From: Actinacidiphila glaucinigra
GTDB taxonomy: Bacteria > Actinomycetota > Actinomycetes > Streptomycetales > Streptomycetaceae
Length of the DNA stretch: 64,000 nucleotides
Direction: 5' to 3'
Assembly: GCF_900188405.1 (NCBI RefSeq)
Contig: NZ_FZOF01000004.1
Span: 372,001 to 436,000 of the forward strand
The translations under genes were made by a program, and so were the position numbers. The notes below the pieces were generated by a model, which saw only the letters and a program-made list of their open reading frames with translations, searched no databases and had not been told where the DNA came from. Position 1 is the first letter of the stretch. The number at the start of each line of letters is the position of its first letter. Positions 1 to 64,000 of the stretch are shown here, one piece after another.

Positions 1-103
1 GGTCGGGGCCGCGCCGGCGCACGTCCTCAACGCTCGCGGTTTACGTCCACATCATTCGGCGCCCGGGTCCGCCGCTCGTCGTTTCCGGGCGCACCCCGCC
101 ACA

Positions 104-142
104 CCCCCTCCGGTCGTATGGGCGCATGACGGCCGGAGGGGG
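104..142. terminator. Strong GC hairpin, probable terminator
   Basis: Perfect 10-bp arms CCCCCTCCGG (104-113) and CCGGAGGGGG (133-142) enclose 19 nt, which contain a further short pairing (CGTATG...CATGACG). There is no clear T tract, which is usual for Streptomyces terminators. It may end a transcript entering from the left of the window. Confidence 0.5.
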
Positions 143-555
143 GTATAGAGCGGTCCGGGGTTACCGCACGCGCCTCACCGAACGCCCACACCATCCGGCT
201 CGATGCCGGTGAGTCGGCCGCGCTACCGGTGCGCGCACCTTCGATCGGCCTGCAGCCGGGGGACCCCCTGGTGAGGGCAGCTTCCAACGGTGCGCGGAGG
301 GACGCACCCCATCACCCCCCACCGGCCGTTGGTCGCTCATCGATACGGAGGGGGCGGGGTCGTAGGGGTGGGCGTTCTGGACGCTGACGTGTATTTGTTG
401 TGCGGCACAGACGGTCACGACAAGTACCGCCCGCCATGCACATAAATATGCGGTACAGAATGCCCACCCCGGAGGCCCCGACCCCGGCCCACCACGAACC
501 GCGCGAGGCCCGCACCAATCGCGCCGGGCAATCGGGAGGGAGGGCGGGGACAGCC

Positions 556-643
556 CGCCGCAGGCGCACACAACCCGCACACAACAACCGGGCAGCCCGG
601 CGCAGCCGCCCGCAGGCGCAAACGACCCGCACACAACAACGGG
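556..643. repeat. Imperfect direct repeat, two copies of about 37 bp
   Basis: Copy 1 (about 556-592) and copy 2 (about 607-643) share the core CGCAGGCGCA followed by ACCCGCACACAACAAC with only a few mismatches. They lie about 51 bp apart, in non-coding DNA downstream of the MFS gene. Function unknown. Confidence 0.6.
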
Positions 644-857
644 CCGCAAGGGGCACCCCTCGACACTACGGCGGCGCGCCGGGCGGTCCCCTCGGCCGCC
701 CCGAACACCGCACCCGGTACGATCAGGGACGGCGCGCCGCCCGGAACCTCGCGGACGTGCCCCCGCCCCCCGTGTGCCCGACCGGGACGGGGCGGCGGCC
801 GGGTCGCCGCCGGGAACCGCCACAGCGGAGACGGGGCGCTCGGCACCACCCCCCGGC

Positions 858-2198
858 TCAGGCCCCCCGGTACCGGGTGAACGCGGGGAACGCCGCCGCG
901 AGGCCCAGCATCACGACCACCACGAGCACACCGCCCACGGCGACCGCGCCGCGCGTCCCGAACGCGGAGCCGGCCGTGCCGTGCAGGAGGTCGGCCAGCC
1001 GGGGACCGCCCGCGACCACCACGGTGAAGACACCCTGCATGCGCCCGCGCATGTCGTCCGTCGCGACGGACTGCAGGATGGCGCTGCGGAACACCATCGA
1101 GACCATGTCCGCGAATCCGGCCAGCGCCAGGAATCCCGCGGCCCACCACAGGCTGCCGCTGAGCCCGAGTCCGGTGATCGCCGCGCCCCAGCCGCAGACC
1201 GCGATGACGACCATCAGGCCGTGGCGCTTCGCGCGGGAGAAGGTGCCGGAGAACAGTCCCCCGGCGACGGCGCCGATCGGGATGGCCGCGTACAGCAGGC
1301 CGAGTGCGAAGCCCTCGTTCCAGGAGGCGTAGGTGGTGTCGGCGAGTTGCGGGAACAGGGCGCGCGGCATGCCGAAGACCATGGCGACGATGTCGGCGAG
1401 GAAGGACAGCAGCAGGATGCGCTGCGCGGTGATGTAGCGGAAGCCGGCGCCGACCTCGCGCCAGCCGCCGCGCCGGGCGACGGGCGAGCCGTTCGCCTCC
1501 AGGGGCGGCAGCGCGGGCAGTCGCCACACCGCCCACACGGTCGCGGTGAGGGCGATCGCGTCGATGAGGTAGAGGTCGGCCAGGCCGATGACGGGTATGA
1601 GGACGCCGGCGAGGAGCGGGCCGACGATCAGGCCGGTCTGCATGACGGTCGAGCCGAGCGCGATGGCTGCGGGCAGTTCCTCCGCCGGCACCAGACGGGC
1701 GATGGCGGCGCTGCGCGCGGGGGCGTTCATGCCGGCCGCCGCCTGCTGGGCGGCGAGCAGCACCATGAGCAACCAGACGGAGTGCGCTCCCGCGAAGGCC
1801 TGTACCCAGAAGAGCAGCGAGGTGACGGCGATGGCGATGTTCGTGAGCAGCATCAGCTTGCGCCGGTCCACGCTGTCGGCGACGGCCCCGCCCCACAGGG
1901 CGAACACCACCAGCGGGACCAGCCCGGCGAGGCTGGAGTAGCCGACCCACGCGGACGAGCCGGTGATGTCGTAGATCTGCTTGGGTACGGCGACGGCGGT
2001 GAGCTGGCTGCCCACGGCGGTCACCGTGGTGGAGCTCCACAGGCGGCGGTAGGCGGGGTGGCGCAGTGGGCGGGTGTCCATGAGCCAGCGTCCGCGGCGG
2101 GCGCTGCGGTCCTCTGCGGCTGTGCCGGCCGCTGTGACGCGGTCCGCGGTGGGTTCGTCGGCGGGGGCGTCCTCGGCGGTCTTCTTGCTGCTGTCCAC
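858..2198 (-). CDS. MFS transporter (drug/metabolite exporter-like)
   Basis: A 446-residue membrane protein with the hydrophobicity pattern of a 12-TM major facilitator. After a hydrophilic N-terminus comes an MFS_3/enterobactin-exporter-like start (DTRPLRHPAYRRLWSS), then TM1-2 joined by the loop motif LWGGAVADSVDRRK (the family's GxxxD-R/K-x-G-R-R loop-2 motif) and a second-half counterpart FSRAKRHG. Efflux of a small molecule is the family role; the substrate cannot be read. The frame is open up to a TTG at 2222. I prefer GTG at 2198, which has GAGGAAG about 11 nt upstream. It stands alone, transcribed away from the S15 peptidase terminator. Confidence 0.9.
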   Translation of the reverse strand: MDSSKKTAEDAPADEPTADRVTAAGTAAEDRSARRGRWLMDTRPLRHPAYRRLWSSTTVTAVGSQLTAVAVPKQIYDITGSSAWVGYSSLAGLVPLVVFALWGGAVADSVDRRKLMLLTNIAIAVTSLLFWVQAFAGAHSVWLLMVLLAAQQAAAGMNAPARSAAIARLVPAEELPAAIALGSTVMQTGLIVGPLLAGVLIPVIGLADLYLIDAIALTATVWAVWRLPALPPLEANGSPVARRGGWREVGAGFRYITAQRILLLSFLADIVAMVFGMPRALFPQLADTTYASWNEGFALGLLYAAIPIGAVAGGLFSGTFSRAKRHGLMVVIAVCGWGAAITGLGLSGSLWWAAGFLALAGFADMVSMVFRSAILQSVATDDMRGRMQGVFTVVVAGGPRLADLLHGTAGSAFGTRGAVAVGGVLVVVVMLGLAAAFPAFTRYRGA

Positions 2199-2245
2199 GG
2201 GTGCTGTTGCTTCCTCGTACAACTATCGCTGACCCGCTGACACTA

Positions 2246-2280
2246 CCCGCCCGCCCTCACCTGGCGTGAGGGCGGACGGG
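2246..2280 (-). terminator. Terminator of the S15 peptidase gene
   Basis: CCGCCCTCAC (2251-2260) pairs with GTGAGGGCGG (2266-2275) around a 5-nt loop. After one mismatch the stem is extended by four more pairs (2246-2249/2277-2280). It lies just past the minus-strand stop at 2292 and before the MFS start. Confidence 0.75.
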
Positions 2281-2291
2281 CAGGGCCGGGG

Positions 2292-4280
2292 TCAGCGCCC
2301 CGTGGGGACCGTGGTCGCGGTGCGGCGCGGGGCCGGCGGGACGTCCGCGACGCGCTGTGCGGCGGGCGCGTGCGGGGCCGCCGCGGCCAGGCCGCGCGCT
2401 CCGCCGACGAGCGGCAGCAGGGCACGCGAGCGGGCCAGGTCGAGGGTGACGGTGGGGGTGGTGTCGGGGGGCTCGACCATTCCCCCGTCGGTGCCGGCGA
2501 CGATCAGCGCGAGCCGGTGCCCGGCCGGGACGACGTGGTCGGTGGCGGCCAGGGTGACGGTGGCGGTGTACGCCCGGCCCGGGACGAGCGGACGCCCCTG
2601 CCACGCGGAGGCGGCGTGCCCGAGGTCGGCCCAGCCGCGGCTCACCACGGTGTGGGTGACGTCGGCCGCGTCGGTGGCGGTGTCGCGGAAGCAGGCGCTG
2701 TCGCCTTCCGTGCTCTCGCCCCAGCATGAGCGCGTGGCCAGGTCGACGATGCCCTCCTTGGCACCCAGGAAGTCCCGGACTGTGTCCGGGCCGAGGTCGA
2801 CCAGGACCGCCGAGAGGTGTGCGCTGGTGGTCGAGGAGGACGCGGTGACGGTGACCGTTCCGCTGCCGGAAAGCCTCAGGTCGCGCTTGAGGGTGCCGGT
2901 GGTGAAGACGGCCCTGGAGTCGCTCGGGGTGTCCGCCCCGGCGGCCCAGTCCTCCTCCCACTCCTGCGGCGTGTCGGTGAAGGCCGCCGTGCTGCCGGGC
3001 ACGGCGGGGGCGGTGCTCAGGCCGCCCTGGCCGGGGACGGCGCCGGGGCGCAGGTTCAGCCGGGTGGGTTCGGTGCCGGCGGGCGGCCAGGAGCGGTCGG
3101 TCGTCCACCGGTCGGGGGCGCGTTCGACGTCGGCACCGGGCTCGCGCTCCACGCCGTTGCGAACGCCGAGCAGGTAGTGGTCGAACCAGCGGTGCAGGGC
3201 GGACACCCATGCGTCGCGCCGGAAGTCGAAGGGGTCGACGTGGCCGGTCTGCGACAGCCACACCTTGCGTTCCACGCCGTGCGCGGCCAGCGCGCTCCAC
3301 CACTGGCCGAAGTGCTTGGTGCGGACGTTGAGGTCCTGCATGCCGTGGACGGCGAAGACGCTGGCGCGGACCTTCCCGGCGTCCTTGGTGTAGTCGCGTT
3401 CGCTCCAGAACCTGGTCCAGTCGCCGCTGCGGGGTGCCCCGTCTACGATGCGCTGCTGCACGGCGCCGCAGCGGGCGCGGGCGGCCGGGCTCTCGACGTA
3501 GTCCGACAGCCAGTCGGGGCCGGAGCCGTAGAGGGCGGCACCCTGCTGGAAGTAGTAGTCGTACCAGGAGCTGATGGCGCTGATCGGCACGATGGTGCGC
3601 AGGCCGCGCACCCCGGTCGCGGCGACGCCGTTGGCGATCGTCCCGTCCCAGCTCTTGCCGATCATGCCGACGTCGCCGGTGGACCAGCGGGCGCTCGCGG
3701 GCCGGGAGCCGGTGCGGGAGGTCCAGCCCTTGGCCCGGCCGTTCAGCCAGTCGATCACGGCCTTGGCGGAGCCGATGTCGGAGGGGCCGCCGACGTCCAC
3801 GCAGCCGTCGGAGCGGTTGGTGCCGGCCAGGTCGACCAGGACGACTGCGTAGCCGCGCGGGACGAAGTAGTTGTCGTAGTACAACGGGGCCTGGACCATG
3901 CGGCCCTGGTCGTCGTAGGTCTTCAACTGGCCCTCGTTGCCGCGTCCGCAGCAGGAGTAGTAGGGGCTCGCGTCCATGATCACCGGGACCTTGCGGCCGG
4001 CGGCCGCGGGCTCGCGGGGCCGCACGATGTCGGCGGCGACCCGGTCGGTGCGGCCGTCGCCGTCGTCGTCGCGGCCCGTCTCGACCCAGACGGCCTCGCG
4101 GACGGCGTCGGCGTAGGAGTAGTCCGGCCGGCTCAGCCCGTGCCGGACGGTCCCGGCGGCGGAGGCGGCCTGCACGGTGGCCACGGGGAGGAGGACGGCG
4201 GCGAGGGCGGCGATCACGGTCGCCACCAGGGAGGTCGTTCGTATGCGGATGCGGTCGGTACGGGGGCGGGTGGTGCGCAT
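2292..4280 (-). CDS. Secreted Xaa-Pro dipeptidyl-peptidase-like hydrolase (S15/CocE-NonD)
   Basis: A 662-residue exported alpha/beta hydrolase. Residues 1 to about 40 form an Arg-rich n-region, a hydrophobic core (SLVATVIAALAAVLLPVATV) and an AxA-type cleavage site. The catalytic domain holds the nucleophile elbow GKSWDGT and the downstream DRAS-like blocks, and is followed by the jelly-roll C-terminal domain usual in S15/CocE enzymes. The role expected from the family is removal of X-Pro dipeptides from extracellular peptides or hydrolysis of related esters/amides. I chose the ATG at 4280 over a GTG at 4292; neither has a clear SD. It is divergent from four aminopeptidase paralogues, which suggests a shared peptide-degradation role. 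Confidence 0.88.
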   Translation of the reverse strand: MRTTRPRTDRIRIRTTSLVATVIAALAAVLLPVATVQAASAAGTVRHGLSRPDYSYADAVREAVWVETGRDDDGDGRTDRVAADIVRPREPAAAGRKVPVIMDASPYYSCCGRGNEGQLKTYDDQGRMVQAPLYYDNYFVPRGYAVVLVDLAGTNRSDGCVDVGGPSDIGSAKAVIDWLNGRAKGWTSRTGSRPASARWSTGDVGMIGKSWDGTIANGVAATGVRGLRTIVPISAISSWYDYYFQQGAALYGSGPDWLSDYVESPAARARCGAVQQRIVDGAPRSGDWTRFWSERDYTKDAGKVRASVFAVHGMQDLNVRTKHFGQWWSALAAHGVERKVWLSQTGHVDPFDFRRDAWVSALHRWFDHYLLGVRNGVEREPGADVERAPDRWTTDRSWPPAGTEPTRLNLRPGAVPGQGGLSTAPAVPGSTAAFTDTPQEWEEDWAAGADTPSDSRAVFTTGTLKRDLRLSGSGTVTVTASSSTTSAHLSAVLVDLGPDTVRDFLGAKEGIVDLATRSCWGESTEGDSACFRDTATDAADVTHTVVSRGWADLGHAASAWQGRPLVPGRAYTATVTLAATDHVVPAGHRLALIVAGTDGGMVEPPDTTPTVTLDLARSRALLPLVGGARGLAAAAPHAPAAQRVADVPPAPRRTATTVPTGR

Positions 4281-4292
4281 GGGTGAAGGCAC

Positions 4293-4590
4293 CCGCGGAA
4301 GCTAGCCGCGGTCCCGCCCGAGGGGCCAGAGCGATACCGGACAACTTGCGTGGCCGCGCGGGCACTTGTGGCGCTGCGCGACACAGGGCCGGCGCGCCGG
4401 GTTCACGCGTTCGGCTCAGCCCGGCGGTCCCCCGCACACGATCTGTGATGACCTGGTTACGCAGCCGGAGGACGGGGGCGACGGCGTGACCGCTCCCTGC
4501 CGGGGCGCGGCGCCCGGACCCGTCCCCGCGGCCGCTCACCGATGCCGACCGGCCCCGCGTCTCCCAACGGGCGGAAACGAAGGCGTGGCG
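4293..4590. promoter_or_regulatory. Divergent promoter region, S15 peptidase / aminopeptidase array
   Basis: This is a 298-bp spacer between divergently transcribed secreted peptidases. It contains no reading frame that looks coding. A less GC-rich patch near 4440-4460 (gatctgtgatgacctggtta) is the likeliest promoter area, but I cannot assign exact -35/-10 boxes. Confidence 0.4.
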
Positions 4591-6153
4591 ATGAAAGCTG
4601 TCCCGGCCTCGGGCCGAATACCCCGGCGCGGCCTGATCTGCACGCTCGCCGTGCTGGTGGCGTTCGGGCTGCTGCTCGCCACGTGCACCGCCGTGAGGCA
4701 CTCGGGCGGAACCGCCGGACCCGTCCCTACCGCGACGGCCTCCGCGAGTGCGTCCGACGCCGCGATCCGCGTGGACCTGCGGCGCTACTACACGCAGAAC
4801 CCGCGCTGGAGGCCCTGCCCCGAGCGGTCGTTCCAGTGCGCGAGCCTCAGGGTGCCGCGGGACTACGCGCACCCGGAGGCGGGCGACATCGCGCTGTCCG
4901 CGATCCTCAGGCCCGCCACCGGCCGCGGCGCCGCGCGTATCGGCGCGCTCCAGATCAACCCCGGTGGGCCCGGCCTCTCCGCCGTCGACGACCTGCTGGC
5001 CTACGCCGACAGCTACTCCCCGTCCCTGCGCGCCGCGTACGACCTGGTCGCGGTCGACCCGCGCGGCGTCGGGCACAGCACACCGGTGGAGTGCGGTGCC
5101 ACCGGCCTGCCGGGCGCCGGGACGCGCGGAACGCCTTCCTCGGACGAGGCCGCGATCATCGACACCTGGGCCGCCTACCACGCGGAGGTCGCCGAGGACT
5201 GCGCCCGGCGCGCCGGGCGGCTGCTGCCGCACGTGGGCACCCTGGACGCCGCCCGCGACATGGACGTCGTCCGCGCCGTACTGGGCGAGGACCGCCTGCA
5301 CTTCCTCGGCTTCTCCTACGGCACCTACCTGGGCGCCACCTACGCCGAGCTCTTCCCCTCCCGCGTCGGCCGGGTCGTCCTGGACGGCGCCGTCGACCCT
5401 GCCATGGACGGCTACCACGCCTACCTCAACCAGGCCCGCGGCTACCAGATCGCGTGGGACTCCTTCGCCGCCGACTGCGCCGGCCGCGGCCGCTGCCCGG
5501 TCGGCCACTCCGTCGAGGAGGCGGGCCGGACCCTGGACGCGCTGGTCGCCGCGCTCGACCGCGCGCCCCTTCGGCAGGGCAAGGACGACCGTCTCGACGG
5601 CGAGGCCCTGCTCGGCGCGGTCGTCACCGCACTGCGCGCGCCCGACTGGGAGACGCTGCGCTCGCTGCTCGACGGTGTGCGGGCCGGCGACGCCACTGTG
5701 CTGCGGGAACTCGTGGGCTCCGAGGACGACGCGACCGGTGACGAGTCCATGACGGCGGTCAACTGCCTGAGCTCCGCGCTCGAATCGCGTTCGACCCCGG
5801 CCCAGACGCTCGCGGCGCTGCCCGAGTTCCGGCGGGCCTCGCCGCAGTTCGGCGCGTTCTACAACGAGGACCTGTCGACGTGCGCCCACTGGCCCGCGCG
5901 GCCCACGCAGGTCCCACGCCGCGTCAGCGCCCACGGCGCCGGGCCCATCCTCGTGCTCGGCACCACCCGCGACCCCGCCACCCCCTACGACCAGGCCCGG
6001 GCCCTGGCCGGCCAGCTCTCCTCGGGCCGGCTCCTGACCTGGGACGGCGACGGGCACACCGCCTACCAGCGCGGCAGCCGCTGCGTCGACACCGCCGTCG
6101 ACGACTATCTGCTGCACGGTCTGCTCCCGCCCTCCGGCGCGGTCTGCCGCTGA
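4591..6153 (+). CDS. Tripeptidyl aminopeptidase-type alpha/beta hydrolase, array copy 1
   Basis: A 520-residue exported alpha/beta hydrolase of the SlpD/SlpE (TAP) family, which cleaves tripeptides from peptide N-termini. An N-terminal hydrophobic leader ends in LLLATC, a poor lipobox (Thr at -1). The oxyanion block is NPGGPG. The nucleophile is Ser242 in GFSYGTY, with Asp461 (TRDPATPY) and His489 (GDGHTAY) completing a TAP-type triad, and the C-terminal TAP cap runs to CR. The ATG at 4591 follows GAAGGCG. The frame is open further upstream, but that part lacks family similarity. It is the first of four tandem paralogues. Confidence 0.9.
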   Translation: MKAVPASGRIPRRGLICTLAVLVAFGLLLATCTAVRHSGGTAGPVPTATASASASDAAIRVDLRRYYTQNPRWRPCPERSFQCASLRVPRDYAHPEAGDIALSAILRPATGRGAARIGALQINPGGPGLSAVDDLLAYADSYSPSLRAAYDLVAVDPRGVGHSTPVECGATGLPGAGTRGTPSSDEAAIIDTWAAYHAEVAEDCARRAGRLLPHVGTLDAARDMDVVRAVLGEDRLHFLGFSYGTYLGATYAELFPSRVGRVVLDGAVDPAMDGYHAYLNQARGYQIAWDSFAADCAGRGRCPVGHSVEEAGRTLDALVAALDRAPLRQGKDDRLDGEALLGAVVTALRAPDWETLRSLLDGVRAGDATVLRELVGSEDDATGDESMTAVNCLSSALESRSTPAQTLAALPEFRRASPQFGAFYNEDLSTCAHWPARPTQVPRRVSAHGAGPILVLGTTRDPATPYDQARALAGQLSSGRLLTWDGDGHTAYQRGSRCVDTAVDDYLLHGLLPPSGAVCR

Positions 6154-6200
6154 CTGACCACCCGCCCCGCGCTCCGCGCGGCGCACAGAAAGGCGTGGCC

Positions 6201-7730
6201 ATGAACGCACCCCGACGCAGGCTCCACGGCTTCGTCGCCGTGCTCGGCAGCTGCGGGCTGCTGCTCACCGCGTGCGCGGCGGGCGACCTCCGGCAGACTC
6301 CGGCCGGGGCGCTCGCGGCCGCACCCGCAGTGGGTGCCGCCGGCGCCGTACCGGCGGAACTGGCGCGCTACTACGGGCAGAAACCGGGCTGGAAGGCCTG
6401 CGCCGGGGTGCCGTCGTTCCAGTGCGCCGACATCGAGGTGCCGCTGGACTACGACCACCCCGAGGGGGGCGACATCACCCTGGCCGCGATACGCCAGAAG
6501 GCCACCGGGAGCGGCGCCGCGCGCGTCGGCTCGCTGCAGATGAACCCCGGTGGCCCGGGCTCGTCCGCGATCGCCTACCTCCTCGGCAACGCCGACTCCT
6601 TCTCCCCCGCGGTGCGCGCCGCGTACGACCTGGTCGCGGTCGACCCGCGCGGCGTCGGCGCCAGCACCCTGGTGAACTGCGCCACCGGGACCCCCGCGGC
6701 GGCCCCGGACCCCGGTGCGCGCAGGGCGGACATCGGCGCCTCGGCCGCGGCCTACGCGGAGGTCGCGGCCGAATGCCGCCGCCACGCGGGGCGGTTGCTG
6801 CCGCACGTGAGTACCCTGGACGCCGCCCGCGACATGGACGTCATACGCGCCGTGCTCGGCGACAAGCAGCTGCACTACCTGGGGTTTTCCTACGGCACGT
6901 ACCTCGGCGCCACCTATGCCGAGCTGTTCCCCTCCCACGTCGGCCGCATGGTCCTCGACGGCGCCGTCGACCCCGCCCTGGACGGATACGACTTCACGAT
7001 CGGACAGGCCCGCGGCTACGAGGTCGCCTGGAAGTCCTTCGCCGCCGACTGCGCCACCCGGCCCGACTGCCCCGTCGGGCACTCGGTCCAGGAGGCCGAC
7101 CGCATCCTGAACACCCTGGTGGCGACGCTGAACCGGACTCCGCTGCGGCAGGGCAAGGACATCACGGTGACGGGAGACTCCGTCCTCGGAGCGGTCGTCC
7201 TGGGGCTGCGGTCCCCGGCCTGGGAGGCGCTGCGTGCCGCGCTCGCGCAGCTGCGGGCCGGAGACACCACGGCGGTGCAGGCGCTCCTGGGCGTGGACGA
7301 GGAGAGCGACCCGGGCGACCAGTCGTACTACGCCGTGTCGTGTCTGAGCTCCACGTTGGGAACGTGGTCGACCGTCGCCCAGGCGCAGGCGGCGCTGCCC
7401 GATTTCCGGCGCGCCGCACCGCAGTTCGGCGCGTACTACGCCGGGACCCTGCCGATGTGCACCCAGTGGCCCGTCCGTCCGGACCAGTCCGCGCACCCGA
7501 TCACCGCGGCCGGGGCGGCGCCGATCCTGGTCGTGGGCACTCTGCGTGACCCGGCCACCCCGTACCCCTGGGCGCAGGCGCTCGCCGGGCAGCTCTCCTC
7601 CGGGCGGCTCCTCACCTGGGACGGCGACGGGCACACCGCTTACCACCAGGGCAGCACCTGCGTCGAGAGCGCCGTCGACGACTACCTGACACAAGGTCAG
7701 CTCCCACCCTCCGGCACGGTCTGCGTCTGA
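6201..7730 (+). CDS. Tripeptidyl aminopeptidase-type alpha/beta hydrolase, array copy 2
   Basis: A 509-residue paralogue of the preceding gene, collinear over its whole length. The signal region ends LLLTAC, a good Streptomyces lipobox, so this copy is probably a lipoprotein. The triad is Ser230 (GFSYGTY), Asp in GTLRDPATPY and His in GDGHTAY. ATG 6201 is preceded by GAAAGGCGTGGCC, nearly the same ribosome-binding context as copy 1 (GAAGGCGTGGCG), so the duplication included the leader. The gap to copy 1 is 47 nt, and the genes are probably cotranscribed. Confidence 0.9.
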   Translation: MNAPRRRLHGFVAVLGSCGLLLTACAAGDLRQTPAGALAAAPAVGAAGAVPAELARYYGQKPGWKACAGVPSFQCADIEVPLDYDHPEGGDITLAAIRQKATGSGAARVGSLQMNPGGPGSSAIAYLLGNADSFSPAVRAAYDLVAVDPRGVGASTLVNCATGTPAAAPDPGARRADIGASAAAYAEVAAECRRHAGRLLPHVSTLDAARDMDVIRAVLGDKQLHYLGFSYGTYLGATYAELFPSHVGRMVLDGAVDPALDGYDFTIGQARGYEVAWKSFAADCATRPDCPVGHSVQEADRILNTLVATLNRTPLRQGKDITVTGDSVLGAVVLGLRSPAWEALRAALAQLRAGDTTAVQALLGVDEESDPGDQSYYAVSCLSSTLGTWSTVAQAQAALPDFRRAAPQFGAYYAGTLPMCTQWPVRPDQSAHPITAAGAAPILVVGTLRDPATPYPWAQALAGQLSSGRLLTWDGDGHTAYHQGSTCVESAVDDYLTQGQLPPSGTVCV

Positions 7731-7736
7731 CGGGCG

Positions 7737-9314
7737 GTGGCCGCCGTGCGGGCCACGGGTGTCCGGTCCGGCAGGCGCGGGCGCATCGCGGCCGGGCTGC
7801 TGAGCGCCTGCCTGGTGCTGGCCGCCTGTTCGCCCCAGCGCCCGCACCGGCCGGCGGGCACCAAGCGGCCCGCGACCGCGACCACTCCGGTCGGCTCCGC
7901 CGCCTCTGCGGCGGCGTCCGCGGCGGCGTCGGCGGCGTCGGCGCCGGACGTGTCCCGCTACTACCGGCAGCGACTGGACTGGCGGCCCTGCCGGGAAGCG
8001 GCGTCGTTCCGGTGCACCTCGGTGACGGTGCCCCTGGACTACACCCGTCCGGAGGCGGGCGACATCCGGCTGGCGGTCGCCCGCCACCGGGCCACCGGTC
8101 CGCGCGCGGCCCGGCTCGGCTCGCTGCTGCTCAATCCCGGCGGACCCGGAGTGTCGGCGGTCGACGACCTCCTGTCCTTCGCCGACGGCTTCTCCCCCGC
8201 GATACGCGCCGCGTACGACCTGGTCGGCGTCGACCCCCGAGGGGTGGGGCGCAGCGCCCCGGTCGACTGCGGGACGGGCACTTCGCTGCCCGCCCCCGAG
8301 GACGAAGAGGAGGCCGTGGGGCCCGGGTCGGGCTTCGCGCTGATCGCCGGCGCGTGCGCACGGAACGTCGGACACCTCCTGCCCCACGTCGGCACCCCCG
8401 ACGCCGCCCGGGACATGGACGTCGTACGGGAGCTGCTCGGCGACGACCGGCTGGGTTTCCTCGGCTACTCCTACGGCAGCTACCTGGGGGCCACCTATGC
8501 GGAGCTCTTCCCCTCCCGCGTCGGCCGCATGGTCCTCGACGGCGCCGTCGACCCCGGCATGGACGCCTTCCGCGCCACCCTCGGCATGGCGCGCGGCTAC
8601 CAGGTGGCCTGGGACGCCTTCGCCGCCGACTGCGTCTCCCGCCCCGGCTGCCCCGTCGGCCACTCGCTCCGGGACGCGGGCCGCGTCCTGGACGGCCTGG
8701 TCGCGGAACTCGACGAAGCCTCCCGGAAGGTGAACGCCCGCGGCGTCTCCGCCACCGGCGACGATCTGCTCACCGCGGTCACCTCGGCACTCGCGACGCG
8801 GACGTGGGCCGGACTGCGCTCCCTGCTCCGCGAGGTGCAGGCGGGCGACGCCGCCACCCGGCGACTGCTCCTCGGCACGGACGACGCCGGAGGACCGGGT
8901 GAGCAGTCCCTGGCGGCGGTCAACTGCCTGAGCTCCGCGCTGGGTCCGCGGTCGACCGACGCGCAGACTCGTGCGGCCGTGCCCGAGTTCCGCCGTGCGG
9001 CACCACAATTCGGCGCCTACTACGCGGGGTTCCTCCCGATGTGCGCCCACTGGCCGGCCCGCCCGACCCAGGTGCCGCACCGCATCACCGCCCGCAGCGC
9101 CCCGCCCATCCTCGTCGTCGGCACCACCCGCGACCCCGCCACCCCCTACGACCAGGCCCGGGCCCTGGCCCGCCAGCTCTCCTCGGGCCGGCTCCTCACC
9201 TGGGACGGAGACGGGCACACCGCCTACCAGCGCGGCAGCCGCTGCGTCGACACCGCCGTCGACGACTACTTCCTGCACGGCCGGCTCCCACCGGACGGCA
9301 CCGTATGCCGCTGA
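7737..9314 (+). CDS. Tripeptidyl aminopeptidase-type alpha/beta hydrolase, array copy 3
   Basis: A 525-residue paralogue starting with GTG only 6 nt after the previous stop, so translation is probably coupled. It has a clear lipobox LVLAAC, then an Ala/Ser-rich linker (SAASAAASAAASAASAP) that would tether the catalytic domain to the membrane surface. Catalytic motifs are NPGGPG, GYSYGSY (Tyr and Ser replace the Phe and Thr of the other copies next to the nucleophile), TRDPATPY and GDGHTAY. The changed elbow may mean a shifted substrate range. Long DNA runs match copies 1 and 4. Confidence 0.9.
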   Translation: MAAVRATGVRSGRRGRIAAGLLSACLVLAACSPQRPHRPAGTKRPATATTPVGSAASAAASAAASAASAPDVSRYYRQRLDWRPCREAASFRCTSVTVPLDYTRPEAGDIRLAVARHRATGPRAARLGSLLLNPGGPGVSAVDDLLSFADGFSPAIRAAYDLVGVDPRGVGRSAPVDCGTGTSLPAPEDEEEAVGPGSGFALIAGACARNVGHLLPHVGTPDAARDMDVVRELLGDDRLGFLGYSYGSYLGATYAELFPSRVGRMVLDGAVDPGMDAFRATLGMARGYQVAWDAFAADCVSRPGCPVGHSLRDAGRVLDGLVAELDEASRKVNARGVSATGDDLLTAVTSALATRTWAGLRSLLREVQAGDAATRRLLLGTDDAGGPGEQSLAAVNCLSSALGPRSTDAQTRAAVPEFRRAAPQFGAYYAGFLPMCAHWPARPTQVPHRITARSAPPILVVGTTRDPATPYDQARALARQLSSGRLLTWDGDGHTAYQRGSRCVDTAVDDYFLHGRLPPDGTVCR

Positions 9315-9406
9315 CGGGCACCGCGTCACGGACGTCACCACGTACCACGTCACCACGCACCACTTCACCACGCACCACTTCAGCACGACATGGGGAAGGC
9401 AGGGCG

Positions 9407-10972
9407 ATGGACGCTGTCCGGCACACCGGCCACGGACCCGGGAGGGGACGACACCGCATGGTCGCGGCAGTGGGCGCCTGCGCTCTGCTCGCGACCGCGT
9501 GCGCCTGGCTGCACGCCGGGAAGCCGCCCGCCGCGACCCGCCTGGCAGCGCTCGGTGCGGCCCGCTCCGTTGACGTGCGGCCGGAACCGGCCCGCCACTA
9601 CACGCAGCGGCCCGTGTGGCAACCGTGCGAGGACGAGCCGTCCTACCAGTGCACGACCCTCGCGGCGCCGCTGGACTACGCCCACCCCGAGTCGGGCGAC
9701 ATCACCCTGGCCGTCACGCGCCTGAGGTCCACGGGGACCGCCTCGGAACGCATCGGCTCGCTGCTGTACAACCCCGGTGGCCCCGGGGACTCCGCCATCG
9801 ACGGCCTGCGGGGGATCGCCGAGGACTTCTCCCCCGCGATGCGCGCCGCCTACGACCTGGTCGCCGTCGACCCGCGCGGTGTCGGTGCCAGCACCCCGCT
9901 GGACTGCGGCTCCGCCGCGCCGGCTCCCGCCACCGGCTCCCGTCCGTTCGCCGGCGGGAAGCCGGACTTCGAGGCCCTGGACGAGGCGCGCGCGGAGACC
10001 GCCGACGCGTGCCTACGGCACTCCGGCCGGCTGCTGCCCCACGTCGGCACCCCGGACGCCGCCCGCGATCTGGACCTGGTGCGCGCCCTCGTCGGTGACG
10101 AGCGGCTGCACTACCTCGGCTTCTCCTACGGCACCTACCTCGGCGCCACCTACGCGGAGCTCTTCCCCTCCCGCGTCGGCCGCATGGTCCTCGACGGCGG
10201 CGTCGACCCCACGATCGACGGCTACCGCCGCTTCCTGGATCCCGCACACGGCTACCAGGTGGCCTGGGAGGCCTTCGCCGCCGACTGCGCGCGCCGCCCC
10301 GGCTGCCCCGTCGGCCGCTCCCCGGCGGAGGCGGGCCGGGTCCTGGACGCCCTGGTGGCCCGTCTCGACCGGAGCCCGCGGCGGGAGGGCAAGGACGTCG
10401 CCGTCACGGGGGCCGATCTGCTCCGCATCGTCCTGGCGGCGCTGAAGAGGCCCGCGTGGGACGAACTGCGCCTGGCGCTGGGCGAGATGGTCGCCCCGGC
10501 CGGCGACACCGCCGCCCTGCAGCGGCTCTCCGCCGCGGAGGAGGAGGCCGTCGCCGACGTCGGGTTCACGGCGGTCAGCTGCCTGAGCGCGGCACTGGGG
10601 CCCGTGTTCACTCCCGCGCAGGCGGAGGCGCTGCTCCCCGCGTTCCGGCGTGCCTCGCCCCAGTTCGGGGCGTACTACTCCGCGCTGCTCACCACCTGCG
10701 CCCACTGGCCCGTCGGCCCGGCCCGCCCCGCTCAGGCCTTCTCGGCTCCCCCGACCGCGCCGATCCTGGTCGTCGGCACCCTGCGCGACCCGGCCACCCC
10801 GTACGCCTGGTCGCAGGCGCTCACCCGGCTGTTCCCCTCCGCTCGGCTCGTCACCTGGGACGGCGACGGGCACACCGCCTACCTGCAGCCCGGGAGCGCG
10901 TGCGTCGACGCCGCGGTCGACCGGTACCTGCTCAGCGGCCGGCTCCCGCCCGCCGGCACGGTCTGCCACTGA
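9407..10972 (+). CDS. Tripeptidyl aminopeptidase-type alpha/beta hydrolase, array copy 4
   Basis: A 521-residue paralogue and last gene of the array. ATG 9407 follows GGGGAAGGCAGGGCG. The leader ends LLATAC, a borderline lipobox. It has NPGGPG, GFSYGTY, GTLRDPATPY and GDGHTAY, so it looks catalytically competent. The 92-nt gap from copy 3 contains short direct repeats (caccacgcaccactt), the widest spacing in the array. A 12-bp hairpin downstream ends the transcript. Substrate differences among the four copies cannot be inferred from motifs alone. Confidence 0.9.
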   Translation: MDAVRHTGHGPGRGRHRMVAAVGACALLATACAWLHAGKPPAATRLAALGAARSVDVRPEPARHYTQRPVWQPCEDEPSYQCTTLAAPLDYAHPESGDITLAVTRLRSTGTASERIGSLLYNPGGPGDSAIDGLRGIAEDFSPAMRAAYDLVAVDPRGVGASTPLDCGSAAPAPATGSRPFAGGKPDFEALDEARAETADACLRHSGRLLPHVGTPDAARDLDLVRALVGDERLHYLGFSYGTYLGATYAELFPSRVGRMVLDGGVDPTIDGYRRFLDPAHGYQVAWEAFAADCARRPGCPVGRSPAEAGRVLDALVARLDRSPRREGKDVAVTGADLLRIVLAALKRPAWDELRLALGEMVAPAGDTAALQRLSAAEEEAVADVGFTAVSCLSAALGPVFTPAQAEALLPAFRRASPQFGAYYSALLTTCAHWPVGPARPAQAFSAPPTAPILVVGTLRDPATPYAWSQALTRLFPSARLVTWDGDGHTAYLQPGSACVDAAVDRYLLSGRLPPAGTVCH

Positions 10973-10980
10973 GGACACGC

Positions 10981-11022
10981 CGAGGCGCGCTCCCCCCGCA
11001 CGGCCGGGAAGAGCGCGCCTCG
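10981..11022. terminator. Bidirectional terminator, aminopeptidase array / tex
   Basis: Perfect 12-bp stem: CGAGGCGCGCTC (10981-10992) and GAGCGCGCCTCG (11011-11022), with an 18-nt loop, between convergent genes ending at 10972 (+) and 11033 (-). Confidence 0.8.
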
Positions 11023-11032
11023 GGCAGCGGGC

Positions 11033-13432
11033 TCAGCCGCGGCGTCCGTTGCCTCCGCCGAGGCCCTTGTCGAGCCCGGCACGACGCAGGGCGTCGGCCA
11101 TGGCGCCGCCGGGGGCCGGACGGTCGCGGTCGCCCCGGGACTGGCGCGGCGGGTTGCCGCCCCGGCGGTCGGGACGGGGACCGCGCTCCTGGCGTTCGGG
11201 GCGGGGACCGCGCTCCTGGCGGCCGCCGCCGCCGGCGTTGCCCTTGGGCGCGCCCGCCTCGTCCTCCAGGCGGAGGGTGAGGGAGATGCGCTTGCGCGGG
11301 ATGTCGACGTCGAGCACCTTGACGCGGACGATGTCGCCGGGCTTGACGACCTCGCGCGGGTCGCTCACGAAGTTCCGGGACATCGCCGAGACGTGCACGA
11401 GACCGTCCTGGTGGACGCCGACGTCCACGAAGGCGCCGAAGGCCGCCACATTGGTGACGACTCCCTCCAGGACCATGCCGGGCTCGAGGTGCTTGAGCTC
11501 CTCCACGCCCTCCTTGAAGGCGGCGGTCTTGAAGGCGGGCCGCGGGTCGCGTCCGGGCTTCTCCAGTTCGGAGAGGATGTCGCTGACCGTCGGCAGACCG
11601 AAGGTGTCGTCGACGAACTCCTGCGGCCTCAGCCCGCGCAGCACCGTGGCGTTGCCGATGAGCGCCTTGATGTCGGTGCCCGCCGCCGTGCTCATGCGCC
11701 GTACGACCGGGTACGACTCGGGGTGCACGCTGGACGCGTCCAGCGGGTCGTCGCCGTCGGGGATGCGCAGGAAGCCGGCGCACTGCTCGTACGCCTTCGG
11801 GCCGAGCCGGGCCACGTCCTTCAGGGCGGTGCGCCGGCGGAACGGGCCGTTGGTGTCGCGGTGGGCGACGATGTTGGCGGCCAGGCCCTCGGTGATCCCG
11901 GAGACGCGGCGCAGCAGCGGCACGGAGGCGGTGTTGACGTCGACGCCGACGCCGTTCACGCAGTCCTCGACGACCGCGTCGAGGGAGCGCGAGAGCTTCA
12001 CCTCGGACAGGTCGTGCTGGTACTGGCCGACGCCGATCGACTTGGGGTCGATCTTGACGAGTTCGGCGAGCGGGTCCTGGAGCCGGCGGGCGATGGACAC
12101 CGCGCCGCGCAGCGACACGTCGAGTTCGGGCAGCTCGGCGGAGGCGTAGGCGGAGGCGGAGTACACCGAGGCGCCGGCCTCGGAGACGACGGCCTTGGTG
12201 AGCTTCAGCTCCGGGTGGCGCTTGACGAGGTCCGCGGCGAGCTTGTCGGTCTCGCGGGAGGCGGTGCCGTTGCCGATGGCGACGAGGTCGACCTTGTGGG
12301 CGGCGGCGAGCCGGGCGAGGGTCGCGATGGAGGCGTCCCACTGGTTGCGCGGCACGTGCGGGTAGATGGTGTCGGTGGCGACGACCTTGCCCGTCGCGTC
12401 GACCACGGCCACCTTGACGCCGGTGCGGAAGCCCGGGTCCAGGCCCATGGTGGCGCGCGTGCCGGCGGGGGCGGCCAGCAGCAGGTCGCGCAGGTTGGCG
12501 GCGAAGACCCGGACCGCCTCGTCCTCGGCGTCCTGGCGCAGCTGGACGCGCAGGTCGAGGCCGAGCCGCACGAGGAAGCGGGTGCGCCAGGCCCAGCGCA
12601 CGCTGTCGCCGAGCCACTTGTCGGCGGGGCGGCCGCGGTCGGTGATGCCGAAGTGGTGGGCGATCTTGCGCTCGAAGGTGGAGGGGCCCTCCTCGACGGG
12701 CTCCTCGGGCTCCATGGTGAGGTCGAGGACCTCCTCCTTCTCGCCGCGCAGCATGGCGAGCACTCGGTGCGAGGGGAGCTTGGTGTACGGCTCGGCGAAG
12801 TCGAAGTAGTCCGCGAACTTCGCGCCCTCCTCCTCCTTGCCCTCGCGCACCTTGGCGACGAGCCGGCCCCGCTCCCACATCCGGGTGCGGAGTTCGCCGA
12901 CGAGGTCGGCGTCCTCGGACCACCGCTCGGTGAGGATCGACCGGGCGCCCTCCAGCGCCGCCGCGGCGTCGGCGACGCCCTTGTCGGCGTCGACGAAGCC
13001 GGCGGCCTCGGCCTGCGGGTCCAGGGACGGATCACCGACGAGGCGGTCGGCGAGGGGCTCCAGGCCGGCCTCGCGGGCGATCTGCGCCTTGGTGCGCCGC
13101 TTGGGCTTGTAGGGCAGGTAGATGTCCTCGAGGCGGGCCTTGGAGTCCGCGGCGAGGATCTGCGCCTTCAGTGCGTCGTCGAGCTTGCCCTGGGAGTCGA
13201 TGGACTCCAGGATCGCGGCCCGCCGCTCGTCCAGTTCGCGCAGGTAGCGCAGGCGCTCCTCCAGCGTCCGCAGCTGGGCGTCGTCGAGGCCGTCCGTCGC
13301 CTCCTTGCGGTACCGGGCCACGAACGGCACGGTCGCGCCGCCGTCGAGCAGCTCGACTGCCGATGTGACCTGACCTTCCCGTACGCCGAGTTCCTCGGCG
13401 ATCCTGCGCTCGACCGAGACCGTTGTCGTCAC
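11033..13432 (-). CDS. tex: Tex family RNA-binding protein
   Basis: A 799-residue Tex protein, slightly longer than the usual ~770-790. It has an N-terminal helical domain ([32 protein letters not shown] is cut here to its start, [10 protein letters not shown], a hallmark of the family), the YqgF/RNase H-like core (GLDPGFRTG), tandem helix-hairpin-helix motifs ([12 protein letters not shown]) and a C-terminal S1 domain ([14 protein letters not shown]). The last ~70 residues are a basic Arg/Gly/Pro tail containing a repeated ERGPRP unit, probably an added RNA contact. Tex acts in transcription and RNA processing and is not essential in most hosts. The start is GTG. Confidence 0.95.
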
Positions 13433-13507
13433 GATGTGCGACCTGCTTTCTGGCTGGACTACCGGTGCATTATTGCCGAGCCCGGCCGTCCGGCCGCGAG
13501 CCTGGGC

Positions 13508-14086
13508 CTATGCCGCGCCGGAGTCCGGGCCGAAGTCCGCACCGGAGTGCGGGCCGGAGTGCGGGTGCAGGCGCTTCTCGAACCAGTGGTCGGCGTAGCG
13601 TTCGCCGTTGTAGTCGGCGATCTCGTGGTAGCCGAGCTTCGCGTACAGGGTCCGTGCCTCGACCAGGTCGGCCCGGGTGTCCAGGCGGATCACGTCCGCG
13701 CCCAGGTGGTCGCGCGCCGCGCGCTCCGCGGCCCCGACCAGCAGTGCGGCCCCGCCGGTGCGGCGGGCCGCCGGGGCGACCCAGACACGGCGGAGTTCGG
13801 CGACGCCGGGGGCGAGGAGGCGGACGCCCGCGCACCCCGCCGGGCGGCCACCGTGGCGGCCGACGAGGAAGCGCCCGGAGGTCCCGGAGAGGTCGTCACT
13901 GGTGTGCTCGGTGAGCAGGTCGTCGATCTCCCCCCGGGTCATCGGCCTGCCGTAGTAGCGGCTGACGATGTCGTCGTAGTACCTCCACAGCAGGTCCTTC
14001 GAGACGGCGTCGTCAACGGCGAGCGGGGCGATCTCCCATACGGGCGAAGCGTGGACGTTCGGTCGCGGTACGGTCACGCGGCCCAT
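13508..14086 (-). CDS. GNAT family N-acetyltransferase
   Basis: A 192-residue single-domain GNAT enzyme: the acetyl-CoA-binding block ELRRVWVAPAARRTGGAALLVGAAE fits the R/Q-x-x-G-x-G/A loop (core RRTGGA), followed by IRLDTRADLVEARTLYAKLGY. N-acetylation of a small molecule or protein is expected; the substrate is unknown. The C-terminus is a short His/Ser/Gly/Pro tail built from three copies of a HSG/PDSG-like unit. The start ATG at 14086 was chosen because the family similarity begins just inside it. It is divergent from the propeller-like gene at 14156. Confidence 0.85.
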   Translation of the reverse strand: MGRVTVPRPNVHASPVWEIAPLAVDDAVSKDLLWRYYDDIVSRYYGRPMTRGEIDDLLTEHTSDDLSGTSGRFLVGRHGGRPAGCAGVRLLAPGVAELRRVWVAPAARRTGGAALLVGAAERAARDHLGADVIRLDTRADLVEARTLYAKLGYHEIADYNGERYADHWFEKRLHPHSGPHSGADFGPDSGAA

Positions 14087-14114
14087 CGTGGCAGCACGTG
14101 CCGTCGCTATCCTC

Positions 14115-14124
14115 CGAATATTCG
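14115..14124. promoter_or_regulatory. Palindrome CGAATATTCG in divergent spacer
   Basis: A perfect 10-bp palindrome midway in the 69-bp spacer between the GNAT gene and the gene at 14156, immediately followed by GTTGGCACGTCAAC (4-bp arms). AT-rich for this genome and well placed for an operator or -10 region. No regulator is assigned. Confidence 0.45.
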
Positions 14125-14155
14125 TTGGCACGTCAACGACGTACGGGGGCACGAC

Positions 14156-15019
14156 ATGACGCGGCACGCCGCGCGGAAGAGCCATCCCATCGCCACGGCG
14201 GACCAGTCCTGCAACGGCGTCCTGGTCTTCGACCCCGAGGCCGCCGACTGGTCGGGACCCGCCGCCGTGACCTGGCGCTGGAGTGCGCCGGGCGGGGCCG
14301 GCACGAGCTGGCAGCACCTGTCGGACGTGCGGCTGCGCAGGACGCAGGCGTACGGGCGGGTGGTGCTCGTGGCCGCGTCCGGCGGCCGGGCGGCGATGGT
14401 GCGCGAGGACACCGGGGCGATCGTGTGGCAGACGGTGACCCCGGCCGACAGCCCGCACGCGATCGAGCGCATCCCGGGCGGGGTGATCGTGGTGGCCTCC
14501 GGGGCGCCCGGCCGACTGCGGCTGTACGCGGACACCGAGCAGAGCGCGCCGTTCCGCACCGTGCCGCTGCCGCGGGCGCGCGGGGTGCTGTACGACCCGG
14601 AGCACGGGGCGCTGTGGGCGATCGGCGCCGAGCGGCTGGTGCGCTACGCGGTGTCGGGCCGGGGCACGGCGACCACGCTGACCGAGCACAGCGCCGTCCG
14701 CTTCGAGGGCGAGGGCCGCGATCTGCAGCCGGTGTACGGCGACCCGGGGGCGCTGTGGTTCACCGACACCTACGGGGTGTACCGGCTGGACGTCGCGACC
14801 CGCAGGTACCGGCAGGTGGACGGGGCGAGCGGGGTGAGCGCGTACACCAACCAGCCGACCGGGACGCGCATCCGGGCCCGTTCGCAGGCGGCGGGGCCCC
14901 GTGGCTGGGGCGGGCCGACGGTCGAGTTCCTCGACGCCGACGGAACGCCGGTGTACGCGCGGACCCGTCCCGGAGCGGAGTTCGCGACGGTGCGCCTGTG
15001 GACCCCGGACTTCCGCTGA
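14156..15019 (+). CDS. Conserved protein with beta-propeller-like repeats (DUF6528-like)
   Basis: A 287-residue protein, not assigned a biochemical function. No signal peptide is seen. The chain alternates beta-strand blades with repeating hydrophobic cores (GRVVLVAAS, GVIVVASGA, GALWAIGAE, GALWFTDTYGVYRLD), as in six- or seven-bladed propellers. It opens with SCNGVLVFDPEAADW. My impression is that it belongs to the actinobacterial DUF6528 group, recalled from memory and not searched. ATG 14156 follows GGGGGC. It is probably a binding or scaffold protein; an enzyme cannot be excluded. Confidence 0.75.
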   Translation: MTRHAARKSHPIATADQSCNGVLVFDPEAADWSGPAAVTWRWSAPGGAGTSWQHLSDVRLRRTQAYGRVVLVAASGGRAAMVREDTGAIVWQTVTPADSPHAIERIPGGVIVVASGAPGRLRLYADTEQSAPFRTVPLPRARGVLYDPEHGALWAIGAERLVRYAVSGRGTATTLTEHSAVRFEGEGRDLQPVYGDPGALWFTDTYGVYRLDVATRRYRQVDGASGVSAYTNQPTGTRIRARSQAAGPRGWGGPTVEFLDADGTPVYARTRPGAEFATVRLWTPDFR

Positions 15020-15087
15020 GGCCGGGGTACCGGCGGGCCGGCGCGGCGACCGGGGGCGACCGGGGGACCGGCCCCCGCGCCCGGACG

Positions 15088-15118
15088 GGGGCATGTAATG
15101 ATCAGATGTATTTGCCCC
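15088..15118. repeat. AT-rich inverted repeat upstream of aldo/keto reductase
   Basis: GGGGCA (15088-15093) and TGCCCC (15113-15118) flank an unusually AT-rich 19-nt centre containing TGATCA and two GATGTA/CATGTA-like words. It could terminate the preceding gene or serve as an operator for the reductase that starts at 15233. Confidence 0.4.
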
Positions 15119-15232
15119 TGCCACCTTTTCTGCGGCCGACGCCCGACCGGGCGCCGCGCCCCCGGCGGGCCCCGGTGCGCCAGCACCCGGCCGGCCGGCA
15201 CCCACGGACACGCCACCGGAGGCTTCGCTCCC

Positions 15233-16237
15233 ATGGAATACCGCCATCTCGGCCGTAGCGGCCTGGTCATCAGCGAGATCGCGTACGGCAACTGGCTCAC
15301 CCACGGCTCGCAGGTGGAGGCGGACGCCGCCACGGCGTGCGTGCGCGCGGCACTGGACGTCGGCATCACCAGCTTCGACACCGCCGACGTCTACGCGGGG
15401 ACGCGTGCCGAGTCCGTCCTCGGTGAGGCGCTGAAGGGCGAGCGCCGCGAGGGCATCGAGATCTTCACCAAGGTCTTCTGGCCGACCGGTCCGGGCCGCA
15501 ACGACCGCGGGCTGTCGCGCAAGCACATCATGGAGTCGATCACCGGCTCGCTGCGCCGCCTGCAGACCGACTACGTCGACCTCTACCAGGCGCACCGGTA
15601 CGACGTGGACACCCCGCTCGAGGAGACGATGGAGGCGTTCGCCGACGTCGTCCACTCGGGCAAGGCCCTCTACATCGGCGTCTCGGAGTGGCCCGCGGAG
15701 CAGATCCGGCGCGCCCACGCCATGGCGCGGGAGCTGCGCGTCCCGCTGGTGTCGAACCAGCCGCAGTACAACGCCCTGTGGCGGATCATCGAGGGCGAGG
15801 TCGTCCCGGCCTGCGAGGAGCTGGGCATGGGCCAGGTCGTCTTCTCGCCGATCGCGCAGGGTGTGCTGACCGGCAAGTACCGGCGGGGGCAGGAGCCCCC
15901 GGCGGGCTCGCGTGCCACCGACGACAAGGGCGGCGCGGGCATGATCTCGCGGTGGATGCGCGACGACGTCCTCGACGCCGTCCAGCGGCTCCAGCCGCTC
16001 GCCGCGGAGGCCGGGCTGTCCCTGGCCCAGCTGGCGGTGGCGTGGGTGCTGCAGAACTCCAACGTCTCGGCGGCCATCGTCGGCGCCTCGCGCCCCGAGC
16101 AGGTCGCGGAGAACGCCAAGGCGGCCGGCGTCGTCCTGGAGAAGGAGCTGATGGCGCGCATCGAGGAGATCCTGGAGCCGGTCGCCGAGACCGACCCCAA
16201 GCGGGTCCACGAGAACGTCCCTCCGCACCGCTCCTGA
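15233..16237 (+). CDS. Aldo/keto reductase, KCNAB (potassium channel beta)-like
   Basis: A 334-residue NADPH-dependent oxidoreductase with the TIM-barrel aldo/keto reductase fold. The catalytic tetrad can be placed: Asp and Tyr in FDTADVY, Lys in FTKVFW and His in YQAHRYD. The C-terminal cofactor block is AIVGASRPEQVAEN. The sequence (YRHLGRSGLVISEIAYGNW) matches the KCNAB/AKR6-like bacterial branch, which reduces aldehydes and ketones. ATG 15233 follows GGAGG at about 9 nt; an in-frame upstream start at 15098 lacks an SD. It converges on the amine oxidase gene. Confidence 0.92.
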   Translation: MEYRHLGRSGLVISEIAYGNWLTHGSQVEADAATACVRAALDVGITSFDTADVYAGTRAESVLGEALKGERREGIEIFTKVFWPTGPGRNDRGLSRKHIMESITGSLRRLQTDYVDLYQAHRYDVDTPLEETMEAFADVVHSGKALYIGVSEWPAEQIRRAHAMARELRVPLVSNQPQYNALWRIIEGEVVPACEELGMGQVVFSPIAQGVLTGKYRRGQEPPAGSRATDDKGGAGMISRWMRDDVLDAVQRLQPLAAEAGLSLAQLAVAWVLQNSNVSAAIVGASRPEQVAENAKAAGVVLEKELMARIEEILEPVAETDPKRVHENVPPHRS

Positions 16238-16242
16238 GCGGT

Positions 16243-16286
16243 GCGCCCCGGCCCCGCGGTCCGCACGGACCGCGGGGCCGGGGCGC
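16243..16286. terminator. Very long bidirectional terminator hairpin
   Basis: An uninterrupted 21-bp stem (16243-16263 with 16266-16286) with only CA between the arms, almost all G:C. It sits between the convergent aldo/keto reductase (+) and amine oxidase (-) genes. Confidence 0.85.
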
Positions 16287-16301
16287 GGGTGCGCCTCAGC
16301 C

Positions 16302-18260
16302 TCAGGCGGTGTGACAGTGGCCCTCGCCCCGCGGGGTCTCCTTGGGGAGGTCGAGCGAGGGGTTGCGGTCGAAGAAGCCGGTGGGCTTGAGGGTGAACCC
16401 GCTGTGGTCGACGGGCATGACCGGCCACTCCTCCAGCCGCGGCAGGTGCGTGGGGCCGAAGGTGTGCCAGACGGTCAGCTCGGTGTCCTCCAGCGACTCG
16501 CCCCCCGCGGTCCACAGGGGCAGTCCGGCGCCGCCCGCGTTCTGGTTGGGGTAGTCGCCCGCGGGGAAGCGCCGCTCGGGGCGGTGCCGGGTGACCCACA
16601 CGTGCTTGGTGCCGTAGGCCATGCGGCGGGCGACCGCCGAGTCCGGCTGGGCCAGGACGACCGGGCCGGGCTGCGGTACGAGGGTGTACGCCACGGGCTT
16701 GCCCATGCGGTTGAGGGAGCCGGGGTTGGTGATCCGCCAGCGGCGGCCGGCCAGCGGGTCGGCGAGGCGGCCGCCCTCGGCGCTGTCGGCGACGGGGGTC
16801 ACGCGGGTGGTGAAGACGTTGCCGTTGGGGTTGTCCGGTCCGCTCGGGACGGGGACGACGTCCACCTCCTCCACCGTGTTGGCGTGGCCGTCGACCGCCG
16901 CGTCCAGCCGTACGCAGAACAGGTGCTGGTGGAACGGGGCGAGCAGGCCGGGCGCGACCTCCGTGCCGACCGCGTCGGCGGTGCCGGGCTCGACGGCGGA
17001 GGTCTGCACGATGCCGGTGGACTTGGCCTCGAAGCCGATCGTGCCGTCCTGGTGGAAGTACCAGTAGAAGCCGTAGTCGTAGTTGCCCACGGTGGCGATG
17101 TAGGAGACGACCAGGCGGCGCGCGCGGCGGCTCTCGGCGGCCATGTCGTTGAAGATGTCGGTGTGCTTCCACAGGAGGCCGTAGTCCTCCTCGTGGATGC
17201 AGATGGCGTTGGGCAGCGTCTCGGGGTTGCCGAGGTCGTCGGAGAGGACGGCGTCGAGGTAGGTGATCTCGCCGAGGCAGTCGCAGCCCAGCTTCAGGGC
17301 GTTGGCGTTGCGGCCGAGGGAGTACTCGCCCGCGTCGAGGAAGGCGACCCAGTTGCGGTCGTCGCCGGGCTCGGCGTAGGCGACGGCCATCTCGGCCAGG
17401 GAGGCCCGGTGCAGCACGGGGCGGACGCGGTCGCCGTCCTCGTGGCCGATCTGGTGCAGGACCAGGCCCTCGCGGCCGTTGAAGTCGATGCGGAAGCGCC
17501 ACTTCTGCCACGTCAGCAGCCGGCCGCTCAGGGCGAAGGACGGTCCCTCGGGCTGGGTGATCTCCAGCGGGCGCAGGTCGGTGCGGGCCGGGCCGTTGAA
17601 CTCGGCCTCGTAGCGGCCGCATTCGGTGGGGATGGGCACGGCGCCGGTGTCGATGAGGCGGACGACCTTCCGCTCGATGACGTCGACGTCGGCGACGAGC
17701 CCGGCCACCGGGTGCGCCCAGGGGCTGTCGGAGGCGTTGCAGCGCAGCCAGGTCAGCGAGCGCATCAGGCGGGCGCCGGGGCGGTCCTCGAAGCGCAGCG
17801 GGCCGGCGCCGAGGGGGGCGGCGACGGCGAGGTCCAGGTCGGTGACGCCGCGTTCGGCCATGGCCTTGCGCCAGCCGGGGTCGGCCTTCACGACCTGCTC
17901 GACGATCTCGTACTCCTCGAAGGTGACCGGTGGCTGGCCCTCCTGCTCGGTGTCGAGTTCGCGGTGGGCGACGACGGCGCCCGCGGTGACGTCGACCAGG
18001 GCCTCGGCGGCGGCGCCGGTGAGCGAGTCGAGGAGGGTGACGCGCAGCCGGCGCACCACGGGGTCCCCGTCGCGGTGGGCGTCGGCGGTGTGCCGGTCGG
18101 GCTCGTCGAGGAGGACCAGGGGGAAGCGGGTCGCGTCGGTGACCCTGCCCTCCTCGGCGAGGATGCGGCGGGCGGCGGAGATCTCGTCGGCGGTCAGCGG
18201 GTCGAGGGGGTGGGGTGCGGCGGGCGCGGCGTCTGCGTCGGTGTGGCAGCAGGAGGACAT
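16302..18260 (-). CDS. Copper-containing primary-amine oxidase
   Basis: A 652-residue enzyme that oxidises primary amines to aldehydes with release of NH3 and H2O2. Tyr394 in the VGNYDY motif is the expected precursor of the topaquinone cofactor. Copper ligands are seen as HQH (in PFHQHLFC) and the late His in HTFGPTH. It has N-terminal N2/N3 domains and a C-terminal barrel, and no signal peptide, so it is cytoplasmic. I chose ATG 18260, which has AGAGGG 8 nt upstream; an ATG at 18314 has no SD. A Cys-Cys-His cluster (SSCCHTD) sits right at the N-terminus. It lies 104 nt downstream of an APC permease and is probably in the same operon. Confidence 0.94.
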   Translation of the reverse strand: MSSCCHTDADAAPAAPHPLDPLTADEISAARRILAEEGRVTDATRFPLVLLDEPDRHTADAHRDGDPVVRRLRVTLLDSLTGAAAEALVDVTAGAVVAHRELDTEQEGQPPVTFEEYEIVEQVVKADPGWRKAMAERGVTDLDLAVAAPLGAGPLRFEDRPGARLMRSLTWLRCNASDSPWAHPVAGLVADVDVIERKVVRLIDTGAVPIPTECGRYEAEFNGPARTDLRPLEITQPEGPSFALSGRLLTWQKWRFRIDFNGREGLVLHQIGHEDGDRVRPVLHRASLAEMAVAYAEPGDDRNWVAFLDAGEYSLGRNANALKLGCDCLGEITYLDAVLSDDLGNPETLPNAICIHEEDYGLLWKHTDIFNDMAAESRRARRLVVSYIATVGNYDYGFYWYFHQDGTIGFEAKSTGIVQTSAVEPGTADAVGTEVAPGLLAPFHQHLFCVRLDAAVDGHANTVEEVDVVPVPSGPDNPNGNVFTTRVTPVADSAEGGRLADPLAGRRWRITNPGSLNRMGKPVAYTLVPQPGPVVLAQPDSAVARRMAYGTKHVWVTRHRPERRFPAGDYPNQNAGGAGLPLWTAGGESLEDTELTVWHTFGPTHLPRLEEWPVMPVDHSGFTLKPTGFFDRNPSLDLPKETPRGEGHCHTA

Positions 18261-18364
18261 CGGGACAACCCTCTTGTGGACGTTGGTCGTTGCGCGGACG
18301 GGTGCTACGGACATGGAACCGGCCCGCCGCCCCCCGGGCCAGAGGGGCGACGGGCCGGACGGGG

Positions 18365-19909
18365 TCAGGAGGCGGCGGTCTCCGCGTCGGTGCCCGCGGA
18401 CTCACGGGCCTGCTCGATCCGGAACGCCTCGTTGCCGAGGCCGATGCGGGCGTGCACCTCGGGACGCGTGGCGCGCAGCACCGCCCCGTACACCAGGCCG
18501 CCGACGACGGCGGCGCCGATGATGCCGGGCAGCACCCAGGAGACGGCGGACCCGTCGCCGGCGACCAGGACGTCGAAGTCCTTGACGGCGTAGACGGCGA
18601 TGACGATCAGCGCGATGCCCGCCAGCGCGGAGGCGGCGATCCGCGGCGCCTGGGTGCGCAGCGCGCCGCGGCGGACGAAGTAGCCGATGACGGCGAAGGA
18701 CGCGGTCGCCAGCAGCACGATGACGCCCAGGGCGCCTACGTTGCCGAACCAGGTGAACAGCTTCAGCACGGGCGCGGTCGGGTCGTGGTCGGCCGCGGCA
18801 CTGCTGTCGGTGACGGCGAAGGCGACCACGAAGCCGAGGGACACCAGCGTCTGCAGCAGCGAGCCGAAGGCGGGGGCACCGCTGTTGGGGTTGGTGCGGC
18901 CGAAGGCGGAGGGCAGCAGGCCCTCGCGGCCCATCGCGAAGGCGTAGCGGGCGACGACGTTGTGGAAGCTGAGCAGGCAGGCGAACATGCCGGTCACGTA
19001 GAGGACGTGCAGGACGTCGGTGAAGGTGGCGCCGATGATGGACTCGCTGAGGCCGAAGAGCAGTCCGGGTCCCTGCTTCTGCGACTCCTCGACGATCTGC
19101 GACGGGCCGGCCGCGATGCTCAGCGCCCAGGAGCTGATGGCGAAGAAGACCGCGACGAAGGTGACGGCGAGGAAGGTCACCCGGGCGACCACGACCTGCG
19201 GCCGGCTGGTCTCCTCGGCGTAGACCGGCGACTGCTCGAAGCCGACGAAGCTGGCGATGCAGAAGCACAGGGCGGTGCCCAGGCCCGCGCCGCTGAGCGT
19301 GCTCGGGTCGAAGGCGTGCATCGACAGGCCCTCCTTGGCGGGGCTGCCGATGGCGGCGACGTCGAAGATGACGACGAGCGCGATCTCGATCAGCAGCAGG
19401 ACGCCGAGGACCTTGGCGTTGACGTCGATCTTGAGCCAGCCGAGCGCGCCGACCGCGAGGACGCCGAGGACGGCCGGGATCCACCAAGCGACGGTGGTGT
19501 CGAGATATGTCTGGAAGAGCCCGGAGATCTCGAAGCCGAACAGGCCGAAGACCGCGAACTGCATGGCGCTGTACGACACCAGGGCGACGAGCGAGGCGGC
19601 GGCGCCCGCGGTGCCGCCGAGTCCGCGGGCGATGTAGGCGTAGAAGGCGCCCGCGTTGTGGACGTGGCGGCTCATCTCGGCGTAGCCGACGCTGAAGAGG
19701 AGCAGCACCACGCCGAGGATGACGAACAGCAGCGGCTGCCCGACGATCCCCATCACGCCGTACGTGGTGGGCATGACGCCCGCGACCACCATCAGCGGCG
19801 CGCTGGCGGCGACCACGGAAAGGAGCAGGCCTGACATGCCGAGGCGGTCGGCCCGCAGGGCTCTCTCCTCGCCTTTGAACGTGCTGATCCCGCTGTTGCC
19901 CGTCAGCAT
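18365..19909 (-). CDS. APC-family amino acid/amine permease
   Basis: A 514-residue integral membrane protein with about 12 TM segments. TM1 carries the family's GLLLSVVAASAPLMVVAGVMPTTYG stretch (core ASAPLMV), an unwound Gly-containing helix that binds substrate, and TM6-like SFVGFEQSPVYAEET follows. It is expected to import an amino acid or amine with protons. ATG 19909 has AGGAAGGA 6 nt upstream. The gene precedes the amine oxidase in the same direction, so an amine is the most likely substrate; this is inferred from context. Confidence 0.9.
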   Translation of the reverse strand: MLTGNSGISTFKGEERALRADRLGMSGLLLSVVAASAPLMVVAGVMPTTYGVMGIVGQPLLFVILGVVLLLFSVGYAEMSRHVHNAGAFYAYIARGLGGTAGAAASLVALVSYSAMQFAVFGLFGFEISGLFQTYLDTTVAWWIPAVLGVLAVGALGWLKIDVNAKVLGVLLLIEIALVVIFDVAAIGSPAKEGLSMHAFDPSTLSGAGLGTALCFCIASFVGFEQSPVYAEETSRPQVVVARVTFLAVTFVAVFFAISSWALSIAAGPSQIVEESQKQGPGLLFGLSESIIGATFTDVLHVLYVTGMFACLLSFHNVVARYAFAMGREGLLPSAFGRTNPNSGAPAFGSLLQTLVSLGFVVAFAVTDSSAAADHDPTAPVLKLFTWFGNVGALGVIVLLATASFAVIGYFVRRGALRTQAPRIAASALAGIALIVIAVYAVKDFDVLVAGDGSAVSWVLPGIIGAAVVGGLVYGAVLRATRPEVHARIGLGNEAFRIEQARESAGTDAETAAS

Positions 19910-19964
19910 GGCGGTTCCTTCCTGGGAGGGGTGGGGTGGTGCTGGTGCGTCATGTGGGCGGGCC

Positions 19965-20930
19965 CTACGGGGAGCCGGGACCGAGGACGGCCTCTCGCGC
20001 GGCGCGGAAGGCCTTCTTGGGGTCGCGGTCCGGATAGGCCCACGGGATGCGGGTGGCGTGACCGCCGATCCGGTTGAACAGGGCCGCGGCCTCGGCGGTG
20101 CGGCCGTGCAGGAACTGCGCGTGGACGAGGAAGTTGAGGTCGAGGTGGAGGCGCGGGTGGTCGTGCTCGTCGCCGTCGAACTCCAGCCACCAGTCGAAGC
20201 CCCGCTTGAGTGCCTGCCGGGCCCGCCATCCGTCCCAGTGCCCGGAGGCCGCGGGGTCGGCGGGCAGCGTGCCGGCGGTGGCCTGGACGCGGTACAGCTC
20301 GGCGTGGGCGACGACCGGGAGGACGGCCAGCGGTGAGCCGGCGGGCGCCTCGCCGGCGGCCCAGTCGACGAACTCGTACACCTCGTGGAAGGCCCCGCCG
20401 TCCGCGGCGGCCTGGGGGCGTTCGGCGAGGCAGGCGGTCATCAGGTGGTGCCCGTGGTGGTGGCTGCGGTGGCGGCCGCGGACCTGGTCGAAGGCGCGTA
20501 TCTGCTCGTCGTCGCTGCCGGTGTGGCGGGCCAGGATCAGCAGGCAGAGCCACGGGGTGGGGTCGGCCGGGGTGAGCGCGGCGGCGGCGAGGCAGGCCTC
20601 GCGGGCCCGTTCGGGTTTCTCCTTGCCGGCGACGACGCGGAACACCGTGGCGGCGGCCAGCAGCGCGGCCGCGTCGGAACTGCCGGGTTCGGCGAGCTGC
20701 CACTCGCGGGCCCAGGTGGCGCTGGCGCCGCCCTCGCCCAGGACGACCAGGCGGTGCCCACGGCGGTCCCAGTCGTCACCGGTCTCGGCGAGCAGGCTGC
20801 GGGCGGCCGTCCAGCGTCCCTGGGCGAGCGCGGCGCGGGCGTCGGCCAGTGGCTCGTCGTCCAGGGCAGGATCGAACCGCAGGTCGTCCCGGGAGCGGGA
20901 GAAACCGAACGGGGGTGGAGGAGGAGTCAT
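19965..20930 (-). CDS. Helical-repeat (TPR-like) protein of unknown function
   Basis: A 321-residue soluble protein without signal peptide or membrane segment. Ala/Leu/Trp-rich helical pairs (ARAALAQGRWTAARSLL, AREACLAAAALTPADPTPWLCLLILARHTG begins AREACLAAAALTP, RTAEAAALFNRIG) resemble degenerate tetratricopeptide repeats. A conserved-looking core reads GAFHEVYEFVDWAA. I do not recognise a characterised homologue. ATG 20930 is chosen because the sequence upstream becomes low-complexity. It is 55 nt upstream of the permease in the same direction, so it could be the first gene of the amine operon, and divergent from an HTH regulator. Confidence 0.75.
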   Translation of the reverse strand: MTPPPPPFGFSRSRDDLRFDPALDDEPLADARAALAQGRWTAARSLLAETGDDWDRRGHRLVVLGEGGASATWAREWQLAEPGSSDAAALLAAATVFRVVAGKEKPERAREACLAAAALTPADPTPWLCLLILARHTGSDDEQIRAFDQVRGRHRSHHHGHHLMTACLAERPQAAADGGAFHEVYEFVDWAAGEAPAGSPLAVLPVVAHAELYRVQATAGTLPADPAASGHWDGWRARQALKRGFDWWLEFDGDEHDHPRLHLDLNFLVHAQFLHGRTAEAAALFNRIGGHATRIPWAYPDRDPKKAFRAAREAVLGPGSP

Positions 20931-21163
20931 CCTCGGGGTGCCTCCACGGCGCGCACGTGAGGTCCGGCCCGGGGCGGGGCTTCCCGTTCGGCGTCCGGTG
21001 ATCGCTTGATCACACAAAGCCAACCGGTATGAGCAGGTCCACTTCAAGTCTGGATCTGTTGTCTCGATGTAGTCCCGCACGTGTGTCCGAGCGCGGGCGG
21101 GCGCCGCGGAACACGGATCGGGACGGATAGCGGCGATCGCCTGCGCGGCACGCGCCGCGCCTG

Positions 21164-21183
21164 ATATTCGAACGTACGAATAT
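21164..21183. promoter_or_regulatory. 20-bp near-perfect palindrome at regulator start
   Basis: ATATTCGAACGTACGAATAT pairs at 9 of 10 positions (only one A/A mismatch). It ends 19 nt before the preferred GTG start of the regulator and covers an alternative ATG. It is AT-rich for this genome. It is a likely operator, possibly autoregulatory. Confidence 0.6.
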
Positions 21184-21202
21184 GAGACGAAGGAGCATCG
21201 CC

Positions 21203-22549
21203 GTGGCGGACGACACCGCGCCGGCACCTCCCCATCCCCTGGCGTCCGTACGGCGCAGCCACGGCTGGAGCTACCAGGACCTCGCTCGGGTCGTCGCCGA
21301 CAACGCCCGTGCCCTCGGCGTGCCCATGGCGGCCCGGCGGGAGAAGGTGTGGCGCTGGGAACACTGGGGTGTGGTGCCGGAGAGGGACAGCCAGCGCGCC
21401 CTCGCCCGGGCGCTGGGCGTACCGCTGCGGGAGGTCGACGCCCGCCCGTGGCCCGGCTGGTTACCGGCGTTCGACGGCATCCCCGACGGGCTGCCGTGGA
21501 CCCGGGTGGGCGGTCTCGACGCGCTGGACGCCCTGCTGGACGGCGGTGGACGCGATCCGCGGAGCCACCCCGTGCTGGAGGGGCCGGAGTTCCGCGACGC
21601 CGTCGCCGACTGGTCGGCCGCGACGGACGACGTGCGGGGCAGCGGGCCGCCGCCGGGCGACGGGGGCGCGGGCGCCGGCGCTGTCGCCGGCCGGGAGGGG
21701 CCGGCGGCCGACGAGGAGACCGTGGCCTGGCTGGAGCGCGGTGTGCTCGGCCTGCGCCGGCTGGACGACCGGCTCGGCGGCGCGGCCGTGCGGCACCGGG
21801 TCGAGGCCGATCTGCGGATCGCCCTGGACCTGCTGCGCCGGGGGCCGTGCCGGGGCGGACTCGACGCCCGCCTGCTGCGCGCAGCCGCGGGGCTGGCCCA
21901 GCTGGGCGGCTGGTCCGCCACGGACTGCGGACGGCACGGGGCCGCCCAGCGGCACTACCTCACCGGACTGCGCCTCGCGCACGGCGCGCAGGACCGCCCG
22001 CAGGCCGCCAACCTGTGGGCGGGACTGAGCCTGCAGGCCGTGTTCGCGGGCCGCCACGACGACGCACTCGCCGCGGCCCGGGCCGCGGAGTCCGCCGCGG
22101 CGGGGGCGACCGCGCGCACCCGGGCGATGCTCGCCACCCGTCGGGCCCGGGCGCACGCGGGACTCGGCGAGGACTCGGCGTGCCGCCGGTCGCTGGAGGA
22201 GGCGGGGCGGCTGCTGGACACCGCGCCGGGTGACGACGACCCGTCCTGGATCTACTGGTTCGACGAGGCGGAGCTGTGCGCGCAGAGCGGGATCGCGCTG
22301 CTGGACCTCGGCCGTGCGGAGGAGTCCGCCCCGTTGCTGGAGAAGGCGCTGGCGATCCAGGACCCCCTCTACCGGCGCGACCGCACCCTCTACACCGCGC
22401 GTGCCGCGCTCGCCCGCGCCCTGACCGGCGACCTCGACACCGCCCGCGCCCTGACCGGGGACGCCGTGGAACTCGCCCGGGACTGCGGTTCCCCCCGGGT
22501 GGCCATCGCCGTCGAGCAGGCCAGGGCGGCGCTGTCGCCGGCCCGTTGA
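21203..22549 (+). CDS. HTH regulator with C-terminal TPR-like domain, TTA codon
   Basis: A 448-residue probable transcriptional regulator. The N-terminal ~75 residues resemble an XRE-type helix-turn-helix used by Streptomyces TPR regulators (LASVRRSHGWSYQDLARVV, RREKVWRWEHWG). A linker with a Gly-rich patch follows, then TPR-like helices from about residue 190 to the end (CGRHGAAQRHYLTGLRLAHG shortened: AAQRHYLTGLRLA; ESAPLLEKALAIQDP). GTG 21203 has GAAGGAG 8 nt upstream, better than ATG 21182. Codon 87 is TTA (21461-21463), read by the developmentally regulated bldA tRNA in Streptomyces. It is divergent from the TPR-like/amine genes. Confidence 0.8.
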   Translation: MADDTAPAPPHPLASVRRSHGWSYQDLARVVADNARALGVPMAARREKVWRWEHWGVVPERDSQRALARALGVPLREVDARPWPGWLPAFDGIPDGLPWTRVGGLDALDALLDGGGRDPRSHPVLEGPEFRDAVADWSAATDDVRGSGPPPGDGGAGAGAVAGREGPAADEETVAWLERGVLGLRRLDDRLGGAAVRHRVEADLRIALDLLRRGPCRGGLDARLLRAAAGLAQLGGWSATDCGRHGAAQRHYLTGLRLAHGAQDRPQAANLWAGLSLQAVFAGRHDDALAAARAAESAAAGATARTRAMLATRRARAHAGLGEDSACRRSLEEAGRLLDTAPGDDDPSWIYWFDEAELCAQSGIALLDLGRAEESAPLLEKALAIQDPLYRRDRTLYTARAALARALTGDLDTARALTGDAVELARDCGSPRVAIAVEQARAALSPAR

Positions 22550-23065
22550 CGATCCGGCCGGGCCGCACCGGCACGGCGGCCTGCGGCCCGCCGAACCAGA
22601 CTCTCAGCAGCCGCGGTTGACGCCCCGCAGTGCGGTGCCGTGGCCGGCAGGTAGTCCACTGACTCCCGGAGGACCCTCCCACGGGGGAGTTCGGACACCG
22701 CGCCGACCACACCGGGACGCCCCGGCGCGGCCCGCCACCGGCGGCGTGACCGCAGGCCCCGGGAGCCCTGCCAGCGCAGCCGTCCACTGACTCCCCGAGG
22801 ACCCGCCCCGCGAAGGGAGTGCGAACACCGCGCGGACCGCGGCGGACCGACCGCGCCGGGACGATACCCGCTCCCGCCGCCGCATGCTCCGGTCGCCGGC
22901 GGCGGGGCGCCCTCGCGGACCCGGGGGCCGACGAACCCGGTTGGCGTCGCAGCCACAGGTCCGCGCGCCCCCGCGCTCGCGGCGCACGCGACCGAGGACG
23001 GGAACGGCGCGGTGCGCCGGAGGCGGTCTGGTGCGGTTCCGCGCGGTGGGCTAGGTTGCCGCGCC
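22550..23065. other. Non-coding spacer carrying a duplicated sequence
   Basis: About 516 bp between the HTH regulator and the BNR-type gene. No plausible coding frame is seen: the open frames are reverse-strand shadows rich in Arg, Pro and Gly. The notable content is the two-copy repeat at 22654-22847. Confidence 0.55.
22654..22847. repeat. Direct repeat, two 65-66-bp copies with internal hairpin
   Basis: Copy 1 (22654-22718) and copy 2 (22782-22847) both begin GTCCACTGACTCCC and continue with GAGGACCC, GGGAGT and GAACACCGCGC-like segments, about 80 % identical by eye. Each copy contains ACTCCC...GGGAGT inverted arms about 20 nt apart, so each could fold in RNA. Function unknown. Confidence 0.6.
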
Positions 23066-24166
23066 ATGACGCCGATGGGGACGATGAGACGGGTGTGGAC
23101 GGCCGTGCTGTGCGGGGCGGCGCTCGCCGCGCTGACGGCGGTCCCGGCCCGCGCGACGGGTGAACGGCCCGGTCCGCGCTGGGAGCTGAAGGAGACCGGC
23201 AGCACGGCCCGGTTCCGCGGGCTGGCGGCGGTCGGCAGGGACACCGCCTGGGTGGCCGGTTCCGAGGGCAAGGTGCTGCGCACGGTGGACGGCGGACGCC
23301 GCTGGGCGGACGTGTCGCCGCCGGGCGCCGCCGAGCTGCAGTTCCGTGACATCGAGGCGTTCGACGCGCGGCGCGCGGTGGTGCTGGCGATCGGGGAGGG
23401 CGAGGCGTCCCGCGTGTTCCGCACCCAGGACGGCGGCGCGACCTGGACGGAGACCTTCCGCAACACCGACCCCCGGGCCTTCTACGACTGCGTCACCTTC
23501 TTCGACGACCGGCACGGCCTCGCCGTCAGCGACCCGGTCGACGGCAGGTACCGGATGCTGTCCACCGCGGACGGCGGCCGCAGTTGGCGGGTGCTGCCCT
23601 CGGCGGGCATGCCGCCCGCCCTCGCCGGCGAGGCGTCCTTCGCGGCGAGCGGTCAGTGCCTGGTGAGCCGTGGCCCGCGCGACGTGTGGCTGGCGACCGG
23701 CGGGGCGTCGCAGGCCCGTGTCCTGCACTCCCGCGACCGGGGGCTGACCTGGACGGTGGCGGCGTCCACGCTGCCCGCCGGCGACCCGGCGAAGGGCGTG
23801 TTCGCGCTGGCCTTCCGCGACGCGCGGCACGGGATCGCCGTGGGCGGGGACTACCGCCCCGACCAGGCCTCCCCCGAGGCCGCCGCGGTGTCCCGCGACG
23901 GCGGCGCGACCTGGTCCGGTTCCGGACGTCCCCCGGCCGCCTACCGTTCGGGCGTGGCCTGGCTGCCGCACTCCTCGCGTGCGGCGATCGCGGTGGGCCC
24001 GTCCGGCAGCGACCTGAGCCTGGACGGCGGCCGGACCTGGCGGCCGTTCGACACCGGGTCCTACGACACCGTCGACTGCGCCCCGGACCTGGGCTGCTGG
24101 GCCGCCGGTGAACAGGGTCGCGTCGCCCGCCTGGGGATCGGCCGGGGCGGGGCGGCCGCCCGGTGA
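23066..24166 (+). CDS. Secreted BNR/YCF48-type beta-propeller protein
   Basis: A 366-residue protein with a signal peptide (RRVWTAVLCGAALAALTAVPARA) and repeated Asp-box/BNR units of the form S-x-D-G-G-x-x-W: RTVDGGRRW, RTQDGGATW, STADGGRSW, HSRDRGLTW, SRDGGATW and SLDGGRTW. This pattern is found in sialidase-like and Hcf136/YCF48 propellers. There is no catalytic evidence for a sialidase. A TAGGTT box ends 8 nt before the ATG, so the mRNA may be almost leaderless, and no SD is present. The ankyrin gene follows after 10 nt. Confidence 0.85.
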   Translation: MTPMGTMRRVWTAVLCGAALAALTAVPARATGERPGPRWELKETGSTARFRGLAAVGRDTAWVAGSEGKVLRTVDGGRRWADVSPPGAAELQFRDIEAFDARRAVVLAIGEGEASRVFRTQDGGATWTETFRNTDPRAFYDCVTFFDDRHGLAVSDPVDGRYRMLSTADGGRSWRVLPSAGMPPALAGEASFAASGQCLVSRGPRDVWLATGGASQARVLHSRDRGLTWTVAASTLPAGDPAKGVFALAFRDARHGIAVGGDYRPDQASPEAAAVSRDGGATWSGSGRPPAAYRSGVAWLPHSSRAAIAVGPSGSDLSLDGGRTWRPFDTGSYDTVDCAPDLGCWAAGEQGRVARLGIGRGGAAAR

Positions 24167-24176
24167 CCTGCCCCCG

Positions 24177-24611
24177 GTGAACCGCAGACGCCGCAAGAAG
24201 CTGAGCCGGGCCCTGGTGACCGCGGCGGGGCGCGGCGCCCTCCGTACCGCCGGGGAGCTGCTGCGCCGGGGGGCGTCCCCCGAGCACGCCGACCCGGACG
24301 GTACGACCCCGCTCTACGCCGCCTCGGTGAGCGGCGCGTCAGCCGTGGCCGCGCTGCTCCTGGCGGCGGGGGCGCGGCCGGACACCGAGAGCGGCCACGG
24401 CGACGAGGGCACGCCACTGTGCGCCGCCGCCTGCTGGGGCGACGAGGAGACGGTGCGTCAGCTGCTGGCCCACGGAGCCGACCCCGGGCTGCGCGAGGAC
24501 CACGGCACGGGGCTCACCCCGCTGGAATGGGCGGAACGCGGCCCGCACCCGGGGACGGCGGAGCTGCTGCGCGCGGCGGCGGCACGCAGGGCGGCCGCCG
24601 GGCAGGGGTGA
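24177..24611 (+). CDS. Ankyrin repeat protein
   Basis: A 144-residue protein starting at GTG, with a basic N-terminus (NRRRRKKLSRAL) and three or four ankyrin repeats recognisable by DGTTPLYAASVSG, GTPLCAAACWGDEETVRQLLAHGADP and GLTPLEWAE. These are protein-protein interaction modules; the partner is unknown. No signal peptide, so it is probably cytoplasmic, unlike its secreted upstream neighbour, with which it is likely cotranscribed. It ends at a strong bidirectional hairpin. Confidence 0.85.
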   Translation: MNRRRRKKLSRALVTAAGRGALRTAGELLRRGASPEHADPDGTTPLYAASVSGASAVAALLLAAGARPDTESGHGDEGTPLCAAACWGDEETVRQLLAHGADPGLREDHGTGLTPLEWAERGPHPGTAELLRAAAARRAAAGQG

Positions 24612-24617
24612 ACGCGG

Positions 24618-24658
24618 ACGCGCCGGTACGGAGCCGCCGGGGCTCCGTACCGGCGCGT
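24618..24658. terminator. Bidirectional terminator, 18-bp stem
   Basis: Perfect stem 24618-24635 with 24641-24658 and a 5-nt loop, between the ankyrin gene (+) and the membrane-anchor gene (-). Confidence 0.85.
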
Positions 24659-24673
24659 GAGAGGTCCCGCGGG

Positions 24674-25570
24674 TCAGGCGACCGGGCGGACGCGTCCCCG
24701 TCCACGGGTGAGGCTGTAGCCGGCCACGCCCGCGAGCGCGGCGAGCACGCCTCCGGCCGCGGTCCAGATCCAGCGGTCGGACCACCAGCCGCCGCCCCAG
24801 CCGTCCTCGGGCTGGGCCAGACCGGCCGGCACCGGGGAGGCGCTGGGGTCGGCCTCGTCGTCCGCAGCCTCGTCGGACTCCTCCGTGGCGGAGACGGACG
24901 GCACGGCATCGGGGTCGAGGGTGGCCCCGGCCTTGGCGACGGGGGTGAGCGGGGCGGCGAGTTCACCGTCGACGGCCTTGGAGCCGCCCGCGTCCGTCGA
25001 GGTGGTGCCGATCTGCGCCTGGACCGGCAGACCGAGGTCCTGGTCCGGGAGCCGCAGCACGGTCAGGCGGATGTAGTACGCGCCCGGCAGCGGGTCGTCG
25101 GCCCAGGCCTCGGACCAGGCGCGGACGGTGCGCAGCCGGCAGCTCAGCTCCAGCTGGGTGTCCTGTGCGGACGCCGTCCTGGTCGGCTTGCCCGAGGCGC
25201 ACGCCTGACGGCGGCGCAGGCCGTCGTAGACGTCGAGCTGCCAGGTCTGGTTGCCGTGCCGGCTCGCGGCCTCCGGCAGTGTGACGGTCGCGGAGACCGT
25301 GGGCACCTCGCCCGCGGCGGCGGGGAACACCCAGTACAGGTAGTCACCGGTGGAGGCACTGGCCGGGGTGGTCCGCACCCCCGGCCGGAGGTTCCCCGCG
25401 GTGCGGAACCCGGTGCCGGGCTGGACGGTCTCCTCGGTGGCCCCCGTGCCGCTCGCGCCCGGGCTGGGCGTGGCGTCGTCGGCGGCGGCGGTGCCCGCTC
25501 CGGCGGCGAACAGGGCCGCGCCCGCGAGCAGGACGGCGGCCGCCCGGCGTGCCGTTCGGATGGTACGCAT
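24674..25570 (-). CDS. Exported protein with C-terminal membrane anchor, partner of VWA protein
   Basis: A 298-residue protein of unknown function. It has a signal peptide (RTARRAAAVLLAGAALFAAGAGTAAA), a beta-rich ectodomain (residues ~35-200, with YLYWVFPAAAGEVPTVSATVTLP and a Cys pair) and an acidic Ser/Glu/Asp linker. One C-terminal TM helix (WIWTAAGGVLAALAGVAGYSL) precedes an Arg-rich tail, so it is predicted type I topology outside the cell. Its ATG shares one nucleotide with the stop of the VWA gene (TGATG), so the two are translationally coupled and probably form one complex. Confidence 0.82.
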   Translation of the reverse strand: MRTIRTARRAAAVLLAGAALFAAGAGTAAADDATPSPGASGTGATEETVQPGTGFRTAGNLRPGVRTTPASASTGDYLYWVFPAAAGEVPTVSATVTLPEAASRHGNQTWQLDVYDGLRRRQACASGKPTRTASAQDTQLELSCRLRTVRAWSEAWADDPLPGAYYIRLTVLRLPDQDLGLPVQAQIGTTSTDAGGSKAVDGELAAPLTPVAKAGATLDPDAVPSVSATEESDEAADDEADPSASPVPAGLAQPEDGWGGGWWSDRWIWTAAGGVLAALAGVAGYSLTRGRGRVRPVA

Positions 25571-26850
25571 CAGTTGGTCCTCCAGACGGCGACGCGCCAG
25601 CGCGAGATCCAGCCCCACAGCACACCGGCGACCAGACCGGTCACCACCATCAGCGCCAGCAGCCACCAGCCGCGGCCCAGGCCGAAGGAGGCGACGTCGG
25701 AGGGCTCGTCGGGCGAGGAGACGAGGTCGACGCTGAGTTCGAGCGGCAGGCCCGGGGTGCGCTTGACGGCGTCCGGGGCGGAGAAGGAGTTGCTGACCTC
25801 GATGCAGACGGTGCGGGCGGTCGCGGCGTCGGAGTCGTCGCGTTCGGGCCAGGCGTAGCGCAGGCCGGACGAGATGACGTCGGTGCGTCCGCTGCTCGCC
25901 TCGGAGCCCCGTACGAGCTCCCGGCCACCGCTGGTGACGGCCCGTACGAGGACGCCGTAGTCGCGGTTGACGGCGCGGTCGGCGCCGACGCTGACGGAGG
26001 CCCGCAGTTCCTGGCCGTCGGTGACGCTCACCCGGTACCAGCGGTGCTCGGTGAACGCCTCGCGGTCGCTGTAGACGCCGGCCCCGAGCAGCGGGGCGTC
26101 GTCGCAGCGGTCGGCGCCCTGGGTCACGGTGGGGGTGACGACCACGTTGTCGGCGGAGCGGTCGACGAGTTGCTTGATGCGGTCGGAGAGCTGGTCGGCG
26201 TGGTCGACGGCGGTGTAGGTGCCGCCGGTGGCCTCGGCGATGCAGCTGAGCTGCTCGCGGATCTTGGTGTTGGGCACCAGGCCGAGGGTGTCGACGACCA
26301 GGTGGGTGCCCTCGGCGGCGAGTTCGCGCGCGACCTCGCACGGGTCGAGCGGCTGGCAGGTGTCCTCGCCGTCGGTGATGAGCACGATGCGGCGGGTGCC
26401 GTCACCGCCCGCGAGGTCCTTGCCCGCGGCCTGCAGGGCGGGGCCGATCGGCGTCCATCCGGTGGGGGCGAGGGTGGCGACCGCCGTCTTGGCCTCGGTG
26501 CGGTCGACGGTGCCGACCGGGTAGAGGGCCTCGGTGTCCGTGCAGCCGACCTTCTTGTCCTTGCCGGGGTAGTTGGCGCCGAGGGTGCGTATGCCGAGCA
26601 GTACCTCGTCCGGTACGGCGTCGATGACCTCGTTGAACGCCTGCTTGGCCGCCGACATGCGGGACCTGCCGTCGATGTCGTTGGCCCGCATCGAGCCGCT
26701 GACGTCGAGCACCAGCTCGACCTTGGGGGGCTCGGGAGCGGTCTCCGGCCCGTCGTCCGCGGCGGCCGGCGCCGCGGCCGGGAAGAGCGCGGTGGCGAGG
26801 GTGGCCGCGAGGCCGCAGAGCCCCGCCGCCAGCCGTTTGCTTATGATCAT
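25570..26850 (-). CDS. Exported von Willebrand factor A domain protein
   Basis: A 426-residue protein. A signal peptide (to about residue 31) is followed by a VWA domain (about 43-230) with a complete-looking MIDAS: Asp49-x-Ser-x-Ser in DVSGSM, a Thr in PTGWTPIG and Asp in LITDGEDTC. A beta-rich middle domain and a C-terminal TM segment (WLLALMVVTGLVAGVLWGWI) with a short basic tail follow. It probably binds a protein ligand metal-dependently at the cell surface. It is the first gene of a two-gene operon. The leader contains a hairpin covering the SD region. Cys residues in the VWA domain suggest disulfides. Confidence 0.88.
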   Translation of the reverse strand: MIISKRLAAGLCGLAATLATALFPAAAPAAADDGPETAPEPPKVELVLDVSGSMRANDIDGRSRMSAAKQAFNEVIDAVPDEVLLGIRTLGANYPGKDKKVGCTDTEALYPVGTVDRTEAKTAVATLAPTGWTPIGPALQAAGKDLAGGDGTRRIVLITDGEDTCQPLDPCEVARELAAEGTHLVVDTLGLVPNTKIREQLSCIAEATGGTYTAVDHADQLSDRIKQLVDRSADNVVVTPTVTQGADRCDDAPLLGAGVYSDREAFTEHRWYRVSVTDGQELRASVSVGADRAVNRDYGVLVRAVTSGGRELVRGSEASSGRTDVISSGLRYAWPERDDSDAATARTVCIEVSNSFSAPDAVKRTPGLPLELSVDLVSSPDEPSDVASFGLGRGWWLLALMVVTGLVAGVLWGWISRWRVAVWRTN

Positions 26851-26851
26851 T

Positions 26852-26875
26852 GGCGGATCCTATGGAAGATCCGCC
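26852..26875 (-). promoter_or_regulatory. Leader hairpin immediately upstream of the VWA gene
   Basis: Perfect 8-bp arms GGCGGATC (26852-26859) and GATCCGCC (26868-26875) with an 8-nt loop. On the minus strand the hairpin ends one nucleotide before the start codon, and the only SD-like sequence (AGGA) is at its loop/arm junction. It could limit translation or act as an operator. Confidence 0.5.
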
Positions 26876-27267
26876 GCCGCCCCCAACTCGGCCCGGGCCG
26901 CTCCTCCCTGACCTTCCCCGCAGCGGACACCGCCTCGGGCCCCGGACACCGCGCGGACCAGCGACCGGCCGCGGTCATCCCTCTCGTTCACCTCGGTCAA
27001 CCGAGTTGACGGTCCGTCAGAACAGATGCCGCCCCGCCGCCGCCACATCTGCGGTACCGCGCCCGGCCATCTCCCGCATCCATAGCGTCCCATTGACGAT
27101 AAGGGGGGTCTCATGCAAGGCTGACGCGGCATCACGCCGGAGATCACTCCTGAACCGGCAGCCCCGGGATGCCCCGGAGCAGCCGTATTCGACCAGGACG
27201 GCGCTCGCCCCGGCACCCGCCGTCCGGCCCGTCCCGCACGTGCCGCCGGATCACCTGGAGGACGCCA
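26876..27267. promoter_or_regulatory. Divergent spacer, VWA operon / ADP-ribosylglycohydrolase
   Basis: A 392-bp non-coding region. It contains a TGACG-GTC-CGTCA dyad at 27007-27019 and, nearer the right-hand gene, TTGACG at 27093-27098, a possible -35 box without a clear -10 partner. No small gene recognised. Confidence 0.4.
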
Positions 27268-28302
27268 GTGGCCCACGCCCCCGAACCCCATCCGCCCCTG
27301 GACGCACGGGCCGCCGACCGGGCCGCCGGGGTGCTGCTCGGCGCCGCCGTGGGTGACGCGCTGGGTGTGCCCTACGAGTTCAAGGCGACGCTGCGCGAGG
27401 ATCAGCAGCCGCGGATGATCGGCGGCGGCCTGGGGCCGTACGAGCCGGGCGAGTACTCCGACGACACCCAGATGCAGGTCTGCATCGCCCAGGTCGCCGC
27501 GACCGGGGCGGACCTGCGCAGCCCGGAAGCCCTGGACGCGGTCGCCGCCAACTTCCAGGGCTGGCTGAGCGGAGGCGCCAGCGACGTCGGCAACCAGACC
27601 AGCCTGGTCCTGAGCACCGCCGCCCGCGCACCCGGGTCGGCGGGCACCGCGATGCGGGAGGCCGCCCGGGAGTACACCGCCGGCAACGCGCGCAGCGCGG
27701 GGAACGGCTCGTTGATGCGGACCGGGATCGTGGCGCTCGCGCACCTCGGTGACCCCGCCGCCATGGCCGAGGCCGCCATCGCCGTCAGCGCGCTCACCCA
27801 TCCCGATCCCGACTGCGCCGACGCCTGCGTGCTGTGGTGCTCCGGCATCCGCACCGCGGTGCTGCACGGGACCTTCGACGGGGTGCGCGAGGGCCTGGCC
27901 CTGCTCCCGCCCGAGCGCCGGGAGGCGTGGGCGAAGCGCCTGGACGAGGCGGAGGCCCACCCGCCGCACCACTTCGTCAACAACGGCTGGGTCGTCCACG
28001 CGCTCCAGGCCGCCTGGTCGGCCATCACCCGCACCGCCGTCCCCGAACCGAACCCCGCCGAGGGCCGCTTCCCCGCCCAGCACCTCCAGTCCGCCCTGGA
28101 GGCGGCGGTACGGGCCGGTACGGACACCGACACCGTCGCGGCGATCGCGGGTGCCCTGCTCGGCGCGCGATGGGGCTGCTCCGGCATCCCGCTGGACTGG
28201 CAGCAGGCCGTCAACGGCTGGCCGGGCCTCACGGGCGCCGACCTGGTCCGGCTGGCGGTGCTCACCGCCCGGGGCGGGACCGACGACGACGCCGGCTGGT
28301 GA
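27268..28302 (+). CDS. ADP-ribosylglycohydrolase family protein
   Basis: A 344-residue DraG-like hydrolase expected to remove ADP-ribose from a modified protein or small molecule. The metal-binding motifs are visible: GAAVGDALGVPYEF (26-39), the Mg site SDDTQM (64-69), GNGSLMRTG and the C-terminal DTDTVAAIAGALLGARWG (core DTDTVAAIAG) that supplies the second Mg ligand set. GTG 27268 follows GGAGG; an upstream in-frame GTG at 27169 has none. No ADP-ribosyltransferase is visible nearby, so the substrate is unknown. Confidence 0.92.
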   Translation: MAHAPEPHPPLDARAADRAAGVLLGAAVGDALGVPYEFKATLREDQQPRMIGGGLGPYEPGEYSDDTQMQVCIAQVAATGADLRSPEALDAVAANFQGWLSGGASDVGNQTSLVLSTAARAPGSAGTAMREAAREYTAGNARSAGNGSLMRTGIVALAHLGDPAAMAEAAIAVSALTHPDPDCADACVLWCSGIRTAVLHGTFDGVREGLALLPPERREAWAKRLDEAEAHPPHHFVNNGWVVHALQAAWSAITRTAVPEPNPAEGRFPAQHLQSALEAAVRAGTDTDTVAAIAGALLGARWGCSGIPLDWQQAVNGWPGLTGADLVRLAVLTARGGTDDDAGW

Positions 28303-28323
28303 GCCGCGCCCCGCGCCAGAACC

Positions 28324-28358
28324 CCCGGCCCGGGTCCCGCGTGACACCGGGGGCCGGG
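28324..28358 (+). terminator. Probable terminator after ADP-ribosylglycohydrolase
   Basis: CCCGGCCC (28324-28331) pairs with GGGCCGGG (28351-28358), 22 nt downstream of the stop codon at 28302. Confidence 0.55.
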
Positions 28359-28407
28359 CGGCGGCCGACCGGGCGCCGACCCGCCGTGGGAGGCGCGCCC
28401 GACGCGA

Positions 28408-28422
28408 CTGACGACCCGTCAG
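28408..28422. promoter_or_regulatory. Dyad CTGACG-ACC-CGTCAG
   Basis: Perfect 6-bp arms with a 3-nt centre upstream of the XRE regulator gene. One of four TGACG-N3-CGTCA dyads in this window, always in spacers. Confidence 0.45.
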
Positions 28423-28457
28423 CTGCGATGGCACACCGCGGCATGGCGCGTTCTGCA

Positions 28458-28545
28458 CTTTGCAAAGCGTCGCCAACATGCTTTGCCGCGCCCTGACGCC
28501 ATGACAAACTACGCGGGGATCAGCGGTGTTGGAGGAGATTGACCG
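28458..28545 (+). promoter_or_regulatory. Promoter/operator region of the XRE regulator
   Basis: CTTTGCAAAG (28458-28467) is a perfect 10-bp palindrome, followed by a half site CTTTGC (28481-28486). TTTGCC (28482-28487), 17 nt, then CAAACT (28505-28510) fits a weak vegetative promoter. The SD GGAGGAG (28531-28537) selects the GTG at 28545. Confidence 0.45.
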
Positions 28546-29411
28546 TGACTGAAGCGCGGGCGGCAAGCGCTCCCACCGTACTGCGGGTGGTACTCGGCAG
28601 ACGCTTGCAGGACCTCCGGGAGAGGGCCGGGCTCTCCTACGAGCAGGCGGCCCGCGCCCTGGACGTCACCCATGCCACGGTGCGCCGCATCGAGAAGGCC
28701 GAGGTGGGCCTGCGGATCCCGTACGTGGAGAAGCTGCTCCTCACCTACGGCGTCACCGCGCCCGCCGAGATCGCCAACTTCCTGGAGCTGGCCCGCGAGG
28801 CCAACCGCCCCGGCTGGTGGCACCGCTTCCGCGACGTGCTCCCGGAGTGGTTCAGCGCCTTCGTCAGCCTGGAGGGCTCCGCCGAGCTGATCCGCGCCTA
28901 CGAGCCGCACTACGTCCCCGGACTGCTGCAGACCCCGCAGTACGCGGAGGCTGTGCTGCGCGCGGGCCGGCCGCACGCCTCGCAGGAGGAGATCGAGCGC
29001 GGCGTCGCGCTGCGCATGCAGCGGCAGGCGCTGCTCACCCGCGACGACCCGCCGCTGCTGTGGGTCGTGCTGGACGAGACGGTACTGCGACGTCCCATCG
29101 GCGGGCCCGAGGTGATGCGCCGGCAGATCGACCGGCTCATCGAGGCGTGCGGGATGCCCCAGGTGCGGCTGCAGGTGATGCCCTTCGCCTCGGGGCCGCA
29201 CCCGGCGATGTACGGGCCGTTCCACATCTTCCGCTTCCCGCTGCCGGAGCTGCCGGACATCGCGTACGCGGAGAGCCTGATCGGCGCCGTCTACCTCGAC
29301 GAACGCGAGGACGTCTCGCGGTTCCGCGAGGCCCTGGACCGGATGAGCGCCCAGGCGCTGCCCGCGGGGCCCACACGTGAGTTCCTGGAGGAGGCACGGG
29401 ACCGCCTGTGA
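28545..29411 (+). CDS. XRE-family HTH regulator with DUF5753 domain
   Basis: A 288-residue regulator of a type that is expanded in Streptomyces. The N-terminal XRE helix-turn-helix (LGRRLQDLRERAGLSYEQAARAL, with recognition helix THATVRRIEKAEVGL) is followed by the DUF5753 domain (EPHYVPGLLQTPQYAEAVLRA, core HYVPGLLQTP). Members often pair with a small DUF397 gene; none is adjacent here. GTG 28545 is 7 nt after a full SD. An in-frame TTG at 28539 is closer to the SD and less likely. Confidence 0.92.
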   Translation: MTEARAASAPTVLRVVLGRRLQDLRERAGLSYEQAARALDVTHATVRRIEKAEVGLRIPYVEKLLLTYGVTAPAEIANFLELAREANRPGWWHRFRDVLPEWFSAFVSLEGSAELIRAYEPHYVPGLLQTPQYAEAVLRAGRPHASQEEIERGVALRMQRQALLTRDDPPLLWVVLDETVLRRPIGGPEVMRRQIDRLIEACGMPQVRLQVMPFASGPHPAMYGPFHIFRFPLPELPDIAYAESLIGAVYLDEREDVSRFREALDRMSAQALPAGPTREFLEEARDRL

Positions 29412-29436
29412 GGGCGGGCGCCGTGCCGTCCACCGG

Positions 29437-30309
29437 TCAGCGGGGCATCGCGGCCAGCTTCGCCGCGAGGCTCTCCACACGGTCCCGCCAGACGTCCAGC
29501 GCGAGCGCGGCGGGCACCTCGGGCACACCGGTCTGGGTGAGCACGAGCCTGGCGCCGTGCCCGGTGCCCCGGGTCAGCTCCCAGCGCACGGTGCCCTCGT
29601 GGCGGCCGTGGAGGTCCCAGGGGTAGGCGAGCACCTCCCGCGGGCGCAGTTCGCTCACCGGCCCGGCGGCGAAGTCGCCCACGACGAAGCCGCGCGGCAC
29701 GGGTCCGCCGACCTCGGGCGCGGCCACCCCGCCGAGCAGGGTCTTCCACACGGTCGCCGAGGGCTGGGTCAGCTGCCGCTCGAAGCGGACCTGCCAGCCG
29801 ACGGGCAGCTCCTCGGCGGTACCGCGGTCGAGGCCGAACTCCTTCACGTAGTGCTCGTGGGCCGCCTTCATGTCGCCCGGCGCGGGCACGGGCTCGCCGG
29901 CCAGCTCGGGGTCGATGCCGGCGATGCAGGCGTCCCAGCCGGCCGCGAAGCTGGCGGCGCCCGGGCGGTCGGCGAAGGTGTGCGTCAGGATCAGCACGGA
30001 GCCCAGGGACTCCGGCACCAGCTCCCAGCGCAGCACGTCCTCGTCCCAGGTGTAGGCGACGACGTGCGGCGGGTCCCACTCGACGACCTCGCCCTCCATG
30101 GTCTCGCCCTCGCCGTGCCGGAACGGGAAGCGGACCTTGCCGCCCACCCGCGGCTCCATCTCCACGTCGGAGGGGAACCACTTCGACAGGTGCCCGGGTT
30201 CGGTCAGGGCCCGCCACACCTTCTCCGGCGGGTGTGCGAGCCGCCGTTCCATCCGCAGCGCGGTCCGGCCGTCGGCGGTGGTCAGCGTCTCGCCGGTGTC
30301 CGTGGTCAT
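29437..30309 (-). CDS. Two-domain SRPBCC/AHSA1-like protein
   Basis: A 290-residue protein containing two START-like (SRPBCC, AHSA1) domains in tandem. The first (about residues 15-140) has RMERRLAHPPEKVWRALTEPGHLSKWFPSDVE (core HPPEKVWRAL), and the second (about 170-285) has RFERQLTQPSATVWKTLLGG. These helix-grip folds bind hydrophobic ligands. Single-domain members are the norm, so an internal duplication is likely. ATG 30309 overlaps the ArsR stop by 4 nt (ATGA), a pairing typical for ArsR-AHSA1 units. Confidence 0.88.
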   Translation of the reverse strand: MTTDTGETLTTADGRTALRMERRLAHPPEKVWRALTEPGHLSKWFPSDVEMEPRVGGKVRFPFRHGEGETMEGEVVEWDPPHVVAYTWDEDVLRWELVPESLGSVLILTHTFADRPGAASFAAGWDACIAGIDPELAGEPVPAPGDMKAAHEHYVKEFGLDRGTAEELPVGWQVRFERQLTQPSATVWKTLLGGVAAPEVGGPVPRGFVVGDFAAGPVSELRPREVLAYPWDLHGRHEGTVRWELTRGTGHGARLVLTQTGVPEVPAALALDVWRDRVESLAAKLAAMPR

Positions 30310-30629
30310 GGCTCCTCCATCTCGTCGGGCATGGCGTCCAGGTGCCGCTCCAGTGCGTCCAGGCTCGTGCCCCACAGCCCGCGGTAGGGCGCGAGCCAGG
30401 CGTCCACCTCCCGCAGGGGCTCGGGGCGCAGCTCGTACCAGCGGCGCTGCGCCTCGGCGCGCACACGGACCAGGCCCGCCTCGCGGAGCACGCGCAGGTG
30501 CTTGGACGTACCGGGCTGGCTGAGGCCGAGGTGCTCGGTGAGTTCGCCGACGAGACGGGGGCGCTCCAGGAGCAGATCCAGGATCCGCCGCCGCGTCGGC
30601 TCGGCCAGCACGTCGAAGGGTATGGACAC
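30306..30629 (-). CDS. ArsR-family winged-helix repressor
   Basis: A 107-residue regulator: FDVLAEPTRRRILDLLLERPRLVGELTEHLGLSQPGTSKHLRVLREAGLV is the standard ArsR wHTH (recognition part SQPGTSKHLRVL), with no metal-binding Cys pair, so it is probably not metal-sensing. I place the start at GTG 30629. An in-frame start at 30671 would put the AT-rich dyad inside the coding region. It is the first gene of a two-gene unit with the SRPBCC protein. Confidence 0.85.
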   Translation of the reverse strand: MSIPFDVLAEPTRRRILDLLLERPRLVGELTEHLGLSQPGTSKHLRVLREAGLVRVRAEAQRRWYELRPEPLREVDAWLAPYRGLWGTSLDALERHLDAMPDEMEEP

Positions 30630-30636
30630 GCTCCCC

Positions 30637-30658
30637 AATATACTCCCGAGGCTATATA
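30637..30658 (-). promoter_or_regulatory. AT-rich dyad, candidate ArsR autoregulatory operator
   Basis: AATATA (30637-30642) and TATATA (30653-30658) flank a GC spacer of 10 bp, directly upstream of the arsR-like start. In DNA of over 70 % G+C, such TATA-rich half sites are distinctive and match the general ArsR operator style. Confidence 0.55.
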
Positions 30659-30748
30659 CCCGCAACGGCATGTATGGTGGATGCGGCGAGCGGCCGGACG
30701 CGCCCGGCCCCCTCGCGCCCTGGTGCGCGCCCCCGACGGTGGGTCAGA

Positions 30749-31171
30749 ATGTCCGCCGTGACGATCACCACCGCCGAGGCGGACAAGGTCCTGGCCGACA
30801 ACTTCGCGCCCTGGGTGCAGGACCTGGGGCTCTCCGTCGAGGAGACCGGGGAGCGGCACGCCGTGCTGCGGCTGCCCTGGTCGGACCGGCTGGCCCGGGA
30901 GGGCGGCGCGCTGTCGGGCCAGGCGCTGATGGCCGCCGCCGACACGGCCACCGTGATCGCGGTGTCGGCGGCGCGCGGCGGCTACGGGCCCATGACGACC
31001 GTCCAGCAGTCGACGACCTTCCAGCGGGCCGTCATGGGCACCGACGTCCTGGTCACCGCGCGGGTCACCAAGCTCGGGCGGCGGCTGGCGTTCATCGACA
31101 TCGAGCTCACCCCGGAAGGGGCCGGCGAGCCCGCGGCGCACGCGACCACGGTCTACGCCTTCCCAGGCTGA
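30749..31171 (+). CDS. PaaI/DUF4442-type hotdog thioesterase
   Basis: A 140-residue hotdog-fold protein. The central long helix follows GGALSGQALMAAADTATVIAV (core LSGQALMAAADTA), and the beta-sheet includes MTTVQQSTTFQRAV and DIELTPEGAGEPAAHATTVYAF. It is expected to hydrolyse an acyl-CoA thioester; the acyl group is unknown. ATG 30749 is preceded by GGTGGG. Divergent from the ArsR unit. Confidence 0.85.
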   Translation: MSAVTITTAEADKVLADNFAPWVQDLGLSVEETGERHAVLRLPWSDRLAREGGALSGQALMAAADTATVIAVSAARGGYGPMTTVQQSTTFQRAVMGTDVLVTARVTKLGRRLAFIDIELTPEGAGEPAAHATTVYAFPG

Positions 31172-31200
31172 GGCGACCGGGGCGGCCGGGCGACCGGGAC

Positions 31201-31218
31201 GGCCCTTGCGAGAGGGCC
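31201..31218 (+). terminator. Possible terminator after thioesterase
   Basis: GGCCCT (31201-31206) and AGGGCC (31213-31218) with a 6-nt loop, 30 nt past the stop. Short but GC-rich. Confidence 0.4.
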
Positions 31219-31377
31219 GCCGGAGCCCGCCCGGCCGATCCTCCCGGTCCTCTTCTCTCCGGCTTTTCACCGTATCGAGTCGGATCCCCTCGAACGCGGC
31301 GTGGTGCTGCGACAACCCCGCCGGTCCCGGCAACCATTGACCTCTCGTCAGGTAATCGGTTTTCGGGCTGGAGCGAC

Positions 31378-32619
31378 GTGACTCGACGACCCCGCCGGGT
31401 GCGCCTGGCGATCTCGGCGGTGCTGGCGTGGACCGCGCTGCTCGGCGGCACGAGCGGCGCCGTCGCCGCGGCCGCGGGTGACGGGCTGCGCTACGGCGCG
31501 ACCACCGTGCTCGTCCCGGGCGTGGACTACCGGACGTTCACCTACCGGGGAGCCCACGGCACGGCCCGCGGGCACCTGCTGACGGTGGACCTGCGCACTC
31601 CCGGCGTCACGGTGGACCTGCTGCACCCCGGGGTCGTCGCCGGCCGCGGCAAGGTCTCGGGGCTCGCGAACGCCGCGGGAGCCGTGGGCGGCATCAACGC
31701 CGACTTCTTCAACATGAGCGAGAGCCAGCACCCCGGGGTGCCCGCGACCGGTGCCCCGGTCGGCCCGGCGATCGCCGCCGGACGGGCCCTGAAGTCGGCC
31801 GTACCCCTGGGCCAGCGCTTCGGGCCCAGGCTTCCGCCCGGCACGTCGACCGAGGACGTCCTCGCGGTCGGCACCGACGGGGTCGCCCGGCTCGACCGGC
31901 TCCGGCTGGCCGGCTCGGTCGGCCTCGAGGAGGGCACGGTGGCGCTGGACGGGCTGAACCAGTACGCGCTCCCGGTCGGCGGCGTGGGCGCGTACACCTC
32001 GGACTGGGGCGGCGCCTCCCGGCTCCGCGCCGCCTGCGGGGACGACCTCAAGCGCGGGGCGCCGTGCAGCGACGACACCTACGAGGTCACGGTCAGCCAG
32101 GGCGAGGTCGTGGACGTCGCCGAGCGTCCGGGAGAGGGCGAGATCCCGCCCGACGCGGTGGTCCTCGTCGGCCGGGAGGCGGGCGCGGAGGCGCTGCGCA
32201 CGCTGGTTCCGGGCGACACGGTCGACGTGCGGCAGCGGCTGGTGGCCTCCGCGTACGGCGGCGGCTACCGCTTCGCCGTCGGGGGCTGTCCGATCCTGCG
32301 CGGTGGGTTTCCGCTGGCCGGGCTGGAGAACCGCGTCGCGGCGACCCGCACCGCGGCGGGTTACGGCGCGGGCGGGCAAGTGATGTACCTGCTGGCCCTG
32401 GACGGCAGGGCCGAGTCCGGCGCCGGCCTCACGGTCCTCGAACTCGCCTCCCTGATGTCCGGCATCGGCTCCCAGGCGGCCGTCAACCTCGACGGCGGCG
32501 GCTCCTCCACCCTCGTCACCCGCGCCCCCGGCGCACCCGCCGTCAAGGTCCGCAACCACCCGGCCGGCGGCACGGAACGCCTCGTCGCCAACGGCATCGG
32601 CGTCTTCGCCGGAGGCTGA
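31378..32619 (+). CDS. Secreted phosphodiester glycosidase (NAGPA) domain protein
   Basis: A 413-residue exported protein. It has a signal peptide (RRVRLAISAVLAWTALLGGTSGAVAAAA, cut near AVAAAA). The NAGPA domain includes the early GGINADFFNM block and the late conserved VNLDGGGSSTLV loop, with ANGIGVF at the end. Family members process N-acetylglucosamine phosphodiesters or act on exopolysaccharide; the bacterial substrate is not known. GTG 31378 follows GGAG at 4 nt; similarity begins there although the frame is open further upstream. Confidence 0.88.
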   Translation: MTRRPRRVRLAISAVLAWTALLGGTSGAVAAAAGDGLRYGATTVLVPGVDYRTFTYRGAHGTARGHLLTVDLRTPGVTVDLLHPGVVAGRGKVSGLANAAGAVGGINADFFNMSESQHPGVPATGAPVGPAIAAGRALKSAVPLGQRFGPRLPPGTSTEDVLAVGTDGVARLDRLRLAGSVGLEEGTVALDGLNQYALPVGGVGAYTSDWGGASRLRAACGDDLKRGAPCSDDTYEVTVSQGEVVDVAERPGEGEIPPDAVVLVGREAGAEALRTLVPGDTVDVRQRLVASAYGGGYRFAVGGCPILRGGFPLAGLENRVAATRTAAGYGAGGQVMYLLALDGRAESGAGLTVLELASLMSGIGSQAAVNLDGGGSSTLVTRAPGAPAVKVRNHPAGGTERLVANGIGVFAGG

Positions 32620-32723
32620 GGCCCCCGGGCCCCGGCGCACCCGTCCCGGACCTCAGCCGCCCAGGGCGAGGTAATACCGCCGCCCGGTGCGTCCTGTCGG
32701 CCTGCGAAAGGCTCATCACACGC

Positions 32724-33647
32724 TCAGGGACGACCGGGTCGGCCGACGACCTGGGTGTCCAACACGTACCACTGCCTTGTGGACTTGCCATGCAGGTACA
32801 GAAAGCGCCCCCGGCCGACAGGGCGGGCGTACCGCTTGAGCGGGGCACCGTTGGGCATGGTGAGCTCCGCCTCCGCGACCACCGTCACCTCGTCGTCGGT
32901 GACGAAGCAGAGGTGCAACCTGTCCTGGCGATCGCGTGGGCCTCCTCCGAGCATGAGGATCCGGTCGCCTTGGATGGCCATGCCCCTGAAACGGCCCACG
33001 GGGTTCTTCCGCACGTGGACACGCCCATTGGCCTGTACTTCGAGCAGCGGGAAAGTGGGGTAGTACATCGCCCAGGCCACGTCGTCGGCGACGTTGAAGG
33101 CGTAGACGGTGTCGATGTACTCAACGCCCTGTCGCGCCGAATAGCCCCACCGCTGGTTGCCGCCGCTGTCCCAGCGCACCAAACCGGCGGCACTGATCGG
33201 GTCTGAGTACACCCCTTCGTCCCCGTAGGCGCTCCACAGGTTGTTCCGCCGGTCGGCCATCATGAACTCGACCGCACGGCCTAGGGCGAAAGTACGCCGC
33301 ATCCGGCCGTCACGGCCGTAAATGAGGGCGTTCTGCTGGTCCACAGCACCGGAGCACTCGAGCACGAGCCGGCCATTGGGCAGGGCGTCCATGCGATGGG
33401 GCACCGCACGCAGGTCGCGTAGGAAGCGCTCCTGTATCCGTCCCGCGTCGCTGACGACGAGGAGCGCGTCGTACGGATAGCGGCGGGGCCGGGGACGGGA
33501 CGGACCGTACGGACACGGTTCGAGGTCGCCATCGGGACAAAGGAGCCAAAGGGTTCTGCCCCAGGCGTCCACCGTACTGGCGAGGACCATCCGGTCGTCG
33601 TACTGGTGAGGCAACAATGCGTGCAGACGCAGTGCCACCTTCTTCAA
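32724..33647 (-). CDS. Orphan protein in lower-GC DNA, beta-propeller-like
   Basis: A 307-residue protein that I do not recognise. It has beta-rich repeats with alternating hydrophobics (DALLVVSDAGRIQ, GRLVLECSGAVDQQNALIYG, NNLWSAYGDEGVYS, VAWAMYYPTFPLLEVQANGRV, GDRILMLGGG), suggesting a propeller. No signal or TM segment is visible. Two 60-base stretches counted inside it are about 65 % G+C, below its neighbours. The start is uncertain: TTG 33647 has AGGTGAT upstream, while GTG 33701 and GTG 33638 are alternatives. It is flanked by unrelated core genes and probably acquired. Confidence 0.65.
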   Translation of the reverse strand: MKKVALRLHALLPHQYDDRMVLASTVDAWGRTLWLLCPDGDLEPCPYGPSRPRPRRYPYDALLVVSDAGRIQERFLRDLRAVPHRMDALPNGRLVLECSGAVDQQNALIYGRDGRMRRTFALGRAVEFMMADRRNNLWSAYGDEGVYSDPISAAGLVRWDSGGNQRWGYSARQGVEYIDTVYAFNVADDVAWAMYYPTFPLLEVQANGRVHVRKNPVGRFRGMAIQGDRILMLGGGPRDRQDRLHLCFVTDDEVTVVAEAELTMPNGAPLKRYARPVGRGRFLYLHGKSTRQWYVLDTQVVGRPGRP

Positions 33648-33760
33648 GAAATCACCTCGCGGGCGAAGGAGCGCGACGACCTCATCATCGCAAACACCCA
33701 CGGCAGGGGTCGCATGGACCGTGTGTGCCGGAACGGCCCGCGACAGGCCGTGCTCGGCCG

Positions 33761-34345
33761 TCAGCCGCCCAGGCCCGGCGCGCCCCAGAGCGGGAACCAG
33801 CGGCCGAGGTCCTCCTCGAGGCGCAGGTCGTTGCCGAGCAGCGCCTTGACCTGGAGTTCCAGGGGGTTGTCGCGCTTCTCCCCCGCCAGCGGGGCGAACG
33901 GGTAGAACGACCCGCGTTTGTAGAGGTAGACCAGCGCCAGGGAGCGCCCCTCCGCGTCGCGGAAGGCGGCCAGCGAGCAGAGCAGCTGGGGGCCGAAGCC
34001 GTGACCCTCCAGCGCCGAGTTGACCGCGTGGAGGTCGCCGACCAGGACCGGCAGGTCCTGCGCCGGGCGCCGGACGACCAGCCAGGTGTACCCGTACGCG
34101 TCACGGACGGACTCCACCGGGACGGCGCCCTGGCCGGTGTCCATGTCGAGGAGTGCCCGCACGTCCTGCTGGACCTCGGCGAACGCGCCCCCCTCCACGG
34201 CGGCGAAGCACACCGAGCCCACACCGGTGGGGCGGAATCCGGCCGCGGCCTCCAGGGTCACGGCCGCCGAGGGGAGCCCGAACAACTGGTCCAGGTCGGG
34301 CCTGACGGGCTTGCTGCGGCCGAGCAGCGCGTCCAGGAACCCCAT
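33761..34345 (-). CDS. pspAB: PspA-associated protein PspAB
   Basis: A 194-residue cytoplasmic protein whose opening (MGFLDALLGRSKPVRPDLD) and content are those of the actinobacterial PspAB proteins found next to HtpX. It is thought to act with the phage-shock/envelope-stress system. Its ATG shares one base with the htpX stop (TGATG), so the two are translationally coupled. PspA itself is not in this window. Confidence 0.88.
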   Translation of the reverse strand: MGFLDALLGRSKPVRPDLDQLFGLPSAAVTLEAAAGFRPTGVGSVCFAAVEGGAFAEVQQDVRALLDMDTGQGAVPVESVRDAYGYTWLVVRRPAQDLPVLVGDLHAVNSALEGHGFGPQLLCSLAAFRDAEGRSLALVYLYKRGSFYPFAPLAGEKRDNPLELQVKALLGNDLRLEEDLGRWFPLWGAPGLGG

Positions 34346-35247
34346 CAGCGGCGTCCCAGCTCGACGGAGATCCGGCCGAGCTGCTGCAGCCGCTGCTCCA
34401 GGGTGGGGTGCGTGGAGAGCAGCTGGGCCAGGCTCTGGCCACCGGTGAGGGCGGGGACGAAGTAGAAGGCGTTGAACGGCTCGGCCTTGCGCAGGTCCTC
34501 GGTGGGGATGCGGGCCATCTGGCCGGAGACCTTGGTCAGTGCGGACGCCAGGACGGAGGGCCGCCCGGTGAGCAGCGCGGCGGAGCGATCGGCGGACAGC
34601 TCGCGGTAGCGGGACAGCATCCGGGTCAGCAGGAAGCTGACGCAGTAGACGAGCGCGCTGACCAGCGGGATCAGGATGACCACGATCGCGGTGCCGGGGT
34701 CCCGGCTGTTGCGCCCGAGGCCGCCCCACAGGCCGATGCGGGTGACCACCCCGGCGAGGACGCCCAGGAAGGAGGCGATCGTCATGACCGCCACGTCCCG
34801 GTGGGCGACGTGGGAGAGTTCGTGGGCGATCACGCCCTCCAGCTCCTCGGGCTCCAGCCGGCGGAGCAGGCCGGTGGTGGCGCACACCAGGGCCGCCTTC
34901 TCGTTGCGCCCGGTGGCGAAGGCGTTGGGGACGTCGCTGTCCGCGATGGCGACACGGGGTTTGGGCATGTCGGCCAGGGCGCAGATCCGGTCGACGACGC
35001 CGTGCAGTTCGGGGGCCTGCTCGGGCGTGACCTCGCGGGCGCCCATGCTGAAGGCGGCGATCCGGTCGCTGAACCAGAACTGGGCGACGAACAGCCCGCC
35101 CGCGACGATCAGGATCAGCGGCCAGGCGCCGCGCAGCAGGGCCAGCAGGACGCCCACGAACACGACGTAGAGCAGCCCGATCATGAACATGGTGGCCACC
35201 ATGCGGGTGGTCAGCCCCCGGTCGGGGGCGAAGCGGGTCCTGTCCAT
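34345..35247 (-). CDS. htpX: Membrane zinc metalloprotease HtpX
   Basis: A 300-residue M48-family protease. Two N-terminal TM helices (TMFMIGLLYVVFVGVLLALL and WPLILIVAGGLFVAQFWF), the zinc motif HELSH in GVIAHELSHVAHRD, two more TM segments and a downstream Glu-containing block ELSADRSAA (third zinc ligand) are all present. It degrades misfolded membrane proteins under envelope stress. The start at 35247 (MDRTRFAPDRGLTTRM) matches actinobacterial HtpX N-termini. Operon with pspAB. Confidence 0.95.
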   Translation of the reverse strand: MDRTRFAPDRGLTTRMVATMFMIGLLYVVFVGVLLALLRGAWPLILIVAGGLFVAQFWFSDRIAAFSMGAREVTPEQAPELHGVVDRICALADMPKPRVAIADSDVPNAFATGRNEKAALVCATTGLLRRLEPEELEGVIAHELSHVAHRDVAVMTIASFLGVLAGVVTRIGLWGGLGRNSRDPGTAIVVILIPLVSALVYCVSFLLTRMLSRYRELSADRSAALLTGRPSVLASALTKVSGQMARIPTEDLRKAEPFNAFYFVPALTGGQSLAQLLSTHPTLEQRLQQLGRISVELGRR

Positions 35248-35355
35248 GGCCCCTCCCGTTCCTCGGGCCGCCGGCCGCGGCTTCGTGCTCCGCTGTCGAT
35301 TGTGCCTCCGCGCGGAGGCGAACGGCGGGGCGCGGGCGCGGCCGGCCCGCGGCGC

Positions 35356-36318
35356 TCAGCCCGCCGGGTCGAGCGTCAGTTTTCCGTAAGTACGGCGGGC
35401 CCGCAGGTCCTCGTGGGCGCGGGCGACCTCGGACAGCGGGTAGCCGCCGCCCTCCTGCGGCTTCAGCCGTCCCTCGGCCGTCATGGCCAGCAGCTCGGCC
35501 ATCGGCTCGCGGTACATGCCGGGGCGCCCCAGGCAGTGCATCAGCCAGAAGCCGACGACGGCCCGGGAGCGGCCCATGAGCTGCGCGGCATGGACCGGGG
35601 CCGGGGGAACCCGGGAGGCGAGTCCGTAGGTCACCAGGCGGCCGAAGGGGGCAAGGGCGGCCAGCGAGGCGTCGAAGACCGGGCCGCCGGTCATCTCCAG
35701 CACGATGTCGACCTTCCTGCCGCCGTTGGCCTCGACGAGCCGCTCCTTGAGCCCCGCCGCGTCCGTGGCGTCCGCCTCGATCGCGACGTCGGCGCCGAGC
35801 TCCAGCGCCAGGTCGCGCTTCTCCTTGGAGGAGGCGGTGGCGATGACCCGTCCCGCGCCGAACTCCTTGGCGAGCTGCACGGCGAGCGAGCCGGTGCCGC
35901 CCGCGGCGGCGTGGACGACCACGGACTCGCCCTCGGCGATGCGGGCGGAGGTGCGCAGCAGGTGCCAGGCGGTGAGGCCCTGGACGACCAGGGCGAGCGC
36001 CTGGCCGTCGGTGACGCCCTCGGGCACGTCGTGGGCGAGGTACTCCTCGACGACGGCCCGCTCGGCGTAGCCGCCGTTGTCGGTGAGGGCGACGACGCGG
36101 CGGCCCCCGGCGGTCCGGCCGACCACCTCGGCTCCGGGCACGAGGGGCAGGGTGGCCTTGGAGAGGTAGGAGTTCTCCACCAGGTGCGTGTCGGCGTAGT
36201 TGACGCCCGCCGAGGACACCTCGACCAGCAGTTGCCCCGGCCCCGGCACGGGTTCGGGCAGCTCGACCTGCCGCAGCACCTCTGGCCCGCCGAACTCGGT
36301 GATCTGGATCGCGCGCAC
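35356..36318 (-). CDS. NADPH:quinone oxidoreductase-like zinc-independent MDR
   Basis: A 320-residue medium-chain dehydrogenase/reductase. It has the QOR N-terminal block (AIQITEFGGPEVLRQVELPEP) with no structural zinc Cys cluster, and the Rossmann motif VVVHAAAGGTGSLAVQLAK (core AAAGGTGS). It reduces quinones or enones with NADPH. GTG 36318 has GGAGGGAG about 6 nt upstream. It stands alone, between htpX and the pseudogene. Confidence 0.9.
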   Translation of the reverse strand: MRAIQITEFGGPEVLRQVELPEPVPGPGQLLVEVSSAGVNYADTHLVENSYLSKATLPLVPGAEVVGRTAGGRRVVALTDNGGYAERAVVEEYLAHDVPEGVTDGQALALVVQGLTAWHLLRTSARIAEGESVVVHAAAGGTGSLAVQLAKEFGAGRVIATASSKEKRDLALELGADVAIEADATDAAGLKERLVEANGGRKVDIVLEMTGGPVFDASLAALAPFGRLVTYGLASRVPPAPVHAAQLMGRSRAVVGFWLMHCLGRPGMYREPMAELLAMTAEGRLKPQEGGGYPLSEVARAHEDLRARRTYGKLTLDPAG

Positions 36319-36475
36319 CGCGACTCCCTCCGCGTACGTCCTACGTCGTCCGGGCCACGATATCCCGTAACACCGACCAGTCGGTATGTGACGTTCGCCG
36401 GAACACCGGAAGAACGGATGCACCGAGCACCGCACGCCGTCCTCCGTCCCTCGTCCGGAACCGCAGGGGGAGCCC

Positions 36476-36719
36476 ATGCTCGGGCACACCGCCCTCCCCC
36501 TCGACCGACCGCCCGGCACCGTGAGCGTGGTCGGCGACTTCAACGGCCGGGAACCCGGCCGGCACACCCTCGTCCCCCCGCCGCGACGGCACCCGCACGG
36601 TGTCGGTGATCCTCCCGGCGGGTGTGCACCGCTTCCGTTACCTCGCCACCGGCACGGTGTGGTTCGACGACGAGTCGGCCGACCGCGTGGACGGCCTGGG
36701 CGGCCTCCTGGAGCTGTGG
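36476..36719 (+). pseudogene. Frameshifted isoamylase-type E-set (glycogen-binding-like) protein
   Basis: An ~80-100-residue early-set/AMPK-type carbohydrate-binding protein split over two frames. From ATG 36476 (SD AGGGGGAG) the first frame reads GTVSVVGDFNGREPGRHTLVP. After the C run at 36574-36579, the homology continues one frame over as RRDGTRTVSVILPAGVHRFRYLATGTVWFDDESADRVDG. Removing one C from the six-C run restores a continuous protein. No stop follows the expected end LLEL (next codon TGG), so the 3' end is approximate and may carry a second lesion. Either a real recent pseudogene or a homopolymer sequencing error. Confidence 0.7.
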
Positions 36720-36901
36720 CGGCGGCTCGCGCCGGGGGCGCGTCCGGCCGCGTCACGTACCACGGGAGGGCCGGACGCGCCGCCGGATGAGCGCTACGGG
36801 TCGCCGCACCGTATGGTCGTGCGTAGGTACGGCAGGGGCTGCGCCGGGGAGCGCCTCACGGCAGCGCGGGCGACCGCGGCGACCGGAAGGGCACGAACGG
36901 C

Positions 36902-37837
36902 ATGTGGCGGCGCCTCCCAGTGCGTCAGATCGTCGGTGTGGCACCGCTGTTGGTGGTGGCCCTGATCGTCCTGCGGCAGTGGCCGATGGTCGACGCCGGT
37001 ACCGACCGGCTGGGTTCCGCCGACGCCGAGTGGCTGCTGGCGGCCGGCGCCGCGACGCTGCTCGCCTGGGTGTGCTCGGCAGCCGCCCAGCAGGGTGCGG
37101 TGCTGGAGCAACTGCCCGCGGGACGCCTGCTGGCCACCCAGTTCGCGGCCTCGGCGGCCAACCACATCCTCCCGGCGGGCGTCGGCGGAAACGCCGTCAA
37201 CCTGCGCTTCCTGCTGCGCTGCGGCCTGTCGCCCAGTCGTTCCGCGGCCGCGCTGACCGTGCGGGCGCTGGCGGCCTGCGTGGTGCGGATCGGGCTGCTG
37301 GTCGTCCTGCTGGCGGCCTTCCCGCACGCCCTGGACATGCGCAAGGTCGTGCCCGGCCGACCCGGCCTCACCCTCGCGCTGGCGGCCGGAGCGGCGCTCT
37401 GCCTGGTCCTGGTCGTCCTGCTGTCGGTGCGCCACATCCGCCGCACGGTCCGCTCGTTCCTCGGCACGGTCGCCACCGACGTCCGGGCCGTGCACGGCCG
37501 TTCCGCGCGGGTGGCGGCCCTGTGGGCGGGCTCCCTGGCCTTCCCCGTGATGCACGCCGCGGTGCTCGTCGCGGTCGTACGGTCGCTGCACGCGCCGGTC
37601 CCGGCCGCGCACGTGGCCGTGGCGTACCTGGCGGGAAGCGCGGCGGCGGCCCTGCTGCCGACGCCGGGCGGACTCGGCTCGCTGGACGTCGCCCTGGTGC
37701 TGGCGCTGGTCACCGCCGGGGCGACCGGGGTGGCGGCGACCTCCGCGGTGCTGGCGTACCGCATCGTCACCGTGTGGCTGCCCCTGCTCCCCGGCGTGCT
37801 GGTGCTGGCCGCGCTGGTCCGCCGGCGGGTGCTGTGA
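36902..37837 (+). CDS. Lysylphosphatidylglycerol synthase/flippase-like membrane protein
   Basis: A 311-residue integral membrane protein with about eight TM helices, similar to the TM part of LPG synthases (UPF0104/YbhN type). FAASAANHILPAGVGGNAVNLRFL (core PAGVGGNAVNLR) and the late LLPTPGGLGSLDVAL carry the family PxGxGG signatures. It lacks the catalytic GNAT-fold domain of MprF, so it is probably a lipid flippase or transporter. ATG 36902 has GGAAGGG about 9 nt upstream. A second membrane gene starts 22 nt later. Confidence 0.82.
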   Translation: MWRRLPVRQIVGVAPLLVVALIVLRQWPMVDAGTDRLGSADAEWLLAAGAATLLAWVCSAAAQQGAVLEQLPAGRLLATQFAASAANHILPAGVGGNAVNLRFLLRCGLSPSRSAAALTVRALAACVVRIGLLVVLLAAFPHALDMRKVVPGRPGLTLALAAGAALCLVLVVLLSVRHIRRTVRSFLGTVATDVRAVHGRSARVAALWAGSLAFPVMHAAVLVAVVRSLHAPVPAAHVAVAYLAGSAAAALLPTPGGLGSLDVALVLALVTAGATGVAATSAVLAYRIVTVWLPLLPGVLVLAALVRRRVL

Positions 37838-37859
37838 ACCGGCCGGGGAGGGAACTCCC

Positions 37860-38951
37860 GTGCGCGTCCTGACCGGTCTCGTCGGCGCGCTCGTCGTGGC
37901 CGGCACCTTCTCGTCGGTGCTGCGCACGCTGGTGATCCCGCGGCCCACCCGGTCCAGCTTCACGCGCCTGGTGCACATGGCGGTCCACCTGCCGTTCCAG
38001 TTCGTCGCGGACCGCTGCCGCACGCCCGAGGCCAAGGACCGCGTCCTCGTACCGGTGGCCGCGGTGTCCATCCTCGCCAACCTCATCGGCTGGCTGGTCG
38101 CGTTCTGGGCGGGCTACGCCATGCTGCAGGCCGCCGTCAGCGACCTCGACCCGCTCGACGCGCTGCGGGAGGCGGGTTCCTCGCTGTTCACGCTGGGCTT
38201 CGCCAGCAGCCACCACGTCGACCTCACCGTCATCGACTTCATCGCCGCGGCGACCGGCCCGATCACCATCGGCCTCCAGATCGGCTACCTGCCGACCCTG
38301 TACGCCGCGTACTCCCGCCGCGAGGCGGAGGTGACCCTGCTGCAGGCCCGCGCCGGCAACCCGCCCTGGGGGCCGGAGATCCTCGCCCGCTACGCACAGA
38401 TCGGGCTCACCGACAGCCTCGCCGAACTGTTCCGCAACTGGGAGCGGTGGGCGGCCGAGGTGAGCGAGAGCCACACCAGCTACACGGTGCTCAGCCGGTT
38501 CCGCTCCCCGCAGCCCGACCGCAGCTGGCTGATCGCCCTGCTGGCCGTCATGGACGCCGCGGCCATGCAGCTCGCCCTCAACCCCGGGCGCCCGCAGGCC
38601 GAGGCCCGGCTCGCCCTGCGGGCGGGCTTCGTCTGCCTGCGGGACATCGCCGCGATCTGGCGGATCCCGTACGACGCCGATCCCTCGCCCGACGCGGCCA
38701 TCCGGCTGCCGTACGAGGAGTTCGCCGCGGCCGTCGCCCACGCGGCGGCCAACGGCTACCCGCTGGAGCGGACCGCGCAGGAGGCGTGGCCGCACTTCCG
38801 CGGCTGGCGGGTCAACTACGAGGACCTGGCCTACCGGTTCGCCTACCTCTTCGACGCGGTCCCCGCCCCCTGGTCCGGCCCCCGCCGCACCCAGGAGGAG
38901 ACCCTCACCCCGGTCACCCCCGTCGACCGCAAGCCCGCCGGCCGGGAGTAG
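37860..38951 (+). CDS. Ion-channel-like membrane protein
   Basis: A 363-residue protein. An N-terminal TM helix (LTGLVGALVVAGTFSSVL) is followed by a long hydrophobic helix (VAAVSILANLIGWLVAFWAGYAML), a re-entrant segment REAGSSLFTLGFASS that resembles a potassium-channel pore loop (T-x-G-F/Y-G replaced by TLGFAS), and another TM helix (FIAAATGPITIGLQIGYLPTLYAAY). A ~200-residue soluble helical domain completes it. A pore function is an inference from this 2TM-pore layout. GTG 37860 follows GGGAGGGAA. Likely operon with the flippase-like gene. Confidence 0.7.
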   Translation: MRVLTGLVGALVVAGTFSSVLRTLVIPRPTRSSFTRLVHMAVHLPFQFVADRCRTPEAKDRVLVPVAAVSILANLIGWLVAFWAGYAMLQAAVSDLDPLDALREAGSSLFTLGFASSHHVDLTVIDFIAAATGPITIGLQIGYLPTLYAAYSRREAEVTLLQARAGNPPWGPEILARYAQIGLTDSLAELFRNWERWAAEVSESHTSYTVLSRFRSPQPDRSWLIALLAVMDAAAMQLALNPGRPQAEARLALRAGFVCLRDIAAIWRIPYDADPSPDAAIRLPYEEFAAAVAHAAANGYPLERTAQEAWPHFRGWRVNYEDLAYRFAYLFDAVPAPWSGPRRTQEETLTPVTPVDRKPAGRE

Positions 38952-38987
38952 CGAAGGCCCGGTCGCCGGCCGCCGCGGCGGGGGCCG

Positions 38988-38999
38988 TACGGTGACACC
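38988..38999 (+). promoter_or_regulatory. Leaderless promoter: TACGGT 6 nt before start
   Basis: TACGGT (38988-38993) fits the TANNNT -10 consensus, and six nucleotides separate it from the GTG at 39000. No SD is present. The -35 is not evident. Confidence 0.5.
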
Positions 39000-39509
39000 G
39001 TGCCCAGCACCCCCGGACCGACGGCCGTCACCCGCCCCGCGCGGCCCGCCGACCTGCCGCATCTGCTGCGGTGGGAGCGCGACTACATCCGTACCGTCGA
39101 ACCGGCCGCCGAGGCGGCCTGGACCGAGGCGATCGACCGCAACCTGGCCATGTGGGTGGAGTGCCTGGACCGCACCCTGATCCTGGAGGCCGGCGGGGAA
39201 CCGGGCGGCTCGATGATGTGGATGCCCACGCATGCCGCGGACAGCACGGGCGGTACAAGCGGCACGGACGGCACGGACGGCACGGCGACGCTGATCGGCA
39301 TCCACGTCGTGCCCGCCCTGCGGCGCCGCGGCTTCGGCCGCCTCCTCCTCGACGCCTTCGCCGCGCAGGCCCGCGCGGCCGGCCACGCGACGCTCGCGCT
39401 CGGCGTCCACCGCGCCAATCCGGCCCTCCGCCTCTACGAGGACGCCGGCTACCGGCACACCGGCGAGCACGGCGACTACCTCCTGATGGAACGCCCCGCA
39501 ACGCCCTGA
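39000..39509 (+). CDS. GNAT family N-acetyltransferase
   Basis: A 169-residue GNAT enzyme. The acetyl-CoA loop is VVPALRRRGFGRLLLDAF (RRRGFG), followed by LGVHRANPALRLYEDAGY. A low-complexity Gly/Thr/Asp insert (GGTSGTDGTDGTAT), encoded by repeats of cggcacgga, lies just before the core strand. The substrate is unknown. GTG 39000 lies six bases after a -10-like box, suggesting a leaderless mRNA. Confidence 0.88.
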   Translation: MPSTPGPTAVTRPARPADLPHLLRWERDYIRTVEPAAEAAWTEAIDRNLAMWVECLDRTLILEAGGEPGGSMMWMPTHAADSTGGTSGTDGTDGTATLIGIHVVPALRRRGFGRLLLDAFAAQARAAGHATLALGVHRANPALRLYEDAGYRHTGEHGDYLLMERPATP

Positions 39510-39528
39510 CCGGTGGCCCGCGGGCCGG

Positions 39529-40737
39529 TCACGCCGCCGGCACCGGCTGGGGCGGCACCGGGCCGACGTAGCGGGCGGCCGGACGGATGATCTTGCTGTC
39601 CTCGGCCTGCTCCAGGACGTTGGCGCACCAGCCCACGACGCGGGCGCAGGCGAAGGTCGGGGTGAACATCTCGCGCGGCAGACCGCACAGCTCCATGACG
39701 ACGCCCGCGTAGAACTCGACGTTGGTGTGGAGTTCGCGGCCGGGCTTCAGCTCGGCGAGTATCGCCTCGACCCGCGCCTCGACCCGGACGGCGAGGTCGA
39801 CGAGCGGGCCGCCGAAGGAGCGGGCGATCCCCTTGAGCATCCGGGACCTGGGGTCCTCGGTGCGGTAGACGGGGTGGCCGAACCCCATGATGCGCTCACC
39901 CGCCAGAACACGTTCACGGATCCACGGGTCGATGCGGTCCGGGGTGCCGATGGCGTCGAGGGTGTCCAGGGCGCGGCTCGGTGCGCCGCCGTGGAGCGGG
40001 CCGGACAGCGCCCCGACGGCGCCGGTGAGACACGCCGCGAGGTCGGCGCCGGTCGAGGCGATGACGCGGGCGGTGAAGGTGGACGCGTTGAAGCCGTGGT
40101 CGACGGTGGAGATCAGATAGCGCTCGACGGCCCGCGCATGGGCCGGGTCGGGCTCCTCGCCGGTGAGCATGTACAGGTAGTTGGCCGCGTACGGCAGATC
40201 GTCGCGCGGTTCGACCGGCTCCAGGCCCTGCCCGAGCCGGTACAGGGCGGTCAGCAGCGTCGGCACGGCGGCGGTCGCGGCGAGGGCGTCGGACAGCCGC
40301 CGCTCCGGCTCGACGTCGTACAGCGGGCGGAAGCCCCCGGCCGCGCCCAGCAGGGACAGCGCGGAACGCAGCCCGGCGAGGGGACCGCTGAGGGCGCCGG
40401 CGCGGGCGACGGCCGGCAGCGCGTCGCGGACGGCACCGGGCAGCCGGCGCAGCGGGGTGACGCGCCGGGCGAAGGCGGCGCGCCCGGCGGCGTCGGGCAG
40501 CGTGCCGAGCAGCATCAGGTGCCAGACGTCCTCGAAGGTGCGGCTCTGCGCCAGGTCCACGGCCGAGTACTGGCGGTAGTGGTAGAAGCCCTCGGTGCCG
40601 CGGACGTCGCCGAGCGCGGTCTCGGTGACGACGACTCCCTTCAGGCCGCGGGGTACGTCGGGGGTGACGGGCGTGACGGTCACGGTGATCCTCCGGTCAT
40701 GCTGCGACGACTCGACATTGACCAGACCATCCATCAT
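39529..40737 (-). CDS. Citrate/methylcitrate synthase family enzyme
   Basis: A 402-residue citrate-synthase-fold enzyme condensing acetyl-CoA or propionyl-CoA with oxaloacetate. Catalytic positions: His in STVDHGFNAST, His in MGFGHPVYRTEDPR, and the third acid in NVEFYAGVV, where Glu replaces the usual Asp. It is similar to actinobacterial 2-methylcitrate/citrate synthases; exact specificity is not decided. ATG 40737 has GAGGA about 8 nt upstream. Its start codon overlaps the first TTGATTCA repeat of the intergenic control region shared with the divergent HTH-citrate synthase. Confidence 0.9.
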   Translation of the reverse strand: MMDGLVNVESSQHDRRITVTVTPVTPDVPRGLKGVVVTETALGDVRGTEGFYHYRQYSAVDLAQSRTFEDVWHLMLLGTLPDAAGRAAFARRVTPLRRLPGAVRDALPAVARAGALSGPLAGLRSALSLLGAAGGFRPLYDVEPERRLSDALAATAAVPTLLTALYRLGQGLEPVEPRDDLPYAANYLYMLTGEEPDPAHARAVERYLISTVDHGFNASTFTARVIASTGADLAACLTGAVGALSGPLHGGAPSRALDTLDAIGTPDRIDPWIRERVLAGERIMGFGHPVYRTEDPRSRMLKGIARSFGGPLVDLAVRVEARVEAILAELKPGRELHTNVEFYAGVVMELCGLPREMFTPTFACARVVGWCANVLEQAEDSKIIRPAARYVGPVPPQPVPAA

Positions 40738-40772
40738 TGATTCAATCCTCGTCAATATTGATTCAGTCAATG
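40735..40772. promoter_or_regulatory. Compact operator region with repeats between the two citrate synthase genes
   Basis: In 38 bp there are two direct copies of TTGATTCA (40737-40744 and 40758-40765) with starts 21 bp apart, i.e. two helical turns. A perfect palindrome TCAATATTGA (40752-40761) lies between them, and outer inverted arms CATTGA (40735-40740)/TCAATG (40767-40772) enclose the set. It is far more AT-rich than its surroundings. It overlaps one start codon and ends 17 nt before the other. Confidence 0.7.
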
Positions 40773-40789
40773 TATGATGGGATGGAGTC

Positions 40790-42040
40790 ATGACGACGGA
40801 GGAACGGACGGCGGGGGTACGGCTGAGCACCCGCGAGGCGGCCGAGCGGCTCGGCGTCAAGCCGGAGACGGTGTACGCCTACGTCAGCCGCGGTCTGCTC
40901 GGCAGCCGTCGCGCCCCCGGCGGGCGGGGCAGCACCTTCGACCCCGGCGAGGTCGACGCCCTCGCCCGTCGCAACCGGCGCGCCGCACAGCAGCCTCCGG
41001 TGGACGACGCCACGGGCGCCGTACGCACCGCCATCACCCTCATCGACGGGGACCGCCACTACTTCCGAGGGGTCGACGCCACGGCCCTGGCCGAGCGGTA
41101 CGGCTACGAGGAGGTGGCGGAGTGGCTGTGGACGGGTGTCCTCCGCCGCGGTGTGCGCTTCACCGCGCCGCCGCAGGCACTGGCGGCCGCCCGGCGGGCG
41201 GTCGCGGCGCTGCCCGGGCACAGCGGCCCGATGGACCGGCTGCGGGCGATCGCCGTCGCGGCGGCCGTGGAGGACCCTCTCCGCTTCGACCTCTCCCCCG
41301 AGGCCGTGCTCGGCGCCGCCCGCGGCCTGATCCCCACGCTCGTACGCGCGCTACCGGCGGCCGGCACCGCGCACCAGGGCGAGGGCGGGCCGGCCCGGCT
41401 GCTGTGGTCCCGGCTGACCGCCCGGCCGGCCGACGAGGCGTCACTGCGGGTGCTGGACGCGGCGCTCGTCCTGCTCATCGACCACGACCTCGCCGCCTCG
41501 ACGCTCGCCGTGCGCATCGCGGCATCCGCGCGCGCCCACCCGTACGCAGTGGTGTCGGCCGGGCTCGGCGCCCTCGACGGCCCCCTGCACGGCGCCGCCA
41601 GCGGCCTCGCCCACCGCATGCTGGCCGAGGTCCTCGACCGCGGCAGCGCGGCGGCCGTCGTCGCCGACCACCTGCGCGCGGGCGGCCCCGTCCCGGGGCT
41701 GGGCCACCGCCTCTACCGGGCCGAGGACCCGCGCGCGGTCATGCTCCTCCGGCTGCTCGAGGACGTCCCGTACGCGGAGCGGGCGCTGGCCGCCGCGCGT
41801 GAGGTGGCCGCCACGACGGCCCGTCACGCCCCCGCCCACCCCAACGTCGACCTCGCCCTCGCGGTGCTCTCCGTCTCCTCCGGCATGGCCCCGGAGGCCG
41901 GCGAGACGGTCTTCGCGGTCGCCCGGACCGCGGGCTGGATCGCCCACGCCCTGGAGGAGTACGAGGAGCCCCCGCTGCGCATGCGCCCGAGCGGCCACTA
42001 CGTCGGGCCGCGCCCTCCGCAGCCGCTGCCGGCGCCGTAG
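40790..42040 (+). CDS. HTH domain-citrate synthase fusion protein
   Basis: A 416-residue protein with two parts. Residues about 8-65 form a MerR/excisionase-type helix-turn-helix (LSTREAAERLGVKPETVYAYVSRGLL, core ERLGVKPETVYAYVSRG), and residues about 75-410 are citrate-synthase fold. The catalytic residues are retained: His in LIDHDLAAST, His in GLGHRLYRAEDPRA, Asp in HPNVDLAL. It could be an enzyme that also binds DNA, or a regulator sensing CoA/oxaloacetate through a degenerate enzyme domain. ATG 40790 follows a weak GGAG. The adjacent operator and divergent synthase make local regulation likely. Confidence 0.88.
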   Translation: MTTEERTAGVRLSTREAAERLGVKPETVYAYVSRGLLGSRRAPGGRGSTFDPGEVDALARRNRRAAQQPPVDDATGAVRTAITLIDGDRHYFRGVDATALAERYGYEEVAEWLWTGVLRRGVRFTAPPQALAAARRAVAALPGHSGPMDRLRAIAVAAAVEDPLRFDLSPEAVLGAARGLIPTLVRALPAAGTAHQGEGGPARLLWSRLTARPADEASLRVLDAALVLLIDHDLAASTLAVRIAASARAHPYAVVSAGLGALDGPLHGAASGLAHRMLAEVLDRGSAAAVVADHLRAGGPVPGLGHRLYRAEDPRAVMLLRLLEDVPYAERALAAAREVAATTARHAPAHPNVDLALAVLSVSSGMAPEAGETVFAVARTAGWIAHALEEYEEPPLRMRPSGHYVGPRPPQPLPAP

Positions 42041-42071
42041 GCGCTCCGTGCGGGGAGGTCGGCGTGATGCC

Positions 42072-42639
42072 GGTGGTTCGGCTGTCCCGCCGTGCCGCGC
42101 CCTTCGGGCGCAAGGATGCCGGCTGCGGGCCTGGAGGGTGGGTCCGGGGCTCGTCGGCGGTGTGCGGGTGGGTTCGTGGTCGGGCTTCAGGCTCCGGAAC
42201 GGATTGCCTTTCCGGTGGTGTGTGCCTCGTTGCCGCCCGCGGGTGGAGATGGTCGCTTCCACGCCTTCGGTGGGTGGTGGGCGCGCCCGCCGTAACCGGC
42301 GTCTGCGGCTGATTCGGGGTGCTGTTGAGGGGTCGGCGGGAGACCGGGCTCTGTTTCGCCGAAACACACGGTGTAACAGAGCCCGATATCGCGGCATTAC
42401 CCGCAGACGCCGGTTACGGCGGGCGCGCCACCCACGAACGGTGGGCGTGGCAACCGGCCATCTCCACCCGCGGACGGCGACGACACCAGCGCCCACGAAC
42501 AACCGGCCCCGTTCCGGAGCCTGAACCCCGGCCGCAAAACCACCCGCACAGCGGGGACCGGGCCCGGACCCACCCTCCAGGCCCGCAGCCCGCATCTTCG
42601 CGCCCGAAGGGCGCGAGACGCCGGGACAGCCGAACCACC
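42072..42639. repeat. Long imperfect inverted repeat (foldback element)
   Basis: Left arm 42072-42308 (237 bp) and right arm 42401-42639 (239 bp) are reverse complements over most of their length. Outer ends read GGTGGTTCGGCTGTCCCG. The innermost 28 bp (42281-42308 versus 42401-42428) are perfect. Each arm contains its own GCGCCC-TTC-GGGCGC hairpin. A nested hairpin sits at the apex (42345-42385). No transposase is present. It lies between convergent genes (stop codons at 42040 and 42678), filling nearly the whole spacer, and has no coding content I can support. Confidence 0.85.
42345..42385. repeat. Nested apical hairpin of the long inverted repeat
   Basis: CGGGCTCTGTT (42345-42355) and AACAGAGCCCG (42375-42385) are perfect 11-bp arms. 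The 19-nt loop itself contains GTTTCG-C-CGAAAC and ACAC-G-GTGT palindromes that overlap it, so several alternative folds are possible. Confidence 0.75.
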
Positions 42640-42677
42640 GCCCGCGCCCGCCCATCGGGGCAACAGCGCGGGTTCGG

Positions 42678-45248
42678 TCAACGCGCCTCCGGCAGAACCA
42701 CCTCGTACTCCAGCCCGTCGCCGCCCGCCGGGAGGCGTTCCACCGCCGATGCGCGGGCCGCGGCGCGGACGTCGTCCTCGGCCAGGGCGAGGAGCGCCAG
42801 CTCCGGGGCCGGGCCGGTGACGACGATCCGGGCGACCTCCGCCCGCATCGACAGCCGCGCCTCCGACTTGGCCCTGCGGACCGCCGTGATCGCGTCGCGG
42901 GCGGTGGCGAGGACGCGCGGGTCGCCGTCGCCGGCGAGGGCCCGCAGCGCGTCCGCGCCCGGCCACTCGGCGCGGTGGACGGAGCCCTCCCGCCACCACG
43001 ACCAGACCTCCTCGGTGACGAAGGGCAGGAAGGGCGCGAACAGCCTCAGGAGGACGGACAGGGCGGTGCCCAGCGTGGCGAGGGCGGAGGTGTCGCCTTC
43101 GTACGCGCGGCCCTTGACCAGCTCGACGTAGTCGTCGCAGAAGTCCCAGAAGAAGGACTCGACCTGTTCCAGGGCGCGGGCGTGGTCGAAGTCCTCCAGG
43201 GCGTCGGTGGCGGCGCGGACGGTCGACGCGAGGGCCGCCAGGAGGGCGCGGTCCAGCGGCGCGGTGACCTCCGGGGCAGCCGCGTCGGGCACCGCGTCGG
43301 GCATCGCGCCGGAAGTGAGCACGAAACGGCCGACGTTGAGGACCTTGATGGCGAGGCGGCGGCCGATCTTCATCTGCCCGGTGTCGAAGGCGGTGTCCGT
43401 ACCGGGCCGGGCGGAGGCAGCCCAGTAGCGGACGGCGTCGGAGCCGTGCTGCTCCAGCAGGTCCCCGGGGGTGACCGCCCTGCCCCGGGACTTGGACATC
43501 TTCTTGCGGTCCGGGTCGAGGATCCAGCCGGAGATCGCCGCGTGCCGCCACGGCAGGACGTCCTGCTCGGCGTGGGCGCGGACGATGCTGCCGAACAGCC
43601 AGGTGCGGATGATCTCGTGGGCCTGCGGCCGCAGGTCCATCGGGAAGACCTTGGCGAACAGCTCGTCGTCGGTGCCCCATCCGGCGGCGATCTGCGGGGT
43701 GAGCGACGAGGTCGCCCAGGTGTCCATGACGTCCGGGTCGCCGGTGAACCCGCCGGGCACGCCCCGCTGCTCCGCGCGGTAGCCGTCGGGGACGTCGGTG
43801 CCCGGGTCGACGGGCAGCGCGGACTCGTCCGGGACGAGCGGCTTGTCGTGGACGGGCTCGCCTGCGTCGTCGAGGGGGTACCAGACGGGGACGGGGACGC
43901 CGAACCAGCGCTGGCGGCTGATCAGCCAGTCGCCGTTGAGCCCTTCGACCCAGCTGTCGTAGCGGACCCGCATCCGCTCGGGGTGCCAGCTCAGCTCGCG
44001 GCCCCGCTCCAGCAGCCGGTCCCGCAGGGCCTCGTCGCGGCCCCCGTTGCGCAGGTACCACTGCCGGGTGGTGACGATCTCCAGCGGCCGGTCGCCCTTC
44101 TCGTAGAACTTGACGGCGTGGACGACCGGTTCGGGCTCGCCGTCCAGCTCTCCGCGCTCGCGGAGCATCCCCACCAGCCGTTCGCGGCCGGTGTACGCGG
44201 TGGCGCCGGCCAGCCGTCCGTACGCCTCGCGGGCCTGCGCCGTGTCCAGGGCGCCCGGCGGCGCGGGCAGGAAGCGCCCGTCGCGGCCGAGGACCGGCCG
44301 GGTGGGCAGCCGGAGTTCGCGCCACCAGGTGACGTCGGTGGTGTCGCCGAAGGTGCAGACCATGGCGATGCCGGTGCCCTTGTCCGGGTCGGCCAGCCGG
44401 TGGGCGTGGACGGGGACCTCGACGCCGAGGACCGGGGTCGTGACGGTCGTGCCGACGAGGTCCCGGTAGCGCTCGTCGTCGGGGTGCGCGACCAGGGCGA
44501 CGCAGGCCGGGAGGAGTTCGGGCCGGGTGGTGGCGACGACGACCCGGCCGCCGCCGGGGCGGTGGAAGGCCAGCCGGTGGTAGGCGCCCGGCCGTTCGCG
44601 GTCCTCCAGCTCCGCCTGGGCGACGGCGGTGCGGAAGGTGGTGTCCCACAGGGTGGGCGCCTCGGCCGAGTAGGCCTCGCCGCGCGCGAGGTTGCGCAGG
44701 AAGGCTCGCTGCGAGGCGGCGCGCGAACGGGCGCCGACGGTCCGGTAGGTCAGCGTCCAGTCGACCGACAGGCCGAGGCGGCGCCACAGTTCCTCGAAGG
44801 CCTTCTCGTCCTCGGCGGTGAGGGCCTCGCACAGCTCGATGAAGTTCCGCCGGGAGACGGGCTGCTGCTGCCTGCCGGGGCGCTCGGGCGGGGTGAGGCC
44901 GGGGTCGTACGGGAGCGAGGGGTCGCAGCGGACCCCGTAGTGGTTCTGGACCCGGCGCTCGGTGGGCAGGCCGTTGTCGTCCCAGCCCATCGGGTAGAAG
45001 ACGGTCTGCCCGCGCATGCGCCGGTAGCGGGCGACGGTGTCGGTGTGGGTGTACGAGAAGACGTGTCCGATGTGGAGCGATCCGCTGGCCGTGGGCGGCG
45101 GGGTGTCGATGGAGAAGATCTCCTCGCGCGGCCTCGACCGGTCGAAGCGGTGTACACCCGACTCGTCCCAGCGCCGCGACCATTTCGCTTCGAGCCCGTC
45201 GAGGGAGGGCTTGCCGGGGACGTCGTGATGACGAGGCGGGAGGTTCAT
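42678..45248 (-). CDS. valS: Valyl-tRNA synthetase, archaeal-type
   Basis: An 856-residue class I aminoacyl-tRNA synthetase charging tRNA-Val. HIGH is at residues 59-62 (GSLHIGHVFSYTH) and KMSKS at about 583-587. The editing (CP1) domain contains the ATTRPELLPACVALVAHPDD block and GTGIAMVCTFGDTTDVTWW. The text around HIGH, with FYPMGWDDNGLPTERRVQ, matches archaeal (and Rickettsia) ValRS rather than the usual bacterial form that has WLPGTDHAGIATQ. No long C-terminal coiled coil is visible. A TAGCAT box ends 8 nt before the ATG, and there is no SD. It may be a second valS in this genome. Confidence 0.93.
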   Translation of the reverse strand: MNLPPRHHDVPGKPSLDGLEAKWSRRWDESGVHRFDRSRPREEIFSIDTPPPTASGSLHIGHVFSYTHTDTVARYRRMRGQTVFYPMGWDDNGLPTERRVQNHYGVRCDPSLPYDPGLTPPERPGRQQQPVSRRNFIELCEALTAEDEKAFEELWRRLGLSVDWTLTYRTVGARSRAASQRAFLRNLARGEAYSAEAPTLWDTTFRTAVAQAELEDRERPGAYHRLAFHRPGGGRVVVATTRPELLPACVALVAHPDDERYRDLVGTTVTTPVLGVEVPVHAHRLADPDKGTGIAMVCTFGDTTDVTWWRELRLPTRPVLGRDGRFLPAPPGALDTAQAREAYGRLAGATAYTGRERLVGMLRERGELDGEPEPVVHAVKFYEKGDRPLEIVTTRQWYLRNGGRDEALRDRLLERGRELSWHPERMRVRYDSWVEGLNGDWLISRQRWFGVPVPVWYPLDDAGEPVHDKPLVPDESALPVDPGTDVPDGYRAEQRGVPGGFTGDPDVMDTWATSSLTPQIAAGWGTDDELFAKVFPMDLRPQAHEIIRTWLFGSIVRAHAEQDVLPWRHAAISGWILDPDRKKMSKSRGRAVTPGDLLEQHGSDAVRYWAASARPGTDTAFDTGQMKIGRRLAIKVLNVGRFVLTSGAMPDAVPDAAAPEVTAPLDRALLAALASTVRAATDALEDFDHARALEQVESFFWDFCDDYVELVKGRAYEGDTSALATLGTALSVLLRLFAPFLPFVTEEVWSWWREGSVHRAEWPGADALRALAGDGDPRVLATARDAITAVRRAKSEARLSMRAEVARIVVTGPAPELALLALAEDDVRAAARASAVERLPAGGDGLEYEVVLPEAR

Positions 45249-45256
45249 GCCGTCTC

Positions 45257-45262
45257 ATGCTA
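45257..45262 (-). promoter_or_regulatory. Probable -10 box of valS, near-leaderless
   Basis: On the minus strand TAGCAT is followed by 8 nt and then the valS ATG (45248). Transcription would begin at or within two bases of the start codon. Confidence 0.4.
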
Positions 45263-45298
45263 GGCAGCCCGGCCCGTGTAGCCGAACGATTTATCCGC

Positions 45299-45326
45299 CG
45301 AATGATTCGCGGCACCGATGATTCGG
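45299..45326. promoter_or_regulatory. Two related dyads in valS/marR spacer
   Basis: CGAATGATTCG (45299-45309) is a perfect 5-1-5 palindrome. CCGATGATTCGG (45315-45326) is an imperfect related copy. Both lie upstream of the MarR gene and are likely MarR-type operator sites. Confidence 0.5.
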
Positions 45327-45342
45327 TAACGGACCTTCTTGC

Positions 45343-45354
45343 TAGGCTCGGACC
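45343..45354 (+). promoter_or_regulatory. Leaderless promoter of the MarR gene
   Basis: TAGGCT (45343-45348) plus exactly six nucleotides (CGGACC) leads to ATG 45355. No SD present. The same box and spacing precede the next gene. Confidence 0.55.
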
Positions 45355-45834
45355 ATGGATTCCCCGGCATCCGCGCCCGACTTCACCGGCCTGCTGCAGT
45401 ACGCCAGCCACGCCATGACCAACCGGCTGGCGGCCGCCCTGGCCGAGGTGGGGCTCACCCCCCGCGGCTACTGCGTGCTGCTGCACGCGCTCCCCGGGCA
45501 GCTGACACAGGCTCAACTCGCGGAGATCTCGCAGCAGGACAAGACCACGATGGTCGTCACCATGGACGAGCTCGAGCGGGCCGGCCTCGCCGAGCGGCAC
45601 CCCTCCCCCACGGACCGCCGGGCCCGCATCATCACCGTCACCGAACCCGGACGGGAGCTCGTCGCCCGCGGCAGGGAGATCACCGCGCGCGTGCACGGCG
45701 ACCTGCTGGCGGCCCTCCCCGAGGACGAGCGGACGGTCTTCGCCTCCGCGCTGCAGCGGCTGGTGGACGGTCATCTCGCCGCGGCCGGGGATTCCCCGCG
45801 CCCGGTGCGGCGCGCGCGCCAGTCGCGCAAGTAG
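45355..45834 (+). CDS. MarR-family regulator
   Basis: A 159-residue winged-helix regulator: TQAQLAEISQQDKTTMVVTMDELERAGLAERHPSPTDRRARIITVT covers the recognition helix and the basic wing (core TDRRARIITVT). The dimerisation helices lie at both ends and a basic tail (VRRARQSRK) closes the protein. A small ligand or oxidant normally relieves repression. Candidate operators lie just upstream, so autoregulation and control of the divergent valS are plausible. A universal stress protein gene follows 9 nt later with its own -10 box. Confidence 0.88.
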   Translation: MDSPASAPDFTGLLQYASHAMTNRLAAALAEVGLTPRGYCVLLHALPGQLTQAQLAEISQQDKTTMVVTMDELERAGLAERHPSPTDRRARIITVTEPGRELVARGREITARVHGDLLAALPEDERTVFASALQRLVDGHLAAAGDSPRPVRRARQSRK

Positions 45835-45843
45835 GCTCGGAAC
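45832..45843 (+). promoter_or_regulatory. Leaderless promoter of the USP gene, overlapping marR stop
   Basis: TAGGCT (45832-45837) plus CGGAAC leads to GTG 45844. The box overlaps the marR TAG stop codon. It is a near copy of the marR promoter end (TAGGCTCGGACC). Confidence 0.5.
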
Positions 45844-46299
45844 GTGAGCGACAAGGCGCCTTTCGAGCGGGGCACGGACGGTCCCAAGGTGATCGTGGCG
45901 GGACTGGACGGATCGGAGCCGTCGTGGCGCGCCGTGGCGTACGCGGCGGGGCTGGCGCGGCGCCAGAACGCGCTGCTGGCGATCGTCTACGTGCAGCCGG
46001 TGCTGGCTGCGGGAGCCGCCTTCGGCGCCCCGGTCGCGGAGGCGACCGCGGAGATCGCCGACCAGCTCAAGGCGGAGATAGAGAAGGCCGCCGCCCGCTT
46101 CCAGGCGGTGTCCAGCCTGCGCTGGGAGTTCCACACCTTCGTGGGCGACCCCTTCAGCGGGCTGTCGCAGGCCTCGAACGAACTCACGGCGGACGCGGTC
46201 GTGGTGGGCGCGTCGGAGAAGGCCGGGCACCGGATCGTGGGCTCGGTGGCGGTACGGCTGGTCAAGGCGGGCCGCTGGCCGGTGACCGTCGTCCCGTAG
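45844..46299 (+). CDS. Universal stress protein (UspA family)
   Basis: A 151-residue single-domain USP. It opens with VIVAGLDGSEPSWRAVAYAA (nucleotide-binding start, core GLDGSEPS) and ends with the ATP-binding loop VVVGASEKAGHRIVGSVAVRLVKAGRWPVTVVP, matching G-x2-G-x9-G-(S/T) (core VGASEKAGHRIVGS). It acts in stress survival in the cytoplasm. GTG start with no SD, six bases after a -10-like box. Confidence 0.9.
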   Translation: MSDKAPFERGTDGPKVIVAGLDGSEPSWRAVAYAAGLARRQNALLAIVYVQPVLAAGAAFGAPVAEATAEIADQLKAEIEKAAARFQAVSSLRWEFHTFVGDPFSGLSQASNELTADAVVVGASEKAGHRIVGSVAVRLVKAGRWPVTVVP

Positions 46300-46349
46300 G
46301 TTCCCCGGCCCCGGCACCCCGGCGCAGGCGGTCCCGGCGGCTCCGGCGG

Positions 46350-47309
46350 TCAGGTCCCGTCTGCGACGTGGATGACGACCTTGCCGCGGCGGTGCTCGTG
46401 CTCCAGCGCCTCGTAAGCGGCGCGGGTCTCGGTGAGCGGCACCACGCGGTCGACCCGCGGGGTGAGCTTGCCGCCGTCGATGAGCCGCGAGACCGCTTCC
46501 AGGCCCGCCCGGTCCGGCTCGACGACGAAGAAGACGCCGCGGGCGCCGTGCGCGCGGGCGGTGGCCGGGTCGGGCGGGGACACGATGCTCACCAGCAGGC
46601 CGCCCGGGCGCAGCACCGACCAGGAGCGGTCCTGGGTGTCGCCGCCGACGGCGTCGAAGACGACGTCCACGTCCGCCACCTCGTCCTCGAAGCGGCTGCC
46701 GGCGTAGTCGACGACCCGCCGCGCGCCGAGTCCGGCGACGAAGCCGGCGTCGCGCGCGGCGGCGGTCGCCGTGACCTGCGCGCCGAGCGCCGCGGCGATC
46801 TGGACGGCGAAGGAACCGACGCCGCCCGCCGCGCCGTGGACGAGGACGTGCCGGCCGGGGGTGACCCCGGCGTGCCGGGCGAGCGCCTGCCAGACGGTGA
46901 GCGCGGCCAGCGGGACCGAGGCGGCCGCGTCGTGGTCGATCCGCCGGGGCTTGGGGGCCAGGATGCCCGCGGGAAGAGTGACGAACTCGGCGGCGGCGCC
47001 GTCGTGGACGAAGGGGATCAGCGCGTAGACGGCTTCCCCGACCCTCGGGGTGACGACCCCGGGTCCCACGTCGGCGACCACGCCGGAGACCTCGTGCGAG
47101 GGGATGGTGGGGGTGCGGTCGCGGCCCGAGCCGTCGAAGCTGTCGGTCCAGGTCGCGTCCCAGTCCAGCTCCCCCGCGGTCACGGAGGCCGCACGCACCG
47201 CGACCAGGGCCTCGCCCGGGTCCGGCTCGGGTCGGGGCGCGGTCTCGTAGCGGAGCTGTTCCGGTCCGCCGCGCCGGTGGGCCCGTACGGCGTGCATCGT
47301 CGTCACCAT
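46350..47309 (-). CDS. NADP-dependent quinone oxidoreductase-like MDR
   Basis: A 319-residue medium-chain reductase of the zinc-free QOR type. It contains the catalytic-domain block (AVRAHRRGGPEQLRYETAP) and the Rossmann loop VLVHGAAGGVGSFAVQIAAALGA (core GAAGGVGS), and ends RRGKVVIHVADGT. ATG 47309 has GGGGAG 7 nt upstream. It probably reduces quinones or reactive enals. It is oriented opposite to the flanking USP and thioredoxin genes. Confidence 0.9.
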   Translation of the reverse strand: MVTTMHAVRAHRRGGPEQLRYETAPRPEPDPGEALVAVRAASVTAGELDWDATWTDSFDGSGRDRTPTIPSHEVSGVVADVGPGVVTPRVGEAVYALIPFVHDGAAAEFVTLPAGILAPKPRRIDHDAAASVPLAALTVWQALARHAGVTPGRHVLVHGAAGGVGSFAVQIAAALGAQVTATAAARDAGFVAGLGARRVVDYAGSRFEDEVADVDVVFDAVGGDTQDRSWSVLRPGGLLVSIVSPPDPATARAHGARGVFFVVEPDRAGLEAVSRLIDGGKLTPRVDRVVPLTETRAAYEALEHEHRRGKVVIHVADGT

Positions 47310-47523
47310 CGACCGCTCCCCTGGTCGCTCCGCGCCTGGCCGGGCGGGGGCGGCTGACGCCCCCTCCCCCCTCCAGGATCCGGCCCGGCCCGGCTCCCGG
47401 CATCCCGTTCCGCGGGCGGCGGCGGGAGGACGCGCCGGGACGGCGTTCGGAATAGCGCAGCGCTGCCTTCGGTTACGGTCAGTGGGTCCCGACCGACGGC
47501 ACCCGGAAGCAGGTAAGGGAAGC

Positions 47524-47907
47524 ATGAGCACTGTTGAGCTCACCAAGGACAACTTCGACGAGGTCGTGGGCAGCAACGATTTCGTCCTGATCGACTTCTG
47601 GGCGTCCTGGTGCGGCCCGTGCCGGATGTTCGCCCCCGTCTACGAGGCGGCCGCGGAGAAGAACACCGACCTCGTGTTCGGCAAGATCGACACGGAGGCG
47701 CAGCCCGAGCTGGCCGCCGCGTTCCAGATCCAGTCCATCCCGACGCTGATGATCATCCGTGACAAGGTGGCCGTCTTCTCCCAGCCCGGCGCGCTCCCCG
47801 CGCCCGCGTTCGAGGACCTGATCAAGCAGGCCCGCGACCTGGACATGGACGAGGTCCGCAAGTCCATCGCCGAGCAGGGCGCGGACCAGGACGCCCCGAA
47901 GGCCTGA
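47524..47907 (+). CDS. trxA: Thioredoxin
   Basis: A 127-residue thioredoxin with active site WCGPC at residues 29-33 in DFWASWCGPCRMFAP, the cis-Pro in SIPTLMI, and a short acidic C-terminal extension (ADQDAPKA). It reduces protein disulfides in the cytoplasm. ATG 47524 follows AAGGGAAGC; an upstream in-frame start at 47482 would add residues foreign to the family. No reductase is adjacent. Confidence 0.95.
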   Translation: MSTVELTKDNFDEVVGSNDFVLIDFWASWCGPCRMFAPVYEAAAEKNTDLVFGKIDTEAQPELAAAFQIQSIPTLMIIRDKVAVFSQPGALPAPAFEDLIKQARDLDMDEVRKSIAEQGADQDAPKA

Positions 47908-47910
47908 CAT

Positions 47911-47932
47911 CTGACGAAGCGTCAGCTATGGT
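47911..47932 (+). promoter_or_regulatory. Dyad CTGACG-AAG-CGTCAG and -10 box before acyl-CoA ligase
   Basis: Perfect 6-bp dyad at 47911-47925, followed within two bases by TATGGT (47927-47932), which ends 8 nt before the ATG at 47941. The dyad sits over the -35/-10 spacer, a good place for a repressor. It could also act as the thioredoxin terminator. Confidence 0.5.
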
Positions 47933-47940
47933 GCGGCCCC

Positions 47941-49611
47941 ATGGGACGCACCATGGCGGAGCTCGTCGAGGGCCAGTGGGGCGATCCGCGCCCCGGGCTG
48001 CTGTACGGGGAGCGCAGGCTCAGCCGCCATGACGTCGCGGCCGCCTCCGCCGCCCGCGCGGCGCTCCTGGCCGACCTGCTGCCGCACGGCGCCGAACCGC
48101 ACGTGGGAGTGCTCCTGGGCAACGTCCCGGAGTTCCCGCTGTGGCTCGGCGCCGCGGCGTACGCGGGGGCCGCCGTGGTGGGGGTCAACCCGACCCGGCG
48201 CGGTGCGGAGCTGGCCCGGGACATCGCCCACACCGAATGCGCCGTGCTGGTCACCGAGCGCGCGCACCTGCCGTCGCTGCGCGGGCTGGCCCTCCCCCTC
48301 GCCCCGGAACGCGTCCTGGTCGTGGACGACCCGGCGTACCCGGCGCTGCTGCGCGCGTACGAGGGCGCCGGACCGCCGCGCGGCGGGCGGATACGCCCCG
48401 GCACACGGCTGCTGCTCTACTTCACCTCCGGCTCGACGGGCGCCCCCAAGGCCGTGATCGTCTCCCAGGGGAGGCTCGCCGACGCGGGCGCGTCCCTCAG
48501 CGGCTTCCTGGGCCTCGGGCCGGACGACGTCCACTACCTGTGCATGCCGCTCTTCCACGGCAACGCCGTGATGGCGGGCTGGGCACCCGCCCTCGCGGGC
48601 GGCGGCGCGGTGGCGCTGCGCCGGACCTTCTCCGCCTCCCGCTTCCTGCCGGACGTACGCGCCTACGGGGCCACGTACTTCACCTACGTCGGGCGCGCCG
48701 TGCAGTATCTGCTCGCCACCCCCGAGCGGCCCGACGACCGCGACCACCGCCTGCGCCGCGGCTTCGGCACCGAGGCCGGGGCCGTGGACGCGGCCCGGTT
48801 CGCCGAGCGCTTCGGCGTGCCCCTCACCGAGGGCTACGGCTCCTCCGAGGGCGGCGCCGCCATACAGCGCTCCCCCGGCACGCCGCCCGGCGCGGTCGGG
48901 CGTGCCGCGCCCGGCGCCGACCTGGCCGTGGTGGACCCGGCGACCGGTGCCGAGCGGCCCCGCGCGCTCCTCGACGGGGCGGGCCGGCTGCTCAACGGCG
49001 ACGAGGCCATCGGCGAGCTCGTCAACCGCGGCCCCTCCCGCTTCGAGGGCTACTGGCGCAACCCCGAGGCGGTCGCCGCCCGTACCCGCGACGGCTGGTA
49101 CTGGACCGGCGACCTCTTCTTCCGCGACGCCGAGGGCTGGTTCCACTTCGCGGGCCGCGCCGACGACAGGATGCGCGTGGACGGCGAGAACCTGGCCGCC
49201 GTGGTCGTCGAGAGCGTCCTGGCCCGCTTCCCCGCGGCGGCGGCCGTCGCCGTCTACGCCGTCCCCGACCCCGTCTCGGGCGACCAGGTCATGGCGGCCG
49301 TGGCCCTCCGCGAGGGCTCCGCCTTCGACCCCGGCGCCTTCGCGGCCTTCCTGGCCGCGCAGGCCGACCTCGGCACGAAGTCGGCCCCCCGCTTCGTACG
49401 CATCGTGCCGCGCATGCCGGTCACCGCCACCAACAAGATTCGGCGCGCGGCACTGCGCCGTGAGGGCTTCCGCTGCCAAGGCCCCGTGTGGTGGTCCCCG
49501 CCCGGCGAGGGACCGTGCGGGGCGGCGTACCGCCGCTTCGCCGCCGGCGACCTCGCCACCCTGCTGGAGCGCTACCGCGCCCAGGACCGCCTGGGGCTCC
49601 TGGACCGCTGA
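47941..49611 (+). CDS. AMP-dependent acyl-CoA synthetase (FATP-like)
   Basis: A 556-residue adenylate-forming enzyme activating a carboxylic acid to its CoA thioester. The P-loop-like A3 motif is LYFTSGSTGAPKAVIVSQ, and A5 EGYGSSEGG, A7 WYWTGDLFFRD and A8 GRADDRMRVDGEN are visible. The C-terminal Lys lies in TNKIRRAAL. The chain-length preference is unknown; similarity to FATP-type long-chain synthetases is my impression. A near-leaderless start at ATG 47941, with a TGACG-N3-CGTCA dyad just upstream. Confidence 0.9.
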   Translation: MGRTMAELVEGQWGDPRPGLLYGERRLSRHDVAAASAARAALLADLLPHGAEPHVGVLLGNVPEFPLWLGAAAYAGAAVVGVNPTRRGAELARDIAHTECAVLVTERAHLPSLRGLALPLAPERVLVVDDPAYPALLRAYEGAGPPRGGRIRPGTRLLLYFTSGSTGAPKAVIVSQGRLADAGASLSGFLGLGPDDVHYLCMPLFHGNAVMAGWAPALAGGGAVALRRTFSASRFLPDVRAYGATYFTYVGRAVQYLLATPERPDDRDHRLRRGFGTEAGAVDAARFAERFGVPLTEGYGSSEGGAAIQRSPGTPPGAVGRAAPGADLAVVDPATGAERPRALLDGAGRLLNGDEAIGELVNRGPSRFEGYWRNPEAVAARTRDGWYWTGDLFFRDAEGWFHFAGRADDRMRVDGENLAAVVVESVLARFPAAAAVAVYAVPDPVSGDQVMAAVALREGSAFDPGAFAAFLAAQADLGTKSAPRFVRIVPRMPVTATNKIRRAALRREGFRCQGPVWWSPPGEGPCGAAYRRFAAGDLATLLERYRAQDRLGLLDR

Positions 49612-50024
49612 GCCACGCTCCGGGCCCGCGCCCCGAGGGCGGTCGTTCGGCACGGGTCCGTCCGGGCAGACGCAGCGCTGTGCCACACACCCTTCCGACG
49701 ACCGGGTCGGCGGATCCGGCCCGCGGCCGGGGCCGCACCACCGCGACGGCCGGCGTGGGCCGGACCGTCGTCGCGAAGGGTCTGGCAACGACCCTCTGAC
49801 CTGCACAGATGCGTCCTGGAGATGCGGGCCGCCGGGCGGCGGTCCACTCTTGATTCGGACCGGACGGCAGAGGCCGCCCTCGACACGGGTGTCACCTGCC
49901 GTCCCTCGGCCGTTCGTCCGGGGCGCTCTTGAGTGCCCCGCGCCGAAGGGCTTAGGTGGTACGGACACCGCCCGGCCCCGGCCGGGCGGACACGGAGAAC
50001 CGCCTTCGACGGGAGGTCCCGGCC
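49612..50024. promoter_or_regulatory. Upstream region of the ergothioneine operon
   Basis: A 413-bp non-coding stretch; open frames here are shadows. The proximal part holds TTAGGTGG near 49951-49958 (a possible -10), then a 10-bp hairpin (49968-49989), then the egtA SD GGGAGG (50011-50016). The first ~250 bp show nothing I can name. Confidence 0.45.
49968..49989 (+). promoter_or_regulatory. Stable hairpin in the egtA leader
   Basis: CCGCCCGGCC (49968-49977) and GGCCGGGCGG (49980-49989) form a perfect 10-bp stem with a CC loop, 21 nt before the SD. It may be an upstream terminator/attenuator or part of the 5' UTR. Confidence 0.5.
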
Positions 50025-51302
50025 ATGCCCGGCACCAGTCAGCGGATGGAGACGTCCGAACCGATCAGCGAGACAGCGGCGGAGGACCATATTCAGGGCA
50101 TCTGTTTCAAGACCGGCCCGCCGCGCCGCATAGGCGTGGAACTGGAATGGTTCCTTCACGACCCGCACGACCCGGCCCGCCCGGTGGGCCCCGCCCGGCT
50201 CGGCGCCGCCGTCGCCGGACTGCGCGACCTGTACCTCCGCTCCCGGCTCACGACCGAGCCCGGCGGACAGCTTGAGCTCAGCTCGCTGCCCGCCCCCTCT
50301 CTGACCGCGTGCGTCGACGCCGCGGCCGCGGACCTCCACTCCGTACGCCACCGGCTCCGCCGGGAGGGCCTGGCCCTGGCGGGCCACGGCCACGATCCCT
50401 GGCGGCGGCCGCGACGGCTGCTGGACGAGCCCCGGTACGCCGCCATGGAGACGTACTTCGACCGTTCCGGACCCGCGGGCCGGGCCATGATGTGCTCCAC
50501 GGCCTCCGTCCAGGTCTGCCTGGACTCGGGCACCGAGGAGCCGGGCCCCTTCGGGCTCGGCAGACGCTGGCTGCTGGCGCACCTGCTGGGCGCGGTCCTG
50601 GTGGCCGCGTTCGCCAACTCGCCGCTCAGCACGGGCCGTCCGACCGGCTGGCGGTCCACCCGGCAGGCGGTGTGGGCGGCCCTGGACCCGGGACGCACCC
50701 TCGCCCCGCCCGCCGGGACCGATCCCCGGACGGCCTGGACGGCCTACGCCCTGGACGCCCCGGTGCTGTGCATCCGCGGCGAGGAGGCGCCCTGGACGGT
50801 GCCCGACGGGCTCACCTTCCGTGACTGGATCCGTCAGGGGTCGCACCGCCGGCCGACCGCCGCCGACCTCGACTACCACCTGTCGACGCTCTTCCCACCG
50901 GTGCGGCCGCGCGGCTACCTGGAGCTGCGCATGATCGACGCGCAGCCGGGGCGCGACGGCTGGATCGTCCCGCTGGCCGTGGCCGTGTCCCTCTTCGACG
51001 ACGCCGCCGCCTCCGAGGTCGCCTACCGGGCGGTCAAGCCGCTCGCCGACGCGGCGGGCCGGGACCCGGCGCCCCGCAACCCGCTGTGGCGGCGCGCCGC
51101 CCGGCACGGCCTGGCCGACCCCGAACTCCACTCCATCGCCATGACCTGCTTCGCCGCGGCCCGCGAGGCCCTGCCCCGGCTCGGGGCGGACCGGGCCGTG
51201 CAGGGGGCGGTGGACGACTTCACCGAGCGCTACGTCCAGCGGGGCCGCTGTCCCGCCGACGACATGCTCGACGCCTTTCTACGCAAGGAGAGCCGCACGT
51301 GA
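50025..51302 (+). CDS. egtA: Glutamate-cysteine ligase EgtA
   Basis: A 425-residue ligase forming gamma-glutamylcysteine for ergothioneine synthesis. It has the GCS2-type core RIGVELEWFLHD, TTEPGGQLELSS, the Arg-rich LELRMIDAQPG and the long helical C-terminus seen in actinobacterial EgtA. ATG 50025 follows GGGAGG at 8 nt; the frame extends upstream without an SD. The stop overlaps the egtB GTG by 4 nt (GTGA). First gene of egtABCD. Confidence 0.93.
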   Translation: MPGTSQRMETSEPISETAAEDHIQGICFKTGPPRRIGVELEWFLHDPHDPARPVGPARLGAAVAGLRDLYLRSRLTTEPGGQLELSSLPAPSLTACVDAAAADLHSVRHRLRREGLALAGHGHDPWRRPRRLLDEPRYAAMETYFDRSGPAGRAMMCSTASVQVCLDSGTEEPGPFGLGRRWLLAHLLGAVLVAAFANSPLSTGRPTGWRSTRQAVWAALDPGRTLAPPAGTDPRTAWTAYALDAPVLCIRGEEAPWTVPDGLTFRDWIRQGSHRRPTAADLDYHLSTLFPPVRPRGYLELRMIDAQPGRDGWIVPLAVAVSLFDDAAASEVAYRAVKPLADAAGRDPAPRNPLWRRAARHGLADPELHSIAMTCFAAAREALPRLGADRAVQGAVDDFTERYVQRGRCPADDMLDAFLRKESRT

Positions 51303-52630
51303 CCGCACCCGCGCTCGACCCCGAAGCCCTGCGTCGGCGGGCGCTGGACGCCCTGACCACCGCGCGTGAGCGCACCCGGGCGCTCACCACGTGCGTCGAC
51401 GACCGTGAACTCACCGCGCAGCACTCCCCGTTGATGTCGCCCCTGGTGTGGGACCTGGCCCACATCGGCAACCAGGAGGAGCAGTGGCTGCTGCGGAACG
51501 TCGGCGGCCGTGAGGCCCTGCGGCCCGACATCGACCCGATCTACGACGCCTTCGAGCACCCGCGCTCGGAGCGCCCCACGCTGCCGCTGCTGCCGCCCGC
51601 GGAGGCGCACGCCTACGCGGCCGAGGTGCGCGGCAGGGTGCTGGACATCCTGGAGCGGGCCCCCCTGCACGGCTCTCCGCTGACCGACGCGGCCTTCGCC
51701 TTCGGCATGATCGCCCAGCACGAACAGCAGCACGACGAGACGATGCTGATCACCCATCAGCTGCGTCGCGGCCCGGTGGCCCTGACCGCGCCCCCGCCGC
51801 CGCCCGCACCCGCGGACACGGCGCTGCTGCCGGCCGAGGTCCTGGTGCCCGGCGGTCCGTTCACCATGGGCACCTCGACCGAGCCGTGGTCGCTGGACAA
51901 CGAACGCCCCTCGCACCTGCGCGAGGTGGCGCCGTTCTTCATCGACACCGTGCCGGTGAGCAACGGCGCGTACCTCGCCTTCGTCGAGGACGGCGGCTAC
52001 GAGGACGAGCGCTGGTGGACCCCGGCCGGCTGGGCGCACGTCCGCGAGCACGGCCTGGCCGCCCCGCTGTTCTGGCACCGGGAGGGCGGTGCGTGGCTGC
52101 GCCGCCGCTTCGGGGTGACCGAGCCGGTGCCGCGCGAGGAGCCCGTGCTGCACGTGTGCTGGTACGAGGCCGACGCGTACGCCCGCTGGGCCGGGCGCCG
52201 GCTGCCCACCGAGACGGAGTGGGAGAAGGCGGCCCGGCACGACCCGGCGACCGGGCGCTCCCGCCGCTACCCGTGGGGCGACGCCGACCCCGGCCCGGAG
52301 CACGCCAACCTCGGCCAGCGGTACCTGCAGCCGGCCCCGGTCGGCAGCTACCCGGCCGGTGCCTCGCCGCTGGGCGTACGGCAGCTGGTCGGTGACGTGT
52401 GGGAGTGGACGGCGAGCGACTTCCTGCCGTATCCGGGCTTCGCCCCGTTCCCGTACAAGGAGTACTCGGAGGTCTTCTTCGGCCCCGACCACAAGGTGCT
52501 GCGCGGCGGTTCCTTCGCCGTGGACCGGGTGGCCTGCCGGGGCACGTTCCGCAACTGGGACTACCCGGTCCGGCGGCAGATCTTCTCCGGATTCCGCACC
52601 GCCCGCGACGCCCGCCCGGAGCAGGTGTGA
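51299..52630 (+). CDS. egtB: Hercynine sulfoxide synthase EgtB
   Basis: A 443-residue non-haem iron enzyme joining hercynine (N-trimethylhistidine) with gamma-Glu-Cys and O2 to give the sulfoxide. The N-terminal DinB-like domain carries the iron triad: a His in WDLAHIGNQEE and His141-x3-His145-x-Glu in QHEQQHDE. The C-terminal FGE-sulfatase domain (~175-440) shows GGPFTMGT, RRLPTETEWEKAAR and VLRGGSFA. GTG 51299 has AAGGAG 8 nt upstream. Operon with egtA, C and D. Confidence 0.95.
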   Translation: MTAPALDPEALRRRALDALTTARERTRALTTCVDDRELTAQHSPLMSPLVWDLAHIGNQEEQWLLRNVGGREALRPDIDPIYDAFEHPRSERPTLPLLPPAEAHAYAAEVRGRVLDILERAPLHGSPLTDAAFAFGMIAQHEQQHDETMLITHQLRRGPVALTAPPPPPAPADTALLPAEVLVPGGPFTMGTSTEPWSLDNERPSHLREVAPFFIDTVPVSNGAYLAFVEDGGYEDERWWTPAGWAHVREHGLAAPLFWHREGGAWLRRRFGVTEPVPREEPVLHVCWYEADAYARWAGRRLPTETEWEKAARHDPATGRSRRYPWGDADPGPEHANLGQRYLQPAPVGSYPAGASPLGVRQLVGDVWEWTASDFLPYPGFAPFPYKEYSEVFFGPDHKVLRGGSFAVDRVACRGTFRNWDYPVRRQIFSGFRTARDARPEQV

Positions 52631-52658
52631 GGGCCCCGGGCAGACGGGGGCGCGGCTG

Positions 52659-53414
52659 ATGTGCCGGCACCTGGCGTACGTCGGGCCGCCCGTCGCGCTC
52701 CGCGAACTCGTCATCGACCCGCCGCACTCCCTGTACCGCCAGTCGTGGGCGCCGCGCCGGCAGAAGTACGGCACGGTCAACGCCGACGGCTTCGGCCTGG
52801 GCTGGTACGCGGACGGGGACCCGCTGCCCGCGCGCTACCGGCGCGCCGGGCCGATCTGGGACGACCCGTCCTTCGCGGACGTGTGCCGGGTGACGCGCTC
52901 CGGCGCGCTGCTCGGCGCGGTCCGCGACATCACCGAGGGCTCGGTGGCCGACGAGTCCGCCGCCGCCCCGTACACGGCGGGCCGCTGGCTGTTCAGCCAC
53001 AACGGCGCGCTGCTCGGCTGGCCGCACTCGGTCGCCGAGGCGGCCCGCACCCTGCCCCCCGAGGAGCTGCTGACCCTGGAGGCACGCTGCGACTCGGCCC
53101 TGGCCTGGGCGCTGACCCTGCACCGGCTGCGGGCCGGCGCCCCGGCGGACGAGGCGCTCGCCGAAACCGTCGGCCGGCTGGCCGCGCTGACCCCCGACTC
53201 ACGGCTCAACTTCCTGCTGACCGACGGCCTGGCGATCGCCGGCACCGCCTGGGGCGACACGCTCTGGTACCTGGACACGCCCGGCCGCTCCCTCGTCGTG
53301 GCCTCCGAGCCGTACGACGACAGTCCGCGCTGGACCGAGGTCCCCGACCGCCACCTGCTCTACGGCGATCCCACCGAGGTCCTGCTGATCCCGCTCAAGG
53401 AGCCGCACCTGTGA
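52659..53414 (+). CDS. egtC: Gamma-glutamyl hercynylcysteine sulfoxide hydrolase EgtC
   Basis: A 251-residue class II glutamine amidotransferase-type hydrolase that removes the gamma-glutamyl group. The nucleophile is Cys2 after Met removal (MCRHLAYVG), and NADGFGLGWY and LFSHNGALLGW are the matching Ntn motifs. ATG 52659 is 28 nt after egtB. The stop codon overlaps the egtD GTG (GTGA). Confidence 0.95.
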   Translation: MCRHLAYVGPPVALRELVIDPPHSLYRQSWAPRRQKYGTVNADGFGLGWYADGDPLPARYRRAGPIWDDPSFADVCRVTRSGALLGAVRDITEGSVADESAAAPYTAGRWLFSHNGALLGWPHSVAEAARTLPPEELLTLEARCDSALAWALTLHRLRAGAPADEALAETVGRLAALTPDSRLNFLLTDGLAIAGTAWGDTLWYLDTPGRSLVVASEPYDDSPRWTEVPDRHLLYGDPTEVLLIPLKEPHL

Positions 53415-54373
53415 GCCCGTTCACCCTCACCCGCACCCTGCCCGCCGACGCCACCGCGGCCGCGCTGCGCGCCGACGTGGCCCACGGGCTGACCCGCAGC
53501 CCCAAGCAGCTCCCGCCCAAGTGGTTCTACGACGCCCGTGGCAGCGAGCTGTTCGAGGAGATCACCCGGCTGCCCGAGTACTACCCGACCCGCGCCGAGC
53601 GGGAGATCCTGCACGCGCGGGCGCCGGAGATCGCCAAGGCGACCGGTGCCCGCACGCTGGTCGAGCTGGGTTCCGGCTCCTCGGAGAAGACCCGGCTGCT
53701 GATCGGCGCGCTGGGCGGGCCGCTGACGTACGTGCCGATCGACGTCAGCGAGTCCGCACTCACCGGTGCGGGCGAGGCCCTGCTCGCCGACCACCGGGAC
53801 CTGTCCGTGCACGCGCTCGTCGCCGACTTCCAGCACGGGCTCGCCCTGCCGGAGACACCCGGCCCCCGGCTGGTCGCCTTCCTCGGCGGCACGATCGGCA
53901 ACCTCCTGCCGCAGGAGCGGGCCCGCTTCCTGTCCTCGGTCCGCGCGCTGCTCTCCCCGGGCGACGCGCTGCTCCTCGGCACCGACCTGGTCAAGGACGA
54001 GACGACGCTGGTGGCGGCGTACGACGACGCGCAGGGCGTCACGGCCGCCTTCAACAAGAACGTCCTGTCGGTCATCGACCGCGAGCTCGGCGCGGACTTC
54101 CACCCGGACGACTTCGACCACGTCGCCGTCTGGGACCGCGAGCAGGAGTGGATCGAGATGCGCCTGCGGGCGCGCGCCGACGTGACCGTGAAGGTCCCCG
54201 CGCTCGACCTGTCCGTGGACTTCACGCGCGGAGAGACGATGCGCACCGAGGTCTCCGCCAAGTTCCGCGAGGAGGGCGTGCGGGCCGAGCTGGCCGCCGC
54301 CGGTCTCGCCCTGCGGCACTGGTGGACCGACACCGAGGGCCGGTTCGCCCTGTCGCTGGCCTTCCCCGCCTGA
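53411..54373 (+). CDS. egtD: L-histidine N-alpha-methyltransferase EgtD
   Basis: A 320-residue SAM-dependent enzyme that trimethylates histidine to hercynine, the first committed step. It has KWFYDARGSELFEEITRLPEYYPTRAE (core LFEEITRLPEYYPTR), the SAM loop LVELGSGSSEKT, FLGGTIGNL and the histidine-binding region NKNVLSVIDRELGADF (core NVLSVIDRELG). GTG start overlapping egtC. Terminated by a 12-bp hairpin. The PLP lyase EgtE is not in the cluster. Confidence 0.95.
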   Translation: MSPFTLTRTLPADATAAALRADVAHGLTRSPKQLPPKWFYDARGSELFEEITRLPEYYPTRAEREILHARAPEIAKATGARTLVELGSGSSEKTRLLIGALGGPLTYVPIDVSESALTGAGEALLADHRDLSVHALVADFQHGLALPETPGPRLVAFLGGTIGNLLPQERARFLSSVRALLSPGDALLLGTDLVKDETTLVAAYDDAQGVTAAFNKNVLSVIDRELGADFHPDDFDHVAVWDREQEWIEMRLRARADVTVKVPALDLSVDFTRGETMRTEVSAKFREEGVRAELAAAGLALRHWWTDTEGRFALSLAFPA

Positions 54374-54385
54374 TCCGTGCGCGTC

Positions 54386-54422
54386 CGCGGTGGCCGGTCC
54401 CGAACGGGGGCCGGCCACCGCG
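54386..54422 (+). terminator. Terminator of the egtABCD operon
   Basis: CGCGGTGGCCGG (54386-54397) pairs perfectly with CCGGCCACCGCG (54411-54422). An inner CCC/GGG pairing shortens the loop. It begins 13 nt after the egtD stop. Confidence 0.85.
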
Positions 54423-54547
54423 CCGGTTCCTCCGGGCCCCGGCCAGATCCTTCACGCGTGAAGCACCCGCCGCGAAGCAGTGCGGGCGCCTGATGCCCGC
54501 AGGTCGGCGCGGGGACAGCCGGTCCGTCGCCGTGCCGTGACGACGCG

Positions 54548-54602
54548 TACGATCATGCGGACGCCGCCGGAGCCGCCGGCGTACGGAGGAAGGACGACTC
54601 GC
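54548..54602 (+). promoter_or_regulatory. Promoter and SD of the MarR gene at 54603
   Basis: TACGAT (54548-54553) fits a -10 box. The downstream leader contains GGAGGAAGGA about 8 nt before GTG 54603, which decides that start over an in-frame ATG at 54555. Confidence 0.45.
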
Positions 54603-55106
54603 GTGGAGGACGCCGTCGCGACGGTGCTGCGCCAGTGGCAGGACGTCTACCCCGATCTGGACTTCGGGCCGGTCGCCGTGATCGGCAGGCTGAACCGCTG
54701 CGCCGCACTGCTGCAGCAGGTCACCGAGACGCCCCTGGGCCGCGAGGGCCTCACCCGCCCGGAGTACGACGTCCTCATCGCCCTGCGCCGGGTCGGCGGC
54801 GAACTGACACCGGGCCGGCTGGCCCGGGAGACCTTCGCCTCGGGGGCCGCGGTCACCAAGCGGATCAAGCTGCTGGAGGAGCGCGGCCTGGTGGCCCGCC
54901 GCCCGGACGGCCGCGACCGCCGGGTCTCCCACCTGCGGCTCACCGAGGAGGGCCTGGCGCTCGTCGACCGCGTACTGCCCGAGCAGCTCGCCTACGAGAC
55001 CGGGCTGGTGTCCGGGCTCCCGGAGGCCCGCCGCGAGGAGCTGGCGGGCATCCTGGGCGAGCTCCTGCTGCTGCTCGAAGGCCGCTTGGGCGCGCTTTCC
55101 GGGTGA
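54603..55106 (+). CDS. MarR-family regulator
   Basis: A 167-residue winged-helix regulator: LTRPEYDVLIALRRVGGELTPGRLARETFASGAAVTKRIKLLEERGLVARRPDGRDRRVSHLRLT contains the HTH and wing (core DGRDRRVSHLRLT), and the C-terminal helix runs LGELLLLLEGRLG. The ligand is unknown. It lies between the egt operon and the ols-like genes; which of them, if any, it controls cannot be read. Confidence 0.88.
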   Translation: MEDAVATVLRQWQDVYPDLDFGPVAVIGRLNRCAALLQQVTETPLGREGLTRPEYDVLIALRRVGGELTPGRLARETFASGAAVTKRIKLLEERGLVARRPDGRDRRVSHLRLTEEGLALVDRVLPEQLAYETGLVSGLPEARREELAGILGELLLLLEGRLGALSG

Positions 55107-55193
55107 AGCGGGCGGCCCTCGGACCCACGGCACCGGCACTTCAGCGAGCGCACATCTGCGCTCTCCGTCAACGACACGCCAAGGCAAGGCCGC

Positions 55194-55220
55194 GACGGGA
55201 CATCTAAGGGTGTCCCCGTC
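55194..55220 (+). terminator. Hairpin between MarR and olsB-like genes
   Basis: GACGGGACA (55194-55202) and TGTCCCCGTC (55211-55220) pair with one bulged base. It could end the MarR transcript or be the olsB leader. Confidence 0.5.
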
Positions 55221-55242
55221 CCCCTGACCAGGGAATCGCGCC

Positions 55243-56025
55243 ATGACCGCTTCGTACGAACTCGCTCCCGTCGTCGACACCCCGATTGACCGGCCCCGCT
55301 ATTCGGTGAGCCTCGCCCAGGACGAGGCCGAGGTGCGGGCCGCGCAGCGTCTGCGGCACCAGGTGTTCGCCGGGGAGATGGGGGCCGTGCTGGACACCCC
55401 CGAGCCGGGCCTGGACGTCGACGCCCTCGACGCCTACTGCGACCACCTGCTGGTGAAGGAGGACCTCACCGGTGAGGTCGTCGGCACCTACCGGCTGCTC
55501 ACCCCCGCCAACGCCCGCCGCGCCGGCCGCACCTACTCCGAGTCCGAGTTCGACCTGAGCCGGCTCGCCCCGATCCAGCACGACATGGTCGAGGTGGGCC
55601 GCTCGTGCGTGCACCCCGCCCACCGTGACGGGGCCGTCGTCGCCCTGATGTGGGGCGGCATCACCCGCTACATGGCGACCACCGGCCACAACTGGGTGGC
55701 CGGCTGCTGCTCGGTGGAACTGAACGACGGCGGCACGATGGCGGCCGGCGTGTGGGACCGGGTCTCCGCCAAGAACCTGGCCCCCGAGGAGTACCGGGTC
55801 TCCCCGCTCCGCCCCTGGGACCCGACGGGCATCGCCCGCCCGGCCCGCACCACGCTGCCCGCGCTGCTCCGCGGCTACCTGCGGCTGGGCGCCTGGGTGT
55901 GCGGCGAGCCCGCCCACGACCCGGACTTCGGCGTCGCCGACCTGTTCATCCTGCTCTCGCTGGAGCGCACCGACGAGCGCTACCTGCGCCACTTCGGCGC
56001 CCTCGGCTCACTCGGGTCGGTCTGA
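55243..56025 (+). CDS. olsB: OlsB-like ornithine N-acyltransferase (GNAT fold)
   Basis: A 260-residue acyltransferase expected to transfer a 3-hydroxyacyl chain from ACP to the alpha-amino group of ornithine, giving lyso-ornithine lipid. It is similar to OlsB/hemolysin-type GNATs: RAAQRLRHQVFAGEMGA, GTYRLLTP, ESEFDLSRLAPIQHDMVEVGRSCVHPAHRDGAVVALMWGGI (core VEVGRSCVHPAHR) and GCCSVELNDGG. ATG 55243 has AGGGA 8 nt upstream. The acyltransferase gene follows after one base, as in olsBA operons. Confidence 0.85.
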   Translation: MTASYELAPVVDTPIDRPRYSVSLAQDEAEVRAAQRLRHQVFAGEMGAVLDTPEPGLDVDALDAYCDHLLVKEDLTGEVVGTYRLLTPANARRAGRTYSESEFDLSRLAPIQHDMVEVGRSCVHPAHRDGAVVALMWGGITRYMATTGHNWVAGCCSVELNDGGTMAAGVWDRVSAKNLAPEEYRVSPLRPWDPTGIARPARTTLPALLRGYLRLGAWVCGEPAHDPDFGVADLFILLSLERTDERYLRHFGALGSLGSV

Positions 56026-56026
56026 G

Positions 56027-56923
56027 ATGGCCACGACGTGGTGGTCGCCGGTCTCGTCCTGCACCCCGCAGGCGTGCGTGACCGGCGACGGTCCGGTGGT
56101 GGGCCGGGTCCGGCGGCTGCTGCGGTACGCCGCCGCGGTGGCGGTGCTGTTCTTCGGCATCGCGCTGTCGGTGCCGGTCGGCGCGCTGTGCGGGCCGGCG
56201 AGGCGCGAGCGGCTGATCCGGCGGTGGACCCGCTCCGTGGTGGCGGCCTTCGGCATCCGGGTGCGGCTGCCGGAGCCGGAGCCGCGGGAGCCGGGCCGCG
56301 GCCTGCTGGTGGTCGCCAACCACGTGTCGTGGCTCGACATCCTGCTGATCGCCGCGGTCTTCCCGGGCCGCAACGTCGCCAAGCGGGAGATCCGCGACTG
56401 GCCGGTGATCGGGCGGCTGTGCGTGCGCGGCCGCACGATCTTCATCGACCGCGAGCGGATCCGCTCGCTGCCGGACACGGTGGCCGAGGTCGCGCAGGCG
56501 CTGCGCTCGGGCGCGACGGTGGTGGCCTTCCCCGAGGGCAGCACCTGGTGCGGCCGCGAGGAGGGCCGCTACCGCCGGGCGCTGTTCCAGTCCGCGCTGG
56601 ACGCGGGCGCCGACGTGCAGCCGCTGCTCGTCCGCTACCGGGACGCCGACGGGCGGCCCAGCACCGCGGCGGCGTTCCTCGGCGAGGACACCCTGATGGA
56701 CTCGGTGCGCCGGGTGGTGGCGGCCCGCGGCCTCACCGCGGAGGTGGCGGCGCTCCCCCGCATCGCGGCGGACTCGCTGCCGGACCGGCGTTCGCTGGCG
56801 AGCGCGGCCCACCACGCCCCCGCGCCGCGCCCGGCCGTACCGGTCCAGGCCGTTCCCCACGGGCACGGGACGGGCGTCCTGATCGGCGCGCCCGCCCTCC
56901 GGAGCCGCGACCGGGTCGCCTGA
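56027..56923 (+). CDS. olsA: OlsA-like 1-acyl-glycerol-phosphate/lyso-ornithine lipid acyltransferase
   Basis: A 298-residue membrane-bound PlsC-family acyltransferase. A TM segment (LLRYAAAVAVLFFGIALSVPVGAL) precedes the catalytic NHVSWLD (NHx4D) motif, and the substrate-binding block FPEGSTW lies further on. Beside OlsB, the likely reaction is O-acylation of lyso-ornithine lipid; phosphatidic acid synthesis is an alternative. The C-terminal ~50 residues are Pro/Ala-rich. It starts one base after the olsB stop, so it is translationally coupled. Confidence 0.87.
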   Translation: MATTWWSPVSSCTPQACVTGDGPVVGRVRRLLRYAAAVAVLFFGIALSVPVGALCGPARRERLIRRWTRSVVAAFGIRVRLPEPEPREPGRGLLVVANHVSWLDILLIAAVFPGRNVAKREIRDWPVIGRLCVRGRTIFIDRERIRSLPDTVAEVAQALRSGATVVAFPEGSTWCGREEGRYRRALFQSALDAGADVQPLLVRYRDADGRPSTAAAFLGEDTLMDSVRRVVAARGLTAEVAALPRIAADSLPDRRSLASAAHHAPAPRPAVPVQAVPHGHGTGVLIGAPALRSRDRVA

Positions 56924-56932
56924 CCGCCCGGC

Positions 56933-56945
56933 TGACGGCCCGTCA
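56933..56945. promoter_or_regulatory. Dyad TGACG-GCC-CGTCA
   Basis: Perfect 5-bp arms with a 3-nt centre, 9 nt after the olsA stop and about 155 nt before the protease start. Fourth instance of this dyad in the window. Confidence 0.4.
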
Positions 56946-57033
56946 CCGGACCGCGCCCACCGGCAGCCGCCTCCGGCGCACCGGCCGGGCGCGGTCCGGC
57001 CGTCCCGGCGGTCCGGGGCCCTCTTGTGACCTC

Positions 57034-57099
57034 CCTCTCGAGTCATGACAATGTGCATGCCAAAACCGAAAGAACTTCGGTCTCGAGAGGACCCCCCAC
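57034..57099 (+). promoter_or_regulatory. Dyad-rich leader/promoter of the secreted protease
   Basis: CCTCTCGAG (57034-57042) and CTCGAGAGG (57082-57090) are perfect 9-bp inverted arms 39 nt apart. Between them lie the palindrome GTCATGAC (57042-57049) and a hairpin CCGAA-AGAAC-TTCGG (57066-57080). The right arm contains the SD region (GAGAGGA) of the ATG at 57100. Confidence 0.6.
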
Positions 57100-57969
57100 A
57101 TGAAACGACCTCTCAGAGGATTCTTCGCGGCCGCCCTCGCGGCTCTCGCCGCGATCGCGACCCTCGGCCTGTCCGCCGCCCCCGCCTCGGCTGCCGGCCG
57201 GGACGCCGCGGCGGCGCCGAACGCCGCGGCCGCGGTCACCGTCGACTTCGCCGGGACGGTGTCGCTCAGCAACTGCTCCGGCTCGCTCATCCGCTTCCCG
57301 GGCTCCGCGTCCACCGACCCCGCCCTGGTGCTGTCCAACGGGCACTGCCTGACCAGTGGCTTCCTCGACCCCGGCGAGGTGCTGGTCGATCAGGCGTCCA
57401 CACGTACCTTCGGGCTGCTCAACGCCTCGGGCCGCTCGGTCGCCACGCTGCGCGCCACCAAGCTCGCGTACGCGACCATGACCGACACCGACATCTCGGT
57501 GTACCAGCTGAACCGCACCTACGCGCAGATCCAGTCCTCCTACGGGATCTCCGCGCTGGAGGTCTCCGGCACGCACCCGGTCCAGGGCACGGCCATCAAG
57601 GTCGTCTCCGGCTACTGGAAGACCATCTACAGCTGCAGCATCGACGGCTTCGTCCACCTCCTCAAGGAGGGCGACTGGACCTGGAAGGACTCGGTCCGCT
57701 ACACCTCCTCGTGCAACACCATCGGCGGCACATCGGGTTCGCCCGTCATCGACACCGCGACCGGCAAGGTCGTCGCCATCAACAACACGGGCAACGAGGA
57801 CGGCGGCCGCTGCACCCTCAACAACCCCTGCGAGGTGGACGCGAACGGCACCGTCACCGTCCGCCGGGGCATCAACTACGCCGAGCAGACCTACGGGATC
57901 GGCGCCTGCGTCACCACGGGCAACCGGTTCGACCTCACCCTGCCGGGGTGCACGCTCCCCAAGCCGTGA
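57100..57969 (+). CDS. Secreted trypsin-like serine protease
   Basis: A 289-residue S1-family protease. The signal peptide (RGFFAAALAALAAIATLGLSAAPASA) is cut near residue 32. The triad can be placed as His82 (SNGHC), Asp131 (TDTDIS) and Ser212 (GGTSGSP). The site before Ser212 is Thr instead of the common Asp. Several Cys (in NCSGS, NGHC, YSCSID, SSCNT, GRCTL, NPCE, GACVT, GCTL) suggest disulfides. It degrades extracellular protein. ATG 57100 has GAGAGGA upstream. Convergent with the acyl-CoA ligase with only 7 nt between stops. Confidence 0.92.
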   Translation: MKRPLRGFFAAALAALAAIATLGLSAAPASAAGRDAAAAPNAAAAVTVDFAGTVSLSNCSGSLIRFPGSASTDPALVLSNGHCLTSGFLDPGEVLVDQASTRTFGLLNASGRSVATLRATKLAYATMTDTDISVYQLNRTYAQIQSSYGISALEVSGTHPVQGTAIKVVSGYWKTIYSCSIDGFVHLLKEGDWTWKDSVRYTSSCNTIGGTSGSPVIDTATGKVVAINNTGNEDGGRCTLNNPCEVDANGTVTVRRGINYAEQTYGIGACVTTGNRFDLTLPGCTLPKP

Positions 57970-57976
57970 CCGCGGC

Positions 57977-59800
57977 TCAGCGCCGGTACATCGCCTCGAT
58001 CTCGGCGGCGTAGGCCTCCTCGACCGCCCGGCGCCTGAGCTTGCGCGAGGGGGTGACCAGCCCCCGCTCCTCGGTGAACGAGGCGGCCAGCACGCGGAAC
58101 GAGCGAATCGACTCCGCCCTCGACACCCGCGTGTTGGCCGCCGACACCGCCCTGCGCACCTCGGTCTCCAGGTCCGGGTCGCGCACCAGCTCCTGCAGCC
58201 CGGCCTCGGCCTTGCCGCGCAGCCGGAGCCACTGGGCCGTCGCCTCGGTGTCCAGGGTCACCAGGGCCGTCACATACGGCCGGTCGTTCCCGATGACCAG
58301 GCAGTGCTCGACCAGCGGGTGCTCGCGGACCCGTTCCTCCAGGACGGCCGGGGAGAGGTTCTTGCCGCTGGTGGTGACGATGATCTCCTTCTTGCGGCCG
58401 GTGATCGTCAGATAGCCGTGCTCGTCGAGGAAGCCGAGGTCGCCGGTGTACAGCCAGCCGTCGCGCAGGGCCTGCGCCGTGGCCTCGGAATCGCCGAGGT
58501 AGCCGGAGAAGACCGCCGGGCCGCGCAGCAGGATCTCGCCCTCGTCGGAGATCCGGACCGCCGTCCCGGGCACGGGGTGGCCCACCGTGCCGTAGCGCAC
58601 CCGGCCGGGCGGGTTGGCGGTGGCCGCCGAGGTGGACTCGGTGAGTCCGTAGCCCTCGTACACCGTGACCCCCGCGCCCTCCAGGAACAGCCCGAGCCGC
58701 CGCCCCATGGTGGAGCCGCCGCTCACCGCGTTGCGGACCCGGCCGCCCAGTGCCTCGCGGACCCTGGCGTACACCATCCGGTCGTAGACGCGGTGCAGCA
58801 CGCGCAGCGCCGCGCTCGGGCCCGGGCCGGTGCCCAGCGCACGGCGCTCGCGGGCCTCCGCGAAGCGCACCGCCACGTCCACGGCCTTGTCGAACACCCC
58901 GAGGTGGCCCGCCTCCTCCGCTTTGTCGCGCGCGGAGTTGAAGACCTTCTCGAAGACGTACGGCACGGCGAGCACGAACGTCGGCCGGAACAGCGCCAGG
59001 TCGGGCAGGAGTTCGGCGGCCGTCATCTCCGGCTGGTGGCCCAGTCGCGCCCCGGCCCGCACCGTCGCCACCTGGATCATGCGGCCGAAGACATGGGCCA
59101 GCGGCAGGAAGAGCAGCACGGACGGCTGCGCGGAGGTGCCGCTGTCGAAGACCGGTCGCCAGCCGGCGATGAGGTTGTCGGTCTGGCACATGAAGTTGCC
59201 GTGGGTCAGCACGCAGCCCCGGGGGCGTCCCGTGGTGCCCGAGGTGTAGATCACCGTGGCCACGGCGTCGGGGGTGACCGCGAGCCGGTGCCGGTGGACC
59301 ACGTCCTCCGAGATCCGCTCCCCGTCCGCCACGAGCTGCTTCACCGCTCCGGAGTCCAGTTGCCAGACGCGGGTCACGGCGGGCAGCCGGTCGATCACCG
59401 AGCCCAGCGTCATCGCGTGGTCCTCGTGCTCCAGGACGCAGCCGACGGCGCCGGTGTCGTGGAGGATCCAGCGCAGCTGCTCGGCGGAGGAGGACGGGTA
59501 GACGGGCACCGGCTGGGCCCCGACGGTCCACAGCGCGAAGTCGAAGAGCGTCCACTCGTAGCGGGTGCGCGACATGATCCCCACCCGGTCCCCGAACCGC
59601 ACCCCGTGCGCGAGCAGCCCCTTGGCCAGGGCCATCACCTCGTCGCGGAACTCCGCCGCGGTCACGTCCCGCCAGCGGCCGTCCTCCTTGCGGCCCAGCC
59701 GCACGTCGTCGGGCGCCTGCGCCGCGGTCTCGAACACCACGTCGGCCAGGCCGCCGGCGAGGGTGGCCGGGACCAGCGCGGGCAGACTGAATTCGCGCAC
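57977..59800 (-). CDS. Long-chain fatty acyl-CoA ligase (FadD15-like)
   Basis: A 607-residue adenylate-forming enzyme with P-loop VIYTSGTTGRPRGCVLTH, A5 YGLTESTSAA, A7 WLYTGDLGFLDEHGYL and A8 GRKKEIIVTTSGKNLSP (core GRKKEIIVT), the long linker and C-terminal domain of FadD15/AMP-ligases acting on long chains. GTG 59800 has GAGGTG about 6 nt upstream; the frame is open to 59923 without an SD. A TACGTT box lies about 35 nt upstream in the divergent spacer. It feeds beta-oxidation or lipid synthesis. Confidence 0.92.
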   Translation of the reverse strand: MREFSLPALVPATLAGGLADVVFETAAQAPDDVRLGRKEDGRWRDVTAAEFRDEVMALAKGLLAHGVRFGDRVGIMSRTRYEWTLFDFALWTVGAQPVPVYPSSSAEQLRWILHDTGAVGCVLEHEDHAMTLGSVIDRLPAVTRVWQLDSGAVKQLVADGERISEDVVHRHRLAVTPDAVATVIYTSGTTGRPRGCVLTHGNFMCQTDNLIAGWRPVFDSGTSAQPSVLLFLPLAHVFGRMIQVATVRAGARLGHQPEMTAAELLPDLALFRPTFVLAVPYVFEKVFNSARDKAEEAGHLGVFDKAVDVAVRFAEARERRALGTGPGPSAALRVLHRVYDRMVYARVREALGGRVRNAVSGGSTMGRRLGLFLEGAGVTVYEGYGLTESTSAATANPPGRVRYGTVGHPVPGTAVRISDEGEILLRGPAVFSGYLGDSEATAQALRDGWLYTGDLGFLDEHGYLTITGRKKEIIVTTSGKNLSPAVLEERVREHPLVEHCLVIGNDRPYVTALVTLDTEATAQWLRLRGKAEAGLQELVRDPDLETEVRRAVSAANTRVSRAESIRSFRVLAASFTEERGLVTPSRKLRRRAVEEAYAAEIEAMYRR

Positions 59801-59930
59801 GCGGGCACCTCGCGGGGTCGGGGCGGGCGGAGAAGCGTAACGTAACGGATCTCTCACGCACTGTCGGCCGACGGCCGGTGATCGTCCCGCTTCTTCACCA
59901 AACCTCCCCCGGCGAGAGATCATGGATACA

Positions 59931-59943
59931 GGAGGTGACCTCC
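59931..59943 (+). promoter_or_regulatory. Perfect SD inside a palindrome at the start codon
   Basis: GGAGGTGACCTCC (59931-59943) is a 6-1-6 palindrome that directly abuts ATG 59944. Its left arm with the preceding A reads AGGAGGTGA, nearly the full anti-SD complement of 16S rRNA. Folding would hide the SD. Confidence 0.6.
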
Positions 59944-60186
59944 ATGACCACCAGGATCCGACTCCACGGCGGCCCCGGGGACGGTCTCACCCTCGGCATC
60001 GCCCTGGGAGCCGGGGGGCAGCCCCCCGAGGGCATCCTGTACGACCCGCTGGCCATCAGCGTGCAGGACGCCGGGGTGCACCAGGCGTGGCCCGACAGCG
60101 CCGCGTACTACAAGCGCCTCGAGCACATGGCCGACGAGCCGTGGGACTACGAGTACGAGAGCGAGGCCACCGCCCCCCTGGAGTGA
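59944..60186 (+). CDS. Small conserved hypothetical protein
   Basis: An 80-residue protein (TTRIRLHGGPGDGLTLGIAL opens it) with a Gly-rich beta start, the phrase DPLAISVQDAGVHQAWPDSAAYYKR and an acidic Tyr/Glu tail (DEPWDYEYESE). No signal peptide, TM segment or metal motif. I do not recognise a function; I believe similar small proteins occur across Streptomyces. The unusually strong SD is inside a palindrome, so translation may be switched. Divergent from the acyl-CoA ligase. Confidence 0.75.
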   Translation: MTTRIRLHGGPGDGLTLGIALGAGGQPPEGILYDPLAISVQDAGVHQAWPDSAAYYKRLEHMADEPWDYEYESEATAPLE

Positions 60187-60272
60187 CCCGCCGGCGCGCC
60201 GCGGACCGCCTCCGGGACCGCCCCGGGGCACCTCCCGCGGCCGCCGGACCGGGCACGGGTGAAAGCCGCCGT

Positions 60273-60302
60273 TTTGGCCGCGCGCCGCCGCCTCCGTAGA
60301 GT
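60273..60302 (+). promoter_or_regulatory. Candidate promoter of the SDR gene
   Basis: TTTGGC (60273-60278), 18 nt, then TAGAGT (60297-60302). The leader to ATG 60351 contains the SD AGGGA. Confidence 0.5.
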
Positions 60303-60350
60303 TCCGCAGGACACCAGCGGGAACACACGATCCAGGGAACGACGGCGGGC

Positions 60351-61826
60351 ATGACGGCGACCGAGAACGAGCAGAGCACGGCCACGGCCTGGGACGGCGT
60401 CCCCGGCATCGACCCGGTACGCCTGGAACTGTGCCTCAGCGTGCTGAGGGAACTCGACGAGCTGCCGCTGGACCACCCCGACGCGATCACCGTGCGCAGG
60501 GCCACGGCCGGCATCTACCGGACGGTGAAGCAGCGCCGCCGCCAGGAGCGGCGTTCCGCCAAGACGGCCCACGACAAGTCCGTCACCGAGGCCACGGCCA
60601 CCGGTTCCGCGGAACGCATCGACGACGAGACCCAGGGGCTGCTGCCGTCCTCGTCGACCATCGGTGAGATCGCCGGCATCCTGCAGCGGCCGCGCTCCTG
60701 CTACGTGTGCAAGGGCCGCTACGTCGAGGTCGACGCCTTCTACCACCAGCTGTGCCAGAGCTGCGCGGCCTCCAACCGCGCCCGGCGCGACGCGCGGGCC
60801 GACCTGAGCGGCCGGCGCGCCCTGCTCACCGGCGGCCGGGCGAAGATCGGCATGTACATCGCGCTGCGGCTGCTGCGCGACGGCGCCCACACCACCGTCA
60901 CCACGCGCTTCCCCGCGGACGCGATCCGGCGCTTCAAGGCGATGCCCGACAGCGACGAGTGGATCCACCGCCTCAAGATCGTCGGGGTCGACCTCCGCGA
61001 CCCCGCCCAGGTGGTGGCGCTCGCCGACTCGGTGGCCGCCGAGGGCCCGCTGGACATCCTGATCAACAACGCGGCGCAGACCGTACGCCGGTCCCCCGCC
61101 GCGTACGCGGAGCTGGTGGCCGCCGAGTCCGCCCCGCTCCCGGCCGGTGCCCTGCCGGCCTCGGAGGTCTTCGGCGCCTTCGGCAGCGGCGCCCAGCCCT
61201 CGCTGCCCGCCCCGCGCGCGGAGCTGGCCGCCCGGGCCCGGGAGGTCACGGACCTGGCCCTGGTCAGCGGTTCGGCCTCGCTCGCCCGGATCGAGGCCGG
61301 CACGGCGATCGACGCCGGCGGGCTGATCCCCGACCTGGACGCGGAGAACAGCTGGAGCCGCGCCGTGGGCGAGGTCGACCCGGTCGAGATGCTCGAAGTG
61401 CAGCTGTGCAACGAGACCGCGCCGTTCATCCTGGTCAGCAGGCTGCGCCCGGCGATGGCCGCCGCCGCAGCCCGCCGCAAGTACGTGGTGAACGTCTCCG
61501 CGATGGAGGGCAAGTTCACTCGCGGCTACAAGGGTGCGGGCCATCCGCACACCAACATGGCCAAGGCCGCGCTCAACATGCTGACCCGTACCAGCGCCCG
61601 GGAGATGCTGGAGACCGACGGCATCCTGATGACCAGCGTCGACACCGGCTGGATCACCGACGAGCGCCCGCACCCGGACAAGGTCCGCATGGCCGAGGAG
61701 GGCTTCCACGCCCCGCTGGACCTGATCGACGGCGCCGCCCGGGTGTACGACCCGATCGTCCGCGGCGAGCAGGGCGAGGACCTGTTCGGGGTGTTCCTCA
61801 AGGACTACGCGCCGACCGAGTGGTGA
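60351..61826 (+). CDS. Zinc-knuckle short-chain dehydrogenase/reductase-like protein
   Basis: A 491-residue protein, twice the usual SDR length. An N-terminal helical part precedes a CxxC...CxxC knuckle (Cys117, 120, 135, 138 in CYVCKGRY...CQSC), directly followed by the SDR Rossmann domain: LLTGGRAKIGMYIAL (TGGx4G), INNAAQT (NNAA) and VVNVSAMEG. The YxxxK catalytic site reads TNMAK, so the usual Tyr is missing. It may therefore use a different acid, or bind rather than reduce. Recognised as an SDR by fold signatures; the substrate is unknown. Confidence 0.85.
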   Translation: MTATENEQSTATAWDGVPGIDPVRLELCLSVLRELDELPLDHPDAITVRRATAGIYRTVKQRRRQERRSAKTAHDKSVTEATATGSAERIDDETQGLLPSSSTIGEIAGILQRPRSCYVCKGRYVEVDAFYHQLCQSCAASNRARRDARADLSGRRALLTGGRAKIGMYIALRLLRDGAHTTVTTRFPADAIRRFKAMPDSDEWIHRLKIVGVDLRDPAQVVALADSVAAEGPLDILINNAAQTVRRSPAAYAELVAAESAPLPAGALPASEVFGAFGSGAQPSLPAPRAELAARAREVTDLALVSGSASLARIEAGTAIDAGGLIPDLDAENSWSRAVGEVDPVEMLEVQLCNETAPFILVSRLRPAMAAAAARRKYVVNVSAMEGKFTRGYKGAGHPHTNMAKAALNMLTRTSAREMLETDGILMTSVDTGWITDERPHPDKVRMAEEGFHAPLDLIDGAARVYDPIVRGEQGEDLFGVFLKDYAPTEW

Positions 61827-61906
61827 GGGCCCCGGCACCGTCCCTCAGGGCCATGTGACGGCCCGTTGCGGGACAGGGGGGACAGGCGGGGCGGCCGGTC
61901 CGCGGC

Positions 61907-61918
61907 TACGATCGAAGC
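61907..61918 (+). promoter_or_regulatory. Leaderless promoter of the FHA-ABC transporter gene
   Basis: TACGAT (61907-61912) then CGAAGC, then GTG 61919: the same 6-nt spacing as at 39000, 45355 and 45844. No SD. Confidence 0.5.
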
Positions 61919-64000
61919 GTGGCCGAGCGAGGTTCCGCGCCCACCGCGCCCAAGCTCGTGCTCGAGACCGACGGGGACACCCGGATCCTGGTCCCGGGTC
62001 GGGACTACCACGTCGGTCGCGACCCCGACGGCGACGTCGTCCTCGACGACCCCCGGGTGTCGTGGCACCACGCCGTGATCCGCCCCGCGGGCGACAGCTG
62101 GATGCTGCACGACATGGGCAGCACCAACGGCACCTTCGTCAACGGCCGGCAGGTCCGGCAGTGGGGTATCGGCCCGGGCAGCGTCATCCGCTTCGGGCAC
62201 GCCGAGCAGGGGCCGTGCGCCCGGCTGAGCAGCGCCGAGGCCCCCACGGGCGTGTACCGGGCGCCGCCGATGTCCGCCCCCGCGGCGACGGGCACCTTCC
62301 GTCACCCGACGTCGGTCCGGTCGCTGCCGCACCGCACGATCCACATCGGGCGCGCCTCCGACAACGACCTGGTCGTCTCGGACCTGCTGGTCTCCCGCCA
62401 CCACGCCGAACTGCGGTCGCTGCCGGACGGCGGCTACGAGATCGTCGACCTGCACAGCCACAACGGCACCTACCTGGACGGCCAGCGCGTCGACCGGGCG
62501 GTCGTGCACCCGGGCGACATCATCGACGTCGGCCACGCGGTGTTCCGGCTGGTCGGCGACGAGCTGCAGGAGTTCACCGACACCGGCGAGGTCTCGCTCA
62601 ACGTCCGCGACCTGTCGGTGCGGGTGGGCGGCGGGGGCAAGGTGCTGCTGGACGACATCAGCTTCCCCGTCGGCGAGAAGTGCCTGCTGGCGGTCGTCGG
62701 GCCGAGCGGCTCCGGAAAGTCGACGCTGCTGAACGCGCTGACCGGGCTGCGCCCGGCGGACCAGGGCACGGTGCTCTACGACGGGCGCGACCTGTACCGG
62801 GAGTACGCGGACCTGCGCCAGCGCATCGGCCTCGTCCCGCAGGACGACATCCTGCACCAGCAGCTCCCCGTGGGCCGCGCCCTGTCGTACGCCGCCGAAC
62901 TGCGCTTCCCCGGCGACACCGCCAAGGAGGAGCGGCAGGCCCGGGTGGACGAGGTGATCGCCGAACTGGGCCTGGAGGCCCGGGTGCGGCAGCCGGTCCA
63001 CACGCTCTCCGGCGGCCAGCGCAAGCGGGTGAGCGTCGCCCTGGAGCTGCTGACCAAACCCTCGCTGCTCTTCCTGGACGAGCCGACCTCGGGCCTGGAC
63101 CCGGGGATGGACCGCTCGGTGATGACGATGCTGCGCGAACTCGCCGACGACGGCCGCACGGTGATCGTGGTGACGCACAGCGTGCTCAGCCTGGAGGTCT
63201 GCGACCGCCTGCTGGTGATGGCGCCCGGCGGGCGCATGGCCTACTACGGGCCGCCCTCCAAGACCTTGTCCTTCTTCGGCTTCCGGCAGTGGCCGGAGGC
63301 CTTCGAGGCGTTCGAGCACGAGGAGAACCGCGACTGGGCGGGCCAGTACGAGGCCTCGCCGCTCTACGACGAGTACATCGCGGCGGCGCTGGAGCCGGCG
63401 GGCCCCGAGGCCCCGGCGGAGCTCGAACCCCTCGAACCGCCCAAGCCCCAGGGCTGGGGCGGCCAGTTGTGGACGCTGGTGCGCCGCTACACGGCGTCGC
63501 TGGCCGCCGACCGCACCTTCCTGGCGATCATGGTGGCGCTGCCCTTCGTGATGGGCGGGATGGCGCGCGCCCTGGCGGGCGGCGGGCTGGGCCGGAACAA
63601 CGCGCTCAACGTGCTGCTGATCCTGTGCGTCGGCTCGGTCCTCACCGGGGCGGCCAACGCGGTCCGCGAGCTGGTCAAGGAACGCGTGATCTACCAGCGG
63701 GAGCGGGCCGTCGGCCTGTCCCGCTCGGCGTACCTGGCGTCCAAGGTGGTGGTGCTGGGACTGGTCACCATCGCCCAGGCGGTGGTGCTGACGATGGTGG
63801 CCCTGGTCGGCGTGCGGCTGAGACCCCAGGGCGGCAGCGGGGTCCTGATGCCGCCGCTGCTGGAGATCACGCTGGCGGTGGCGCTGCTGGCGTTCACCTC
63901 CATGATGCTCGGGCTGCTGATCTCGGCCCTGGTGCGCAAGGAGGAGGTGACCATGCCGCTGCTGGTGCTGCTCGCCATCGTGCAGGTCGTCTTCTGCGGT
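61919..64000 (+). CDS. Double-FHA ABC transporter (ATPase-permease fusion), 3' end outside window
   Basis: 694 codons visible, partial at the right edge. Two phosphothreonine-binding FHA domains come first (about residues 12-100, GRDPDGDVVLDD and GSTNGTFVNG; about 130-220, GRASDNDLVVSD and HSHNGTYLDG). The ABC ATPase follows, with Walker A GPSGSGKST (261-269), signature LSGGQRKR and Walker B LLFLDEPTSGLD. Then come the ABC2 membrane segments (FLAIMVALPFVMGGMARAL, NVLLILCVGSVLTGAANA and more). It is an ABCG-like half-transporter fused to FHA modules, so probably controlled by Ser/Thr kinases; mycobacterial Rv1747 has this layout. The cargo is unknown. Confidence 0.92.
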   Translation, partial: MAERGSAPTAPKLVLETDGDTRILVPGRDYHVGRDPDGDVVLDDPRVSWHHAVIRPAGDSWMLHDMGSTNGTFVNGRQVRQWGIGPGSVIRFGHAEQGPCARLSSAEAPTGVYRAPPMSAPAATGTFRHPTSVRSLPHRTIHIGRASDNDLVVSDLLVSRHHAELRSLPDGGYEIVDLHSHNGTYLDGQRVDRAVVHPGDIIDVGHAVFRLVGDELQEFTDTGEVSLNVRDLSVRVGGGGKVLLDDISFPVGEKCLLAVVGPSGSGKSTLLNALTGLRPADQGTVLYDGRDLYREYADLRQRIGLVPQDDILHQQLPVGRALSYAAELRFPGDTAKEERQARVDEVIAELGLEARVRQPVHTLSGGQRKRVSVALELLTKPSLLFLDEPTSGLDPGMDRSVMTMLRELADDGRTVIVVTHSVLSLEVCDRLLVMAPGGRMAYYGPPSKTLSFFGFRQWPEAFEAFEHEENRDWAGQYEASPLYDEYIAAALEPAGPEAPAELEPLEPPKPQGWGGQLWTLVRRYTASLAADRTFLAIMVALPFVMGGMARALAGGGLGRNNALNVLLILCVGSVLTGAANAVRELVKERVIYQRERAVGLSRSAYLASKVVVLGLVTIAQAVVLTMVALVGVRLRPQGGSGVLMPPLLEITLAVALLAFTSMMLGLLISALVRKEEVTMPLLVLLAIVQVVFCG

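Follow-up and report, generated by a model that had tools for sequence, protein, structure and literature searches.

A tandem array of four predicted S33 peptidase genes in Actinacidiphila glaucinigra that appears to predate the split from a congener, with probable gene conversion between the tails of two non-adjacent copies

Tap (TPP A), SlpD (TPP B) and SlpE (TPP C) of Streptomyces lividans are members of MEROPS family S33 and relatives of Hip1 (CaeA, Rv2224c) of Mycobacterium tuberculosis. SlpD and SlpE are described as mycelium-associated in PMC4022732, which also gives the catalytic triad of Hip1 as Ser228, Asp463 and His490 and counts 11 cysteines with 5 predicted disulphides. Two further papers place the S33 tripeptidyl-peptidases in one cluster with Hip1 (PMC11878206) and list an S33 tripeptidyl aminopeptidase-like secreted lipoprotein in S. 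lividans (PMC5994538). That prokaryotic paralogues, tuf among them, can evolve in concert is already well known (PMC6053082). We analyzed a 64,000-nt stretch of the Actinacidiphila glaucinigra genome (contig NZ_FZOF01000004.1, positions 372,001 to 436,000; the window), in which four genes for relatives of Hip1 stand in tandem (c1–c4; Table 1). In the literature looked at, whose coverage is limited, no paper on such a four-gene array was found. By description, the array enzymes resemble those of S. lividans as relatives of Hip1, and they differ in that four tandem and two dispersed genes form a clade apart from a single family-wide relative.

The initial annotation had described four collinear hydrolases of about 510–525 residues opposite an S15 peptidase, and this layout was confirmed, as were the lipobox endings that it listed (LATC, LTAC, LAAC and ATAC for c1 to c4). 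The start of c3 was placed at GTG 7737, 6 nt past the c2 stop, with GTG 7746 as a possible alternative. The gaps c1–c2, c2–c3 and c3–c4 measure 47, 6 and 92 nt, so that c1–c4 may form one transcript. A scan for promoter and terminator consensus sequences gave nothing above shuffles. The tandem repeat in the c3–c4 gap could vary c4 expression; the congener G001 also has a repeat in this gap (locus L051, 15610–15639; 8-nt unit CACCAGGG, 3.8 copies), the unit differing from the 15-nt unit here. A short, GC-rich tandem repeat (7908–7947; L051 14179–14244 in G001) encodes the Ala/Ser-rich linker of c3, which is longer in G001. Downstream of the array, a copper amine oxidase gene and an adjoining amino acid permease gene occupy 16302–19909.

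Table 1. The array, its flanking genes and features within it (positions counted from the first nucleotide of the window)
Feature	Position	Strand	Remarks
S15 Xaa-Pro dipeptidyl-peptidase gene, flanking	2292..4292	-	divergent from array
Copy 1 (c1), TAP-like S33 hydrolase	4591..6153	+	520 aa, lipobox-like LLATC
Putative converted tract in c1	5941..6108	+	aa 451-506, triad Asp461 and His489 inside; 97% over 165 nt vs c3
Copy 2 (c2)	6201..7730	+	509 aa, lipobox-like LLTAC
Copy 3 (c3)	7737..9314	+	525 aa, lipobox-like LVLAAC
Putative converted tract in c3	9102..9269	+	aa 456-511, triad Asp466 and His494 inside
Tandem repeat, 15-nt unit, 3.7 copies	9332..9387	+	c3-c4 gap, just 5' of c4 start region
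Copy 4 (c4)	9407..10972	+	521 aa, lipobox-like LLATAC
tex gene, flanking	11033..13432	-	convergent with array

All four proteins match Abhydrolase_1 and the TAP-like C-terminal Abhydrolase_4 over both Pfam cut-offs; in NCBIfam, none of c1–c4 had a match above threshold. The triad (S242, D461 and H489 in c1 numbering) is invariant in the eight array sequences and in 22 alignment rows and aligns with Ser228, Asp463 and His490 of Hip1, in keeping with the initial description of intact triads in all four copies. Besides the lipobox Cys, ten cysteines are invariant in the array proteins. By eye, a hydrophobic stretch and a Cys were recognized at the N-terminus of all four, c1 having Thr at –1. The nearest solved structure by sequence is Hip1, matched over its whole length at about 35–37% identity (E 1e-72 for c1, 3e-73 for c3), followed by TnmK1 and TnmK2 (PDB 8e18 and 8g5t; 8e-40 and 5e-33; 26–30% identity), which, in line with the entry title, are natural-product enzymes. 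A structural model, built for one copy of the four (c3; mean pLDDT 82.1, with residues 1–65 low and the Ala/Ser-rich linker of low confidence), predicts the fold with a large cap domain. It matches the Hip1 entries at Z 41.7–43.5 (5ugq: Z 43.3, rmsd 2.3 Å over 428 residues) and, with the same fold and cap, TnmK1 (8e19) and TnmK2 nearly as well, at Z 40.5 and 39.9. The nucleophile elbow GYSYG, annotated as a change peculiar to c3, is indeed present there, but it also occurs in Hip1, and the Ser that follows it recurs in the G001 orthologue of c2. By sequence, c1–c4 are assigned to peptidase family S33, tripeptidyl-peptidase/Hip1 kind, with predicted substrates; because TnmK1 and TnmK2 match the fold nearly as well, peptidase activity is predicted but not assured. 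For GroEL2, a substrate of Hip1, our data give no support to a link with the array locus.

A profile of the array retrieved six genes over 750 bits in this genome (G000) and six in G001, namely the array plus two dispersed copies, which in G000 lie on contigs C31 and C54 (G000:C31:146652 and G000:C54:62848). None of the 12 copies contains a TTA (bldA) codon. The C31 copy groups with c4 in both trees, which suggests that a copy has left or entered the array. A further relative, scoring near 500 bits, is common to most congeners, and all 35 genomes of the genus match at 1e-60. The comparison of array size proposed in the initial annotation recovered all four genes in G001, with order and neighbours unchanged, but the six-gene set in only 2 of the 35 congeners. 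Over 700 bits, only G000 and G001 were retrieved among 101 family genomes (14 candidates scored each); at a strict cut-off, with only three candidates scored per genome, 4 of 394 family genomes matched c1, and in two of the four the match was one gene only, 49–51% identical. Tandem sets of the TAP family appear not to be unique to this locus: among the matches listed, down to about 370 bits, there are pairs in G035, G062, G075, G077 and G087 and a triple in G085, four being the largest set seen.

Of the 35 genomes of the genus, 24 gave a match to the S15 gene, and 22 of these 24 are without the array. Twenty of these 22 array-less loci were read, and in 12 of them S15 and tex adjoin on the same strand without a TAP gene (gap between matches 187–1353 nt); in the remaining eight, the sequence read did not include tex. 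It is this junction that the array occupies, on the other strand, in G000 and G001. The junction is wider in L101, L109 and L114 (732–1353 nt), apparently with other material inside, and may therefore be a site where genes come and go.

The copies of G000 are denoted A and those of G001 B; six copies form 15 pairs, and the two genomes together give 30 within-genome pairs. Over the whole gene, array copies within a genome share 54–63% amino acid and 68–73% nucleotide identity and are not closer to each other than to their orthologues, which are 85, 90, 83 and 79% identical in amino acids for c1 to c4. Each copy pairs with its own orthologue at 100/100 support, both in a 63-row tree and in an 18-row tree without the C-terminal part. 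Synonymous codon identity, the share of identical codons at positions with no amino acid difference between two sequences, was 0.81–0.88 for orthologues and 0.63–0.73 for paralogues, chance being about 0.58 from codon usage. The orthologous array, the orthologue pairing and the near-chance synonymous identity of paralogues together indicate that the duplications predate the G001 split, being old relative to it by sequence, with the copies well separated. Pairwise dN/dS, a check also proposed initially, was 0.21–0.46 for orthologues (NG86; rough under strong codon bias), which points to purifying selection. The sister grouping of A1 and A3 had 99/95 support in the 63-row tree but only 27/30 in the tree built without the C-terminal part, and a duplication order drawn from it was dropped; an order is proposed only for A4 and A6 (93.5/89).

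Sites in each pair of copies were classed as O where orthologues agree, P where both copies within a genome share a state that sets them apart from the other genome, and X as the crossed control. O sites dominated all 15 pairs (235–299 vs 1–15 P). In c1–c3, however, six consecutive P sites, uninterrupted by any O site, span about 31 codons close to the 3′ end (0 of 20,000 label shuffles), five of them at third codon positions, and the cluster was recovered again with 12 sequences. The c1–c3 tract of Table 1 was reached in 0 of 2,000 codon shuffles. When codons were shuffled within the same amino acid, neither this A1–A3 tract nor the B1–B3 tract (229 nt at 93%), which has a different 5′ limit, was reached in 1,000 shuffles each; the lowest value among the other 28 pairs was 13 of 1,000, and no other tract remained after correction for the 30 within-genome pairs. 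Within the tract, 7 of 156 nt distinguish c1 from c3 in each genome, compared with 9/156 and 12/156 between the c1 and the c3 orthologues and 13/156 and 14/159 between those of c2 and c4. In 1,000 simulations without conversion, run on the orthology tree with independent sites and without codon structure, the largest P cluster over 15 pairs was 3 (6 observed), and no 156-nt window had fewer than 22 differences (7 observed). An AU test on the tract (159 columns) favoured the concerted tree by 10.6 log-likelihood units, the orthology tree being retained at p-AU 0.108. The tract was found by looking and was not fixed beforehand, and the comparison covers two array-bearing genomes only. Homogenisation of the last 165–229 nt of these non-adjacent copies in both genomes is, from these comparisons, well supported although not fully proven; c2, c4 and the rest of c1 and c3 appear to diverge freely. 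As in the concerted evolution of tuf, paralogues of one genome would be more alike than orthologues through gene conversion, here confined to the tail of two copies.

Around the nucleophile, where the initial annotation had seen long, nearly identical stretches, the best segments are 97–104 nt at 92–94% (pairs 1–4 and 3–4) in genes of only 68–73% nucleotide identity overall, and they are weak against the codon-shuffling control (p 0.071 for 1–4 and 0.0095 for 3–4; 2,000 shuffles, six pairs). Pairs 1–3, 1–4 and 3–4 have 24–26 O sites and no P site in 60 codons here. Recent conversion in this region was rejected, as orthology sites dominate in 15 of 15 pairs (17–32 vs 0–2 exchange sites per pair in 60 codons). 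The likeness is what a conserved protein combined with strong codon bias (third-position GC of the copies 0.93–0.95) can give; an old, pre-split exchange may have involved pair 3–4 (p 0.0095, 14 of 1,000), a signal not significant after correction for 30 pairs. Identity by position, another suggested check, thus places the annotated gene conversion at the 3′ ends of c1 and c3 and not at the nucleophile. The ribosome-binding context described as common to c1 and c2 is indeed shared; it recurs at A5, one of the dispersed copies, and in G001, and would therefore be inherited rather than recent.

The tandem position of the copies, on one strand and of one family, and the shared start context of c1 and c2 had led to a reading of recent tandem duplication within this genome. 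We regard this as extremely improbable: the four-gene array is older than the G001 split, the orthologous array with its 100/100 pairings counts against a recent origin unless one genome received the whole array from the other, and paralogue synonymous identity lies near chance. Horizontal transfer of the array, or of the six-gene clade, into the S15–tex junction, as opposed to its formation here by duplication with retention in this lineage alone, is a possibility that we place somewhat below even. The presence of the clade in only 2 of 35 congeners, the array-less junction in 12 of 20 loci and a gene of Streptomyces sp. RB17 inside the clade in the 63-row tree speak for it. However, RB17 has one gene only at that score level, placed at 81/33 without the C-terminus, no donor array was found, and no mobile gene was seen at the array edges. 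A plasmid search gave only relatives of 36–41% identity in 4 records, and a plasmid origin was set aside on these records, all below 42%.

That the c1–c3 tract is alike through purifying selection or overlapping coding, with no conversion, we consider unlikely. The tract does contain two of the catalytic residues, Asp and His, and its protein sequence is highly conserved, and the AU test is non-significant; yet c1 and c3 are closer within a genome than any of the four orthologue pairs, which indicates that the region is not unusually conserved, and the shared run falls mostly on third codon positions. It is rather doubtful that conversion is recurrent and favoured by selection, such that the catalytic tails of c1 and c3 would be re-copied across c2 while signal, linker and cap diverge; if so, the array would join front ends that vary to a catalytic tail held in common. 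The close structural matches to TnmK1 and TnmK2 could also mean that the enzymes are not peptidases but act in natural-product tailoring. This seems very unlikely, as Hip1 scores far higher by sequence and the immediate neighbours (MFS, S15 and tex genes) are not biosynthetic.

The interpretation that we hold to be probable is an exported S33 peptidase family, specific to this lineage and of the tripeptidyl-peptidase/Hip1 kind, with an old array and conversion of the c1 and c3 tails, and thus partly evolving in concert. The family would have reached six members before the sister-species split, four in tandem between S15 and tex and two elsewhere. Each pre-protein would be exported and, judging by eye, probably lipid-anchored at the lipobox Cys; the alpha/beta-hydrolase with its cap and Ser-Asp-His triad would then cut short peptides from the N-termini of extracellular peptides. 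By analogy, the array enzymes would release tripeptides from free N-termini, and the S15 enzyme alongside would take X-Pro dipeptides. The copies would have diverged under purifying selection. Gene conversion would have homogenised only the tails of c1 and c3, in one or more events that postdate the split and one or more that coincide with or precede it. Separate exchanges in the two lineages would be an alternative timing, not a required one, since one exchange before and one after the split can give P sites. The diversified anchoring and specificity proposed in the initial annotation gained no clear support: the lipobox differences are largely kept between orthologues, and the middle part of the genes is fastest in orthologues and paralogues alike, a pattern that relaxed constraint would explain as readily as new specificity would.

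The locus is a lineage-specific gene family of an ordinary sort; its one neat feature in evolutionary terms is the probable exchange between the c1 and c3 tails. It illustrates that, in a GC-rich genome, a striking DNA match near a catalytic motif can reflect no more than conservation; the real exchange here would lie elsewhere in the genes, visible only with an orthologous array. If more array-bearing species are found, c1 and c3 would provide a clean natural case for the length, direction and limits of conversion tracts between tandem streptomycete paralogues that have diverged, with all six copies as a ready set for studying how extracellular tripeptidyl-peptidases divide substrates.

What the first reader, a model, noticed from the sequence alone, without database searches (positions are those of the whole stretch)
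42072..42639. A 568-bp foldback element fills the spacer between convergent genes
Two ~238-bp arms are reverse complements, with perfect inner 28 bp, a GCGCCC-TTC-GGGCGC hairpin inside each arm and an independent 11-bp hairpin at the apex. There is no transposase and no coding signal. It is far larger than a terminator and nearly fills the space between the citrate-synthase fusion and valS stop codons. It could be a MITE-like or foldback element, a source of double-stranded RNA from both genes, a cruciform/recombination site, or an insulator. I have the impression that related sequences turn up as spurious frames in other Streptomyces genomes, which would make it a dispersed family.
Basis: partly seen in the sequence, partly recalled or inferred. 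Interest (0 to 1): 0.82.

Follow-up and report, generated by a model that had tools for sequence, protein, structure and literature searches.

The report
Dispersed giant foldback DNA element
The 570-base mirror-image sequence between two genes is real and is one of about 29 copies of a protein-less mobile repeat that has settled just behind genes, mostly where two genes run towards each other, in this actinobacterium; its sister species lacks nearly all the copies that could be compared.

Summary
Confirmed: window 42071-42640 is a near-complete palindrome far beyond chance (fold z -22 and -30). It belongs to a dispersed family, F1: 28 two-armed copies plus a remnant in this genome, and four single arms carried in composite repeats. 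All 28 two-armed copies have one X-type and one Y-type arm (~275 bp) around an apical hairpin module present 0-2 times, so the polar unit was copied whole. Copies sit a median 35 bp past stop codons; 18 of 29 fill convergent junctions (background 14%, P = 4e-9). In the sister species G025, 9 of 17 comparable junctions have gaps of 2-131 bp and no element. At two sites outgroups lack it too, so F1 was gained there. One older insertion is shared, with its second arm lost in G025. No coding, transposase or clear target duplication was found. Arms are only weakly coupled, without G-U excess, so the palindrome is mainly inherited rather than held by RNA-level selection. Divergent relatives occur in G009 and G045. 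A second, unrelated foldback family uses the same niche. Best reading: a non-autonomous, MITE-like foldback element of unusual size, tolerated behind genes, that may act as a two-way terminator (inferred).

The parts
42071..42640 (.). F1 foldback element (inverted repeat)
   Evidence: homologous copies
42069..42343 (+). left arm, Y type, A-type end
   Evidence: arm HMM; typing
42392..42640 (-). right arm, X type, A-type end
   Evidence: arm HMM; typing
42344..42386 (+). apical hairpin module (one copy here; 0-2 copies in other elements)
42097..42111 (+). outer hairpin GCGCCC-TTC-GGGCGC of the left arm
42600..42614 (-). outer hairpin of the right arm
42280..42308 (.). left copy of the perfect inner 29-bp inverted repeat
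42401..42429 (.). right copy of the perfect inner 29-bp inverted repeat
42041..42070 (.). unconserved spacer between the left stop codon and the arm
42641..42677 (.). unconserved spacer between the arm and the right stop codon
40790..42040 (+). flanking gene: HTH + citrate synthase domain protein
42678..45248 (-). flanking gene: valyl-tRNA-synthetase-like protein

Best explanation
The feature is one copy of a dispersed, non-coding, mobile foldback repeat (F1). SHOWN: about 29 homologous copies; each two-armed copy has one X arm and one Y arm; copies are present or absent at fixed gene junctions between sister species; they lie just behind stop codons, mostly between convergent genes; sequence blocks and an outer hairpin are conserved within the genome and partly in the families of relatives. 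INFERRED: the unit is non-autonomous and is moved by an enzyme encoded elsewhere that reads the conserved outer end (hairpin plus flank), possibly as single-stranded DNA. Insertions survive mainly at gene 3' ends because a giant hairpin there breaks no promoter or operon. Once transcribed from either side, the RNA should fold on itself and probably stops or trims read-through from both genes. The near-perfect palindrome is inherited from the ancestral element, with slight arm-to-arm correction at the DNA level, and decays after insertion.
For: Copies: 63 hits at about 33 places in the own genome, mostly 74-85% identical; a core-motif scan (49 hits) and a B-end scan (17 hits) found no further places. 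Each of 28 two-armed elements has one X and one Y arm by majority of blocks. End types AB/BA 13, AA 6, BB 0. Position: 18/29 convergent against 14% background, P = 4e-9; median 35 bp to 3' ends, 158 bp to 5' ends. Own gap / G025 gap: 652/29, 676/16, 594/4, 727/4, 545/2, 691/50, 548/106, 786/105, 698/131 bp. Outgroups: at the L036 site G018 and G019 have 10-11 bp between the aligned flanks; at the L010 site several other species have at most 90 bp. A shared insertion (L026/L082) keeps the same unusual arm type, with one arm lost in G025. No arm homology at the other G025 junctions, the window's included. G009 and G045 carry longer relatives. Wobble pairs are not enriched within elements.
Against: No transposase, helper element or orphan end was found. 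No significant target-site duplication. The closest copies still differ by about 13%, as much as fourfold sites between the two species, so recent movement is not shown; divergent source copies, fast evolution of the element or losses in G025 must be invoked. The 15-50 bp of unconserved DNA outside the arms is unexplained. Terminator function is untested.
Confidence: 0.72

Rival explanations
1. It is primarily a host-selected bidirectional transcription terminator or insulator of convergent genes, kept for that function; dispersal is secondary.
For: Strong preference for convergent junctions and a median 35 bp from stop codons. Extremely stable fold on both strands. Paired columns diverge 0.10 from consensus against 0.28 for unpaired ones. 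The apical hairpin is 92% paired across 28 copies, with some two-sided changes.
Against: Sister species run the same convergent genes with 2-50 bp between flanks and no element. The one orthologous arm shows no significant constraint below the fourfold rate (11/123 against 67/520, P = 0.28). Wobble pairs are not enriched within elements. It is far larger than a terminator needs to be.
Confidence: 0.3
2. It is a source of double-stranded RNA, cut by RNase III, that regulates the two convergent genes.
For: Either transcript could fold into a stem of about 240 bp. NEMIS elements of Neisseria are described as RNase III substrates (PMC2229807).
Against: No RNA data are available here. Arm pairing is only weakly maintained.
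Confidence: 0.12
3. The elements are ancestral and the sister genome lost them, by deletion of unstable palindromes.
For: The L026/L082 insertion is shared and lost an arm in G025; L040/L083 is decayed in both. Copies are as divergent as fourfold sites between the species.
Against: At L010 and L036 outgroups lack it as well. At L021 the G025 stop codons overlap (CTAG), an unlikely product of deletion.
Confidence: 0.15
4. Assembly artefact (mis-joined inverted copy).
For: Own genome is a draft in 80 contigs.
Against: Copies lie inside contigs of 60-860 kb with different flanks; arms within an element differ by about 22%, which a mis-join would not give; relatives occur in genomes held as one contig (G025, G045).
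Confidence: 0.01

Closest known systems
Bacterial MITE-like intergenic repeats (ERIC/IRU, Correia/NEMIS, RUP, YPAL)
   Same: Non-coding, dispersed, mainly intergenic; transcript predicted to form long stem-loops; filled and empty sites; no own transposase (PMC2229807).
   Different: About 540-790 bp difference between filled and empty sites against ~100-200 bp for those families; nearly the whole unit is palindromic with ~275-bp arms; no clear target duplication; two distinct end types; modular apex.
REP/BIME palindromes, including CGTC-tagged REPs
   Same: Extragenic palindromes predominantly downstream of coding regions; CGTC in front of a small hairpin in this genome (PMC3733652).
   Different: REPs are 20-40 bp, CGTC families with 8-9-bp stems; here the hairpin stem is 6 bp inside a ~275-bp arm, and the CGTC tag is not kept in most G009 arms.
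Foldback (FB-type) transposons of eukaryotes
   Same: Long inverted repeats make up most of the element (own knowledge, not tested).
   Different: No shared sequence is claimed; resemblance of form only.

Membership tests
MITE (non-autonomous DNA transposon) | Dispersed homologous non-coding copies | tested here: met
MITE (non-autonomous DNA transposon) | Filled and empty orthologous sites | tested here: met
MITE (non-autonomous DNA transposon) | Target-site duplication | tested here: inconclusive
   mean longest shared flank word 6.75 against 6.42 shuffled, P = 0.09; an 8-bp candidate CCCGGCGG at L018 and CCTA at L021
MITE (non-autonomous DNA transposon) | Ends shared with an autonomous element | tested here: not met
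   no B-type end outside known sites in this draft genome; A-type ends alone and helpers with other ends were not searched
MITE (non-autonomous DNA transposon) | Small size (~100-200 bp in described bacterial families) | tested here: not met
   filled/empty differences of about 440-720 bp at the nine near-empty sites; size from PMC2229807
REP/BIME | 20-40-bp unit; 8-9-bp stem in CGTC families | tested here: not met
REP/BIME | Associated RAYT tyrosine transposase | not tested
Any RNA family of Rfam 15 | Covariance-model match | tested here: not met
   none at E <= 1
Insertion sequence | Transposase gene inside the unit | tested here: not met
   no gene called inside, also not in the longer G009 and G045 forms

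The most novel reading that the evidence does not exclude
Convergent gene junctions in these actinomycetes are a niche for a class of giant, protein-less foldback elements, with at least two unrelated families (F1, F2) and divergent F1 relatives in other species. They spread by a so far unknown mechanism that reads a hairpin and leaves no regular target duplication, and they double as two-way transcription barriers.
Probability: 0.2. Interest if true: 0.75.

Novelty: new variant of a known kind. Interest (0 to 1): 0.58.

Why it matters
Described bacterial foldback repeats are mostly short. A ~0.6-kb, almost fully palindromic, protein-less unit with about 29 copies in one species and nearly none in a close sister is a tractable case for how long palindromes spread and persist in bacteria, which usually delete them. 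Its place behind stop codons makes it a natural test of whether such hairpins insulate convergent genes. Two unrelated families taking the same niche suggests a general property of these junctions.

Tried and rejected
Rfam: no match. Plasmids, phages and viral contigs: no match. Coding origin: the A/C-rich strand of the arm gives a protein-looking frame in places, but arm lengths vary by indels and no gene is called; not pursued. CGTC-tagged REP: considered because CGTC precedes the outer hairpin; rejected on stem length, size and loss of the tag in most G009 arms. RNA-level maintenance of the long stem: within-element coupling is real but small (joint deviations 100 against 72 +/- 8) and comes with fewer, not more, wobble pairs, which fits arm-to-arm DNA correction better. 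Target duplication: not significant. In-place constraint from the single orthologous arm: conserved columns 0.089 against fourfold 0.129, not significant; variable columns 0.32 exceed it, which might mean conversion between copies or an independent insertion. The valS scan of genome contigs returned almost only other genera and was of little use. Literature searches gave no description of such a family in Streptomyces; only open-licence papers are held, and most queries were narrow.

Full report
OBSERVATION. The palindrome exists as described: 42071-42640, about 76-87% complementary depending on the segment, far more stable than shuffles on both strands. It fills most of the 637 bp between the stop codons of an HTH-citrate synthase gene and a valS-like gene. 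It has no Rfam match.

FAMILY. The left arm hits 63 stretches at about 33 places in the same genome. With an arm profile, 28 places are two-armed foldbacks (the window included), one is a remnant (L040), and four are single arms. The single arms are flanked by a fragment of a galactokinase 3' end, and at least three of them lie inside another repeat, F2. A core motif with up to 3 mismatches (49 hits, none for the reversed control) and a motif of one end (17 hits) add no new places, so the count is probably near complete for this draft.

ANATOMY. Arms are ~275 bp and read G/T-rich from the outside inward. They consist of near-invariant blocks and variable blocks. In the variable blocks there are two arm types, X and Y; all 28 two-armed elements have one of each by majority of blocks, in either orientation, with some recombinant blocks. 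The outermost 20 bp come as type A or B, independent of X/Y: AB/BA 13, AA 6, BB 0, rest undecided. The exchange of ends relative to arms would fit inversion by recombination between arms (inference). The apex holds a 43-nt hairpin module, absent or partial in some elements, single in most, double in several. Its stem is 92% paired over 28 copies, with two pairs that change on both sides; this is modest support for pairing. The window copy is A/A-ended, Y left, X right, one apical hairpin.

ARM COUPLING. Columns where X and Y agree diverge 0.10 from consensus, others 0.28; part of this difference follows from how the columns were chosen. Within-element X-Y identity is 0.779 against 0.768 between elements (P = 0.0002), with 100 joint identical deviations against 72 expected. 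Wobble pairs are not enriched in either strand reading. So the two arms are nearly independent since dispersal; the small coupling looks like DNA-level correction rather than RNA selection. This is inference from one genome.

POSITION. With a simple codon-usage gene caller, 18 of 29 elements lie between convergent genes, 9 tandem, 2 divergent, against 30 convergent among 210 background junctions (P = 4e-9). 45 of 58 element ends face a gene 3' end, median 35 bp; ends facing 5' ends are at a median of 158 bp. Short genes could be missed. Neighbouring proteins are ordinary metabolic, transport and regulatory genes; no transposase was among the families listed.

MOBILITY. G025 is a close relative (aligned flanks about 90-95% identical; fourfold sites of valS differ by 0.129). 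Of 17 junctions compared, 9 have 2-131 bp in G025 where the own genome has 545-786 bp. Seven have 219-1373 bp of other DNA without arm homology, the window site among them (539 bp). One (L026/L082) keeps an arm of the same unusual composition plus the apex, with the second arm lost. A degraded site (L040/L083) has remnants in both. Outgroups at L036 (G018, G019: 10-11 bp between aligned flanks) and L010 (several species, gaps of at most 90 bp) lack the element, so these two are gains in the own lineage. At L021 the stop codons overlap (CTAG) in G025 and are separated in the own genome. Target duplications are not significant. Closest copies are 87% identical, so no very recent jump is seen; burst near the species split, divergent sources, or fast evolution of the element are all open.

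RELATIVES. In 35 genomes of the genus, G009 has about ten related places, including five two-armed elements of ~1.1-1.25 kb whose arms match each other at 83-98.6% and match the own arms at about 65-70%. In 346 genomes of the family only G045 (another genus) adds a clear case: a 1.07-kb element with 339-bp arms at 98.5%. Conserved between families are the outer hairpin with CAAAG and GGGCTGCG behind it and, own to G009, the core around GGTCTCGTTGCCG..AGATGG..CGG. In G045 the outer hairpin stem is GCGGCC/GGCCGC instead of GCGCCC/GGGCGC, a two-sided change. None has a gene inside. Plasmids, phages and viral contigs: none.

SECOND FAMILY. At the junction where the own genome carries F1 element L017, G025 carries an unrelated ~510-bp foldback, F2 (-361 kcal/mol). 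Further copies lie in G025 loci L237, L239 and L243, in own loci L030, L034, L035, and at window 1-591. Three of four G025 copies lie between convergent genes. So the niche, not only the family, seems to matter. F2 was not counted genome-wide.

MECHANISM. Shown: dispersal as a polar unit, presence/absence, 3'-end preference. Inferred: trans-mobilised non-autonomous element whose outer hairpin end is the recognition signal (most conserved between families), kept where it does least harm, with the RNA hairpin likely blocking or trimming read-through from both sides.

COMPARISON. It works like a bacterial MITE (PMC2229807) and shares its location preference with REPs (PMC3733652), but it fails the size criterion of both, the REP stem criterion, and has no demonstrated target duplication or partner. 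I therefore call it MITE-like, not a member of a named family. Literature searches found no prior description, within an open-access library only.

Noticed in passing
window 1-591: Part of a second, unrelated foldback repeat family (F2), about 85% identical to G025 L248:15601-16110 over the aligned pieces and cut by the window start.
   Followed up: partly
L248:15601-16110; L237, L239, L243 (G025): F2 foldback elements; three of four lie between convergent genes, one at the very junction where the own genome has F1.
   Followed up: partly
L028, L030, L034, L035: Composite repeats combining a galactokinase 3' fragment with one F1 arm, at least three of them inside F2 repeats; host DNA has been carried along by dispersed repeats.
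   Followed up: partly
L085:6733-7313: A 580-bp imperfect palindrome (69%) downstream of valS in Pseudonocardia sp. MH-G8, between convergent genes, with no relation to F1 tested.
   Followed up: no
L240:15498-15973 (G025): At the L013 junction G025 has tandem copies of a ~50-bp GGTTGTCCGGGGTTCGGGTGGGTGG-type repeat instead of F1.
   Followed up: no
L168:118-411 and 1411-1524 (G177): Cluster of long inverted repeats in a genome of the same taxonomic family.
   Followed up: no
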